Below are positions 1-48,888 of a stretch of DNA of 48,888 nt, piece by piece (position 1 is the stretch's first letter; each line of letters opens with the position of its first letter). The translations under genes were made by a program, and so were the position numbers. This DNA comes from Planctomycetaceae bacterium (GTDB lineage: Bacteria > Planctomycetota > Planctomycetia > Pirellulales > Pirellulaceae). The stretch lies in NCBI GenBank assembly GCA_002862205.1, contig PKCN01000269.1, forward strand, positions 1 to 48,888. Reading direction: 5' to 3'. Under the pieces are notes generated by a model. It searched no databases. It was given only the letters and a program-made list of their open reading frames with translations, and was not told the origin of the DNA.

Positions 1-2
1 CG

Positions 3-1589
3 CTGCAGATTCTAAATCAACTCAGAGAGAAAAAACCCCACAGCATCCTTGATTTGAAGCCCAACACGCCGCATTGGCTGGTCGAGGCCATCGAGAAGTT
101 GATGTCGCGTGACCCCGATAGCAGGTACCAAACTGCAGCCAAAATCATTGTCGCACTATCCCAACATTCACAAACAATTCCGAAGTCTGCCTCGGATTCA
201 CCTCTCCCCAATTCACCTCTCACCAATTCACCTCTCACCAATTCACCTCTCACCAATTCACCTCTCACCAATTCACCTCTCACCAATTCACCTCTCACCA
301 ATTCACCTCTCACCAAGCTTCCAACCCTCATTGCTGCATGCACCCTCATGGTGGTCATTGGTGCGAGCTATCTTCTATGGCCTGATAATTCGGTTCAGAA
401 TCTGAAACCGGTCTTGGATCCTGTTGTCGTTGGTCCCGAGCAGACTGACTTCCGAATCACCATCAAAACCAAGGGCGACGCTGCTCGTGTCTTTTCCACA
501 CTCAACGAAGCCGTCACCCAGGCCAGCAGTGGTGACATCATTGAAATCGAAGGTGACGGCAAACATGAGATTGCATCGACGATTGAGACAAATGGCAAGG
601 AGCTGACCATTCGATCGTTAGCGGGCAGTGAACCCGTCCTGACGATCAGCAACAACGAGGTGGCCAGCGGAATCACATCGAATGCAGATCTCGTGCTTGA
701 AGGCCTTACCTTTCGACTCATCAACCAGAATGCAACCGGTTTGGCTCGTGGGCCAAGACAGAGGGCCGTGCATTGCGTGAGCGGCAACCTGCACATTTCG
801 AATTGCCGGTTTGACGCCATCAGCAGTAGACCTGATTCTCTCAAATGCATCACCGTGATCAAAGCCAAACAGTGCGAAATCAGAAATTCTGAATTTTATA
901 CTGGACCGCTCAACACTGCCTTGGACATTGGCATGATCCCCGGAACTGATCTCAAAATCGAAAACAATTTGATCGCCGCTGGCTCAGCGATCGAAATTGC
1001 ATTTCCCAGCCGCAGCGTTCCAGAAACAGAAACAAAAGTGCGTCTTGCCTGCAACACTGTCTCGGCTGTCTCAGGGTTATTGGTTTTGTTATCGACCCAA
1101 CGGGAACGCCCTCCCGAGAGCCCCGTGCCTGTGGAGACCCAAGGCAACGTTTGGGATGTGGAATTCCTTGTGTCTCTCGCGGTGCAACCGATCAAGGAAA
1201 ATCAGATGCGGCCAGAAATCAATCAACGCGTTCTTGAGCAAATGATGCTTTGGCAAAGCGTGGACACTCGCTTTCTGATCCGGCAAGCGTATGTAGGCAT
1301 AAGTCGTCCGAACCAAAAGATCCGGATGATGCACAACCTGTCAACACGAGATGAGTGGGAGGCACTTTGGGGACGAACAGAAACATCTTCTCTTCAGCTT
1401 CTGAATCCCCCACGCAACACAGGTTTATTCAGTCGGGAACCCAGCACACTTGGCCCCAAAGATTTTCTACCGCTGCTTTCCGAAGGACCACAGGGGAGGC
1501 AACAACGAATCAGCGGTACCCAACTGGATATGGTTGGTCCCGGCTCCGAATACACCACCTGGATACTGAGCCAAACCCCCACCAAGTGA
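3..1589 (+). CDS. Ser/Thr protein kinase, C-terminal part, with membrane anchor and beta-helix-like domain (5' truncated)
   Basis: The reading frame is open from base 3 and enters from outside the window, so the catalytic N-lobe is missing. The first ~55 residues (LREKKP, then PHWLVEAIEKLMSRDPDSRY) match the end of the C-lobe of planctomycete eukaryotic-type Ser/Thr kinases. Then follow a Ser/Pro linker with tandem SPLTN pentapeptides (about residues 65-104), one membrane segment (about 107-128) and a ~390-residue extracytoplasmic region. Its start (VFSTLNEAVTQASSGDIIEI) is typical of right-handed parallel beta-helix (pectate-lyase-like) repeats. A signalling kinase with an outside sensory domain is the likely role; the ligand is unknown. 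It ends facing the convergent symporter gene. Confidence 0.8.
   Translation: MQILNQLREKKPHSILDLKPNTPHWLVEAIEKLMSRDPDSRYQTAAKIIVALSQHSQTIPKSASDSPLPNSPLTNSPLTNSPLTNSPLTNSPLTNSPLTNSPLTKLPTLIAACTLMVVIGASYLLWPDNSVQNLKPVLDPVVVGPEQTDFRITIKTKGDAARVFSTLNEAVTQASSGDIIEIEGDGKHEIASTIETNGKELTIRSLAGSEPVLTISNNEVASGITSNADLVLEGLTFRLINQNATGLARGPRQRAVHCVSGNLHISNCRFDAISSRPDSLKCITVIKAKQCEIRNSEFYTGPLNTALDIGMIPGTDLKIENNLIAAGSAIEIAFPSRSVPETETKVRLACNTVSAVSGLLVLLSTQRERPPESPVPVETQGNVWDVEFLVSLAVQPIKENQMRPEINQRVLEQMMLWQSVDTRFLIRQAYVGISRPNQKIRMMHNLSTRDEWEALWGRTETSSLQLLNPPRNTGLFSREPSTLGPKDFLPLLSEGPQGRQQRISGTQLDMVGPGSEYTTWILSQTPTK
196..315 (+). repeat. 15-bp tandem repeat, 8 units
   Basis: The unit attcacctctcacca occurs seven times without change at 211-315, preceded by one copy with a single mismatch at 196-210. 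In frame it encodes SPLTN pentapeptides in the linker between the kinase domain and the membrane segment. Perfect identity at third codon positions points to recent expansion by slippage rather than selection on protein sequence alone. Confidence 0.97.
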
Positions 1590-1680
1590 ATCACCCGCTG
1601 CTCGCGACAACTCACGAGTCCCAGCCCGCCAGGCACGAGTCAGAAGCCACAAGTCAACAAGCGGTGATTTTCTGTTTTTA
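1589..1680 (+). terminator. possible terminator after the kinase gene
   Basis: Arms AATCACCCGCT (1589-1599) and AGCGGTGATT (1661-1670) pair with one bulged base, and the right arm is followed by TTCTGTTTTT. The loop is long (~61 nt), which weakens the case. It lies between convergent genes, where a terminator is expected. Confidence 0.35.
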
Positions 1681-1686
1681 CTGAGT

Positions 1687-3153
1687 TCAGGGCTCTGCAA
1701 CATCGGGCTTGTTGCTGGTGACAAGCGAGACACCAATGAACAGCACCAATGAAACAAGCAGGGCGACCGCACCGGAATCAATATTCAGAGGGACATTGAA
1801 GTTGAATGCTCTGATGGAGAAGTTCACGATCAGGCTTGACGCAATCGCAACACAGGCCGCAGACGATGTGGCTCGCTTCCAATTCAAACCAATGGCAACG
1901 GTTGGCACGAGGGCGGCGGCAAATGTCCCCCACCCAAATGCTCCCAGAAGTGCCACCATGTCACGACTGTACAATGCGAAGATCATGGCTGTACCACCAA
2001 TCAAGACGGTAACGATTCTGGCCCATTTCAATTCGTTCTCAACCGGCTTTCCACGAATAGCCACCGGAATGTCATGCACAATGGCTGCGGCGCCGATGTT
2101 CAGAAAAGCATCTGCCGTGGACATGATCGCTGCGAATAAACCAGCAAAAACAATTCCGGCAAGAATCGGGTGAGTGAAGTACTGAAGAAAATCAGGAGCA
2201 GCACTGTCAGCATTCGCTAATTCAGGATGAGCATGGCTGATCACAAGCGCCCGCATCGTCAAGCCGACCACAATCCACAACAGGGCCGTGACCATGTAGC
2301 CTGCAATCGTAGCGGGCAGGGTCCATCTGGCATCCTCAGCACGACGTGTCATCATCAATTTGGTAATCACCTGCGGTTGCCCTGCGACTCCTAACGCAAA
2401 GACGAAGTACCAGGACAGACACCCGATCATGCCTTTGCTGCCCCAAGGGCTCATTGATTGTGGATCATCGACAACCAGAATCTCGGATATCCCTGCCAAT
2501 CCTCCGTCCACAGTCCAAATGGCTGTCAGGACAACCAGTACTGCGGCAACCATCATGATCACTCCCTGAATCAAATCGGTATAAACCGATGCAATGATTC
2601 CCCCCGTCACACAATAGAACACCAACAGGACAGTCGAAAACAAGGCACAGGCAAACAGTGACACTTCGCCATAAGCGGTCAACCCACTGACCAGACTTTG
2701 CAGTACCGTCGCCATGGCTGCAATCTGTGTTGCCAGATAGCCCATGACGCCCAGCACGATGGCCACTGCAGCCAACACGCCTGCAGTCGTACTTTGATAG
2801 CGGGCTTTGATTACATCTGGCAACGAAATCGAATCCCGCTTGACCGCCCATTCGCGTAGTTTTTTTCCCAGCAAAAAAAAGCAGATGGCGTAACCGATGG
2901 TCGTTGAAATCACAATCCACAGGGAACTTATCCCCATCCGGTAGACCAAACCCGGTCCTCCCACAAATCCAAAGCCACTCATGGCGCTTGAGAAGATTGC
3001 AATCGAAGTCACAAAAATTCCCAGATCGCGGCCAGCCATGAAAAAATCACGGGCACTTTTGGTCTTTCGCATTGCCCACAGCCCGACAACGATGCAAAGC
3101 ACAAAGTAAATGGCAACACAGGCAACGATGATCTGGGCACGATAACTTTCCAT
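1687..3153 (-). CDS. sodium:solute symporter (SSS family)
   Basis: A 488-residue polytopic membrane protein with about 13 hydrophobic segments. The N-terminal region (SARDFFMAGRDLG, followed by a segment rich in small residues, SSAMSGFGFVGGPG) is the pattern of the SSS/SLC5 family (PutP, PanF, ActP), which imports organic solutes with Na+. The substrate cannot be told from sequence. Its ATG overlaps the stop codon of the upstream small membrane protein (TGATG), so the two are probably co-translated. It is the last gene of the minus-strand catabolic block and may import an intermediate handled by that block. Confidence 0.85.
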   Translation of the reverse strand: MESYRAQIIVACVAIYFVLCIVVGLWAMRKTKSARDFFMAGRDLGIFVTSIAIFSSAMSGFGFVGGPGLVYRMGISSLWIVISTTIGYAICFFLLGKKLREWAVKRDSISLPDVIKARYQSTTAGVLAAVAIVLGVMGYLATQIAAMATVLQSLVSGLTAYGEVSLFACALFSTVLLVFYCVTGGIIASVYTDLIQGVIMMVAAVLVVLTAIWTVDGGLAGISEILVVDDPQSMSPWGSKGMIGCLSWYFVFALGVAGQPQVITKLMMTRRAEDARWTLPATIAGYMVTALLWIVVGLTMRALVISHAHPELANADSAAPDFLQYFTHPILAGIVFAGLFAAIMSTADAFLNIGAAAIVHDIPVAIRGKPVENELKWARIVTVLIGGTAMIFALYSRDMVALLGAFGWGTFAAALVPTVAIGLNWKRATSSAACVAIASSLIVNFSIRAFNFNVPLNIDSGAVALLVSLVLFIGVSLVTSNKPDVAEP

Positions 3154-3692
3154 CAGTTCGTTCTCTCAGTCGTGGATTCACCGACATCCGAGCAGACGTC
3201 TGTTTGAACCTTTCCATCAACGAACCATTTTTGGAAACCTGCGACGTAGATGACGGTAAACAGACCAGGCACCAGCCAGACGCCAAAAACCATCCACGTG
3301 ACCGGAGCAGGGAAGGGTCCCCAAAGTTCTCGATCTGAATCAGTCGCGTACTCTCGCCATGACAACATCATCGCGACAAACGTCAGTACGTAAATCAATC
3401 CAACACCAAGGATCCAAGAGCGGAAACGCCTGATCTCTGGACTGGACGAATCAACTCCGACCAACAACGTTGCAGTCAGAGTAACAATCACCACGATCCC
3501 GAACACAAGGCCCTCGTTCCAGCGAACGATGTCCTCTTCGCTGCGAGGCCCACCGACCTCCATGACAGAAAGAGTGAAATCGGGATGCTTTGCAGAGGGC
3601 ACACGAGCCTGCTCAAAACCCATCGCGGCATAAAGCAGCAAAGCTCCGATCACCAGACACAAAGCCAACAACCAACGTACTACGTCAAACAT
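3153..3692 (-). CDS. small four-helix membrane protein paired with the symporter
   Basis: About 179 residues with four predicted membrane helices (near residues 3-25, 60-80, 95-115 and 130-152) and a short polar C-terminus. I chose the ATG at 3692, which has a GGAAAGGGG Shine-Dalgarno-like stretch; a longer frame to 3722 lacks one. No family was recognised. Its stop overlaps the symporter start by one base, an arrangement seen where a small subunit accompanies an SSS transporter (known example: the YhdT-PanF pair). An accessory-subunit role is inference only. Confidence 0.7.
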   Translation of the reverse strand: MFDVVRWLLALCLVIGALLLYAAMGFEQARVPSAKHPDFTLSVMEVGGPRSEEDIVRWNEGLVFGIVVIVTLTATLLVGVDSSSPEIRRFRSWILGVGLIYVLTFVAMMLSWREYATDSDRELWGPFPAPVTWMVFGVWLVPGLFTVIYVAGFQKWFVDGKVQTDVCSDVGESTTERTN

Positions 3693-3824
3693 GGAACCCC
3701 TTTCCGATCCTTGCTCACCCACATTCGACCCTTCTGGTCATTTTGTCCGGCCATCGGATCCCTCAACTCTGATTCATTGTGATATCGCGACTTGAATCGC
3801 ACTGCGGCATCCTGACCGCGGTTT

Positions 3825-5405
3825 TCATTTCGTTGTTTCCGGTTTTGCCTGACGTTGAAAATCGATCACTCGATCCATCAAGTCACATGCTTCAGCACGC
3901 AATCCCTGGTCTGGCTTGAGTTCGTCACCGATTTCCAAATGCTGATCGTTCTTCTGATCATAGGCTGGCCATGCGACCATTCCCTCGGCATTGGGGTCGC
4001 CCGATCGGGCGAACTGTGTCCAGTAGCGAATCATCGCACTTGCAATCGCCCGATCGACGTCATCAATTTTCGTCTCGTTCAAAGTATTGAAGACGTACGG
4101 TATTTCAGCGGCGTGGGCAGCTTTCAGCCATGGCCAGGAACGACTGTTGCGTGTGAAATGGTACATCCAGGCAGGAGACTCTCCTGCCTGCATGGCTCGC
4201 AGGTATTCCCGAGTAGGCCGCACGAACCAGACATCAGTGATTTCCTGAACCACCGAGTCACGGATACTCGATTCATCGTCAACGCCATAGAGCTCAAGCA
4301 CCTCCCCAACCTGCTCGGGGAAACGTCGACCGATCGCCTCGCGATGTTCCTCAACCGATTCATGAACCTTGGCTGGCGTGAACATGGTTCCTTCATCCCG
4401 ATTGGTGCCCGCGATGGTGGGTACTCGATTGTGCTTTCCGGCGGCATAAATCACTGACGGGAAATCAGGCAACAACCAACCCTCTCTGACCACTGGCAAT
4501 CTTGGCTTCAATTTTTCCAGCACCTGCTCGGCAGGAATCGCTCGCAGTTGCTCCAGAGTATTCCCTGCCTCACCCCCCGTTTCATCCAAAAGTTTGCTCA
4601 CCTCAGTGACACCAACCTCCTCAGCTGATGGGCCATAGTAAGACGGTTTTTTGAGATCACGGAATATTTTTGGATCAATCCACGCGCTCTGCAGGATCGC
4701 CTTATGAAACAGACCGTTTGCAAGCGGTGAAGCAACCAGCAGGTACACACTTGTGCCACCGGCCGATTCACCAAAGATGGTGACATTCTCTGGATCCCCA
4801 CCGAAGGCGGCGATGTTGTCACGGACCCATTTCAACGCATGGATCTGATCAAGAATTCCGTAATTACCCGATGATCCGTGCTCAGACTCTGCGGTCAAAG
4901 CGGGATGTGAAAGAAAGCCAAACGCTCCCAACCTGTAATTGATGGAAACCAGAATGACATCGCGTTTCGCGATTTCATCACCCATGTATCCCCCTTCATG
5001 TGCAGACCCTTGAGTGAGCCCTCCGCCATGAATCCAAACCATGACAGGTAGCTTTTCAGCTGGCTGCCTGGCAGGTGCCCAAACATTCAGAAACAGACAG
5101 TCCTCTGAAAATGGACCTGGCCGTTTTCGCCCTTTCTGCAAACACTTGTTACCAAACTGATTGCACTCGCGCACACCCTTCCATGGCTCAACGGTTTGCG
5201 GGGGCTTCCAACGTAACGCCCCCACCGGCGGCGCCGCGTAGGGTATTCCCTTGAATACGCAAATGGACGAATCATCCTCAAGCAACTCTCCGCTAATACT
5301 CCCTGATTCTGTACGCACAGTTCGGCTTTGAGCAGCATCAACAGCGAGAGGCGGCAACCACAGCGCCGCGCCACAGACCAACCACAATGCCATTCTTTTC
5401 ATCAT
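3825..5405 (-). CDS. secreted type-B carboxylesterase
   Basis: A ~526-residue alpha/beta hydrolase of the carboxylesterase/cholinesterase family. An N-terminal signal peptide ends near VDAAQS. Family signatures are present: FKGIPYAAPPVG, EDCLFLNVW, WIHGGG (oxyanion hole) and GESAGG with the nucleophilic Ser near residue 214. A later acidic residue in NRDEGT and a His in AAHAAEIPYVF complete the expected triad. It likely hydrolyses carboxylic esters in the periplasm. The ATG at 5405 follows an AAGGATAGG stretch; an in-frame ATG at 5435 has no ribosome site. It is a tandem paralogue of the next gene, ~50 bp away. Confidence 0.85.
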   Translation of the reverse strand: MMKRMALWLVCGAALWLPPLAVDAAQSRTVRTESGSISGELLEDDSSICVFKGIPYAAPPVGALRWKPPQTVEPWKGVRECNQFGNKCLQKGRKRPGPFSEDCLFLNVWAPARQPAEKLPVMVWIHGGGLTQGSAHEGGYMGDEIAKRDVILVSINYRLGAFGFLSHPALTAESEHGSSGNYGILDQIHALKWVRDNIAAFGGDPENVTIFGESAGGTSVYLLVASPLANGLFHKAILQSAWIDPKIFRDLKKPSYYGPSAEEVGVTEVSKLLDETGGEAGNTLEQLRAIPAEQVLEKLKPRLPVVREGWLLPDFPSVIYAAGKHNRVPTIAGTNRDEGTMFTPAKVHESVEEHREAIGRRFPEQVGEVLELYGVDDESSIRDSVVQEITDVWFVRPTREYLRAMQAGESPAWMYHFTRNSRSWPWLKAAHAAEIPYVFNTLNETKIDDVDRAIASAMIRYWTQFARSGDPNAEGMVAWPAYDQKNDQHLEIGDELKPDQGLRAEACDLMDRVIDFQRQAKPETTK

Positions 5406-5458
5406 CCTATCCTTCGTGTCTGGACCCGATTTCATTGTTAATCAATCGCGTGTTTTCT

Positions 5459-7123
5459 TCACTCGTAGAGCTGCTGATTCGCATGATCATGCACATCAAG
5501 CTGCCTCTGTTTCAAACTCATTCCAATGCCTGTCGAATCACCAATGTTCAAAAACTGTTTTTGTTTCCGGTAACTTGGCCAGGTTGGCAAATCAGCCCCA
5601 TTTGGATCACCGGTCTCAGCGAATTTCACCCACTGCGCACGCATCATATCCGAAACTCTCTGTTCTGCGTCTGATGCATTTTCCCCAAGCGTCCCGAAGA
5701 CAAATCTGAGTTCAATCGCATGGGGTGAACCTGTGTCCGAAGATCCTGCCCCAGGTTTAATGAACTGATACTGATAAGCGTCCATCGGAATACTGTTCAT
5801 GCCTTCAAGAAGCTGCCGGGTGGGATACAGAAACCAGGCGTCCGTCACAAAACGAGCACCGTCTGATTTGTAGTCACCACCTGCTTGACTGGAATAGAGA
5901 GAGATGACGGCCCCGGAACTGGCACCATAGAACCGCCGTAACGTCTGCTCAAATTCATCACGATTTGGAGGCAGGAAACCGGTGAAATACGCGCCTTCAT
6001 CTTTGGTTGTACCAATCATCATGGGGACGCGAGCCTGCTTTCCTGCCGCAAATACGGCAGCCGGATGGTTCTCCAGCACTGAGCCATCAATCGTGACCCG
6101 TGTCTTGTAATAAGGTCGTCCCTCAATGAACTCTCTGGCGGGGATCTCACGTAACTGCTGCATCACCGGCTGGGCAGATTGTTGATCGACAAAATCAGCT
6201 GCCCATGATTCTCCAAGTGCCTCAGCACTGGGCGTTGAAGATACGGGCTGACGCAGTTTGACCACATTGGCTTCAGCCAAATCATTGATATATCCAAACA
6301 TCCATGGGCTTTGAATGATCGCTCGATGAAACAACCCACTCGCCAGAGGTGACGCACACAACGCGCTGACACTGGTGCCACCTGCTGATTCACCGAAAAT
6401 AGTTACATTGCTGGGGTCCCCACCGAAGGCGGCGATATTATCACGAACCCATTTCAATGCTTGAATCTGATCAAGTAGCCCATAATTGCCAGAAACATGC
6501 TGCTCGGACTCTGCAGACAGCTCGGGATGTGCCAGGAACCCAAGGGCACCCAGTCGATAATTGATCGACACCAGGACCACACCCTGGCGCGCCAGCTGGC
6601 TGCCATCATATTTGGCCTGGCTGCTCCATCCCCGATTCAGCCCTCCACCATGTATCCAAACCATGACAGGACGTTTCGTCTCCGGTCCCGGGCTTGTCGT
6701 CCAAACATTCAAAAACAGACAGTCTTCGCTCATCTCCGGGGGCTCGCTACGTCCCGACATATTTTGCCACGCCACCTTACCGAATTCTTCACAACGCCGA
6801 ATCCCATTCCAGCTAGCAGGTGGCTGTGGTGGTTTCCAGCGCAGATCGCCGACCGGTGGTGCCGCAAAAGGAATCCCCCGGAAGACGGTCAGTTGATTGG
6901 TCGCGTCCAGGCGAACGCCACTGACACGCCCTTGGGCAGTGCTCACAATCGGCCTCAATTCAGCTCCAGCCTCATCTGCATGCGAGACACGAACCAGCAC
7001 GCCCGTCAGCCCCGCGGTGAGACAGAGCACAGTGAGACAGAGCACAGTGACACAGAGCACAGTGAAACAGCGCACAGTGAGACAGAACACGGAGCGAAAC
7101 TTGATACGCAGCACAGCGATCAT
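5459..7123 (-). CDS. secreted type-B carboxylesterase with repetitive signal peptide
   Basis: A ~554-residue carboxylesterase/cholinesterase-family protein, paralogous to its downstream neighbour. It has FRGIPFAAPPVG, EDCLFLNVW, WIHGGG and GESAGG (Ser near residue 246), with later TTKDEG and a His in SPHAIELRFVFG. The ATG at 7123 is preceded by GAGGAAA at ideal spacing, so this start is favoured over longer alternatives reaching 7174. The hydrophobic core of the signal peptide (residues 14-38) is five near-identical pentapeptides, C-x-T-V-x, encoded by a 15-bp tandem repeat. The substrate is unknown. It probably belongs to the same transcription unit as the aldehyde dehydrogenase 61 bp upstream. 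Confidence 0.87.
   Translation of the reverse strand: MIAVLRIKFRSVFCLTVRCFTVLCVTVLCLTVLCLTAGLTGVLVRVSHADEAGAELRPIVSTAQGRVSGVRLDATNQLTVFRGIPFAAPPVGDLRWKPPQPPASWNGIRRCEEFGKVAWQNMSGRSEPPEMSEDCLFLNVWTTSPGPETKRPVMVWIHGGGLNRGWSSQAKYDGSQLARQGVVLVSINYRLGALGFLAHPELSAESEQHVSGNYGLLDQIQALKWVRDNIAAFGGDPSNVTIFGESAGGTSVSALCASPLASGLFHRAIIQSPWMFGYINDLAEANVVKLRQPVSSTPSAEALGESWAADFVDQQSAQPVMQQLREIPAREFIEGRPYYKTRVTIDGSVLENHPAAVFAAGKQARVPMMIGTTKDEGAYFTGFLPPNRDEFEQTLRRFYGASSGAVISLYSSQAGGDYKSDGARFVTDAWFLYPTRQLLEGMNSIPMDAYQYQFIKPGAGSSDTGSPHAIELRFVFGTLGENASDAEQRVSDMMRAQWVKFAETGDPNGADLPTWPSYRKQKQFLNIGDSTGIGMSLKQRQLDVHDHANQQLYE
7017..7091 (-). repeat. 15-bp tandem repeat in a signal-peptide core, 5 units
   Basis: The plus-strand unit gtgagacagagcaca recurs at 7017, 7032, 7047, 7062 and 7077. 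The first two copies are identical and the others carry 1-2 substitutions. On the coding strand it yields Cys-x-Thr-Val-x pentapeptides that form the membrane-spanning h-region of the esterase signal peptide. Confidence 0.92.
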
Positions 7124-7184
7124 GTGAACATTTCCTCTGGATACTTGCCGCATTATTTTTTTTCTTTTCGTCATCGAATCGGAA

Positions 7185-8597
7185 TTAGGAATGAATGACC
7201 ACCGATTTCATCTCTGTCATTTCATCGATCGCGTATTTTGGTCCTTCTTTGCCCAAGCCACTATCCTTGATCCCGCCATAGGGCATCAGATCCGTTCTCC
7301 AGAGTGGCCCACCATTGATGTGCACGTTGCCACAATCGACCTCCTTGGCAAATCTGACAGCAGCATCAACATCCTGCGTAAAGACACCGGCACTCAGGCC
7401 GAAATTGCTGTCGTTGGCCATTTCGATGGCATCATCAGCATCGCGAGCAGAACAAACAGCGACCGCTGGTCCAAACAACTCATCTTTGACAACTTTCATT
7501 TCTTTTCCAGCTGACAGCAAGAGCGTGGGTTCCATGAACGCTCCCTCGCGTTGTCCCCCACACGCGATCGAAGCACCCTGCTTTTCAGCTTCGCTGATCC
7601 AGTCGTGGACCCTTGCCGCATCTGCACTGCGTACCATCGGCCCCATTTGTGTTTGGCGGCTTAATTGATCCCCGGAAACGATCGACTCAATCTGCGGTAT
7701 CAACTTCGCCATCAGCTCGTCATGCACCTGGTCTGTCACAATCAACCGCTGTGCAGAAATGCAGACCTGACCTGCATTTGCAAAACCACTGAACACGGTC
7801 GCAGCAACCACTTTGTCAAGATCAGCGTCCGGCAGCACGATCAAGGGACTGTTTGCCCCGAGCTCCATGGTTACTTTCTTGATTCCTGCGATCGCACAAA
7901 TCTGCTCACCCACTTCGTAACTGCCGGTGAAGCTGATTTTCCTGACACGTCTGTCACTACAGATCGCTTGCCCCACGCTTCTGCCACTACCAGTCAGACA
8001 GGAAATGGCGGTCCCTGGCAAACCGGCATCCAACAATGCTTTGACAAGGTGCAAAGCAATCAACGGTGTGTCGCTGGCCGGCTTGAGAATCACAGCATTC
8101 CCTGCCGCCAACGCGGGTCCTACTTTGTGACAAACCAAGCTGAGTGGAAAATTGAAGGGCGTAATCGCTGCAACGACACCACATGGAATGCGGAGTGTGA
8201 AGCCAAGTTTATTTTGCACCCCCTGCCCACCATCAAGAGGCAACACCTCACCACCTAGTCGCTTTGCCTCCTCGCCACTCAATTCCATCGCTTGAGCCGA
8301 CCGCTCAACCTCTGAGGTCGCCTCGGTGATTGTTTTCCCTTCTTCACTACTGAGCACCTGCGCAAGCTGGTCACGTCTTTCCAGCAGCAGATCGGCAGTG
8401 CGACGCAGGATTTGAAAGCGTTCATATCCTGTCAATGCAGCCATCACCTTGGCACCAGCCTGTGCCGAATGCAACGCAGCCTCAACATCCGCAGCGGAGG
8501 CAACAGGGACGGTATCAATCACGTCTCCATTGGCAGGATTGGTAACATCCAGCTGTTCTTTTCTGTCCTGCCATTTCCCCGCAAGAAAAAACTTCAT
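7185..8597 (-). CDS. NAD(P)-dependent aldehyde dehydrogenase
   Basis: A 470-residue ALDH-superfamily enzyme that oxidises an aldehyde to the acid in the cytoplasm. It has the N-terminal beta-hairpin typical of short ALDHs, the ITPFNFPLSL segment, the cofactor loop SFTGSYEVG, the general base in MELGANSP and the catalytic Cys in GQVCISAQR. Overall it resembles the lactaldehyde/succinate-semialdehyde/non-phosphorylating GAPDH branch; the substrate is not resolved. It follows the Fe-alcohol dehydrogenase by 47 bp, suggesting alcohol to aldehyde to acid conversion by the pair. A phosphonoacetaldehyde dehydrogenase role is possible but not favoured by the neighbours. Confidence 0.85.
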   Translation of the reverse strand: MKFFLAGKWQDRKEQLDVTNPANGDVIDTVPVASAADVEAALHSAQAGAKVMAALTGYERFQILRRTADLLLERRDQLAQVLSSEEGKTITEATSEVERSAQAMELSGEEAKRLGGEVLPLDGGQGVQNKLGFTLRIPCGVVAAITPFNFPLSLVCHKVGPALAAGNAVILKPASDTPLIALHLVKALLDAGLPGTAISCLTGSGRSVGQAICSDRRVRKISFTGSYEVGEQICAIAGIKKVTMELGANSPLIVLPDADLDKVVAATVFSGFANAGQVCISAQRLIVTDQVHDELMAKLIPQIESIVSGDQLSRQTQMGPMVRSADAARVHDWISEAEKQGASIACGGQREGAFMEPTLLLSAGKEMKVVKDELFGPAVAVCSARDADDAIEMANDSNFGLSAGVFTQDVDAAVRFAKEVDCGNVHINGGPLWRTDLMPYGGIKDSGLGKEGPKYAIDEMTEMKSVVIHS

Positions 8598-8644
8598 GAT
8601 TCATTGTGCTCCACGAACCGAAACAATTCAGCTTAAAAGTACTG

Positions 8645-9877
8645 CTACAAAGATGCCTGTAAAATGGTTGCCAGATCTTCTACCGTTGCAGTAGTGGGTG
8701 ACAGATCCAGCAGTCGCTGCAATGACATGGCAGCGGCAGCCAAATCGGGAATGTCCTCCGGTTTGCCGCCGACGGCGAGCAACCCCGTTGGCAAACCGAT
8801 CTGCTCACGAACGTTGATGACCCAATGGATAGCTGCCTGAGCCGCTTCTGGAGCTTGCATTTGCTCTGCCTTTTCAACGCCAAGAAAAGCAGCGACCTGT
8901 GCTAACCTCGCTTGGCGGGTATCAGACCAAAACTGCATCACGCCCGGCAGAACGATTCCGTTTCCAACCCCATGACTGCACTGATAGGTGGCTCCCAATG
9001 GATACTCCAACGCATGTGCCAACGAAACTCCACATGAAGAGAACGCCGCGCCGGCAAGAGTAGCAGCCAGAGCCATGCCACTACGAGCCGCAAGGTCATC
9101 GGGATCATCGATAACTCGTTTCAGATTTCGACCGATCAATCGAATCGCTTTTTCGGCATACATGTCGCCCAATGGATGACTGCCTTCGTAGGGCAAGCCA
9201 TGCTCAAGATCCTCGGAAAAGGAAAAGAAGTTTCGCACCAGATAGGCTTCGATCGCATGTGTCAACGCATCAATGCCGCTTTCGGCTGTCACGTGCGGGG
9301 GACAACTGATCGTCAACTGCGGATCAACAATAGCAACATCAGGGCGAATACGTTGGCTGAGAATCGCAGCCTTTTTGCCAGTGGCACTTTCCTTCAGGAT
9401 CGCCGAATGTGTCACCTCACTGCCAGTGCCAGCAGTGGTCGGAATACAGACCAGCTTGACAGCACGCTGAGGAGCCTGATCGAAACCAAACAGAGCACCG
9501 ACATCACCATCACCGCCAAAGGCAGCGGCCGCTGCCTTGGCGAGGTCCATGTTGCTGCCACCCCCAATCGCCACAAAAAGATCCGGCTGAAATTCGTTGG
9601 CGACATCCAATAACTGTTCCACGACCGACGTCGATGGTTCCACTTCTCCGTCACTGAAAACATGCATGGTATTGCCTGCATTTTGAATCGCTACTTCTGC
9701 CTGCGAGACAATACCGGCCTTTACCAAAGCTTGATCACTGACAATCAACACCCGCTTGGTTTGCTCTCGAAGCAATACCCCTGTCAGCGTCCCGATCGCA
9801 CCAGGGCCAAAGGTCAGTTGATTCCCTGAAAACAGGTTCCAGGTGGTTCGTTTCAGGCTCTCTGCAAGACTATTCAC
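8645..9877 (-). CDS. iron-containing alcohol dehydrogenase
   Basis: A 410-residue group III (Fe-dependent) alcohol dehydrogenase. It shows the NAD-binding GGGSNMD and TTAGTGSEVT motifs. The metal ligands are in GIDALTHAIEAY (Asp, His) and in LAHALEYPLG...CSHGVGNG (two His). An insertion around PYEGSHPLGDMYAEKA recalls the hydroxyacid-oxoacid transhydrogenase (ADHFE1) branch, so a hydroxy-acid substrate is plausible; maleylacetate reductase belongs to the same superfamily but is usually shorter. Translation starts at GTG, which overlaps the SDR stop (GTGA), so the two are translationally coupled. Confidence 0.85.
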   Translation of the reverse strand: MNSLAESLKRTTWNLFSGNQLTFGPGAIGTLTGVLLREQTKRVLIVSDQALVKAGIVSQAEVAIQNAGNTMHVFSDGEVEPSTSVVEQLLDVANEFQPDLFVAIGGGSNMDLAKAAAAAFGGDGDVGALFGFDQAPQRAVKLVCIPTTAGTGSEVTHSAILKESATGKKAAILSQRIRPDVAIVDPQLTISCPPHVTAESGIDALTHAIEAYLVRNFFSFSEDLEHGLPYEGSHPLGDMYAEKAIRLIGRNLKRVIDDPDDLAARSGMALAATLAGAAFSSCGVSLAHALEYPLGATYQCSHGVGNGIVLPGVMQFWSDTRQARLAQVAAFLGVEKAEQMQAPEAAQAAIHWVINVREQIGLPTGLLAVGGKPEDIPDLAAAAMSLQRLLDLSPTTATVEDLATILQASL

Positions 9878-10632
9878 ATCGTCCTCCCACCATCGACCAC
9901 CAGGATTTGACCCGTTGTCAAACTGGTGCCGGTGACCAAGTAATGAATCGCATCGACGACGTCGTCGGGTTTTGCCAGGCGCGGAATAGGAAACGTCGCG
10001 ACCCGACTTTCCATCTGTTGCTCAGTCATACCACGTCTCAACCAACCACTGTCAATCGGCCCGGGGCAAACAGCATTGACGCGTATTCCGGGTGCCAAGG
10101 CCCTCGCCAGCGACTTGGTCATCGTGTTCAAGGCCCCCTTACTTGCACAGTAGGCAACACAGGACCCCGCTCCGGAGATACCGGCCACGCTGGCAACATT
10201 GACAATCGCAGCATCCGCTTGCCGACTCAGCAGCGGAACACAGGCGCGAATCACAAAGAAAGGACCTTTGGTGTTGACGGCAAGAATCCGATCCCACACT
10301 TCCTCGGTCATCCCCTCAAGATCCTCATGCGGAACAAATTCCGTTGTTCCCGCGCAATTGACCACAGCATCCAGACGTCCGAATTCCAGATCAATTGCAG
10401 CAGCCATGCTACGCACCTCGGCATCCAGACTGACATCACATTTCATCAATAGTCCACGGGCAGCCTCTTCCATTACCAGCTGTTTCGTCTGCTCTGCATC
10501 ATGCTCGTCCGGACCAAGATAATTGATTACCACATCAAACCCTGATGCAGCAAAACGGCGAGCGCATTGACGCCCCACTCCGGTAGCGGCTCCGGTCACC
10601 AAAACCACAGGTCGTTCTGCTGATTGGCTCAT
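9874..10632 (-). CDS. short-chain dehydrogenase/reductase (FabG-like)
   Basis: A 252-residue classical SDR with the cofactor motif TGAATGVGRQ, the NAG-type motif (NCAGT), the catalytic Ser in NVASVAGISG and YCASK. The C-terminus (PDDVVDAIHYLVT..TTGQILVVDGG) is that of 3-oxoacyl-ACP reductase-like SDRs. It probably reduces or oxidises a 3-hydroxy/3-oxoacyl intermediate of the neighbouring thiolase pathway. The ATG at 10632 overlaps the thiolase stop by 4 nt (ATGA), so this start is preferred over a longer frame. Confidence 0.87.
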   Translation of the reverse strand: MSQSAERPVVLVTGAATGVGRQCARRFAASGFDVVINYLGPDEHDAEQTKQLVMEEAARGLLMKCDVSLDAEVRSMAAAIDLEFGRLDAVVNCAGTTEFVPHEDLEGMTEEVWDRILAVNTKGPFFVIRACVPLLSRQADAAIVNVASVAGISGAGSCVAYCASKGALNTMTKSLARALAPGIRVNAVCPGPIDSGWLRRGMTEQQMESRVATFPIPRLAKPDDVVDAIHYLVTGTSLTTGQILVVDGGRTM

Positions 10633-11834
10633 GCTTTTTCCAACAACATGGCAATGCCTTGACCTACGCCAACACACATGGTGCACAAGGCATAGCGTGA
10701 ATCGACTTCCTGCAGCTGTCGCGCTGCTGTCAACAGGAGCCTGGTTCCACTCATGCCCAACGGATGTCCAATGGCGATCGCTCCCCCATTACGATTGACA
10801 TGCTCCGCATCATCTGGCAGGCCCAACTCTCGCAAAACAGCGAGACTCTGCGAGGCAAATGCCTCATTGATTTCAATCACGCCAATCTCCGCAAGTTCGA
10901 CACCCAGTTTGCCCAACAGACGCTGGGTCGCCGGGACCGGCCCCATGCCCATGATGGTTGGCTCAAGCCCCACCACCGTTGTGCCAATCACCTTTGCCAT
11001 GGGTTTCATATCATACTTTGCCACTGCGTCATCGGAGGCCAGCAACAACATTGCCGCTCCATCATTGACACCTGATGAATTACCCGCGGTCAACGTACCA
11101 TCCTGCTTGACAAATGGCTTCAGTCGCTTCAGTGCATCAAGGGTGGTATTTGAGCGTGGATGTTCATCGTGGGAAACGACGATTGGATCCTTTCTGCGGA
11201 CAGGCACCTTGACCGGTGTGATTTCACCGTCAAAGAACCCCCTCTGCTGCGATTGATGGGTTCGCTGCTGACTACGGAAGGCGAATTGATCCTGATCGTC
11301 ACGGCTGACCTTGTAAAGTTCGGCCACATTTTCGCCAGTCTGTGGCATGGTTTCACATCCAAACCTTTCCTTCATCTGTGGATGAATGAACCGCCACCCC
11401 ATGGTGGTGTCCTGCAATGACTGATCGCGGCCAAAAGGCTGATCGGACTTGGGAACAACAAAGGGCGCTCGCGACATCGACTCAACACCGCCGGCAAGAC
11501 ACAGTTCGGCTTCACCTGACCGAATCGCGCGTGCCACGGATGCAACAGAATCCATCCCCGAAGCGCACAAGCGATTGACGGTCATGGCGGGAACATGATT
11601 GGGCAAGTCGGACATCAAACCCGCCATCCTTGCCACATTGCGATTATCTTCTCCCGCCTGATTCGTACACCCGACCAACAGATCATCCACGGCTTCCCAG
11701 TTCACCTGCGGTTGACGCTGGATCAAGGCGTCAATCACCCTGACCAGCAAATCGTCGGGACGGACGGTCGACAAAGCCCCCCCATAGCGGCCAATCGCAG
11801 TCCGGGTTCCGTCACAAATCCAGGCATTTCTCAT
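10629..11834 (-). CDS. pcaF: 3-oxoadipyl-CoA/acetyl-CoA thiolase
   Basis: A 401-residue thiolase of the PcaF/acetyl-CoA acetyltransferase type. The nucleophilic Cys90 lies in NRLCASGMDSV, GHPLGMSGTRL carries the active-site His, and the second Cys is in CTMCVGVGQG. NEAFASQS is also conserved. With the CoA-transferase genes directly upstream it fits the last step of the beta-ketoadipate pathway, splitting 3-oxoadipyl-CoA into acetyl-CoA and succinyl-CoA. Start and stop overlap both neighbours by ATGA. A generic 3-ketoacyl-CoA thiolase cannot be excluded. Confidence 0.85.
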   Translation of the reverse strand: MRNAWICDGTRTAIGRYGGALSTVRPDDLLVRVIDALIQRQPQVNWEAVDDLLVGCTNQAGEDNRNVARMAGLMSDLPNHVPAMTVNRLCASGMDSVASVARAIRSGEAELCLAGGVESMSRAPFVVPKSDQPFGRDQSLQDTTMGWRFIHPQMKERFGCETMPQTGENVAELYKVSRDDQDQFAFRSQQRTHQSQQRGFFDGEITPVKVPVRRKDPIVVSHDEHPRSNTTLDALKRLKPFVKQDGTLTAGNSSGVNDGAAMLLLASDDAVAKYDMKPMAKVIGTTVVGLEPTIMGMGPVPATQRLLGKLGVELAEIGVIEINEAFASQSLAVLRELGLPDDAEHVNRNGGAIAIGHPLGMSGTRLLLTAARQLQEVDSRYALCTMCVGVGQGIAMLLEKA

Positions 11835-12655
11835 GGTCTGGTCACCTCTGCTGTTGGATTGTTTCGGGTGAGAGACGTTTTGCCTGCCGCATCATTGCTG
11901 TGAGCCAACGCTGTTTGTCGTTCAAGTTCCCGCAGGGTTGATAACTCGAGGTCTGATGGGACTTGGGTTTGAGTCAAATCCTCGGCAAACCGGACGTCCC
12001 ATCCGGTCGCTTCTGCAACCGTCTGTCTGGTCACCCCCGGATGCAATTGCGTGACCACCAACTCACGCGTCTGGAACTCTGGACGCAGGACACACAAGTC
12101 AGTAATCACTGCGGTGGGGCCACCCGTTTTCAACCCGGCACGCTCGCGCGAGTCACCACCATCGAGGTAGCCCGCCGAGGTGATGAAATCAACTTTCTCG
12201 ACCAGTTTACGACGATCGTGATTGATAATGATTAGCGTCTCTTTCGCTTGTGCCGCAATCTCTGGCGCTCCTCCTGCACCCGGCAGACGCACTTTGGGTG
12301 ACTGATAATTGCCAATCACGGTCGAATTCAAATTGGCATACCGATCCACCTGCGCTGCACCTAGAAACCCAAGTTCTACGCGGCCACCCTGCAACCAGTA
12401 GGAAAAAATCTCTGACGTCGACACGACTGTGTCAGCTGTCAGCGCCAATTCACCATCACCGATCGACAACGGCAAAACAGATGGGCGTGTCCCAATCGTG
12501 CCACTCTCGTAAATCAGTACCGCTTGGGGAGCATGCGTCAACCTGGCGAGATTGGCAGCCTTGGAGGGGATTCCAATTCCGACAAAGCAAACGGTTCGTT
12601 CCTGCAACATTCGCGCTGCAACCACAGTCATGACCTCTGACGGTGTCGCTACCAT
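11831..12655 (-). CDS. catJ: 3-oxoadipate CoA-transferase subunit B (CatJ/GctB type)
   Basis: A ~274-residue CoA-transferase beta subunit. Residues such as CFVGIGIPSKAANLARLTHA, the active-site Glu in IYESGTIG, LPGAGGAPEIA and TSLHPGVT-like QLHPGVTRQTV match the CatJ/GctB family as I remember it. It pairs with the upstream subunit A to move CoA from succinyl-CoA onto 3-oxoadipate. I chose the ATG at 12655 because it has a strong AGAGGGG site and fits the family N-terminus. An ATG at 12727, overlapping the subunit A stop as ATGA, would add 24 residues that include a duplicated hexapeptide. Confidence 0.85.
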   Translation of the reverse strand: MVATPSEVMTVVAARMLQERTVCFVGIGIPSKAANLARLTHAPQAVLIYESGTIGTRPSVLPLSIGDGELALTADTVVSTSEIFSYWLQGGRVELGFLGAAQVDRYANLNSTVIGNYQSPKVRLPGAGGAPEIAAQAKETLIIINHDRRKLVEKVDFITSAGYLDGGDSRERAGLKTGGPTAVITDLCVLRPEFQTRELVVTQLHPGVTRQTVAEATGWDVRFAEDLTQTQVPSDLELSTLRELERQTALAHSNDAAGKTSLTRNNPTAEVTRP

Positions 12656-12669
12656 CGCATCACCCCTCT

Positions 12670-12705
12670 TTTCATCACTTGAAAAACTTTCATCACTTGG
12701 AAAAC
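12670..12705 (-). repeat. 18-bp tandem duplication
   Basis: tttcatcacttgaaaaac at 12670-12687 is followed directly by the same 18 bases with one substitution at 12688-12705. It sits between the subunit A stop and the strong ribosome site of subunit B, and may have lengthened a leader that is not translated in the preferred start model. Confidence 0.85.
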
Positions 12706-12723
12706 CAGACTGTTTCCTCGACA

Positions 12724-13551
12724 TCATGCACCACCCTTCACTGGCACAGTGTCCATCACATTCTCGCGCATCCAACGCTGAAAATTCTCTCGATCACGCG
12801 AGACCTCGTCCCAAGCCTGATAAAAGCTATTGTCACGATCATAGTAGCCGTGAGCATAAGACGGCGCGGCCCCACCGGGAACATGACAAACAGCGGTCAC
12901 CACCCATGCCGGTAAAACGCATGCATTTGCCGGCGCGTCCAAGTCGTCAACGATCTCCTCGACAGTCACGATCACCTTTCTGGCTGCCAATGCAATCTCC
13001 TTCTGAACACCAACGATTCCCCACAAATGAACATTGCCAGCACGATCAGCACGTTGGGCGTGAATGATGGCAACGTCAGGCCGAATCGCAGGAACAGCAG
13101 CAAGTCGTTCACCCGTGAATGGACAATCAATGAACTTGATATTGGGGTTGTATTGGGCAAGGTCTGAACCAAGAAAACCCCGCATCACCCCAAATGGCAA
13201 TCCCGCCGCAGCAGCCGTATAAGACACAGTCATCGCCGCGTGACTGCGTTCGTCGATTTCAATGGGATGCGGAAAGTGCTTTTCGACTGCATCGCGTAAA
13301 CGATGCAGCGAGCCCACGCCTGGATTCCCACCCCAAGAAAACACAAGACGCTTCGCGCAACCCATGCCGATCATCTGATCGAAGATCACATCCGGCGTCA
13401 TGCGAACCAACGTCAGATCGCGTTTTTCCTGTCGGATGATCTCGTGCCCTGCAGCAAACGGGATCAGATGGGTGAAACCTTCTAGAGCAACGCAATCGCC
13501 TTGATGCAAATGAGTCCGAATCGCATCGGACAAAGTCAACAGATTCGACAT
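12724..13551 (-). CDS. catI: 3-oxoadipate CoA-transferase subunit A (CatI/GctA type)
   Basis: A ~275-residue CoA-transferase alpha subunit. Near-continuous matches to CatI/GctA-type proteins include VALEGFTHLIPFAAGHEIIR, SWGGNPGVGSLHRLRDAVEK, FIDCPFTGERLAAVPAIRPD, HAQRADRAGNVHLWG and CHVPGGAAPSYAHGYYDRDN. These point specifically to the 3-oxoadipate:succinyl-CoA transferase subgroup rather than the SCOT-like PcaIJ. I chose the ATG at 13551; the frame continues open to 13665 but that stretch holds the inverted repeat region and looks non-coding. It is the first gene of the tightly overlapped set that runs down to the Fe-ADH. Confidence 0.88.
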   Translation of the reverse strand: MSNLLTLSDAIRTHLHQGDCVALEGFTHLIPFAAGHEIIRQEKRDLTLVRMTPDVIFDQMIGMGCAKRLVFSWGGNPGVGSLHRLRDAVEKHFPHPIEIDERSHAAMTVSYTAAAAGLPFGVMRGFLGSDLAQYNPNIKFIDCPFTGERLAAVPAIRPDVAIIHAQRADRAGNVHLWGIVGVQKEIALAARKVIVTVEEIVDDLDAPANACVLPAWVVTAVCHVPGGAAPSYAHGYYDRDNSFYQAWDEVSRDRENFQRWMRENVMDTVPVKGGA

Positions 13552-13628
13552 GGTGCATACTGGGGGGGACGAGTGACAGACGGCCGCCACCGTGAGAGCC
13601 GAACCTTCAGGTGGCAATCGTAACGGCC

Positions 13629-13663
13629 GTGCGATAAACGTGCAAACTGTTCGTTTATCGCAC
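13629..13663. promoter_or_regulatory. perfect 12-bp inverted repeat, probable operator of the CoA-transferase operon
   Basis: GTGCGATAAACG at 13629-13640 and its exact reverse complement at 13652-13663 are separated by 11 bases, about 78 bp upstream of the subunit A start. No T-run follows on either strand, so it is unlikely to be an intrinsic terminator. The outer 15 bases of the right arm read, on the minus strand, GTGCGATAAACGAAC. From memory this differs at two positions from the reverse complement of the 15-bp box bound by the IclR-family regulator PcaR. That fits control of a beta-ketoadipate-type operon. No regulator gene lies nearby. Confidence 0.6.
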
Positions 13664-13750
13664 AAACGCAGCCGTGCGGAAACAGCGACTCCTCACCATG
13701 CCCGTGGAGAACCCCACCGCAGCTCGTGACGAGTGCCCAGATCAGCCAGC

Positions 13751-14299
13751 TCAGATTTTTCCGTCGAGTCCCATCTGATAATACTTGTGGGTAATCGATT
13801 CCTGATTTTCCAACAACCAGTCAATCGATGGCTCGCAAGCCATGGCTTTGTGAATCGCCTGGGCCATGGCCTTGCGATGAATGTCAAAGAGAGCCTTGTG
13901 ATCGAGGTTATCATCATCGATCACACCGGGGTTGAGCCAAACGCTACAAATGATCCCCAAGTCATTGGCCTTTTCTTTCGGCAAATCTCCCGCCCGAACT
14001 GCATCCAGCACTCCGTTGGCGATTGCGGCTTGCACCGTCCCCATCAGGATATTGGTATAGCGGCTGTTCTTGACCGTCACTTTACTTACGCAAAGCGTTA
14101 CCGGCCTTACTTGGATATCTGTATTCAGAATGGCGAATACCTTGGAATGGCCCATCGACTGATCACCAGTCAACGTGGCAAGCGCGGTACCCACAGGCCC
14201 ATCCAGCTCACCAATCACGACCTCAGGCTCTGCCGCTGTGAAAGGTGGACCACCAGCAACAAGTGCTTCACCGGTTCGGAGAACGATACGATCGGACAT
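13751..14299 (-). CDS. formaldehyde-activating enzyme (Fae) family protein lacking the usual active-site His
   Basis: A 182-residue Fae-family protein. Fae condenses formaldehyde with tetrahydromethanopterin in methylotrophs, archaea and some planctomycetes. Matching segments are TGEALVAGGP, GPVGTALAT, the KVTVKN block, GTVQAAIANGVLDAV and a helix near the C-terminus (HRKAMAQAIHKAM). Where canonical Fae has an AHIDL motif with the catalytic His, this protein reads AAEPEV (residues 22-27). It may therefore bind pterin or formaldehyde differently, or be a non-catalytic paralogue. The ATG has a perfect AGGAG site 7 nt upstream. It precedes the CoA-transferase genes by 199 bp. Confidence 0.8.
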   Translation of the reverse strand: MSDRIVLRTGEALVAGGPPFTAAEPEVVIGELDGPVGTALATLTGDQSMGHSKVFAILNTDIQVRPVTLCVSKVTVKNSRYTNILMGTVQAAIANGVLDAVRAGDLPKEKANDLGIICSVWLNPGVIDDDNLDHKALFDIHRKAMAQAIHKAMACEPSIDWLLENQESITHKYYQMGLDGKI

Positions 14300-14986
14300 G
14301 GAATGACTCCTGAGTCAGTAACAGTTTGGGTTGAATTGCGAACGAGTTGACGTTCGGTAGAGCGGGATAACGTACAAAGCGTCAATCTGCATTTCAACTG
14401 CCAGATGAATCACATCGTTGGTCGTATCACGTCGCATGACGATGACTCTGACAGCGGACTTCGCAACTGGCAGCCAGAATCCTCAACCACATCCCGCCGC
14501 ATGGATTGCCGAGAGGATATTGCAAAAGCGGGTACTTCCCCTCAATGTTGTTTCGGCAGGGGGCTGTTTCGTCAGGGGGCTGACTTGACCTGAACGACAC
14601 CTCACTGGCCAGCCGAGTCGCTGCAAATGAAATTCGGCAGCGGATTCTGCACTTTGCGCGTTAAACCAGACAAAAGCACGCATCTTGGGACGATGGGGAT
14701 GAGAGCCTCGCCGGTGGCAGGCTCGATGGGACGCAGCAGCCATCGGTACAGTGAGCGAGTCTGAAAGCAACCGAAGCGAGCATGTCCTTATCGAAAGAAC
14801 CTGCCCTGTTTGCCGGAAAACCGCGCTCTTCCGGTCAGGAATCGCACCATCCTGTTAGAATTTGGGACTTAGCTCTTGTTCACGAGCGACCACTTCGATT
14901 CAAGGATCGTTGTAAGCGCAGCATTCGACGGAATTTTTTGACAACCGCCAAAAAAGAAATACGGCAGGACGGGAAAGAAGAACTCA
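14300..14986. other. 687-bp divergent intergenic region between fae-like and moxR-like genes
   Basis: It should hold promoters for both directions. A TGTTAGAAT extended -10 element lies at 14853-14861 for the rightward operon. A compact hairpin (GAGCCT at 14703-14708 with GCC at 14710-14712, pairing with GGCAGGCTC at 14716-14724) has no T-run. Short open frames exist but have no convincing start, ribosome site or family match. Confidence 0.6.
14853..14861 (+). promoter_or_regulatory. candidate extended -10 promoter of the MoxR operon
   Basis: TGTTAGAAT fits an extended -10 (TGn plus TAGAAT) about 125 bp upstream of the MoxR start. No good -35 hexamer is visible at 17 bp. Similar TGTTA-type elements precede other genes in the window. 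Confidence 0.35.
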
Positions 14987-16105
14987 ATGATGGACGAATC
15001 AAACCCAGAAACGCCGCTCGATGGTGAATTGGTGTCGGCAGCGAGTCAGCAAGGGCAACCCATCACGGAAATCCCCCCGCGTGAACGCATTGAAGTGACC
15101 GCCAGCAATGCGGCCCAAATCATTGCAAGCCTGCCTGCGAAGGTTGGTGCCATCAAGGCCGAGGTTGGCAAATGCGTGATCGGTCAGCAGGAGAATACAG
15201 AGGCGATTCTGTATGCACTTTTTTCATACGGGCACTGCTTGCTGGAAGGAGTTCCCGGTTTGGGAAAAACGTTGCTCGTAGGTGCTGTCTCGCGTGTCCT
15301 GCACCTTGAGTTCAAACGCATCCAGTTCACCCCAGATTTGATGCCCCCTGACATCACGGGAACAGACATTCTGCAGGAAGAAGAATCCGGGCATCGCGAA
15401 TTTCAATTTGTGCGAGGTCCGATTTACACCCAGATTCTGTTGGCGGACGAAATCAATCGTACTCCCCCCAAAACACAAGCAGCGTTGCTCGAAGCGATGC
15501 AGGAAAGAACCGTTACCGTGTCGGGACGCACCGACCAGTTGCCTGAACCGTTTCTGGTGTTGGCCACCCAGAATCCCATCGAGCAGGAGGGAACCTATCC
15601 GTTGCCAGAAGCCCAGCTCGACAGGTTCCTGTTCCAATTGCAACTGGGCTACCCGACACATGACCAGGAGACGCAGATCGTTGCCGGTCACTCCTTTACA
15701 CCGCTTGACGGTTTGACCCCGCAACTGGCGTGGCATGAAGTGATGGCGTATCGCGATGCGATCTCACATATTCCGGCTGCCGCCAATGTGATTGACTATG
15801 CAACACGTCTTGTCCGGGCAACACGTCCCGGAACGAGCGATATCGCACCCGGAATAGCGAATTGGATTCGTTGGGGTGCGAGTCCTCGAGCAAGTCAGAA
15901 TCTGATTCTTGCAGGTCGCGCACGGGCAGCCTGCACAGGACGCTTCAATGTAGCCTGCGAGGACATTGCAGCCGTGGCCCCAATGGTCCTGAGACATCGT
16001 ATCATTCGCAGTTTCCAAGCCGATGCCGAACAGAAAACAACGGATGACATCATCGAACAACTGATTGCAGAAACGCCGCAAAATGCTCCCAAGTCAAAGA
16101 GATAG
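14987..16105 (+). CDS. MoxR-family AAA+ ATPase
   Basis: A 372-residue AAA+ ATPase with Walker A GVPGLGKT (residues 88-95), Walker B ILLADEINR (150-158), the sensor region LATQNPIEQEGTYPLPEAQL and an Arg-finger-like DRFLF stretch. MoxR ATPases act as chaperone-like factors that load metals or assemble protein complexes with partner vWA proteins. It opens a six-gene plus-strand operon, with only 5 bp to the DUF58 gene. It has an N-terminal extension of ~45 residues before the core. An AAAGAAG stretch sits just upstream; the adjacent second ATG is an equally possible start. Confidence 0.93.
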   Translation: MMDESNPETPLDGELVSAASQQGQPITEIPPRERIEVTASNAAQIIASLPAKVGAIKAEVGKCVIGQQENTEAILYALFSYGHCLLEGVPGLGKTLLVGAVSRVLHLEFKRIQFTPDLMPPDITGTDILQEEESGHREFQFVRGPIYTQILLADEINRTPPKTQAALLEAMQERTVTVSGRTDQLPEPFLVLATQNPIEQEGTYPLPEAQLDRFLFQLQLGYPTHDQETQIVAGHSFTPLDGLTPQLAWHEVMAYRDAISHIPAAANVIDYATRLVRATRPGTSDIAPGIANWIRWGASPRASQNLILAGRARAACTGRFNVACEDIAAVAPMVLRHRIIRSFQADAEQKTTDDIIEQLIAETPQNAPKSKR

Positions 16106-16110
16106 CCCGA

Positions 16111-17031
16111 ATGGCGGTTATTGAGAACGATCGACTGATTGAACGATTTGACCCCAAGGTCATGTCGTTACTTCACACCCTGGATTTGAAGGCCCGTTAT
16201 CTGGTGGAGGGTTTTCTGGATGGGATGCACCGCAGTCCATTCCACGGGATCAGTGTCGAATTCAGTGAATACCGTGATTACCAACCCGGCGATGACCTCC
16301 GCCACTTGGATTGGCAACTCTACGCCCGCAGCAATCGGCTCTGCATCAAGAAATACACACAGGAAACCAATGTTCGTGTCTATGTGGTGATCGACACCAG
16401 CGGGTCAATGAGATATCGCGGCAGTGAAGCATGGGGCTCGAAACTGGAAGTATCCAAGACGCTTGCGGTCGCTTTGACTTCGATGATGTTACGGCAGAAT
16501 GATGCAGTTGGTTTGCTGACACATCAGGAGCCGTGTGAGGCAGCAACATTCATTCGCCCCTCTCAAAAGCAAAGTCAGTTCAACACGATCCTCCAGCAAC
16601 TTCAGGGGATGTCGGCTGCGGGCAGTCCACGCCTGACTGATTTACTGCAACACATGATTCGCTTGATCCATCGCCGCAGCATTGTGTTGTTCTTCTCCGA
16701 TTTGCAGGAAGAATCCGACGGCATCACGAAAGCATTTCAACAACTCAAATTTTTGGGCCACGAGTGCATGATTTTCCAGGTGTTGGATCGCGATGAATTG
16801 GAATTTCCATTTTCAGAACCGGCTGTGTTCCGGGACCTTGAAAATGGCGATCGCCGAATGATAGATCCCACCGGTGCACGCGCCCGTTACCTGGAACGCT
16901 TCGAGGCTTTCATGGATGAGTATCGTGATCTTTTTCATTCCCTTGAAATGCCGCATTGTGTAGTGAGGACCGATACGGAACCATGGGAACCGTTGACCCT
17001 TTTCCTTAAAGAACGCCGGCGGTTGATGTAG
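16111..17031 (+). CDS. DUF58 domain protein (vWA-like partner of MoxR)
   Basis: A 306-residue cytoplasmic protein with the DUF58 signature (EFSEYRDYQPGDDLRHLDW, residues 50-68), followed by a vWA-type metal site VIDTSGSM (93-100). The C-terminal part (VLFFSDLQEE, FQVLDRDELEFPF, ALFL-type LTLFLKERRR) is that of the MoxR-linked DUF58 class without membrane helices. It probably works as the substrate or adaptor of the MoxR ATPase. It is 5 bp after moxR and 2 bp before the next gene. Confidence 0.93.
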   Translation: MAVIENDRLIERFDPKVMSLLHTLDLKARYLVEGFLDGMHRSPFHGISVEFSEYRDYQPGDDLRHLDWQLYARSNRLCIKKYTQETNVRVYVVIDTSGSMRYRGSEAWGSKLEVSKTLAVALTSMMLRQNDAVGLLTHQEPCEAATFIRPSQKQSQFNTILQQLQGMSAAGSPRLTDLLQHMIRLIHRRSIVLFFSDLQEESDGITKAFQQLKFLGHECMIFQVLDRDELEFPFSEPAVFRDLENGDRRMIDPTGARARYLERFEAFMDEYRDLFHSLEMPHCVVRTDTEPWEPLTLFLKERRRLM

Positions 17032-17033
17032 GC

Positions 17034-19148
17034 ATGAGTTTGCTGTTTCCCATCATGGCGTTCGGAAGCCTGCTAGTCGGGGTACCGATCTATCTGCATC
17101 TTCGCCGGCGCGATGAAAAGAATCTCGTTGAATTTCCGACCCTGCGATTCCTTGATGACCAACCAGTAGCCCGGTCCCGTCCGATGTGGCCTCGCAATTG
17201 GCCACTGATGCTGCTCAGGATCCTCTGCATGCTGATGCTGGTTGCTGCCTTCAGCTGGCCTTATTTTGACGATGACCAGCCAGTCGTCATTGAGGAGAGT
17301 CGCGTCTATATCATCGACAACACTCTGAGTGTTCAAACCCGAAACCGATTCGAAACAATTCAATCCCAGACAGCCGACGAGATTCAATCCGCAGGCATTG
17401 GCATCCAAGTGGGTGTGGTCGAACTTGGATCCACCGCCCGGATTATCGCGAGACTGGGTGACAAAAAATCAGCAACAGTTCAGGCCGTCAAAAACCTCTC
17501 CCCCGGAGCCGAGCGAGGCGATTTCGTTGATGCATTTCGCACAGCTGCTGAGATGCTCAGCAATTCACTTGGTGCCAAACGCCAAATCCTGTTGCTCAGT
17601 GACAATCAGACCAATCAGTGGCAGCTCGACGCCAACTCGCCACCATTTCTCAAGAACATCGAGGTGAAAACAGTAAATCCTCCGGCGCCCGATATCGCCA
17701 ATCTGGCCTTGTCGGCACCACTCGCCCGACGAGTGACACGAGATGGCGATCCATGGGTGGAAGTGAGCGCCACCGTCTCATTGCAGGGAGATTGCGATCC
17801 AGGTGATGTTGTATTTCTGGATCGTGGACGAGAAATGGAGCGTGTGACGCTACAACTTTCATCCTCCCAGACACCAACAGATTCAGAAGAGCCAGCAATC
17901 ACTGGCAACACAACCACGTATGGCACTGCCTTCGCTCAGTGGAAAGCTGATCCGAATCAATGGACCGTCGGTGAAATCACAGTGGATGGAGCGGATGATG
18001 ACCTGAAAGGAGATAACCGGGTCGTTTTTTCCTTGCCGCCCGTTCGCAAGGGAAAAATTGAAAGCATCGTCGATTCTGTTTTCCTCCGTCGCGCCCTTAG
18101 CCCCGAAGTCATTTCTGACCGTTGGGACAGCCGGACTATCGATAAAGATTCACCAATCAGTCGTGACCCGGAAACCACCCCGGACGTACTGTGCCTTGAG
18201 AGTCATCGACTGCAATCACCGCTTGTACGCTCGACGGTCAGAAGTGATTTAAGTGCCGGGCGTGGTGTCATTCTGTTTGTTGGCAAAATCACCCCAGTGA
18301 TTTCCGGGTTTCTACGGGAGATGGGAATCGAGGCAGAGTTATCCCAGAAACCACCAGCTGATCCAGCCACGTTTCGATATGTATACGCCGAGCACCCCAT
18401 CTTTTCTCGCTTTCAAAACATGGATTTCGGCAATCTCGCAGAGGTCGAATTCCAAAACTATCGGCGTCTCAAAGTCAACGATGCCACATCGCTTGCGTTC
18501 TCCGCATCGGGCGATCCACTTGTATTCGAATCAAACGCGGGGCCGGGGCGATTGATTGTATTTGGATTTTCGTTTGATCGAAGTGACACAAATTGGCCCA
18601 TCCACCCAACCTTCATCCCCTTTCTGGACCAGACTTTCCAATACGTCCGGGGAGACGAAAAGACGGAAACCTTTTTTCAACCTGGCGAATCAGTGGTCTG
18701 GGATTTGCCTGCTGGCAATCAGGCGGAAAAGATTGTCGTTTCCCCGCTTGATCCGTCCACCATGGGAGTTGCCGAAGGGATCGCTCCAATGGTGATTGAG
18801 GTCGAAGAACGTAAAGCGATTTTCCCGTTGCCTTCCCAACCTGGACATTATTTAATTCGCTACGACCAGACGGATTCCACTGGAGCCATTCTTGATGTCA
18901 ATCCATCACCGCTGGAATCCGAATTGGTGTTTGAAACCGCGACAACCGTGCTCGAAAATTGGCAACGCAACAGCGATGATGACAGCCGTGAAACCAGAAC
19001 AGCAGATAACGAACCATCGAACCGCCCCACCGCCATCAGTCTCAGCAAAATGGAAGCCATGCAACAACTCAACTGGTGGTACATCCTGACCGCCGCCATG
19101 GCCTTCCTGATGGTAGAAACCATCTGGGGTGTCCAACAGCAAAAGTGA
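17034..19148 (+). CDS. BatA-type membrane protein with aerotolerance N-terminal domain and vWA-like domain
   Basis: 704 residues. The N-terminal ~80 residues (membrane helix, HLRRRDEKNLVEFPTLRFL, second helix) are the BatA/aerotolerance-regulator N-terminal domain. A vWA-like fold follows (YIIDNTLSVQ, a degenerate DxTxS metal site), then a large region with a GATase-1-like character, and a single C-terminal helix (WWYILTAAMAFLMVETIWG). Topology suggests that the vWA and C-terminal domains lie outside or between two anchors. It is the membrane component of the MoxR system. The next gene begins 248 bp later; that gap has no recognisable coding content. Confidence 0.87.
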   Translation: MSLLFPIMAFGSLLVGVPIYLHLRRRDEKNLVEFPTLRFLDDQPVARSRPMWPRNWPLMLLRILCMLMLVAAFSWPYFDDDQPVVIEESRVYIIDNTLSVQTRNRFETIQSQTADEIQSAGIGIQVGVVELGSTARIIARLGDKKSATVQAVKNLSPGAERGDFVDAFRTAAEMLSNSLGAKRQILLLSDNQTNQWQLDANSPPFLKNIEVKTVNPPAPDIANLALSAPLARRVTRDGDPWVEVSATVSLQGDCDPGDVVFLDRGREMERVTLQLSSSQTPTDSEEPAITGNTTTYGTAFAQWKADPNQWTVGEITVDGADDDLKGDNRVVFSLPPVRKGKIESIVDSVFLRRALSPEVISDRWDSRTIDKDSPISRDPETTPDVLCLESHRLQSPLVRSTVRSDLSAGRGVILFVGKITPVISGFLREMGIEAELSQKPPADPATFRYVYAEHPIFSRFQNMDFGNLAEVEFQNYRRLKVNDATSLAFSASGDPLVFESNAGPGRLIVFGFSFDRSDTNWPIHPTFIPFLDQTFQYVRGDEKTETFFQPGESVVWDLPAGNQAEKIVVSPLDPSTMGVAEGIAPMVIEVEERKAIFPLPSQPGHYLIRYDQTDSTGAILDVNPSPLESELVFETATTVLENWQRNSDDDSRETRTADNEPSNRPTAISLSKMEAMQQLNWWYILTAAMAFLMVETIWGVQQQK

Positions 19149-19396
19149 ACCATGAACGCTTCCTGCTCTCCTGAGGCAAGGATCTTGAGGCCAAACACGT
19201 GACAACAGGTGTCCAACGCCTCCCCACAGTTCCCTCGCCTCCCATTTGCGCCTCTGGAAACAGCAAATCCTATCGTCACAAACTCACAACTCCCCAGCAT
19301 TCGTGCTTCCACTGTTTTTTCCAATTCCCGTCCTCAGATGAACCACTACAATCGAACCGTTGTTGTTCCTCGCACAATTAGCCCAAAGTCAGCCCC

Positions 19397-22300
19397 GTGA
19401 TTCACCATCTGCTGGAAAGACGCATCAGCGAAAAGGCTCATTCAAGCAAGTGGGAAGCTGTCATCAAACAGACAGCTCTCCTGCTGTCGATCATGTTTGC
19501 GTTAATGATCGGTCTGGGTTTAACGGCCTACTTTGGTCTGATCCAAAGCGTCAGTCAGTTCCTTCTGATGGCAGTTTGCAGCGTGGCCGGCGTTGGCGTG
19601 GCTTGGCTGATCTGCCTGGTCATGGTGGTTGAACGTCGTTTGGATCGCAAATCGTTGGCGGCTTCGGTTGAACATGACAATGACATGTTACTTGATCGCC
19701 TCAACACGATCGTTGAACTTGACCAGCGTAACCCGAATGATCAATCAGCCGCCATGTATCGCAATGCCATCGAAGATCAGGCGGCTGACTTGGTTCCCAA
19801 ATTGGCACCGGCAAACCCGCTAAAAAAGCGTTCGGTGACGGCTCATCTTCTGGTCATGTTGCTGCTCGGAGTACTGACGATCAATTTCTATCTCTCAGCA
19901 AGCCCTCTCGATACGTTGGCTGCAAATGCCACCCCTCAGGACGACATGGAGGCTCCTGTTCCATCGCTTGTCATTCCTGACGCTACCGTCCCCACACCAG
20001 ACCAACCCTCTGAAACCTCCAACCGCAACTGGGGTGAAATCCGCATCAGTGAACCCGGACGCGATCTTCGCATCACGATCCACGAAGATGTTCCGATGCT
20101 GATCGAGGCAGCGTCCGATCGACCTCTGGATAGCATCACATGGCAAACCAGGGTCAATGATGCTGAAGAAATCACGCGTCCCTTGCCGGAGCTCACAGAC
20201 CCCCGTTACGCCGTCTTCCAGCCCACGTTGAAACCAGTCCAACTGGAGCTAGCAGAGTGGGATGTCGCCCGCTATCACGCTGTCGCAAATGGAACTGATA
20301 AAACCCAATATGCCTCCTCAACCTATTTTGTAGAAATCATCCCGGGCTCGGACGCTTTGGCAGAATTACCCACTGCAGGATACGAGCACCTTGAAGATCT
20401 GACGGACCTGATCCACCGCCAGCAACAAGTCATCCGAAACACGGAAAAATTGACGAATCTGGAAAACACAGATGAACAGAAAAAAATGGATTCCCTGGCC
20501 GGGCAAGAGAGCGTCCTGGCTTCCGAAGGCAGAGCAGTACACAAAGAAATCGCTAAGCGACTGGATCAGAAAACCCTGCGCAAGTTTGCCTCCTCGATCG
20601 AAGCCGCGGGGACCGAATTTGCCAAGGCAGAAACCGCGTTACTGGAACACACCGCATCAGAGTCTGAGCCAACAGAGGATGCAGCACTCATGCATCTGGT
20701 CGATGCCCGCCGCGAACTGGCAAATCTGATTCACCAACATCCCGAATCGTTCAAAGCTTCAGCTTTGAATGAGCTACAGGATCGGCCAACTCTCACTGCC
20801 ACCCAAGCCGACCCTGAACTTGCAAAACTACTCAAGGAACTTGCACAAGAAAAACACCAGACAGACCAGGCATCACAGGAGATCGCTGACTTACTTGATC
20901 AGCAAAAAACCCTGCAAGACGAAGTTCAACGACGCAACGATCCGCAATTGCCAAACACGGGCAATCCAGAGACGGCACAACCCACAGCCCGAGAACTGGC
21001 AAATAAACAGAGCCAGATCGGAGATCAATTCGATGCAATTGTCGATCAATTCCCAGATGCCTTTGGCGATCTACAAGGGCTTTCGAATCAAACAGCCGCG
21101 AGCTTATCACGGTCGACAGAGCAACTGTCACAGAAATCCAAGACTGACCTTGATGCGGTCAAACACGCAAAAAACAGATTACGGGATTTAAGTGACAAAC
21201 TTCAGCAACGGTCGGCTGACTACGAAATGCTTCAGTCTGAATCCTTGCAAGAACGCATTGCGGCGAACCGAAAATCCTATCGTGACATTGAAGAAGCAAC
21301 TGAAAAGGTAGGCGAATCGCAAGTTGCGAAAATCACCTCCGAAACCGCACAACTACTCAACGAAATTCCCGACAACATCGGACAGAACGACACCGCAGCA
21401 GCCAAACGGTCTTCGCCTGACAACCAACAACAGGGACAAGCGACTCCCCCCACAAGTCAACGCGAACAGGCAGCACAGGACCACCAACTCGAATCAGTGG
21501 CCGAAACCAAAGAGAAAATCACAAAACAGACCGAGAATCTGCAAAACACAACCGACGCCAGCAACCAGTCAGAAATCGCAAAGGATCTTGACCAGTCCCT
21601 GAACAAGCTCGCTGATGAATTGAAACAGGAAACGTCAAAAAAACAGCAAAGCCTCGATCAAAAGCAGATGGCATCGCAATTGAATCGATTCCAGGAACAA
21701 ACCGAAGCGATGCAGGATGCAAGAGAGTTTGTTCAGGAAGCACTGAAACGTGAAGAAACGATCCAAAGCAAAGCGGAGGATAACGTGGATTCGAAGACTC
21801 AGTATCAAACTCTTGCAAGAGACCAAATACGGCTGGAAGAAGACATGACGCTTGCGCGGGAACAAAACCCCGACGGTTTCCAATCGGTGACCAGTCAATG
21901 CGAGAAAATAAAAAAAGAGATGCAGCAGACCATGAGGTCACTAAATGCTGGACAGGAGGATGCACCGCTCGCCAGCAAGCAAACAGTGGAGTCGCTGGAA
22001 CAACTCGAAAAATCGCTGGCGAAACAACAGCAGGAAATGGATTCAGAAAAGCAGCAGCAAATTGCCCAACAGATGCAAAAGCTGATTAACAAACTCGGTG
22101 AAATAGAAAAGAAGCCTGACGACTTCTCGAAAAAAGAAAAACAACAGACAGCGGGACAATGCCAAACCGTTGGATCCATGGCATGCAAAAACCCAGGCGG
22201 CAGCGGAGCGGGTGGGCAAGCATCCGCTTCGGGAAAACCCACAATGTCTCCTCCCAACTCACCCACTGGGCCACCCGAAGCTCCCCCTAACCCAGCGTCA

Positions 22301-23023
22301 CCCAACAGTGGCCAGCCATCCCAAGCTGCCCCATCTGCGACAGCAGGATCCCCGGCTCCCACTGGATCCCCGTCTTTGGGCGGAGGAGCTTCTCCGACTC
22401 CAAACTCCGGAAGTAGTGCAAGTCCGGAGCAAGCGTTGCAAGAAGCAACCGAGCGACTGGCAAAGTCCGATGGCACTCAGGAAACGAGTGAAGCTGCGGG
22501 AGGCCTGAAACAACAGATGCAGAGTCTGGCGAATGGCCTGGGTCCGCAACCCGGCCGTGGAATGAAACCGGGCAGTCAGGCGGGGAAGATGTCAGGCCAA
22601 GGTGACTCACTGCGGGCTGGCGGACGCGAATCAGTCGAGCGCGGACTCGCTCAACTTGAGTCAGCTGCCCGGCAAGGTCAACAGGGAACCCTTTCCCCGC
22701 AGGCGGGACGTGCGTTACGCAACAGTGGCATGTCAGACATCCTCGAGGGCATACAGGGACAGTATGGATATAACGATGTCTCGGTGGCGTTGATTCAGAA
22801 GGTCAAGGAAGAACTCGAAGGCCCCAAAGTGAACATCGACCTCAAGACAGTGAATCGATTACGAGATCAAATCCAGCGAGCGCAGCGTGATCTCGTGATC
22901 AAGGCAGAGGCGTCAGAGCAAGCAGAACCAATTTTGCGTAATGATCCAACGAAATACCCATCCGCGTATCGCGAATCGATTCAGAAATACTTCCAGACCC
23001 TTTCCGAAGACAAGCCACAATAA
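19397..23023 (+). CDS. very large membrane-anchored coiled-coil protein of the MoxR operon
   Basis: 1208 residues. Two membrane helices lie near the N-terminus (about 25-50 and 55-78) and a third near residues 150-170. Then follows a ~750-residue Gln/Glu/Lys-rich region predicted to be coiled coil, and a Gly/Pro/Ser/Ala-rich low-complexity stretch (about 925-1010). The conserved-looking C-terminal ~120 residues include RESVERGLAQLESAARQGQQ. Comparable proteins occupy this place in planctomycete MoxR operons and are sometimes assigned to DUF4175-like families; no precise function is known. The frame is closed upstream by a stop at 19379-19381, making the GTG at 19397 the first possible start, with a poor ribosome site. 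Confidence 0.8.
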   Translation: MIHHLLERRISEKAHSSKWEAVIKQTALLLSIMFALMIGLGLTAYFGLIQSVSQFLLMAVCSVAGVGVAWLICLVMVVERRLDRKSLAASVEHDNDMLLDRLNTIVELDQRNPNDQSAAMYRNAIEDQAADLVPKLAPANPLKKRSVTAHLLVMLLLGVLTINFYLSASPLDTLAANATPQDDMEAPVPSLVIPDATVPTPDQPSETSNRNWGEIRISEPGRDLRITIHEDVPMLIEAASDRPLDSITWQTRVNDAEEITRPLPELTDPRYAVFQPTLKPVQLELAEWDVARYHAVANGTDKTQYASSTYFVEIIPGSDALAELPTAGYEHLEDLTDLIHRQQQVIRNTEKLTNLENTDEQKKMDSLAGQESVLASEGRAVHKEIAKRLDQKTLRKFASSIEAAGTEFAKAETALLEHTASESEPTEDAALMHLVDARRELANLIHQHPESFKASALNELQDRPTLTATQADPELAKLLKELAQEKHQTDQASQEIADLLDQQKTLQDEVQRRNDPQLPNTGNPETAQPTARELANKQSQIGDQFDAIVDQFPDAFGDLQGLSNQTAASLSRSTEQLSQKSKTDLDAVKHAKNRLRDLSDKLQQRSADYEMLQSESLQERIAANRKSYRDIEEATEKVGESQVAKITSETAQLLNEIPDNIGQNDTAAAKRSSPDNQQQGQATPPTSQREQAAQDHQLESVAETKEKITKQTENLQNTTDASNQSEIAKDLDQSLNKLADELKQETSKKQQSLDQKQMASQLNRFQEQTEAMQDAREFVQEALKREETIQSKAEDNVDSKTQYQTLARDQIRLEEDMTLAREQNPDGFQSVTSQCEKIKKEMQQTMRSLNAGQEDAPLASKQTVESLEQLEKSLAKQQQEMDSEKQQQIAQQMQKLINKLGEIEKKPDDFSKKEKQQTAGQCQTVGSMACKNPGGSGAGGQASASGKPTMSPPNSPTGPPEAPPNPASPNSGQPSQAAPSATAGSPAPTGSPSLGGGASPTPNSGSSASPEQALQEATERLAKSDGTQETSEAAGGLKQQMQSLANGLGPQPGRGMKPGSQAGKMSGQGDSLRAGGRESVERGLAQLESAARQGQQGTLSPQAGRALRNSGMSDILEGIQGQYGYNDVSVALIQKVKEELEGPKVNIDLKTVNRLRDQIQRAQRDLVIKAEASEQAEPILRNDPTKYPSAYRESIQKYFQTLSEDKPQ

Positions 23024-23026
23024 CGC

Positions 23027-25258
23027 ATGAGTGAGCTTTCATTCCAACTTCCGGCAGCCTTGTTGTACTGTGGTCTTGCGACGACAGGCGTCCTGCTGTG
23101 GTGTGGACTTGTTTTGCGTCGGCGGGGAACTGCGAGAAATCGCATGGCGATCATTCTTTCGTTACGGTTGATATTCTTTCTCGCTTTGGCACTGCTGGTT
23201 TCACGTCCGGTCTGGACCGCGCCTGAACCAGAAGAGGACACCCGCAAACACATTGCCTTGCTAGTGGACCGCAGTGAAAGCATGTCGGTACTCGAAGGCG
23301 ACACAAGTCGTTATCAACAGGCAGTCAACTTTGTCAGGGAAAGCCTTTTGCCTCTGGTTGACCAGTCCGAACTTCAAGTTCAGCCATTTCTTTTTGCCGA
23401 TTCAACTCAAGCGGTTGATGGCGCTACGTTGGCTTCCGCGAAAGCTACGGGGCAAACAACCAACCTTGGCCAGGCTCTGGTTCAAAGTATCGTGACCGCA
23501 GACCCACCACCGCTTGCTGTGGTCACCCTGACAGATGGAGTTCTGACAGACACACAGGACCACAACCGTGCGATCTCAGTCGCAGTCAACCGAGGGGTTC
23601 CACTGCTTGGCATCGGTTTTGGCAGTGAGTCCGGAGGACAGGTCATCGGCTTACAGGACATCGAGTCTCCGTCAATTGCTGAGCCAGGTCAAACATTCAA
23701 AATCACGGCCAGCCTGCGAGCGACCGGTGAAGCACTGCCCAGTTTCGAAGTCCTGTTGCTGCGTGATGGGCAACTGGCAGATCGGCGACGAATCAATTCT
23801 TTCGACGGCCCGCGAACATGGAACGAAACATTCGAAGCAACGGCTGCACCCGATGGGGTTCATACCTACGAAATCAAAGTGATGCCACCAGCAGATGAAT
23901 CCGTCGTGATTTCCAATTCACAGATGACGACCACAGTCAGGAGTGTTTCCTCCAAGGAAATTCGCGTTCTTTATGTGCAGGGTGGCCTGACCTGGGACTA
24001 CAAGTTTGTTCATATTGCGGTGAGCAAGGATCCTACCATTCGCCTGACTGGACTGAGCCGTACTGCCAACGCGTCCCGATTTTTTGAGAGTGTGCAGAGT
24101 GACGTCGATCTGATCAATGGTTTTCCAAATACGCTCGACAAACTCAGTGAATTCCGAGTCGTCGTCTTGTCGAACCTGCGCCCAGGCGATTTGACTGGCA
24201 ACCAGCAGGAAATGCTCGCCCAGTACTGTGGTGAACTGGGTGGCGGATTGCTGATGATTGGGGGTCAACAAACCTTCAACGCGTCGTGGCGTGACAGCCG
24301 ACTGGAAGAATTGCTACCCGTCGAATTTGCTGTGCTGGGTAACAACAGTGGAAGCCAGAGTTTTTCCATTGACGTGACACAAAAAGCGCTGAAGCACCCT
24401 GTTTTTCAGATCAGTGATGATGTTTCCCCCGCTGAGGCTTGGCAAAATCTTCCTCGATTTACCAACCGTGCCATTGTGGAAAATGTCAAACCGGGCGCCG
24501 AGGTTTGGCTTGAAAGCGAAGGGAGCACCGGCCAACCAGTGCTGATGGCATCGCAACGTTACGGCAATGGCGTGGCCAGCGTCATCTGCATGCAAAATTT
24601 TTGGCGATGGCGTCTGGCCCGAACCAGTGTACCAAGGCATTTCGATCGTTTCTGGCGACAATTGTTCCGCTACCTTGCGGATGCTGGCCGAAATGCTGTC
24701 ACGATGAATGTTGTTGATCTTGAACCTGTCCCCGGAGATGAAATTGAATTACTGATCGAGCAGCCTGCAACCACCGCCAGCCCGATTGTTCCAGAGGATG
24801 GTGAAATGACCATCAATGAAGCGAAGTTGACGGTCTTGGGTCCCGACCAAAGCGAAATCCTGAACATCAGTGTCAAGCTTGAACCTGGGCGTCCCACTGC
24901 GGCAAGTTTCATCGCAGACAAGAGTGGCATGTATAGTGCAAATTTGGAACTCAACGATGGCACGCTGCTAACCAGACGGGATATTCAGGTTCAGGAAATT
25001 ACCGCTGAGCTCGTCTCCACATCACGCAACATGGAACTGCTCCGTCAATTTGCTGCCGTCACCGGTGGATTTGCCATTGAAGTCGAAAAGACGGATGAAT
25101 TGAGAAATGCACTCAGGATGTTCCTGCAACCTGAAGAACAGTTCGAAACCCAGCGAACCTACGTTCAACCCGCTGGAATGAGTGGCTGGATCCTTGCACT
25201 GTTACTTGGCTGTCTATCTCTGGACTGGCTGTGCCGCAAGCGTTGGCAAATGCTGTAA
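23027..25258 (+). CDS. membrane vWA / GATase-1-like protein of the MoxR operon
   Basis: 743 residues. Two N-terminal helices are followed by a vWA domain with an intact metal site (LVDRSESMS, residues ~80-88, and VTLTDGVLTD). Next come an Ig-like stretch, a class I glutamine-amidotransferase-like domain without an obvious catalytic Cys (starting EIRVLYVQGG, later GGGLLMIGGQQTF), and a final helix near the C-terminus. It is probably the second extracytoplasmic vWA partner in the MoxR complex. It starts 3 bp after the preceding gene. Confidence 0.87.
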   Translation: MSELSFQLPAALLYCGLATTGVLLWCGLVLRRRGTARNRMAIILSLRLIFFLALALLVSRPVWTAPEPEEDTRKHIALLVDRSESMSVLEGDTSRYQQAVNFVRESLLPLVDQSELQVQPFLFADSTQAVDGATLASAKATGQTTNLGQALVQSIVTADPPPLAVVTLTDGVLTDTQDHNRAISVAVNRGVPLLGIGFGSESGGQVIGLQDIESPSIAEPGQTFKITASLRATGEALPSFEVLLLRDGQLADRRRINSFDGPRTWNETFEATAAPDGVHTYEIKVMPPADESVVISNSQMTTTVRSVSSKEIRVLYVQGGLTWDYKFVHIAVSKDPTIRLTGLSRTANASRFFESVQSDVDLINGFPNTLDKLSEFRVVVLSNLRPGDLTGNQQEMLAQYCGELGGGLLMIGGQQTFNASWRDSRLEELLPVEFAVLGNNSGSQSFSIDVTQKALKHPVFQISDDVSPAEAWQNLPRFTNRAIVENVKPGAEVWLESEGSTGQPVLMASQRYGNGVASVICMQNFWRWRLARTSVPRHFDRFWRQLFRYLADAGRNAVTMNVVDLEPVPGDEIELLIEQPATTASPIVPEDGEMTINEAKLTVLGPDQSEILNISVKLEPGRPTAASFIADKSGMYSANLELNDGTLLTRRDIQVQEITAELVSTSRNMELLRQFAAVTGGFAIEVEKTDELRNALRMFLQPEEQFETQRTYVQPAGMSGWILALLLGCLSLDWLCRKRWQML

Positions 25259-25266
25259 ACTCCCTC

Positions 25267-25995
25267 ATGAACCAATTCTCAACCGTGACCACCGACATGC
25301 TCAAACGACTCTTGCCAAAGTGTCTGCTCGCATCCTTTATCACGTTGCTGGTGCTTCCATCAACGGCTCAATCCCCTAACGGCAGGGATCTGCAAGTTGA
25401 TCCCAATACGTCCTTCTTCATGGGGCGGATCCGTTACAGCAGAAACAATGGCAATGATTGCCCGGGAGTAGGGGAAAACATGACTCGGATTGTGTCGGAA
25501 GTTTCGACCATCCGAATTGGCAGAGAGACCAAGGTTTCCTTCACTGACCCTAAGATGTTTGAAACGCCGTTTCTATTCATGAATGGGCATCATAAATTTG
25601 TGCTGGGAGATGAAGAACTAGAAAGCCTGCAGACCTATCTCAAACACGGTGGTTTTCTGTTTGTGTCAGGATGTTGCACCAATCCGGCGTTCCCGGCAGC
25701 ATGGCGACGTGAGATGAGTCGGCTATTCGAAAACACGGCAACAAGAATCCTTCCCTACGAGCATCCCATTTATCGTTCCTTTTACAAAATCACGCGGGTA
25801 CCAAGCCTGCACCGCAACGTCGACGTTCACCTTGAAGGATTGTTCTACGAAGGTCGACTTGTCAGCGTCATGTGCGAAGACGGACTGTGCTGTGCCTTCA
25901 GCATGGGCAACCGCTGCAACAAGGGTCGTGGCGTATCACCGGAAAACGGTCGCCAACTGGCATTGAATCTCGCTGTTTATGCCATGACCCATTGA
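25267..25995 (+). CDS. exported DUF4159 protein
   Basis: About 242 residues, with a signal peptide (LLASFITLLVLPSTAQS). The body (GRIRYSRNNGNDCPGVGENM, then FLFMNGHHKFVL and LKHGGFLFVSGCC) matches DUF4159, a GATase-like fold commonly encoded at the end of planctomycete MoxR operons. Several Cys residues in the C-terminal half (CEDGLCCAFSMGNRC) suggest disulphides or metal binding. The ATG at 25267 lies 8 bp after the previous stop; a second ATG at 25297 is also possible, and neither has a clear ribosome site. Confidence 0.82.
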   Translation: MNQFSTVTTDMLKRLLPKCLLASFITLLVLPSTAQSPNGRDLQVDPNTSFFMGRIRYSRNNGNDCPGVGENMTRIVSEVSTIRIGRETKVSFTDPKMFETPFLFMNGHHKFVLGDEELESLQTYLKHGGFLFVSGCCTNPAFPAAWRREMSRLFENTATRILPYEHPIYRSFYKITRVPSLHRNVDVHLEGLFYEGRLVSVMCEDGLCCAFSMGNRCNKGRGVSPENGRQLALNLAVYAMTH

Positions 25996-26061
25996 ACAGC
26001 GGGCGTAAGAAAACGGTCCTTGCTGGCTCTCGTCTCACTACCCAGGGAGCCCGTCTCCCCA

Positions 26062-28389
26062 TCAAGCGGGCTCAATGTTGGGTGTGTCTTTCTGTCCTGC
26101 CAGCACGTTGATCGCAACCACGATCAGGAACATTACTGCACCCGCAACGTCGAGTGCGAGCCCAACATCGGTTTCCCCAATCTTCGAAATCGGCGCCAAC
26201 AGAAGTCCTGCAGAAACAAACATCCCGCCGCGCTCCAGCAAACCCAAACTGCGTCGAAAATAACCGGCAAGTCCGGTGGCAAGCGCCAGAATTCCAATCG
26301 TCGCTGCCACCACAGCGTGAAGCACAGCCGCAGCGGTCAACTCGCCTCCAACTGGAGACATCAGGCATAACGCCGGTCGATAAACAAACATGAAGGGAAG
26401 CGTGAACCCAACCAACGAAAATCGGAAAGCCGCAAACGATGTTTTCATCATGGGAGCCTGGGCGATTGATGCACTGGCATAGCCAGCCAGTGCGACCGGC
26501 GGCGTCACCATGGACATCATGCCAAAGTAAAAAATGAACAAGTGTGCAACCAGCGGTAACACCCCCAACTCGCCCAACAGGGATCCCATCAATGTCGCCA
26601 TCAGCAGGTAGCAGACGACGGACGGCACACCCATGCCAAGAATCAGAGAGCACACCATGATTCCCACGAGCGCAAGAAACAGATTGGTCTCCACAACGCC
26701 CTTGATCGTCGCGCTGAAATCAGTCGCAATCCCCGTTTGCTGAACAATACCGATAATGATTCCGACGCAAGCACTGGCAGCAACCAGAGCGACACCATTC
26801 TTTGCCGACTTGGTCATCGACGAAATGATTTCGGGTCGCCAATCAGCCATCGCCATCCCTACGACCAACAACCCGAACATTCCCAGCAGCATTGAATCCA
26901 GAAACGAACTGACCATCAAAAGTATGGACAAACCTTCGGTGCGTGGATCAATCCAGCCAGAAGGTACAAATTGTTCCAAGAACATTGGGAATGCATCGCG
27001 AATTGGGATGCAGGCTTGAGACGCAACAGCGACACCACTGAATATGATTAGCGCGAATCGACGCTCTTGCTTCGATATTTTGAGTTCACGACGGAAAATC
27101 GCAAACACCAGAATGACTGCCAACGCTCCGGTGACGCTGCGGAAGGGAGAAAAACCGCAAATCAAGAGACCTACCAGTGTTCCCAAAGCAGCAAAAAAAA
27201 CGGTTGCCTCAAATCCCTTCAGTTTCTTTCGGCTTAATTCCTCCGCACTCAGCTTTTCAGTCCCCAACCGCCGTGAGTACAGAAACACAAGAACGAGAAT
27301 TGAAAAGTAGTAAAGGATTGCAGGTAGAACTGCCGCCTTCATGATTTCCAGAAACGTGACCTGCGGCTGCACCAATTCCAACATCATGTAAGCGCCAGCG
27401 CCCATCACTGGTGGCACCAATGCGCCTCCTGCTGCAGCAGCAGCTGTGATGCCGCCTGCAATGTGGTTTGGAAATTTCGCACTTCGCATCATCGGAATCG
27501 TAAAAGTTCCTGTTGTCACGGCGTTGGCAACCGCACTGCCAGACAACGACCCCATCAAACCGCTGGCCATCACCGAAACCATCGCTGGCCCACCCCGAAT
27601 ACGACCAAACGTCTTGGTCGCAAAGTCAATGATGAACTGAGTCGCTCCGGACATTTCAAGAAATGAACCAAAGACGACGAAAAGAAACACATATTTGAAC
27701 ATCACCGAAGCAGCAGGACCGAAGACACCCAGTGACTGCAGAAAGGTTGTACTCACAATGTCCTTCGCACTTTGCCCGGCATGCGGCAACATCCAGTCAG
27801 GCAACACAGGCCAGTCGTAACGAAAACTCGCGTAGCAGTAATAAGAGTGCGCGACAAAGGCTAGGGCCAGCAGCGGCACAATGATTCCAATGCTGCGACG
27901 CGTTGCTTCCAAAACCAGAATGACACCCACCAGACCCACAACGAAATCCATCCGCGTCTCACCCCCGGCGCGATCGCCTAGTGAGATTCCATCTCCCCAG
28001 AAACTGCTGAATAGTGGTTGCGTCTGGACAATGACATAAAGACAACAGGCTGCGGCCAGAATTGCTAACACAATGTCAACAAAACGCAACGCCTTGACGT
28101 TAGCCAACCGCTTGTGAACAGGGAACGTGAGGTAACACAAAGCAAGCCCCACACCGACAAAGACAGCCAACGCAGACTGCGGCTGCAACTGGTTGTAGTT
28201 GACCTCAAACAAGGTAAACAGGCAAAGAAAAACTCCAAGCGCCGTGACCACGGGCTTGACCACTCGCTCAGGCATTGCGGGAACACCGGTCTGATCAGCC
28301 CTCGAAGTCGATACCAAACTATCTTTGGGGGGGCTGCATGCGTTTGACCCAGCCTTGGCTGCCTTCACGATATCCGCGCCTTCACTCAC
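26062..28389 (-). CDS. TRAP transporter permease, fused small and large subunits (TAXI type)
   Basis: 775 residues, with about 17-19 membrane segments. The N-terminal third corresponds to the small (DctQ-like) subunit and the rest to the large (DctM-like) subunit of the fused permeases used by TAXI-type TRAP systems. Typical stretches are GLMGSLSGSAVANAVTTGTF, GGALVPPVMGAGAYMM and GMMSMVTPPVALAGYA. It moves an organic acid or amino acid inward using an ion gradient. GTG start with AAGGAAA just upstream. It is 207 bp downstream of its binding protein. Confidence 0.93.
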   Translation of the reverse strand: MSEGADIVKAAKAGSNACSPPKDSLVSTSRADQTGVPAMPERVVKPVVTALGVFLCLFTLFEVNYNQLQPQSALAVFVGVGLALCYLTFPVHKRLANVKALRFVDIVLAILAAACCLYVIVQTQPLFSSFWGDGISLGDRAGGETRMDFVVGLVGVILVLEATRRSIGIIVPLLALAFVAHSYYCYASFRYDWPVLPDWMLPHAGQSAKDIVSTTFLQSLGVFGPAASVMFKYVFLFVVFGSFLEMSGATQFIIDFATKTFGRIRGGPAMVSVMASGLMGSLSGSAVANAVTTGTFTIPMMRSAKFPNHIAGGITAAAAAGGALVPPVMGAGAYMMLELVQPQVTFLEIMKAAVLPAILYYFSILVLVFLYSRRLGTEKLSAEELSRKKLKGFEATVFFAALGTLVGLLICGFSPFRSVTGALAVILVFAIFRRELKISKQERRFALIIFSGVAVASQACIPIRDAFPMFLEQFVPSGWIDPRTEGLSILLMVSSFLDSMLLGMFGLLVVGMAMADWRPEIISSMTKSAKNGVALVAASACVGIIIGIVQQTGIATDFSATIKGVVETNLFLALVGIMVCSLILGMGVPSVVCYLLMATLMGSLLGELGVLPLVAHLFIFYFGMMSMVTPPVALAGYASASIAQAPMMKTSFAAFRFSLVGFTLPFMFVYRPALCLMSPVGGELTAAAVLHAVVAATIGILALATGLAGYFRRSLGLLERGGMFVSAGLLLAPISKIGETDVGLALDVAGAVMFLIVVAINVLAGQKDTPNIEPA

Positions 28390-28596
28390 AGGTGTTTCCT
28401 TGTTCCAGCAGAAGCGTCACTGCAGGGCAGCAACACGTTTTTAAAAAGACACACAGCAAAAACGGCATTCTGCACCATCAAGGCTCCAGATCTTTCGAAC
28501 CCGGTTACAGCACACCTGCCAATCGACGACCAACAGGTGACCCTGGCATTGAAATGAATCACCCTTTGGAGATCGACTGAAGCCACCGGGACAAGC

Positions 28597-29736
28597 TCAG
28601 GAATCAGAAGGCGTCGCAGCATCTGCTTTGTCAGCATCTGCTTTGTCAGCATCTGCTTTGTCAGCATCTGCTTTGTCAGCATCTGGGGCACCCGACTCAT
28701 CATCACCTGCAGCGGCATCCGTTTCCCCATCGGCCTGCGACGTCGGCCACAGTCCGGCCTCTTGATAGAATCGCACCGCACCGGGGTGATAATCAATCCC
28801 CGTGTCGCGAGTGATATTTTTTTCATTGAGGGCTTTGCCAGCGGGATGCTTGCCAGCGATCTCGGCGCGATTGTTCCAGATTGTTTTTGTAACTTCGTAA
28901 ATCAGATCATCTGGTTGAGAAGCTGCTGTGATCAAGTGCATGGACCCAACATTGAGACCTTGAAAGTCCGTTTCAAGACCTTTGTAAACACCCGCCGGGA
29001 TAGTTGCTGGATGAAAGAACGCGTACTTCTCGATCAACGCTTGACGCTTGTCTTCATCAAACGGAACAAACTGAACGTCAAAGGTACTGGTTGCCTGAGT
29101 GATGGACCCTGTGGGTACCGCGCCACCGAGGAATGCTGCGTCTGCTGACCCGTCTCCCAATTGGTCAACCGATCCACTTTGGGTGGCATTGATTGACTTG
29201 ATGTCGTCCCAGGCGACGCCATGCTCAGCAAGAATCGGTTCAATGAACATTTGAAATCCGGCACCTGCAGGCCCGGTGATCACACGTTTGCCTTTCAAAT
29301 CAGCGATACTCGCTATACCGCTGTCTGCACGAGCAATGAAGAGTGCAACATTGGGAGCCATGGTCGCGATGGCACGAATGTCGTACTCCTTGGTCCAAGT
29401 GCCTTCGCCCCGAGTTGCAAAGTACGAGATTGCAGCATTGGAGAGTGCCAATTCGAGCTCATCCTGCTGTAGGCGCCGGATGTTTTCCTGCGACCCTTTG
29501 GTTCCTTTGGCCTGCACCTTCCAATCAAAAGCTTCTTTGTGCTCATTCATCACCTCAGCGATGGCGCCACCCACGACAGGAAAAGCACCTCCAACGGGCG
29601 CTGTTCCCATGCTCAGGAATTGCTTTTTGGCGGGTTGAGCATCCCCATTGTCGGTGGAGGAGTCTTGCCTGCTGCAACCCACCACGGCGGCAGCAACAAT
29701 CAACAAGCAGGGAATAAGTTGGTAAATTCGAGCCAT
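28597..29736 (-). CDS. TAXI-family TRAP solute-binding lipoprotein
   Basis: About 379 residues. A signal peptide ends in a lipobox (AVVGCSRQ), so the protein is probably a membrane-anchored lipoprotein. The core matches TAXI binding proteins: MGTAPVGGAFPVVGGAIAEV near the start, LALSNAAISYF, LKGKRVITGPAGAGF and a YHPGAVRFYQEAGLW end. It captures the solute for the fused permease encoded downstream. Past the normal family end lies an acidic tail with four-fold DKADA repeats. The ATG at 29736 places the signal peptide correctly; a longer frame to 29814 does not. Confidence 0.92.
   Translation of the reverse strand: MARIYQLIPCLLIVAAAVVGCSRQDSSTDNGDAQPAKKQFLSMGTAPVGGAFPVVGGAIAEVMNEHKEAFDWKVQAKGTKGSQENIRRLQQDELELALSNAAISYFATRGEGTWTKEYDIRAIATMAPNVALFIARADSGIASIADLKGKRVITGPAGAGFQMFIEPILAEHGVAWDDIKSINATQSGSVDQLGDGSADAAFLGGAVPTGSITQATSTFDVQFVPFDEDKRQALIEKYAFFHPATIPAGVYKGLETDFQGLNVGSMHLITAASQPDDLIYEVTKTIWNNRAEIAGKHPAGKALNEKNITRDTGIDYHPGAVRFYQEAGLWPTSQADGETDAAAGDDESGAPDADKADADKADADKADADKADAATPSDS
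28619..28678 (-). repeat. 15-bp tandem repeat, 4 perfect units
   Basis: gcatctgctttgtca is repeated exactly at 28619, 28634, 28649 and 28664. On the coding strand it adds DKADA pentapeptides to the acidic C-terminal tail of the TRAP binding protein. Confidence 0.97.
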
Positions 29737-30089
29737 CGGTCTGGAACCCTGTGGATGGTAAGCGTTCAGCGAAACAATGTGTCGGGTCAAGCATGAGCCC
29801 AATCGCGAGCCCAAAAGGAGGCTCTGTCAGGCGGGAAATCAGTTAGCCACGATTGGCGTTGGCACTCCGCAAAGCGACCCTACTATGTGTCAATGCGGCC
29901 TGATTCTTAGCCCTTCATGGTAGCAGGCAGCACATGCTGCGAATAGAAGCCAAATCCAAGCTTTGGACCTTGAGCGTGTGACTGAAAATTATCTGCCGGC
30001 CAGCGGCAAAGCGGGTGTGAAGAGGTTAGAATACGGGGAGCGAAGTCCTGCCCACCCCTCCCTTCTCACCGTACGGATTCTTCCCCATC
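29737..30089. other. 353-bp divergent intergenic region
   Basis: It lies between the TRAP binding protein (minus) and the Gfo/Idh gene (plus) and must hold promoters for both. A TAGAAT hexamer at 30027-30032 is a candidate -10 for the rightward gene. No other structure was recognised. Confidence 0.5.
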
Positions 30090-31400
30090 ATGCCCAGTCA
30101 AGCAAAATCACGCCGGAACTTCCTGAAAACCTCTGCCGCGCTGACAGGTGGTTATTGGCTAGGCACATCCACGCTTGCAACTGCCGCATCCCCCAATGAA
30201 AAGCTCAATGTGGCGTGCATTGGTGTGGGAGGTCGAGGGTCAGCAAATGTAGGTGGCGTATCGGGCGAGAATATCGTTGCCATGTGCGATGTCGATGAAA
30301 CCAAAGCAGGCAAGCGATTTCAGCAATTCGACAAGGCAAACAAATTCCAGGATTTCCGTGTGATGCTGGACAAACTGGACAAACAGATCGACGCTGTTGT
30401 CATCAGCACACCCGACCACATGCACTTTCACCCTGCCCGCCAAGCCATGCTGATGGGCAAGCACGTGTACTGCGAAAAACCACTCGCCCATTCCGCTTGG
30501 GAATGTCGTCAGCTGACCAAACTGGCACAGAAACAGCATGTTGCTACACAGCTGGGGAATCAACGACACGCCAACCCGGGCATGGCTCGAACTGTCGAGG
30601 CTGTCCGGTCCGGTATGATCGGTGATGTGACGGAAGTTTACTGTGCGATTGGTGGTACTCGCGGCATGCCCGCCATGCCAAAAGAGTTTCCGCCAGTCCC
30701 CAGCAATCTGAATTGGGAACTATGGCAAGGGCCTGTCAAAGAACGTCCTTACTCCCCGGAATACTGCCCGTACAAGTGGCGGTTCTGGTGGGACTACGGC
30801 ACCGGAGAAACTGGTAACTGGGGATGTCATATCCTGGACATTCCTTTCTGGGCGCTGCAGTTGAAATACCCGAATCGGATTGATCTGGACGTTGTCCCTT
30901 CTGCGGAGGACATCGATCCTCTACGCACTCCAAAATCGATGAAAACCCGCATGGAGTTTGGTGCCGAAGAAGGTCATGGCCCCCTGACACTTCACTGGTG
31001 GCATGGCTCACTCAAAGAAGCTTTCAAAAAGCACAACACCAAACCGAACGGCAACACTCTCTTCGTTGGTGACAAAGGAACGATCTCAGCAGGCTTTGAT
31101 GGCTACAAAGTGACGATGAAAGACGGCAGTACTCCAACACCTCCCGAGCAGTCGATCCCAAAGTCACCCGGTTTCCACAAAGAGTGGATTCAGGCCTGCA
31201 AAGGCGGTCCAAGATCCACCTGTGATTTTGTCGAGTACACCGGACCACTGGCTGAATCTGTCCTGCTTGCCAATGCAGCCTTCCGCTCCGGATCTGGTTT
31301 TGACTGGAATGCCACAGCGTTCGAGGCAACTGGCAATGACAAGATCGAGCAATTTCTCGTGCCTGATTTCCGTCCCGGCTGGGAAGTCGACGCAATCTGA
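30090..31400 (+). CDS. Tat-exported Gfo/Idh/MocA-family oxidoreductase
   Basis: 436 residues. The twin-arginine signal (SRRNFLKTSAAL) ends near TLATAAS. It is followed by the Rossmann motif VACIGVGGRGSANVGG, the STPDHMH motif and the EKPLAHS motif with the catalytic-type Lys. The C-terminal region (WRFWWDYGTGETGNWGCH) is typical of the large planctomycete set of secreted Gfo/Idh proteins. Export in folded form with bound NAD(P) is expected; the sugar or cyclitol substrate is unknown. It stands alone, divergent from the TRAP genes. Confidence 0.92.
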   Translation: MPSQAKSRRNFLKTSAALTGGYWLGTSTLATAASPNEKLNVACIGVGGRGSANVGGVSGENIVAMCDVDETKAGKRFQQFDKANKFQDFRVMLDKLDKQIDAVVISTPDHMHFHPARQAMLMGKHVYCEKPLAHSAWECRQLTKLAQKQHVATQLGNQRHANPGMARTVEAVRSGMIGDVTEVYCAIGGTRGMPAMPKEFPPVPSNLNWELWQGPVKERPYSPEYCPYKWRFWWDYGTGETGNWGCHILDIPFWALQLKYPNRIDLDVVPSAEDIDPLRTPKSMKTRMEFGAEEGHGPLTLHWWHGSLKEAFKKHNTKPNGNTLFVGDKGTISAGFDGYKVTMKDGSTPTPPEQSIPKSPGFHKEWIQACKGGPRSTCDFVEYTGPLAESVLLANAAFRSGSGFDWNATAFEATGNDKIEQFLVPDFRPGWEVDAI

Positions 31401-31577
31401 ACTCCACACTCACCAACGCTCACTTCACTACAGCCAACACGGCAGTATAGAAACGCCTCTGTTGAATACCATTGCGTCGAGACCCTGGATTAAAGTCTCT
31501 AAGGTGGACAGCCACTGACGGGTTTCACAACGAGTCAGTTCTGACGGGTTTGGGTTGCCGTCCCGTTTGACGGATCC

Positions 31578-33476
31578 TCAATTCGCAGACTCTGGCCCCA
31601 CCTCTGGAGCTTTGACTTGGCTGCTGCGTTTGTACAGAACCAGGCGAACATCGGTCTGATCTGCGGTCAACAATCGCGGGGCGCGGTTCCCGACAACGGC
31701 GGTGGTGGGTATTCGTATGACTTCCACGAAATCGGCCATCGACAGCCCAACCTCTTCCAATACCGTATCCGAGTTGGAATGTTCCCAGTTCTCCTTCTTC
31801 AAGATCCAGAGATCTTCCACACCCTCGTCACGTCGACGCACCAAACCTTGCCGGAGTGCTTCCTGCGCCCAAGGGGCCCCCGACGCAGACCAGGCTGCGG
31901 GAAAATTCCTTCCTCCGATGGTGTAAATCAGGCCGATTCCCTGGCCGGACAAGTCGAGCACCGGAGTTCCCTCGGAAAACCCTGCGTCAATCACTGACCG
32001 ACGCAAAACCTGAATCAAGTCCGCCGTCTCCTGCGCCATCAGTACCTCCGCCTCGCCAAGACCAATTTTAACAGGCTTCATCGCACCTTCAGTGAATGAC
32101 TGCTGCCGATACGGATTGGTGTAAGCATTTTGCAAATCGAGAATGCAAAACAGTGGCAAACAGGTTGCGATCAAAACGACAGCGTTGACTTGCTGCCTCC
32201 TGGGTGGCAGTGCAGTAATGGCAACGGCGAAGCTGATAATCCAGAAAAAAGCAAGCGTTGCACCTTTATCCCAGTAATTGATATTCGTTCCAAACGCAAA
32301 TGCGTAGGGAAGCCAGAAGAGGAAACACGCAGCCGCCATTCGCCGGCGATCCATTTCACGAAAGTAAACAGCCAAGACAACCAGACTGAGCGTGGAAAGA
32401 AACAAGTACCGCTCCTTTCTTCCGTACTCGTCATCTCGGTGTTCAAGAAATGCAACCGACACATTCTGGAAATCGAACCAAGTCGCTGCAACGCCAAACG
32501 CTCCCAGACCAAGCAGCAGAAAACTAACCAGTCTGACTGGCCAAACATTGACACCATCTCGCCACTTTCTGGTCCCAAAACGCAGCAAAGCAAATAATAA
32601 CAGACATGCCACACCGAAGATGATTCGCCAACGCGTGTCGAGGTGAGGTGAATTCCATTGAATCAATTTCCTGAATGAGTGCGTTGGATCCTTGCTGATT
32701 GCCATGGTCTCACGCAATTCCCCAATGTAGGCAAGTGGACCACCAGCAAGCAGACACATGGTGACAACTAAAAAAATCAATGCCGAACCAACAGCGACGA
32801 CAAGCGACTTCCAACTCCACCGTTCAACACCCCAGACAAACACCAGCACCATGATCCCCAACGCGGCGGCAGAAGTCGGCTTGGCCATGAAACTCAAATA
32901 GCCTCCAAGTCCAATCAACACGGCTGCCGACAACTGGCGACGCTCCGTCTTCGCATTACTGAATACAGCAATGCACACCAACAGAAACGCAACACCATTG
33001 AGTGAGTTGTAGCTTGGTGTCAGCAACCAATAGGACATTACCGTAAGACTTGGTAAAGCAAATGTGGCAGAAATTGCCAACCTGATGAACAGCGTGCAAC
33101 CGAAACTTTGCAACCATGTTCCCAGCAACTGATAGGCAACCACAATCGACAGACCAAACGTTGCCAGAATATTGAGTTGCCTGAAAGCAATGAGATCACC
33201 ACCAACACACACAAATGGAATCGAAAGCACACTCCCAAACTCTGAAACTGAAATGGGATATTCCCGTGGCATTTCAACGCAAGTCATGTAGAAAGATTCA
33301 TCGCTTAGATCAAACCCATGATCTGCTTTTTTGAGAATCCAACTAAGAATCAGCACGGTTTCCAGCAGCATCACAACCGACAGCACCACCGCAATCAACC
33401 ATGATTTACCAGACTCGGCGGGCGCACCGCTGGTGTCATTACTCTCGACCGACGTCATTGTTACCGATTGATTCAT
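31578..33476 (-). CDS. polytopic membrane protein, GT-C (GT39/PMT)-like glycosyltransferase
   Basis: 632 residues with about 11-12 membrane helices. An early extracytoplasmic loop carries an acidic motif (DLSDESFYMTC, residues ~55-65), in the position where GT-C transferases keep their catalytic Asp/Glu. A soluble C-terminal domain of ~190 residues follows the last helix. It would use a lipid-linked sugar outside the cytoplasmic membrane; donor and acceptor are unknown. The family assignment rests on topology and the acidic loop only. It is flanked by a convergent and a divergent gene, so it is probably monocistronic. Confidence 0.65.
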   Translation of the reverse strand: MNQSVTMTSVESNDTSGAPAESGKSWLIAVVLSVVMLLETVLILSWILKKADHGFDLSDESFYMTCVEMPREYPISVSEFGSVLSIPFVCVGGDLIAFRQLNILATFGLSIVVAYQLLGTWLQSFGCTLFIRLAISATFALPSLTVMSYWLLTPSYNSLNGVAFLLVCIAVFSNAKTERRQLSAAVLIGLGGYLSFMAKPTSAAALGIMVLVFVWGVERWSWKSLVVAVGSALIFLVVTMCLLAGGPLAYIGELRETMAISKDPTHSFRKLIQWNSPHLDTRWRIIFGVACLLLFALLRFGTRKWRDGVNVWPVRLVSFLLLGLGAFGVAATWFDFQNVSVAFLEHRDDEYGRKERYLFLSTLSLVVLAVYFREMDRRRMAAACFLFWLPYAFAFGTNINYWDKGATLAFFWIISFAVAITALPPRRQQVNAVVLIATCLPLFCILDLQNAYTNPYRQQSFTEGAMKPVKIGLGEAEVLMAQETADLIQVLRRSVIDAGFSEGTPVLDLSGQGIGLIYTIGGRNFPAAWSASGAPWAQEALRQGLVRRRDEGVEDLWILKKENWEHSNSDTVLEEVGLSMADFVEVIRIPTTAVVGNRAPRLLTADQTDVRLVLYKRSSQVKAPEVGPESAN

Positions 33477-34284
33477 GCGTGACGCACTGATGCGTATGCA
33501 ACGGCATTAGCCGCTACGAATATTCTCTGGCAAAACCCGGGACTGAAAACGCAAAATCCGTGCGGTCTCCTTCGTGCAAGCAACGAGTGTTCTGTCACTC
33601 CGCAAAATGCATTTTTTCACCCGCAACAAGATTTCAGGAAAGCTAGCTAAATGGCTCCTTTGCGACAAGACAAGAATACCGTCCCGACTACAGAGGCCTC
33701 GTGCCGAGCAAGAAAATGCCCCAGAAGCCTCGGCGTATTCTTTGCTATCACTGGCATGGAAATGCGAAAGCAACATACATTTCCAGAGGAAAAAGTTACC
33801 AGCACCCCCGAACCAAAAATTCGATCCTCCGATCACTGCTCCGAACAGGCCCGAGCAACGGCAAAAGAAATGAAACCCTGGCCGCGGTTGAGCAACCATG
33901 GAAAAGCATGGTGACAACCGCCACGAGTTCGCCCACCCTGCTCAAAACCTTGCCTGTGGCTGACATGCCGCACGGCGGATTCCGCAGTGGGTGCATGCAA
34001 CGGATCGATTGAAAAGGCAGAATTGCAGCGACTCTCGCTGTTGGCTGTGTTCTCTCTGCCGAACGACAAACGAAGAGAACGCCCCTTCTTGAGAACATTC
34101 TTCATCCGTTTGATCTCAGTCATACAGCCCCCTCAGTGGAGAACAACCATCACCAATCACTTCAGAACACCAGCCCAACCGGTGTCAAGCAACCGATCCT
34201 GAGCCACGCCGAGCCTCGTATTTAATGGATCCGCTGTTAAACTGAACGTCCCAACAGTTTACCCCATGCTCTGGAGCCCATCAG
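33477..34284. other. 808-bp intergenic region without a recognised gene
   Basis: It lies between divergently transcribed genes. A TGTTAAACT element at 34235-34243 is a candidate extended -10 for the protease gene. Several short frames cross the stretch on both strands, but none has a convincing ribosome site or recognisable product, and they overlap one another. A decayed gene or an sRNA cannot be excluded. Confidence 0.5.
34235..34243 (+). promoter_or_regulatory. candidate extended -10 promoter of the protease gene
   Basis: TGTTAAACT lies 42 bp upstream of the GTG start and resembles the TGTTAGAAT and TGTTATGAT elements in front of other genes here. The -35 region is weak. Confidence 0.3.
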
Positions 34285-35397
34285 GTGACTCGCTTTCGAC
34301 CTTCTGCAATTCGCGTCCTGCTATCAGCAATCGTCTTTTTTGTATCCATTACTGCAGTTTCTGAGGTCACACTGGCACAAGAGAAACAAGAGGATGCTGC
34401 CGCCGTAGAATCCCGCCCGGTGGTGGAACAGGATGAATCGCAGGCTGAAACAGGCGAGAATGAAATTGCATCGAAGGAGAACAAAAAAAGTTCAACCGAG
34501 CAGGACTCAACTCATGCCGAGGAAAAGAAGAAACCAGTTCCCCCGAAGCCCGCGCCGCTCAATGGTGTCAATTACATTTTTGACACTCAGATTATCTTGT
34601 ACGCGGAACCGAAAATGAACAAGATGATCAAGTCCAATCAGGCCCTGACTTGCACTGAACTTCAATCGCAGATTGCCGACAAAAAATGCAAGGTCACCCT
34701 TGCCGAACGCAATACCACACAGCAAACCAAGCCGGACTTGTACCGTAAAGCGAGCCAATCAGTTGTTGCGATCCTGATCTCACGCAAACACCTTGATCAC
34801 TGGCACATTGTTCTTGCAGCAACAGGCTTCTTCATTTCAGACGACGGCATCATCGCTACCAATCGACACGTATTCAACAAAAGTGATGAGTACATGTTTG
34901 CGATGACCTCGGACTATGTTGTTCACCCGATTCAGGAAGTGTTGGGCGCCAACACAACGAACGACTTGGCATTCTGCCGCATCGATTCCTCGGACTACAA
35001 AGGCCTGCCGTTACGACGAAACATTCCGGTCGGAAGTGACATCAGTTTGATCTCCCATCCCAGCGGTCGTTTCTACACATACAGCCACGGGGTGGTTACC
35101 CGTCGTTACATGCGTCCGCCCCAGCGTGGACCGGCAAAAACCGGAGACAAGGATGCAGACCAACGTGCGGCCGTGAAAGTCCCGACACGCTGGATCACCC
35201 TGAGTGCAGAGTTCGGCAAAGGCTCAAGTGGTGGTCCCGTCTTTGACCGCTTGGGAAACGTGGTTGGCATGGCGACTTCAACCAGCAACCTCCGAGTTGG
35301 CAAAAAAACCGACACCGTATCCCAGATGGTATTTCGAGATTGTGTGCCAGCCGGAGTGCTACTGGAGTCACTAGCGCCAGAAGTATCGAGTCCCTGA
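34285..35397 (+). CDS. secreted trypsin-like serine protease
   Basis: 370 residues. A signal peptide (ending near VTLAQE) leads into a Glu/Lys-rich low-complexity stretch (~30-90), a Cys-containing spacer and a chymotrypsin-fold peptidase domain. The triad is visible: His in IATNRHVFN, Asp in NDLAFCRID and Ser in GKGSSGGPVFD. No PDZ domain follows, unlike DegP/HtrA. It probably acts in the periplasm or at the surface. GTG start with GGAG upstream. It is convergent with the CxxCH gene, and a strong hairpin lies between the two stops. Confidence 0.87.
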   Translation: MTRFRPSAIRVLLSAIVFFVSITAVSEVTLAQEKQEDAAAVESRPVVEQDESQAETGENEIASKENKKSSTEQDSTHAEEKKKPVPPKPAPLNGVNYIFDTQIILYAEPKMNKMIKSNQALTCTELQSQIADKKCKVTLAERNTTQQTKPDLYRKASQSVVAILISRKHLDHWHIVLAATGFFISDDGIIATNRHVFNKSDEYMFAMTSDYVVHPIQEVLGANTTNDLAFCRIDSSDYKGLPLRRNIPVGSDISLISHPSGRFYTYSHGVVTRRYMRPPQRGPAKTGDKDADQRAAVKVPTRWITLSAEFGKGSSGGPVFDRLGNVVGMATSTSNLRVGKKTDTVSQMVFRDCVPAGVLLESLAPEVSSP

Positions 35398-35426
35398 GCA
35401 GGATTGATGCCGCCGTTTCGCCGATG

Positions 35427-35462
35427 TCTGGCAGCACGAAAGGTCGTGTTTCGTGCGCCAGA
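35427..35462. terminator. strong hairpin between convergent genes
   Basis: TCTGGC-A-GCACGAAA at 35427-35441 pairs with TTTCGTGCGCCAGA at 35449-35462: 14 base pairs with one bulge and a 7-nt loop. It lies exactly between the convergent stops at 35397 and 35483. There is no T-run on either side, so it may be a structural or Rho-assisted bidirectional terminator. Confidence 0.55.
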
Positions 35463-35482
35463 TCGATCCAGTTGCAGGATCA

Positions 35483-37000
35483 TCAATGCCGCCGGTTGGT
35501 CATCCGGGTAAAACGACCGCCCAGCATCAATAACGCTTCGAGATCGACTTTCCGTCTTTCCAAATCATTGAAGGATCGTGAAACACCTGGGGTCATTGGA
35601 TCCTGAACGGGGTCACCTCCGATCAGAAACGTGGACAGGAACGCGGGTTCACCCAATCCTGTGCGGACCACGTCTCGATCACGCGACACTTCGGGGAAAC
35701 CGACATGCAGAAAACCCACTCCTGTTTCATCACGATGGCAACCTGAGCAGGTATTGAGCGCGAATCGGTGCCTGACTTCAGGATCAACATTCAATGGGGT
35801 TTGCCATGGCATATTCACCACCACGGTCGTCTCTGGAATGGCTGTCACGACGGGATTGGACTCGTACAACTCAACCAGCGACACCAGAAATTCTTCATTC
35901 ATGACCCCAAAACTTGCTGTCGCTTCGGCAGCGGCAAGGTTGGCATTGAGTGTTTCAGGATCCAGTGTCGGACTGAGATCAAAAAACGGTCCAGCGGGCG
36001 CTGATCCTGCAGCCAATTCGGTGGGTAAGCGAAAACTGCCATCAAGAATTGCATCAGCATTGGCATTGAGAATACCTGCCAATTCGGATGAGTTATTCAA
36101 ACTCACGAAGTCAGGTGTCTCGGCCACGGGAGCAGGAGCCAACAATCCCGAATCCCCGTTGATGATCCATTCACGCAACTCCCAAGGTGTCGCCAGAGCA
36201 ACATCATTGGTTCGGATCTGATTCAACGCGCTTCCATTGGGACGCCCCACACCACGCCCGCGCGCTGTGAAACGTTGTGTCAGCCTGGCCAACTGACTGT
36301 TGTACTCTCGACTCCCCAGCTTGATTTTCCCAAGGGCATGCCAATCTTCGGCCCACCTCTGCAAGTCCCTTAACGAGGCTGCTGGCAAGTCATATTCAAG
36401 AATGATTGTCATTCCACCGACAGCAGGACCGCCTGTCGGTGTTAACGGTTTTCCGTCTTCATCAACAACACCAAACACGAAGCGTCCTTCACCAGCACTG
36501 AACACTTGATCGCCAACGACCTGCCGCAGGTCCAATCGATTGACGATGGCGAGCAATTTCACTGGCGCGAAGCGAAGATCCAGTTTTCCACCCCCTTTCG
36601 CTATCCAGGGCGAGATGATCCGATCCCAAACCGCAGCACGCGAGGGTGTCACATGACCATTGATCAAGCGATCCTCACCATGCGTGAACAAGCTTAACGC
36701 GAATTCCTCTGGATCATTCTGTCCAGCCATCTGCTCGATCAGGTACTTGAAAGACCAGACTCCCGGACGTCTTCGATTTGTTCCTGTTCGAACAGGATCC
36801 TCGACGACACGCAGGTCTGTAATCATCAACTCCCGATCAATGACAACTTGGCGTCGGGGCCCTTGCTCCTGAGCCCCCCCTTCACCTCGAGGCCGGGGGT
36901 CTCCACGGTGACGCGAAACACGCCCCTGGCCAAAAGAAAAAGAAGCCATGACGAACAAGATGGCCAGTGAGCGCGCAGCGATAGACAGAAAAGGATGCAT
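35483..37000 (-). CDS. exported protein with a single CxxCH haem-binding motif
   Basis: 505 residues with a signal peptide (ending near FSFGQG) and an Arg/Gly/Pro-rich segment after it. One c-type haem motif, NTCSGCHRDE, lies near residue 420. Much of the body (VKLLAIVNRLDLR, GRFVFGVVD, TIILEYDLPA, FTARGRGVGRPNGSALNQIR, TPWELREW) looks conserved but belongs to no family I can name. A periplasmic electron-transfer or oxidase function is possible. The ATG has GGAG at good spacing. It appears monocistronic. Confidence 0.75.
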   Translation of the reverse strand: MHPFLSIAARSLAILFVMASFSFGQGRVSRHRGDPRPRGEGGAQEQGPRRQVVIDRELMITDLRVVEDPVRTGTNRRRPGVWSFKYLIEQMAGQNDPEEFALSLFTHGEDRLINGHVTPSRAAVWDRIISPWIAKGGGKLDLRFAPVKLLAIVNRLDLRQVVGDQVFSAGEGRFVFGVVDEDGKPLTPTGGPAVGGMTIILEYDLPAASLRDLQRWAEDWHALGKIKLGSREYNSQLARLTQRFTARGRGVGRPNGSALNQIRTNDVALATPWELREWIINGDSGLLAPAPVAETPDFVSLNNSSELAGILNANADAILDGSFRLPTELAAGSAPAGPFFDLSPTLDPETLNANLAAAEATASFGVMNEEFLVSLVELYESNPVVTAIPETTVVVNMPWQTPLNVDPEVRHRFALNTCSGCHRDETGVGFLHVGFPEVSRDRDVVRTGLGEPAFLSTFLIGGDPVQDPMTPGVSRSFNDLERRKVDLEALLMLGGRFTRMTNRRH

Positions 37001-37646
37001 GGGTCAACTCCTGCAGTAAGAGAGGCCTGAAATGAGGCGGCAAATTCAGGGCAGTCGGCGTGAACACGCTCAGATTAGTAATGCCCTCAACACTGGTAAC
37101 GGAAACAGAACGATACACTCCACCGATGGAGGGATTTTTTTTCAAATCAATTTCAGAATCGACAATACAAACGGGAATATCTGATTCAATCAGTCCGGCA
37201 GTAACGTCTCTTCTTTCGATCAATCAGACTCATTCCAAATCAGTGCAAGTCATCAGCCTGTCTTTCTGTTAGGAACAATTGCCCTGTGCTTTGTCACGTT
37301 CTGAACAATAAAAATATCCACTTTCTTTTGCTCTGTTCTCACAAAAGACCAATGGCTGGTGTCCATCAGCCAGTCCCAGAAGAAGCCAGCACCGACCGTG
37401 CAAGCGAACGTGCCAATAACCTGATTGTTCAGAACACTGAAAAACGCCCGCAACACCCTGGTTGCGAGCGTGGGGCACAGACAGGCAAGGGACTTCCTGC
37501 CTGACATCCCAACAGGTCGCTACAAAAATTGCCATTGCGTGTGCTGTTGGAAAACTGGATCCGTTGGCAACGTACCATGCACAACAACACCCATAGACCA
37601 ACGAGAAGAGCAGACCAACGAGAAGAGCAGACCAAAAGTAACAGCG
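37001..37646. other. 646-bp intergenic region with small repeats
   Basis: It lies between the CxxCH gene and the end of the SPFH gene. It contains a 12-bp inverted repeat pair, GTTCTGAACAAT (37298-37309) and ATTGTTCAGAAC (37434-37445), 124 bp apart, and a 17-bp tandem repeat near 37600. No gene was recognised. Confidence 0.5.
37595..37634. repeat. 17-bp tandem repeat, 2.3 units
   Basis: agaccaacgagaagagc at 37595-37611 is repeated exactly at 37612-37628, with six further bases of a third copy. It lies just beyond the end of the SPFH gene. Confidence 0.9.
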
Positions 37647-38597
37647 TCAGGCTCCGGTTTGAATGACCGGCTGTGTGTTTCGATCACTACAGAGAACAAC
37701 CAGCAGATTCGACACCAGCGATGCCCGCTGGCTCTCATCGAGTTCGACAATACGGTCTCTCTCGAGTTGCCCAAGAGCTGCTTCAACCATCCCCACCGCT
37801 CCATCGACAATTCGTGATCTGGCAGCGATGATCGCGCCAGCTTGTTGCCGCTGCAACATGGCGGCAGCAATCTCAGGCGCGTAGGCGAGGTGGCTGATCC
37901 TCGCTTCGAGCACATGCACACCAGCATCTGACAATCGCTCTTGAATATCAATTCGAAGCTGATCGCAGATTTTCTCAGTGCTTCCCCTCAGAGAAGTTTG
38001 ATCATTTTCACTATCGTAGGGATAGCGTGTTGCCAGATTTCTTAAAGCCGCTTCACTTTGTACTGCAACGAAGTCTTCATAGTCATCGACTTCAAAGAGT
38101 GCTTCTGCCGTATCGACTACCCTCCAGACCACGACTGCAGAAATTTCGATTGGATTGCCATCACTGTCATTGACTTTGGATGGCCGTCCCATGGTTCTGC
38201 TTTTTTTCTTGAGAACTTTTCCGGTTGCGTCTTTCTCCTCAGGTGTCGTTTGGGAACCAGTTTCAAAGTTACGTACTCGTAAGCTGATTTTCTTTTTTGT
38301 GAAAAACGGATTGACCCAAAAGAAACCGGATTCCACCACCGTGCCGCGGTACTCACCGAACAGCAGCAGCACGCGAGAATCATTCGGCGCGATCGCCATC
38401 AATCCGAACAATCCTAAAATGGATACCAGAATGGAAAAAACTCCCAGACCGGCCAAAAGCCCTCCCCATCCACCGATGGCAGCCCCACCAATGATCGCGA
38501 GGATCGCAGCAATGAAGAGCAGCAAAAAACCTGCTAGCGGCACCCAGCCTGCTGCGGGCGTGATCTGCTTTTCTGTCACAATTGCTCTGTTTTCCAT
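37647..38597 (-). CDS. SPFH/band-7 domain membrane protein
   Basis: About 316 residues. Two N-terminal membrane helices (around 15-65) precede an SPFH/band-7 domain (VLLLFGEYRGTVVESGFFWVNPF, ISAVVVWRVVDTAEALFEVDDYE, then ARISHLAYAPEIAAAMLQRQQA). Such proteins form oligomeric scaffolds in membrane microdomains and often regulate proteases. The ATG at 38597 has a perfect AAGGAG 7 nt upstream, which decides against the longer frame to 38636. No partner gene (NfeD, protease) lies beside it. Confidence 0.9.
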   Translation of the reverse strand: MENRAIVTEKQITPAAGWVPLAGFLLLFIAAILAIIGGAAIGGWGGLLAGLGVFSILVSILGLFGLMAIAPNDSRVLLLFGEYRGTVVESGFFWVNPFFTKKKISLRVRNFETGSQTTPEEKDATGKVLKKKSRTMGRPSKVNDSDGNPIEISAVVVWRVVDTAEALFEVDDYEDFVAVQSEAALRNLATRYPYDSENDQTSLRGSTEKICDQLRIDIQERLSDAGVHVLEARISHLAYAPEIAAAMLQRQQAGAIIAARSRIVDGAVGMVEAALGQLERDRIVELDESQRASLVSNLLVVLCSDRNTQPVIQTGA

Positions 38598-39110
38598 CTC
38601 TTTGCTCCTTGGGTATTTACTCGCGTCGTTACGCATCTTTGACCTCTGGCATCACAATGCATCTGACTTGGATGCGTTTAGCAAGCTTTCCTCGCATCAG
38701 CCAACGAATGAACAAAATTGATGTGCCTCTGTTTTTTTCCAGGCAGTCATTTGCAATCTTCGCCTTCACGGAATCAGGCCGAGACACGATTGTCATGGCC
38801 TCATCAACTCACAGGGCAATCGAAATCGTAGCCATGCGAGCCTGCGGCGTGGGCTCGTGCACGATCAACACGTTCGAAACGTCACAAAACGCAGCTATTC
38901 TCAAGTTCCGTCTTATTCGTTCTCGGGGCGCGCATCTGCACAGACAAATCTGAAAAACAGCGAAAACCGGCCTGAATCCTCTTCAATCCCTTCTTTCAAC
39001 GCTGGAAACTGCGTTGAGCAATCAGCCACGAAGGTTGACCGACAAGCCACGAAATCAACATTAAAGTTTGGCCCTGGCAGCAGATAAGTCACCATGAATC
39101 ACAGAAAACT
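38598..39110. other. 513-bp region without a recognised gene
   Basis: This is upstream of the SPFH gene and in front of the DUF1501 remnant. It may include further decayed parts of the latter, but no residual similarity was recognised by eye. Confidence 0.4.
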
Positions 39111-39443
39111 CTCAATGGGAGGATCCAACCCACCACTGCCCACAACGGGAAACTCGCAAGAAGGTTTGTCGAAGCGGGGGTCCGATACTCACACCGGGTG
39201 TACGGCGTCCAGATTGGCCGCGGCAGTTGGGATGACCATGGTAATTTTCAAGGCGGTGGGACGGGTGCTCAAACCGATGAAGTTTCACTTCGCTCGATCG
39301 ACGACCCGATCCCACGCGATGTTCACGCCACCATTCTGAATTTGATGGAACTGAAAGATGAAGAACTTCGCTTCCTGCACGCTGGACACATGCGTCAGCT
39401 GACTGACATTGGTGGATCATTCCCGAATGATCTGACTGGATGA
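39111..39443 (+). pseudogene. DUF1501 family remnant with internal deletion
   Basis: The plus-strand frame reads GKLARRFVEAGVRY and then GSWDDHGNF, the usual middle motifs of DUF1501 (sulfatase-like) planctomycete proteins. It then runs straight into the family C-terminus (GAQTDEVSLRSIDDPIPRDV, HATILNLMELKDEELRFLHA, LTDIGGSF) and stops with TGA. About 80-100 residues between these blocks, including the usual GRTP-type region, are missing, as is the entire N-terminal half; a stop at 39084-39086 closes the frame. It is therefore a fragment, not a functional gene. Confidence 0.75.
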
Positions 39444-39561
39444 ACAATGACTGTGGCAAACACCAAATGCATCGACTCGCTATGCATTCACTGCGATCTG
39501 CACCATCGGCCGCGTTCACCACAATCCTTCGACTGGTGCCCCAAACGCGCGGATCTTCAGA

Positions 39562-39858
39562 TCACCGCGGTTTGATATGCACCGTCAACTTCTTCTGCAG
39601 AAGGTTCCAACTGTCACGGATTGCGAATCGCCGTTCATGCTCGACCGGCTCAACTTCTTGGACAGGTTCATTCTCCATCGCGATTGACGCTTTGAATGGG
39701 AACCACTCATCGGGCAGCCGACGCATCGCACCATGCATCATCTTGCTGTACACCGATGCCTGGTGACTTTTCTTCTTCAGTTGTCGTTTGACATGCGCAA
39801 GCTCAAGTTTCAATGACTCAACTTGCTCCAAAAGTTCAGCTTTACTTAAATCGCTCAT
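39562..39858 (-). CDS. small coiled-coil protein of unknown function
   Basis: 98 residues. The first ~32 are a clear amphipathic helix with a leucine heptad pattern (LLEQVESLKLELAHVKRQL). Then follow a basic stretch (KKKSHQ) and a mixed C-terminal half with no recognised family. The ATG at 39858 follows GGGAG at normal spacing. No operon partner is evident; phnX ends 400 bp upstream. Confidence 0.55.
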   Translation of the reverse strand: MSDLSKAELLEQVESLKLELAHVKRQLKKKSHQASVYSKMMHGAMRRLPDEWFPFKASIAMENEPVQEVEPVEHERRFAIRDSWNLLQKKLTVHIKPR

Positions 39859-40266
39859 CCGTCTGTTCTCCCGCCACCATGTCAAATCTACTCACGTTCT
39901 AATAACGGTTGAGATTCTCTGCTGTACCCAATGACCAAGGATTAATCGCAACGGCAAACATCACCCTTTTGGGGGAACCAACCATGACAAACATCGAGCG
40001 CGACGCAGCAGAAGCGTACAGGGGAAGCGTCAGCACGAATTAGAAATTCTTGATAAACGAAGTGGCCAGTCCCCTGATTTAGGTATGGCCGTCGCGCATG
40101 TTTTCACACCAGCACCTAGCAGATTCTTCTGGTTTCCAGGCTTGGACACTCTCTGATTCCCAACATGTGCTGACACGCTTCCTGGGATTGTGCGTCAGCT
40201 ACGAAGGCTGAAACACACCCACACCTGAAGGGAAAAACCAAGTGTCCGGCAAAACAGCTCAGACGC
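39859..40266. other. 408-bp intergenic region downstream of phnX
   Basis: Nothing recognised: no tRNA, no long open frame with a ribosome site, and no clear terminator for the phosphonate operon. Confidence 0.5.
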
Positions 40267-41085
40267 TCAATCAGGACGCTGGCCGTCCGCCAATTTCTGC
40301 TCAAACCGATTGACAACCGCAGGTAGATCAGCAACCGATTCGATGACTTCGTGTGCTCCCGCTGCCGTCAGAGTTGACGCTGCGGCCTCGCATTTTTCAA
40401 TGCGTTCCTTTTCTGGGAGCGTCTCGAATTGATCCCGGGATAATCCAACGCAATTCCCGGTACGCGTGATGCCAACAGTCCAGCACCCTGCATTACGACC
40501 AGCTTGAATACCAACGGCAGTATCATCCACTTTGACAATGCTGGTCATGGGATAGATATCAAGTCGCATGGCTGCTTCATAAAGCAGAAAGGGAGCGGGA
40601 CGTCCTCTGGGTGCATCTTCTGCGCAAAGCACGCAGTCGGGCGTGTAACCTTGTGGAGTTGCCGCTGCCGAAACGACTTCCATCAACTGTCGCGTGTAAC
40701 CGGTAGAAGATCCGATTTTAAGCCCGCGTGAGCGCAACTCATCGACCGCGTCGGCAACGCCTTCAATCAAATCACAATGTTGATCGAGTGTTTTCAACTG
40801 CAGCGGCAGGAAGTCGGCATACATGGCTTGGATATCAGCATCGCCACACGGTTGACCATACTTAGCCAACCAGGCTTCGGCCACTGCAGGCATCGCAGCA
40901 ATCGTGGCAATGTGATCAAGTTTTGCCATTCCCATTGGTTCGCGTGCTTGCGCGACTGATATCTCCACGCCTCGACCGCGAAAGATCTCCTGAAACACAA
41001 AAGCTGGAGCACGACTACCGTGATCCACCATCGTCCCCGCCCAGTCAAGAACAACGCCACGCATGTATTCATATTTAGCATTCAT
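40267..41085 (-). CDS. phnX: phosphonoacetaldehyde hydrolase (phosphonatase)
   Basis: A 272-residue HAD-superfamily enzyme. It hydrolyses phosphonoacetaldehyde to acetaldehyde and phosphate. The nucleophile Asp14 is in VVLDWAGTMVDHG, and the Schiff-base Lys55 is in MGMAKLDH, spaced as Asp12/Lys53 of Bacillus PhnX. Further HAD motifs are SSTGYTRQLM and VKVDDTAVGIQAG. This Lys separates true phosphonatase from other HAD hydrolases, so the assignment is firm. Its ATG overlaps the stop of the FAD enzyme by one base (TAATG). It is the last gene of the phosphonate operon. Confidence 0.95.
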   Translation of the reverse strand: MNAKYEYMRGVVLDWAGTMVDHGSRAPAFVFQEIFRGRGVEISVAQAREPMGMAKLDHIATIAAMPAVAEAWLAKYGQPCGDADIQAMYADFLPLQLKTLDQHCDLIEGVADAVDELRSRGLKIGSSTGYTRQLMEVVSAAATPQGYTPDCVLCAEDAPRGRPAPFLLYEAAMRLDIYPMTSIVKVDDTAVGIQAGRNAGCWTVGITRTGNCVGLSRDQFETLPEKERIEKCEAAASTLTAAGAHEVIESVADLPAVVNRFEQKLADGQRPD

Positions 41086-42233
41086 TACTTATCACTTTCC
41101 CATCGTTGCCATGCTTGCTCAGCCAAGCCAAAAGACATTGTCATCCCAGCACCACCCGTTCCTACAAACAGATGAACCTTTGGTTCAATCTGCTTTTCGA
41201 ACACCGGCAATGCTCCATGTTTGGCATAAATTCCGTGCCATCGCTGTGTAATTGACCAGTCATCCAATTGAATCACTTTTCTTAGTTCATGCAGAATCAG
41301 ATCATCAATCTCGGTCTTGTCAAAGGGCGAGATATTCTCACCGTACTCGTGTGAATCCCCCAGCACAACTTCGCCACCGGGAAACACAGATGCCATCACA
41401 TGAATTCCATAGTGGTCCAGTAGAGGTGAGTCTTTTTGTATCCGCTCACGCAACTTCTGGTGTGCACGGCAGGATTCAAATGAGGTGTAGTGCCTCAATG
41501 TCAAGCCGCTCGCAATGTGTGGTGTCTTCTCATCAATTCCCTCCTGCGGCACGGTCCTCAGCATTTGCAGCTTGCATAACTTCAAACCCGAGGAAGCAAA
41601 CTCATCGGGGTAAAGCGTTTGCAAATCGCTTCCACTACAGACAATGACCCGATCAGCATTCCACTGTTTTCCATCAGCAGTCGTGATCTGCCCATCCACC
41701 ACACTTGTGACGTGAGTGTTGAAACGACACTCAACCTGGTGCTCTGCAGCCAACCAGTTCGCGATCGAATGACTCGCTGTCCTGGGATCAACTCTCAATT
41801 CCGTCGGACTGTACATGCCACCCAATAGCCCCGTCTGATTCGCCAATCTGGTCCGCTCGGCGATTTGCTGGGCAGTCAGCATGCTGACTTGGTGGGTTTG
41901 CTGTTGGCAGAACTCTTGCAGCACATCCAACTCATCTGGTTGATGCGCCAGATGCAAGGAGCCACAGGCCTCAACAGAGGTAACCCCCTGGGCTCCCAAC
42001 TGCATCCAGAAATCACGTGATTGCAGGGCAATCTGATAGAGATCCCCTGCAGGCTGGCCCACTGGCCAAATCATGCCAAAATTCCTGACAGAAGCTCCTT
42101 CAGCAAGTTGCGTTCTTTCCAGCACCAGAACTGAATGTCCCCGGCTTGCCGCTCGCCAAGCATGAGCAAGTCCGACAATTCCGCCTCCCACAATGGCAAC
42201 GTCGAAGTCTCCGGGCTGATTGTTGCTGGTCAT
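41085..42233 (-). CDS. FAD-dependent amine oxidoreductase of phosphonate clusters
   Basis: A 382-residue DAO-family flavoprotein with the dinucleotide motif VAIVGGGIVGLAHAWRA and the signature ASVRNFGMIWPVGQPAG. The latter I associate with the TIGR03364 clade, found next to phosphonatase genes. Members are reported or proposed to oxidise aminoethylphosphonate or its N-methyl derivative to phosphonoacetaldehyde, feeding PhnX. No PhnW transaminase is present here, so this enzyme probably supplies that step. Its ATG overlaps the HD gene stop (ATGA). Confidence 0.88.
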   Translation of the reverse strand: MTSNNQPGDFDVAIVGGGIVGLAHAWRAASRGHSVLVLERTQLAEGASVRNFGMIWPVGQPAGDLYQIALQSRDFWMQLGAQGVTSVEACGSLHLAHQPDELDVLQEFCQQQTHQVSMLTAQQIAERTRLANQTGLLGGMYSPTELRVDPRTASHSIANWLAAEHQVECRFNTHVTSVVDGQITTADGKQWNADRVIVCSGSDLQTLYPDEFASSGLKLCKLQMLRTVPQEGIDEKTPHIASGLTLRHYTSFESCRAHQKLRERIQKDSPLLDHYGIHVMASVFPGGEVVLGDSHEYGENISPFDKTEIDDLILHELRKVIQLDDWSITQRWHGIYAKHGALPVFEKQIEPKVHLFVGTGGAGMTMSFGLAEQAWQRWESDK

Positions 42234-42784
42234 GAATTCTGCGTCTCCAAAATGTCCCTCATGTAGTCTTTGAAATGCTCAATACTGGGCGTGACCACAC
42301 CCTCTACCTTGGCAAGATCATCCCAACGTCGCAACCGCACGGCATCCCTCCAATATCGCAAACTCTCAAACTCGTTCATCTCGGCCACCGTAAATGGACC
42401 ACCTTGCAAGTGAAGGCTTACCTGCGAAGCCTCGCTCAAACACGCCAGATAGTCATCGTCGGCAGCGCACAGATATCGCTTGGCTGAAACATGCAAGCGC
42501 ACAGGAGTTGCGACCTGGTCACCAAAGGTTGACTCAAGGTACGCTTCCCCCACAGATTCATGCTTGTCATCAACCCCCTGATTCGATGCATTTTCAGGCA
42601 AATCATGAACCAGATGTCCTATATCATGCAATAACGCAGCCACGATCAATAGCGGGGTGGCGTTTTCATTTTCAGCGAGCGTCGCCGCCTGAAGCGCATG
42701 ATCACGCTGTGAAATCAATTCACCTCCATAGAGTGAGTCACCACGCTGGGCAAACAAGCTTACGATGTCCTCAATGATCTTCAT
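42230..42784 (-). CDS. PhnZ-like HD-domain mixed-valent diiron oxygenase
   Basis: A 184-residue HD-domain protein of the phosphonate-linked HD clade. Metal-ligand candidates are His29, His53-Asp54 (LLHDIGHL), His75 and His98. Tyr19 and Glu22 (SLYGGELISQ) keep the Tyr-x-x-Glu spacing of PhnZ Tyr24/Glu27, which in PhnZ guard the iron site and bind the substrate amine. PhnZ cleaves 1-hydroxy-2-aminoethylphosphonate with O2 to glycine and phosphate. Retention of this pair argues for an oxygenase, not a phosphohydrolase. The related TmpB acts on trimethylated substrates, so N-methylated substrates are possible. It overlaps the upstream ADH by 14 bp. Confidence 0.85.
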   Translation of the reverse strand: MKIIEDIVSLFAQRGDSLYGGELISQRDHALQAATLAENENATPLLIVAALLHDIGHLVHDLPENASNQGVDDKHESVGEAYLESTFGDQVATPVRLHVSAKRYLCAADDDYLACLSEASQVSLHLQGGPFTVAEMNEFESLRYWRDAVRLRRWDDLAKVEGVVTPSIEHFKDYMRDILETQNS

Positions 42785-43892
42785 CGCTTACCCCCGGGCG
42801 CACGGCAACCCGGATGGGCCGATGTTTTTCGGCGTATCGAATGGCATGATCGATTTGCTCCAATGAAAACTCGGCTGAGACCAGTTCAGCAAAGGGAAAG
42901 GATTGATGTTGCTCGGTCAGGAACTGTACTGCATCAACAAGATCAGCCGGAGCATAATTGTGAATGCCGTGGATCTGCCAGCATTTCCGAATGACCTGCT
43001 CCGGATTCAGCTTCATGTCATCACACTTCATGACCGATCCAACGAGAACGATTTTGGCACCGATATTCGCAGACTCGATCGCAGCCTCAATGGCATCCAC
43101 TGATCCTGAGAAATCCATCACCACATCAAATCCACTGGGATCGATCTGGCCGTCAGCTCCAAATTGCTGTGCCAGACTCAAACGCTCGGGTGCAGGATCC
43201 GACATCGCCGTCGCATCAGCCCCCCGATATGTTGCCACAGCGGCTGCTGTTAAACCAAGCAAGCCCGCTCCAAGCAACAACACTCGTTTTCCCTCCACTG
43301 AACCAACCGCATTGAATGCAGCCATGACTGTGGCAGTCGCACAATTGGCCGGACAGGCAACATGATCGGGAAGTTCATCGGGCACTTTGATGATCGTCGA
43401 ATCGGGACGCAGTAAAATCGCCTCGGCAAGACCACCACTAAGTGCAAAGCGTCCCTCGGCTCTGCCATGTCCATATTTGTGAAGGTGACGACATTTCTGA
43501 GGCAACCCACCCAGGCATCGGTCACAGCGTCCACAGGACACACAAATGGACCAGGTGATTCGATCTCCTGGCTTCAGCGGATCCCCATGAACATCCACCG
43601 CTGGTTCGTTTGACACTTCCTCCACGACACCCAGAATCTCATGCCCCAGAATCGAAGGACTCGATTCGTTTCTTCTGCCCGCGATCGTGTGTAAATCACT
43701 ACCACACAGAGTGCAACACACTACCCGCACCAACGTCTCACCAGGCTGAAGCTCTGGCCGCGGCAAGAGACAAAACTCCAAGGGACGCTTTGCCTCGTGA
43801 AAAACTGCCGCGAGAACTCCTTCCTCTGAACTCTCTTCCTGTGAAGTCAGAACCGGAGGTAGATCCTGCTCTGGAGTGAACGATTCTTCCAT
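42771..43892 (-). CDS. zinc-dependent alcohol dehydrogenase of phosphonate clusters
   Basis: About 373 residues, MDR superfamily. The catalytic Zn site is in CCTLCGSDLHT and GHEILG. The structural Zn site is CVSCGRCDRC plus a later Cys (GLPQKC), and the Rossmann core is LLLGAGLLGLTAAAVA. GDRITWSICVSCGRCDRC and CPANCATATVMAAFNAVG match, from memory, the TIGR03366 phosphonate-associated clade. It may oxidise hydroxyethylphosphonate to phosphonoacetaldehyde or reduce the acetaldehyde made by PhnX. I chose the ATG at 43892, with a GAAAG-rich site, over a TTG at 43925. It has a ~30-residue polar N-terminal extension. Confidence 0.87.
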   Translation of the reverse strand: MEESFTPEQDLPPVLTSQEESSEEGVLAAVFHEAKRPLEFCLLPRPELQPGETLVRVVCCTLCGSDLHTIAGRRNESSPSILGHEILGVVEEVSNEPAVDVHGDPLKPGDRITWSICVSCGRCDRCLGGLPQKCRHLHKYGHGRAEGRFALSGGLAEAILLRPDSTIIKVPDELPDHVACPANCATATVMAAFNAVGSVEGKRVLLLGAGLLGLTAAAVATYRGADATAMSDPAPERLSLAQQFGADGQIDPSGFDVVMDFSGSVDAIEAAIESANIGAKIVLVGSVMKCDDMKLNPEQVIRKCWQIHGIHNYAPADLVDAVQFLTEQHQSFPFAELVSAEFSLEQIDHAIRYAEKHRPIRVAVRPGVSDEDH

Positions 43893-43985
43893 CTTTTTTC
43901 TTTCAGGCACTTTCAGTTCCGACAAATTGACAAGAATCCCATTTCAACATTGATCGACATTCACCGGTGACGAACATCGCCCCCA

Positions 43986-45338
43986 TCAGTCAAGCGTTTC
44001 TGCGTGATCATTCCCATGCTCGAGCGAATCGACTTTCTGGACAAGCACGCGTTGAAAATACACCAATGCGAGCAGCAAAGCGACGAACGAAAGGACAGCA
44101 ATCACGGCCAGAAGTTGCAGGAAATACGGCAGCACCTCACGGGAATTCCCCACAGAATTGCGGGCAACCAGCACCACACCATACCCGAGGTAACCCAGCG
44201 AATCTGCCACATACAGCAGGAATCCCATGTTGGCGGGTCGGCCCGACGCGGCAACCAACCGCTCAAAGACCGTTGTGTGAAATGCAACGTAGGGCAGATA
44301 GAGGCCAATTCCACAGGCAATCATGAAACCGAGCGGCCCCAACCACCCCAAATATTGCATCCCCGCAGACGCACCAATCAACACAAAGGCGACACACATC
44401 ATCCCGAGCGTGACCCGCAGGGCAGTGAGGTTGTGAGATATCCAGATGGCACCAGCGTTCAAGGCGGTAACACAAATAGCAACGATGAACTCGGACGTTG
44501 CATAACCCCATGGTTCTTCCGTCACCCCCATGTCACGCCAAAGCTCAACGCCAAAGTCATCACGAACCGTACGCAATAATGTGATGCCCATATAAACGAG
44601 AAGGATCAAACAGAAGCCAGGCCAGAAGGCGGTAAAGAAACTCCATCGCGCGGCGCGATCCATGGCCTTTCGTTCTGAACGTTCACGCAAGTCACTGACG
44701 TCAGGCCGAGGTGTCTTCTGCAACACCCAGACGGCAACCAACAGCGGAAGAAGAAACATCAAACCTGTGACCATCGGCATCTGAAACTCATTGACCCCCA
44801 TGTCCTGAATCAACCACTGTCCAATCGACTTGACTGCACCCGAAGACATGATGAAACTTGCGCACAGCACGGCAGACATGGCCTCAGTATGCCTGCGGCC
44901 TTCCAAGTAGGACATCACAAGGCCAAACACCATTCCCAGAGGAAGCCCATTCAAGAACAACATGATCGGTTTCCAGCCCAGGGGAGCAAAAGCAAAACCA
45001 ACCAATGCCAACTCAGCAAATACAATCAGCGCAATGATGGTTCCAGCACGATTGCGTGTCTGCATCTCTGAAACCACTTTGATTCCTATCACTTTGGACA
45101 GCATGTATCCTGTCAATTGCGATATGACCAGCATGGTCTTCAGTCCCAGCACCACCAGTGGCCCACCGGCGATTGTCAAGAAGCCCAGTTCAACAGCAGG
45201 ATAATCTTCGTAGGTTGCTGCGGTGAATGGTTTCCGAAACGCATACATGCAAAAGTAGGTTGAGAATGCAGCAACAGCAGCAATCGCCAAATGCAGCTTC
45301 GAATTCAGATGGGGCGTATTCGGCTTGGACGTCTTCAT
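43986..45338 (-). CDS. DUF5690 family membrane transporter (MFS-like)
   Basis: About 450 residues with 12 predicted membrane helices. YFCMYAFRKPFTAATYEDYP near the start and LNGLPLGMVFGLVMSYLEGR are consistent with DUF5690, an MFS-like family of planctomycetes and Bacteroidetes with no assigned substrate. As the first gene of the phosphonate operon, with no ABC phosphonate transporter nearby, it is a good candidate for uptake of the phosphonate. I chose the ATG at 45338, with GGGAAGTGAAG upstream; an ATG at 45416 would add 26 residues. Confidence 0.8.
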   Translation of the reverse strand: MKTSKPNTPHLNSKLHLAIAAVAAFSTYFCMYAFRKPFTAATYEDYPAVELGFLTIAGGPLVVLGLKTMLVISQLTGYMLSKVIGIKVVSEMQTRNRAGTIIALIVFAELALVGFAFAPLGWKPIMLFLNGLPLGMVFGLVMSYLEGRRHTEAMSAVLCASFIMSSGAVKSIGQWLIQDMGVNEFQMPMVTGLMFLLPLLVAVWVLQKTPRPDVSDLRERSERKAMDRAARWSFFTAFWPGFCLILLVYMGITLLRTVRDDFGVELWRDMGVTEEPWGYATSEFIVAICVTALNAGAIWISHNLTALRVTLGMMCVAFVLIGASAGMQYLGWLGPLGFMIACGIGLYLPYVAFHTTVFERLVAASGRPANMGFLLYVADSLGYLGYGVVLVARNSVGNSREVLPYFLQLLAVIAVLSFVALLLALVYFQRVLVQKVDSLEHGNDHAETLD

Positions 45339-45837
45339 CAAAGCTTCACTTCCCAAAGAGTCAGAAAGAAGTTCAACCGACAGAAACCAGGCATCTGGCC
45401 GCGTTTCATGCACCATTCATACCAACTGGCCGCCCCTGCCGTAACCATCATGCGGCGGAGTTGGCAAAATCTGATGTGGAATGCACCGAAATTCAATTGC
45501 AAACGCCCGCATCGTTTCAATCCAACGGACAACGGCCTGCAGCCCAGCGGAATCTCGAGGAAAAGATTTTTGAGCAATGCTGAATTTCCCACTCAGCTCA
45601 TGAAATATTTTCTTCGCCCAACAAGCTGGGACACCAGCATGTCGAAATGCAAACGATTCCCCTCACAAGTGCATGAACCGGGCACAAAACACAGCAACAG
45701 TTCCTCATAAAAATGAAATGGCTGATACCCCTGTGGCGTTCCTGTCCTGCTCGAAATTCGCTGAGATGTTATGATTCTGCCACTCCAGCGTTTTTCTGGG
45801 GATTCAAGCAGGAAGATAAACAAACAGGTACTGCAAG
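45339..45837. other. 499-bp divergent intergenic region of the phosphonate locus
   Basis: It separates the phosphonate operon (minus) from the exchanger gene (plus) and should carry both promoters. An extended -10 for the rightward gene is visible at 45767-45775. No Pho-box-like 7-bp direct repeats were recognised by eye. Confidence 0.5.
45767..45775 (+). promoter_or_regulatory. candidate promoter of the exchanger gene
   Basis: TGTTATGAT is a good extended -10 (TGn plus TATGAT). A weak -35 (CTGCTC) lies 17 bp upstream. The expected transcript start is ~55 bp before the ATG. Confidence 0.45.
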
Positions 45838-46677
45838 ATGACTGACATGTCGGTCTTGATCATGATCGTCTCAGCGGCCGCGATCATATTTTTCGTCAAA
45901 TTTGGTCTGCTGCGTGGAATTGATAATATCGCCAATGCGATGTCATGGAGTGCGAAATCACGCGGTCAGGTAACCGGGTACGCAACGTCAGTCCCTGAAT
46001 TGGTTTGCCTGGTATCGGCAGGGCTGGCAGGGGTATGGGAAGCAGGCCTTTGGAATATCGCCAGTTCCAACATCATCAACTCCGGGCTGATGCTCTGCGC
46101 TGTCCTGTTTTACCGCCAATTTGGCGAACTGTTGAATGTTCGATTCATCGACGAAATTGGGTTCGCAAGCTTGGCGGTGCTGATCCCCATTTTGCTGATG
46201 CACTTTGGCATGGACCAGCAATGGTACCTCGTCCCCATCCTGCTCGGCTTCTTTGTGATCTATCGCTTTGTCGATCGCAGGATTAACCGGGTATCTCCGG
46301 ATGCGATCAGCGATTCTGAGTCAGAAAAGGCAGCTGTGGGCAGTCTGCCATTTGGAATCATCCTGGGCATCTGTGCGTTGATCGCCATCGCAATCGCGGG
46401 AATATTCCTGGGTGATGCGACCGCCAAAGTGGTTGACCAAATGGGTGTGAGCCCCGAAGTGGCGGGCTGGATCCTTGGTGTCGTAACGAGCATTCCAGAA
46501 CTGGTCAGTTTCTTTGCCATCTATGCAGCCTCCAAACGTGCAGGGAAATCTCATTCCCTCAATGATACCCAGGAAGCCCTCGATAACCTGACAGGTTCCA
46601 ATATGGCGAACGTCAGCATCGTCTACCCGATTGGCCTTGCTGCTTACTTGCTGGCCCAACTGACCATGGGTAGCTGA
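45838..46677 (+). CDS. CaCA-family cation exchanger-like membrane protein
   Basis: 279 residues with about 8-10 membrane segments and two alpha repeats typical of Na+/Ca2+ exchangers. Repeat 1 is GYATSVPELV...SSNIIN (residues ~47-81) and repeat 2 is GVVTSIPELV...GSNMANVS (from ~214). Both keep the TSxPE acidic motif and the SN motif. It is slightly shorter than YrbG-type members (~320). It probably exchanges a cation against Na+ or H+. Its place between the phosphonate operon and the dioxygenase suggests, but does not show, a link to phosphonate use. Confidence 0.85.
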   Translation: MTDMSVLIMIVSAAAIIFFVKFGLLRGIDNIANAMSWSAKSRGQVTGYATSVPELVCLVSAGLAGVWEAGLWNIASSNIINSGLMLCAVLFYRQFGELLNVRFIDEIGFASLAVLIPILLMHFGMDQQWYLVPILLGFFVIYRFVDRRINRVSPDAISDSESEKAAVGSLPFGIILGICALIAIAIAGIFLGDATAKVVDQMGVSPEVAGWILGVVTSIPELVSFFAIYAASKRAGKSHSLNDTQEALDNLTGSNMANVSIVYPIGLAAYLLAQLTMGS

Positions 46678-46834
46678 TTCGGGACATCGCCCTGCGTTCG
46701 ACTTGCGCGAATGGATTCCCAGCCCGCTGGATTTGCACAGCTGATCACAAGCCCGCAGTTGGTCGCTGACAACGTCCACTACGAGACTCCAAATCGCATA
46801 CAATCCAAACTTTCCCCTCTGATGCAGGAATCCC

Positions 46835-47677
46835 ATGTCTGCTTTGTCCGAAACACAAATCAAAGCGTACAACGAGGACGGCTATTTCTTTGCGAGAGGA
46901 CTATTCTCTGCCGAAGAAATCCAGTTGCTGCGTGAAACAGCAACCAATGATCACGCCATGGATCAGGCAGCCTCGCTGAGAGATGACGGTACTGGCGCTA
47001 GCGTACGACTCACGCTGTGGAATCATCCTGGCGATGGCATCTATGGCATGTTCGCCCGCAGTCATCGTGTGGTCGATGCGGTCGAGCAACTGCTCGATGA
47101 CGAAGCGTATCACTACCATTCCAAGATGATTCTGAAAGATGCCAGAGTAGGTGGTGCGTGGGCCTGGCATCAGGACTATGGCTACTGGTACCAGAATGGG
47201 TTGCTATTTCCAAACTTGTGCAGCGTGATGATCGCCGTCGACACAGCAACCGAACAAAATGGCTGCCTCCAAGTGCTACAGGGTTCGCACCACATGGGCA
47301 GAGTGAATCACATCCTGTCGGGTGACCAGGCGGGCGCGGACCAGGAACGTGTTGAGCATGCCAAGGAAGCATTTCCTCTGGTCCACTGCACAATGACTGC
47401 GGGAGACGCCCTCTTTTTTCATCCCAATCTCCTGCATGCCTCTGCTGCCAACCGCTCTGACGATCCGCGTTGGGCATTGATCTGCTGTTACAACGCACGC
47501 AGCAACAACCCGTATAAAGAGTCCCACCATCCGTCTTACACCAAGCTGGACAAGGTAGACGATGAGATGGTCATCCGAGTGGGACAAAACGACGCGCAAC
47601 GTGCTCGAGTTGACTTTGCCAACCTTGACTCGGATGATCGCAGTGCCACCAGCTTGTCCGATGACCCAAATCAGTAG
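46835..47677 (+). CDS. PhyH-type Fe(II)/2-oxoglutarate dioxygenase
   Basis: A 280-residue phytanoyl-CoA dioxygenase-family enzyme. The Fe ligands are His112 and Asp114 (AWAWHQDYGYWYQNG) and the distal His201 (PNLLHASAANRS); Arg207 is the likely 2-oxoglutarate anchor. PhnY, which hydroxylates 2-aminoethylphosphonate at C1 for PhnZ, belongs to this family, and a PhnZ-like gene lies 4 kb away. That makes a PhnY-like role plausible; ectoine-hydroxylase-like or other small-molecule hydroxylases are equally possible by sequence alone. The ATG has AGGA at good spacing. Confidence 0.83.
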   Translation: MSALSETQIKAYNEDGYFFARGLFSAEEIQLLRETATNDHAMDQAASLRDDGTGASVRLTLWNHPGDGIYGMFARSHRVVDAVEQLLDDEAYHYHSKMILKDARVGGAWAWHQDYGYWYQNGLLFPNLCSVMIAVDTATEQNGCLQVLQGSHHMGRVNHILSGDQAGADQERVEHAKEAFPLVHCTMTAGDALFFHPNLLHASAANRSDDPRWALICCYNARSNNPYKESHHPSYTKLDKVDDEMVIRVGQNDAQRARVDFANLDSDDRSATSLSDDPNQ

Positions 47678-47691
47678 GGCAGGAAACCCAA

Positions 47692-47716
47692 GCCTGCCTT
47701 GTCAGGCCAGATTTTT
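47692..47716 (+). terminator. possible intrinsic terminator after the dioxygenase
   Basis: GCCTG and CAGGC form a 5-bp stem with a 6-nt loop, followed by CAGATTTTT. An overlapping alternative stem (GGCAGG at 47678-47683 with CCTGCC at 47693-47698) precedes it. The stem is short, so confidence is modest. Confidence 0.4.
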
Positions 47717-47784
47717 CGTTCACTGCCACAGGCAGCCTCTGGCAGCAGCCTTGTACCCTCTCCCATTTGAAAGCGGGATCCACC

Positions 47785-48609
47785 ATGAAACTCGGAATCA
47801 TCAATAGTGCATTCCAACAGGCGGGCATCAACACACAAACCGGGTTGGAGCACATTGCACGAATTGGTTTCGATTGTGTCGACATCTTCACCGAAGCGAT
47901 GACGATTCCGCAGGAAGAGATCGACCTGATCCGCCGCACTTGCGACGAGAACGATCTACCGATCGTATCGACAGTCGTCGTTTCGGCTGGGCTTATCGAC
48001 TTCAATGATCCCGTTCGTGAGTTCCATATGCAGCGAACACGCAAGTTTCTGGAGCTTGCGAAGACATTCCAGTCGGACAATCTTTTGCTGGTGATTGGCG
48101 AATACATCTGGCAGCGCGAAGTCATTCCCCCCGAGGCACAGTGGGAATGGGGAGTGGAATGTGTACGGGAACTGGGGATCGATGCAGGTGAAAAAGACAT
48201 CGATATCGCTTTGGAACTCGAACCCTTCCGGTTAAGCCTGCTCAACAGTGTGCCCGAGATGGTCCGGTTCATTGATGACGTTGGCTTGCCAAACGTCAAA
48301 GCAAACATTGATATCAGCCATCTTGTGCTTTCCGACACGTCACCAGGTGACCTGGAAGCATTCCGCGGCAAAGCCACCCACGTGCACATCAGTGATTGCG
48401 ACGGCAAGGTACATGGTGACCTGCCACCGGGTCGCGGTGTCGTGAAATTTGCGCCGTTTCTGCAGGCAATCAAGGACCTTGATTTTGATGGAGCGATTTC
48501 CCTGGAACTCGAATACTCGCCAGACCCCGCCAAGATCGTGGAATGGGTCGAGGAGGCCTATCACGCGACCGCCAAACTGATGGAACAGGTGGAACTGCGC
48601 AGTCGCTAA
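47785..48609 (+). CDS. sugar-phosphate isomerase/epimerase-like TIM barrel protein
   Basis: About 274 residues of the xylose-isomerase-like (AP endonuclease 2) TIM-barrel superfamily. Metal-ligand candidates are Glu in ALELEPF, Asp in ANIDISHL, His/Asp in VHISDCDG and the final Glu in ISLELEYS. It probably isomerises or epimerises a sugar or cyclitol derivative; it is followed by a Gfo/Idh gene, a common pairing in inositol- or oxo-sugar metabolism. The ATG at 47785 (MKLGIINSAF) fits the family start; an upstream TTG at 47767 does not. Confidence 0.87.
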   Translation: MKLGIINSAFQQAGINTQTGLEHIARIGFDCVDIFTEAMTIPQEEIDLIRRTCDENDLPIVSTVVVSAGLIDFNDPVREFHMQRTRKFLELAKTFQSDNLLLVIGEYIWQREVIPPEAQWEWGVECVRELGIDAGEKDIDIALELEPFRLSLLNSVPEMVRFIDDVGLPNVKANIDISHLVLSDTSPGDLEAFRGKATHVHISDCDGKVHGDLPPGRGVVKFAPFLQAIKDLDFDGAISLELEYSPDPAKIVEWVEEAYHATAKLMEQVELRSR

Positions 48610-48631
48610 AGAACACGTCGCTAAAGAACAC
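48602..48631 (+). repeat. 15-bp tandem duplication at the 3' end of a gene
   Basis: gtcgctaaagaacac at 48602-48616 is repeated exactly at 48617-48631. The first copy includes the TAA stop of the isomerase-like gene, so the second stop is redundant. Confidence 0.93.
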
Positions 48632-48696
48632 ACTGAATCAAAACTTACCGACGCGAAACGTGAACGCAACCACCACGACACCATGGGAACCACCAC

Positions 48697-48888
48697 ATGA
48701 GTGACCAGGACGAAGACGAGTACGGGCTCAGCCCTAACAAACAGGTCGTTAACATTCCGTCCCCGGATGTCCCCTACCAACCTCCACAACCAGAATCGAA
48801 AGAACATGGGATCGGTCTGATTGGCGCAGGAGGCATCAGTGAGTTTCACTTACGAAGCTACCATCGCTGTGGATTTCCGGTACGGGCA
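48697..48888 (+). CDS. Gfo/Idh/MocA-family oxidoreductase, N-terminal part (3' truncated)
   Basis: The first 64 codons of a gene that runs off the window. After ~36 polar, Pro/Gln-rich residues comes the nucleotide-binding start HGIGLIGAGGISEFHLRSYH, typical of Gfo/Idh dehydrogenases. There is no signal peptide, so it is cytoplasmic, unlike the Tat-exported member at 30090. It probably forms an operon with the isomerase-like gene 87 bp upstream. Confidence 0.85.
   Translation, partial: MSDQDEDEYGLSPNKQVVNIPSPDVPYQPPQPESKEHGIGLIGAGGISEFHLRSYHRCGFPVRA

Follow-up and report, generated by a model that had tools for sequence, protein, structure and literature searches.

Why should one gene string of a planctomycete encode both PhnX, which cleaves the C-P bond by hydrolysis, and a relative of PhnZ, which cleaves it by oxidation? 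The question arises from a window of 48,888 nucleotides, the whole stretch of DNA that was analysed (contig PKCN01000269.1, Planctomycetaceae bacterium). We consider it reasonably probable that the genes form an operon for the salvage of aminophosphonates, in which each of two branches cleaves the C-P bond of its own substrates, the substrates being predicted throughout. The initial annotation implied that the pairing of the two modes is surprising, but it was in print already: PhnZ homologues in phnWX and phnWAY clusters were tabulated in 2021 (15 of 1,186 and 24 of 75, respectively; PMC8154272), and a PhnX-HpnW-PhnHD cluster of Achromobacter is described in a 2024 report (PMC11203657).

Layout of the gene string

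The string occupies positions 45416-40267 of the minus strand and contains five genes. The first encodes a DUF5690 (PF18943) membrane protein of the MFS fold, a predicted phosphonate permease (43986-45416; 424.7 bits with PF18943), followed by a TIGR03366 zinc alcohol dehydrogenase (HpnZ; 42771-43925; 376.6 bits, cut-off 328.1), a TIGR03276 HD-domain oxygenase (PhnHD, PhnZ/TmpB-like; 42230-42784; 221.2 bits, cut-off 214.6), a TIGR03364 FAD amine oxidase (HpnW, PbfD-type; 41085-42233; 435.2 bits, cut-off 285.1) and the phosphonoacetaldehyde hydrolase PhnX (40267-41085; TIGR01422, 339.1 bits, cut-off 220). All five genes, PhnX and the PhnZ-like HD protein included, were thus found where they had been reported, and the four enzymes score above the curated cut-offs of their models. 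The description as an overlapping string holds for the enzymes, where neighbouring genes share 14 bases (dehydrogenase and HD), 4 (HD and FAD) and 1 (FAD and PhnX), but not for the transporter, whose gene ends 60 bases upstream of the dehydrogenase start. The reported operon end at 45338 corresponds to the transporter's second in-frame ATG and hence to an alternative start; the longest reading frame begins at 45416. The dehydrogenase start is a TTG in the list of reading frames, with an in-frame ATG 33 bases downstream. A scan for promoters and terminators gave matches at or below the shuffled expectation and is consequently uninformative.

The FAD oxidase and PhnX

We propose that the DUF5690 permease would import aminoethylphosphonates (AEP and related compounds), that the FAD oxidase would convert N-methyl-AEP or AEP to phosphonoacetaldehyde with release of methylamine or ammonia and H2O2, and that PhnX, judged by its family and catalytic residues, would split phosphonoacetaldehyde into acetaldehyde and phosphate. 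The FAD oxidase would here take the place of PhnW, by analogy with characterised PbfD enzymes, which convert N-methyl-AEP and AEP to phosphonoacetaldehyde, PhnW-less cases included (PMC10590968). The genome, which is 98.7% complete, contains no PhnW over the cut-off (best 128.8 of 400.8 bits), and the candidates were rejected as falling under it. The combination found here, phnX with no over-cut-off PhnW in either cluster or genome, is that of the mostly PhnW-less PbfD2 subgroup. PbfD2 of another planctomycete, Mariniblastus fucicola, oxidises M1AEP and AEP and accompanies phnX without phnW, so that there too an FAD oxidase feeds PhnX; in contrast to the window, no HD oxygenase, dehydrogenase or DUF5690 protein is discussed for that pathway in the part of the paper available (PMC10590968). 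A sequence search of the PDB with the FAD protein gave no match at E<=1e-10. Nine PhnW-linked sequences among the 60 FAD proteins form a separate group, whose join is flagged as a long branch with L255.

The residues Asp14 and Lys55 on which the identification of PhnX had been based are present. The alignment with the Bacillus cereus PhnX chain is ungapped (query 9-263 with chain 7-261) and equates the catalytic set Asp14, Lys55 and His58 with Asp12, Lys53 and His56; roles of Asp12 and Lys53 in the Bacillus enzyme are given in PMC11203657. The classical motif IV, GDxxxD (Gly185, Asp186 and Asp190 in B. cereus), is not found in the window PhnX, which has DDxxxG instead. We regard this as a variant rather than a defining loss because DD is a listed HAD form of motif IV (PMC12715507) and because Achromobacter PhnX enzymes with the same two changes still hydrolyse phosphonoacetaldehyde, although clearly less efficiently than the Bacillus enzyme (PMC11203657). 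The likeness to Achromobacter PhnX comprises Cys22Ser, Gly185Asp and Asp190Gly; that all four Achromobacter changes are common to both was ruled out by the alignment, in which the window protein keeps Thr126.

The DDxxxG form occurs at 35 of 60 planctomycete PhnX loci, the window counted, and GDxxxD at 25. An FAD gene lies beside 28 of the 35 DDxxxG loci as against 10 of the 25 with GDxxxD, and a PhnW gene beside 2 of 35 as against 16 of 25. These counts hint that the switch tracks the FAD gene, yet it is a single change on the PhnX tree (from which one partial sequence of the 60, L079, was omitted), and they consequently amount to one independent comparison without statistical support. The switch from GDxxxD to DDxxxG is possibly new; in such a subgroup, a residue-by-residue comparison would take the switch for two separate faults.

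The role of the dehydrogenase is the weakest part of the scheme: it might turn a phosphonate alcohol, for example 2-hydroxyethylphosphonate, into phosphonoacetaldehyde, or remove acetaldehyde. The protein matches zinc alcohol dehydrogenase structures. Its domains, ADH_N and ADH_zinc_N, rule it out as the HAEP racemase PbfF, which is given as pfam02826 in PMC12366243.

The HD protein and its predicted substrate

The initial annotation pointed to Tyr19, Glu22 and the HD metal set, and suggested an alignment with PhnZ and TmpB. In this alignment Tyr19, Glu22, His29, His53-Asp54, His57, His75, His98 and Asp155 all match both references, giving the H...HD...H...H...D pattern of six metal ligands (His29, His53-Asp54, His75, His98 and Asp155) together with the YxxE loop (Tyr19/Glu22). 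Known HD proteins are mostly phosphohydrolases (PMC8177086), and some of these share the metal motif (PMC11203657), so that the motif in itself is not proof of an oxygenase. The ligands together with the YxxE loop nevertheless argue against a phosphohydrolase or side-product scavenger that lies in a phosphonate operon by chance, as do the ten matches obtained at E<=0.001 when the predicted structure (mean pLDDT 93.9) was compared with the PDB by Foldseek, all of which are TmpB or PhnZ chains and none a phosphohydrolase. We consider that reading very improbable.

The more difficult question is that of the substrate. We propose that the HD protein, as a mixed-valent di-iron oxygenase like PhnZ, would cleave imported (R)-1-hydroxy-2-aminoethylphosphonate (R-HAEP), possibly N-methylated, to glycine and phosphate. 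The PhnX route could not properly deal with this compound: PhnW and PhnX do not properly process R-HAEP, and PhnW converts some of it to an aldehyde on which PhnX does not act (PMC8154272), which is why a separate HD branch makes sense. Taken with the activity of PbfD on N-methyl-AEP and AEP (PMC10590968), this supports the earlier suggestion that the system is branched and handles several related aminophosphonates. The HD protein would fill the role that the lyase PbfA plays in other bacteria. As in phnWX-pbfA clusters, an ancillary enzyme for R-HAEP (in the window a predicted substrate) would be joined to the phosphonatase route; PbfA, however, is a non-oxidative PLP lyase, and in the same survey PhnZ homologues and PbfA never occur in one cluster (PMC8154272). 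No PbfA over the cut-off was found in the genome of the window; the best candidate (249.6 of 525 bits) is BioA.

R-HAEP is carried over from relatives that are 34-38% identical, since the tree group of the window HD protein holds neither PhnZ nor TmpB. The group is also apart from GmPhnZ-like sequences, and the protein stays below the cut-offs of both the TmpB equivalog NF049941 (169.5 bits, cut-off 300) and the GmPhnZ1 hydroxymethylphosphonate dioxygenase NF052439 (157.9 bits, cut-off 300). To judge by sequence, it may be a new group, with no characterised member among the references used. The tree was built from 79 loci and the window less L103 (interrupted, 117 aa) and L140 (partial), i.e., 78 sequences, plus the two references; like the other trees it was a quick one with SH-aLRT support only. 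L099 was placed by hand with the PhyH-linked sequences on a 57-bit match, and L131 and L132 were left among the others despite a PhyH-cluster reading frame beside the HD gene. The notion that PhnX-linked HD proteins form one clade was rejected, as the tree requires 9 label changes.

In PhnZ and TmpB the equivalent of Glu22 touches the amino group of the substrate (PMC8177086). The window protein keeps Glu at this position; of the named relatives compared, the 80 best out of 250 confirmed, 11 have S, A, H or T. Glu22 is not decisive, because the GmPhnZ-like protein of L086, from a family that prefers another substrate, has the same residues. GmPhnZ cleaves hydroxymethylphosphonate as well as R-HAEP (PMC10574752), and glyphosate induces the Achromobacter phosphonatase, for which a glyphosate-related compound was raised (PMC11203657). 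We think it quite improbable that the HD branch serves such another substrate with a C1 hydroxyl, given the score with the hydroxymethylphosphonate model quoted above and the position outside that tree group. L086 itself reaches 372.8 bits with NF052439 and thus scores as a hydroxymethylphosphonate dioxygenase; it is the only member tested of the PhyH-linked HD genes, a separate group on the tree outside which the window protein falls.

The earlier view that PhnX and the HD protein are alternative ends of AEP breakdown is doubtful for this genome, in which no hydroxylase linking AEP to the HD protein was recognised; for the same reason the HD branch is more likely an outlet for an imported phosphonate that is already hydroxylated than a competitor for AEP. 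The HD protein shares its fold, metal ligands and YxxE loop with the oxygenases of the PhnY*/PhnZ, TmpA/TmpB and GmPhnY/GmPhnZ pairs, but it groups apart from them and no hydroxylase gene lies inside the operon. It is rather unlikely, in our judgement, that the HD protein is the second enzyme of a pair like PhnY*/PhnZ or TmpA/TmpB, with the gene for the hydroxylase lying outside the operon and AEP split between the branches. The obvious candidate, a PhyH protein at 46835-47677, is encoded on the opposite strand at a distance of 1.4 kb, a placement kept in two congeners; in L117 and L120, which belong to another genus, a PhyH gene with 29-30% identity is found about 4 kb beyond PhnX, again on the opposite strand. 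However, the candidate gene runs divergently and is separated by an exchanger gene, and no PhyH occurs in the fetched stretch of 7 of the 11 other loci with the five-gene order (that of L106 ends just after PhnX). Since it scores better as an ectoine hydroxylase (73.2 bits) than as a methylphosphonate hydroxylase (56.0 of 500) and is not adjacent to the HD gene, it is not our leading idea for the missing AEP hydroxylase. Of 35 PhnX-linked HD genes, none has a PhyH gene as its neighbour at the thresholds applied. The genome also contains six PhyH-family matches under the cut-off for PhnY of the methylphosphonate type, the only PhnY model used (best 58.9 of 500 bits), and two TauD-family proteins without a match to any NCBIfam model; these PhyH and TauD proteins may include a hydroxylase of AEP or one resembling TmpA.

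With a single HD gene kept in a phosphonatase operon and no recognisable PhnW, PbfA, methylphosphonate-type PhnY or PhnJ (none over the cut-off in this genome), the locus and its relatives offer a direct test of the oxygenase role, which one culturable relative and a few compounds could decide.

Conservation and predicted transport

HD and PhnX genes occur together in 27 of 392 genomes, each, counted alone, being found in 37 (Fisher p = 2e-25). This is a genuine and conserved pairing that exceeds chance, and the four enzyme families co-occur across genomes. Conservation of the five-gene order, which it had been suggested to check, was examined in the 115 planctomycete loci retrieved with HD, PhnX or dehydrogenase; the order is present in 12, the window counted and L119 left out of the count because a contig end cuts its transporter. 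The HD link is frequent but not obligatory: the gene lacks the sought partners at 28 of 78 loci and at 33 of 45 Pseudomonadota loci. The neighbour search relied on planctomycete queries, so that a missing neighbour in a distant phylum is weak evidence; it did not extend to PhnA or the phnWAY dehydrogenase. The named and the other sample are not independent, because some planctomycete records are the same DNA (L306 is L089, and L236 overlaps L113).

At no fewer than eight named loci, mostly in Bacteroidota, FAD and HD genes lie close together in genomes with no over-cut-off PhnX. Such persistence would suit a scheme in which the FAD oxidase deaminates R-HAEP to 1-hydroxy-phosphonoacetaldehyde, a dead end for PhnX, and the HD protein cleaves this aldehyde oxidatively to glyoxylate and phosphate; FAD and HD would then form a single pathway, PhnX being the exit of the unhydroxylated branch. 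The TIGR03364 note quoted in PMC10590968 proposed 1-hydroxy-AEP as substrate, and the aldehyde that PhnW makes from R-HAEP and PhnX leaves points the same way. On the other hand, these loci carry a PhnX-like TIGR03351 protein that may do the work of PhnX, their genomes are of stated completeness in no case, PbfD enzymes were shown to act on M1AEP and AEP, and Glu22 suits a substrate with its amine still on (PMC8177086). We find this scheme unlikely, and give equally little credence to the broader idea that FAD, HD and PhnX or PhnX-like proteins are a unit recurring across phyla, often with DUF5690 permeases, in which HD acts in series after FAD. If it were true, a C1 hydroxyl on the aldehyde would sort C-P oxygenation from C-P hydrolysis. 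The FAD-HD-PhnX-like groups of Bacteroidota and a cyanobacterium are possibly new.

Returning to the two-branch operon, one of its closest published counterparts is the Achromobacter cluster (phnX, phnSTU, hpnW, lysR, phnHD), which shares PhnX and a TIGR03276 HD protein and likewise has a TIGR03364 FAD oxidase instead of PhnW. It differs in having phnSTU transport genes and LysR where the window has DUF5690, in the position of phnHD, close to but outside the transcribed string, and in that a TIGR03366 dehydrogenase is not mentioned in the available text (PMC11203657).

Of the 113 planctomycete loci with an HD, PhnX, FAD or dehydrogenase gene, 52 have a DUF5690 gene nearby. A PDB sequence search with the protein gave no match at E<=0.1; with its predicted structure (mean pLDDT 86.7) the Foldseek matches listed are MFS transporters by title, GlpT (1pw4) standing at rank 46. 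Organophosphate antiporter-like MFS proteins (GlpT, AepP) have two phosphate-binding arginines, in helices 1 and 7. Arg35 and Arg256 are invariant across 18 DUF5690 sequences and align with arginines of GlpT-like sequences, at an hhalign probability of only 56%. DUF5690 may be a GlpT-related phosphonate permease, possibly a new one. AepP, a GlpT-like AEP permease (PMC8316502), is similarly an MFS permease adjoining phosphonate genes, but any relationship of DUF5690 to it is distant at best, and DUF5690 is a separately named family whose transport role is predicted. As a likely new family of phosphonate permeases, DUF5690 could trace phosphonate use in planctomycetes and Bacteroidota.

Gene content and proposed working of the operon

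Between 45416 and 40267, the ORF list of the window shows five protein genes, all on the minus strand and pointing the same way. The first encodes a DUF5690 (PF18943) membrane protein (43986-45416); it is followed by a zinc alcohol dehydrogenase (ADH; TIGR03366, HpnZ), the HD protein (TIGR03276), the FAD protein (TIGR03364; HpnW, called PbfD in print) and PhnX (TIGR01422; 40267-41085), each of these four exceeding the curated cut-off of its model. The initial annotation placed PhnX and a PhnZ-like HD oxygenase in one overlapping gene string, which holds from ADH to PhnX (overlaps of 14 bases for ADH/HD, 4 for HD/FAD and 1 for FAD/PhnX) and does not extend to the transporter, as 60 bases separate the end of its gene from the ADH start downstream. 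Genes for a Na/Ca exchanger, a PhyH protein and a TIM-barrel protein (45838-48609) diverge from the operon, a position kept in two congeneric loci (L112 and L118).

The catalytic residues named in that annotation were correct: by alignment, Asp14 and Lys55 of PhnX occupy the positions of Asp12 and Lys53 in its Bacillus cereus counterpart, and Tyr19 and Glu22 of the HD protein match the YxxE loop seen in PhnZ and TmpB. Judging from the alignment, all six predicted di-iron ligands are present in the HD protein. At E≤0.001, the structure predicted for this protein (mean pLDDT 93.9) matches ten PDB chains, each belonging to TmpB or PhnZ, and the next match is a hydrolase at E 0.012; the protein scores below both the TmpB and the PhnZ1 model cut-offs. 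Because the glutamate equivalent to Glu22 is described as reaching the substrate amino group in PhnZ and TmpB (PMC8177086), Glu22 would fit an amino substrate, which falls short of proof.

The host genome (98.7% complete, 451 contigs) carries a single HD gene. It contains no PhnW and no methylphosphonate-type PhnY over cut-off, and searches of it found no PhnJ and no PbfA, the best PbfA candidate being BioA instead. Taken with the chemistry that others have shown for relatives, namely PbfD, PhnX, PhnZ and TmpB, the gene content, order, residues, predicted fold and co-occurrence observed here and the absence of recognisable PhnW, PbfA and PhnJ make it, in our judgment, rather probable that this is a two-branch salvage operon. 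DUF5690 would import phosphonates, the FAD oxidase followed by PhnX would handle 2-aminoethylphosphonate (AEP) and its N-methyl form (M1AEP), the HD enzyme would act on ready-made (R)-1-hydroxy-AEP (R-HAEP), and a dehydrogenase step would be included; every substrate named is presumptive for the organism of the window.

It is unlikely, in our estimate, that the HD protein is instead the second half of a pair whose hydroxylase is encoded elsewhere in the genome. The PhnY search used only one kind of model, the methylphosphonate type, and the genome holds further PhyH proteins below its cut-off as well as two TauD-family proteins matched by no NCBIfam model, and it may therefore encode a hydroxylase for AEP or one resembling TmpA; by model scores, however, the PhyH gene at 46835-47677 is closer to ectoine hydroxylase than to PhnY. 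The use of one kind of PhnY model also gives some room to the idea that the HD protein acts on another substrate with a C1 hydroxyl, such as hydroxymethylphosphonate, which we regard as less likely again.

The PhnX/HD pairing is already known. In the survey drawn on here (PMC8154272), PhnZ homologues occur in 15 of 1,186 phnWX clusters and 24 of 75 phnWAY clusters, never together with PbfA in either, and PhnW and PhnX do not properly handle R-HAEP. In marine genomes phnZ is reported to co-occur with phnA or phnX (30-50%; PMC9381506). An Achromobacter cluster resembles the operon in uniting PhnX, HpnW and PhnHD, the roles of the latter two being left open in that account (PMC11203657). PbfD has been shown to act on M1AEP and AEP, and its genes occur in planctomycete clusters (PMC10590968); the C-P cleavage pathways are reviewed in PMC10574752. 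Searches of open-licence papers brought up no description of the five-gene order as planctomycetes have it, with DUF5690 and TIGR03366 included; TIGR03366 was not found named in them, and TIGR03276 was named in one.

Recurrence of the gene set

In a sample of 392 genomes of the phylum, 37 genomes had HD (over cut-off in 23), 37 had PhnX (over cut-off in every case), 36 had FAD (over cut-off in 35) and 26 had ADH (over cut-off in 23). HD and PhnX share a genome in 27 cases (Fisher p 2.4e-25, a value inflated by kinship among genomes), and all four occur in 18. Within 8 kb of HD, PhnX was found at 15 of 43 HD loci, FAD at 16 and ADH at 14. In the window's family HD is present in 41 of 100 genomes, among them all three that were sampled from the window's genus.

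The annotation proposed checking the five-gene order in other planctomycetes, and the order does recur: transporter-ADH-HD-FAD-PhnX on one strand occurs at 12 of 115 loci (the window plus sets of 79, 25 and 10 loci retrieved for HD, PhnX and ADH respectively), the window counted, and these span eight genera and two families. Other loci, such as L079, L114 and L115, have the same genes in a divergent arrangement, and a second form at nine loci of one genus has, in this order, FAD, a GlpT-like permease, HD, PhnX, PhnW and ADH. None of the sought partners lies near 28 of the 78 aligned HD proteins, which counts against a strict unit. In one planctomycete genus (g113; L087, L089, L093, L095 and L097), PhnX, FAD and ADH were not seen near HD, and the HD genes lie near two conserved gene families, one of which (c27, the other being c23) is in L087 a histidine kinase with PnpS and PhoR-like proteins as best matches, both below cut-off. 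The HD gene of L103 is interrupted by a stop and looks like a decaying copy; PhnX is located elsewhere in that genome (G339).

Among the best 80 of 250 confirmed HD relatives from records with organism titles, FAD and PhnX occur in the same stretch as HD at 10 loci, seven from Planctomycetota and three from Pseudomonadota, the latter with FAD and PhnX some kb from HD on the opposite strand. Eight further loci of these 80 have FAD and a TIGR03351-like PhnX relative near HD: five from Bacteroidota, one from a cyanobacterium, one from a planctomycete and one from a MAG assigned to Pseudomonadota, in which the genes are ordered as in the Bacteroidota loci L257 and L262. When ten neighbour proteins were scored, six matched TIGR03351 (cut-off 218.9 bits): one passed it at 220.2, and the other five scored between 168.6 and 214.0. 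No PhnX over cut-off was found in the eight genomes with such loci, for which completeness is not given. The sought partners were not seen in 33 of the 45 Pseudomonadota loci among the best 80.

The predicted DUF5690 transporter

The counts for DUF5690 cover 113 planctomycete loci that hold at least one of HD, PhnX, FAD and ADH. It is near 52 of them; it accompanies 5 of 11 PhnX-only loci, 6 of 9 ADH-only loci and just 9 of 40 HD-only loci. Because stand-alone ADH genes so often lie near it, we lean towards a phosphonate alcohol as the ADH substrate; that ADH removes acetaldehyde instead is nearly as likely. In nine PhnW-type clusters a GlpT-like permease occupies the DUF5690 slot.

The predicted DUF5690 structure (mean pLDDT 86.7) has a major facilitator (MFS) fold, and its 50 listed PDB matches are MFS transporters as far as titles tell, with GlpT at rank 46. 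The glucose-6-phosphate exchanger matches the model with a TM of 0.71 by target length, but others that are not phosphate carriers match it equally well (MCT2, 0.73), so the fold alone cannot name the substrate. Arg35 and Arg256 are invariant in the DUF5690 alignment and fall by hhalign, at a probability of just 56%, on arginines of the GlpT-like rows, which themselves align with GlpT; the GlpT equivalents presumably bind phosphate. Its recurrence close to phosphonate genes of every kind, together with the MFS model and the hhalign result, suggests that DUF5690 is a family of phosphonate permeases related to GlpT. A GlpT-related AEP permease, AepP, is already known (PMC8316502); a search of open-licence papers found no mention of DUF5690.

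Variation in the HD and PhnX proteins

A quick tree was built from 78 HD proteins and two references, PhnZ and TmpB. None of the 80 rows lacks any of the six metal ligands, and Tyr19 and Glu22 are retained in 79. All 35 PhnX-linked HD proteins fall in a 59-row group (support 89) that contains neither reference, and they do not form a single clade within it. Six PhyH-linked HD genes, one of them assigned by hand, form a group (support 88) nested in a 12-row group (support 96). One of this PhyH-linked group, L086, scores 372.8 against a cut-off of 300 bits as a hydroxymethylphosphonate dioxygenase; the hydroxylase beside it, whose frame is trimmed, is just below its cut-off (497.5 against 500 bits), and that beside L098 reaches 558.7 against 500.

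Among the best 80 of 250 named relatives, 69 retain Glu22, whereas the remaining 11 have Ser, Ala, His or Thr at this position; in one protein the final Asp ligand has become Glu. The 11 proteins that do not have the glutamate (L239, L243, L244, L251, L252, L254, L256, L258, L261, L285 and L286) are alphaproteobacterial by record title in 10 cases, and most have YGLS instead of YxxE, which hints at a different substrate.

In PhnX, motif IV reads DDxxxG at 35 of 60 planctomycete loci, including the window, and GDxxxD at the other 25, with no intermediates among the 60. The switch is a single change on a tree of 59 PhnX proteins (SH-aLRT 96). Both DD and GDxxxD are among the HAD motif IV forms listed in PMC12715507. 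In our reading, the acidic residue would have shifted its position and not have disappeared. The Achromobacter report describes both changes as activity-lowering substitutions, and the PhnX carrying them had measured phosphonatase activity, clearly less efficient than that of the Bacillus enzyme (PMC11203657); by analogy, this lower efficiency speaks against a neutral switch.
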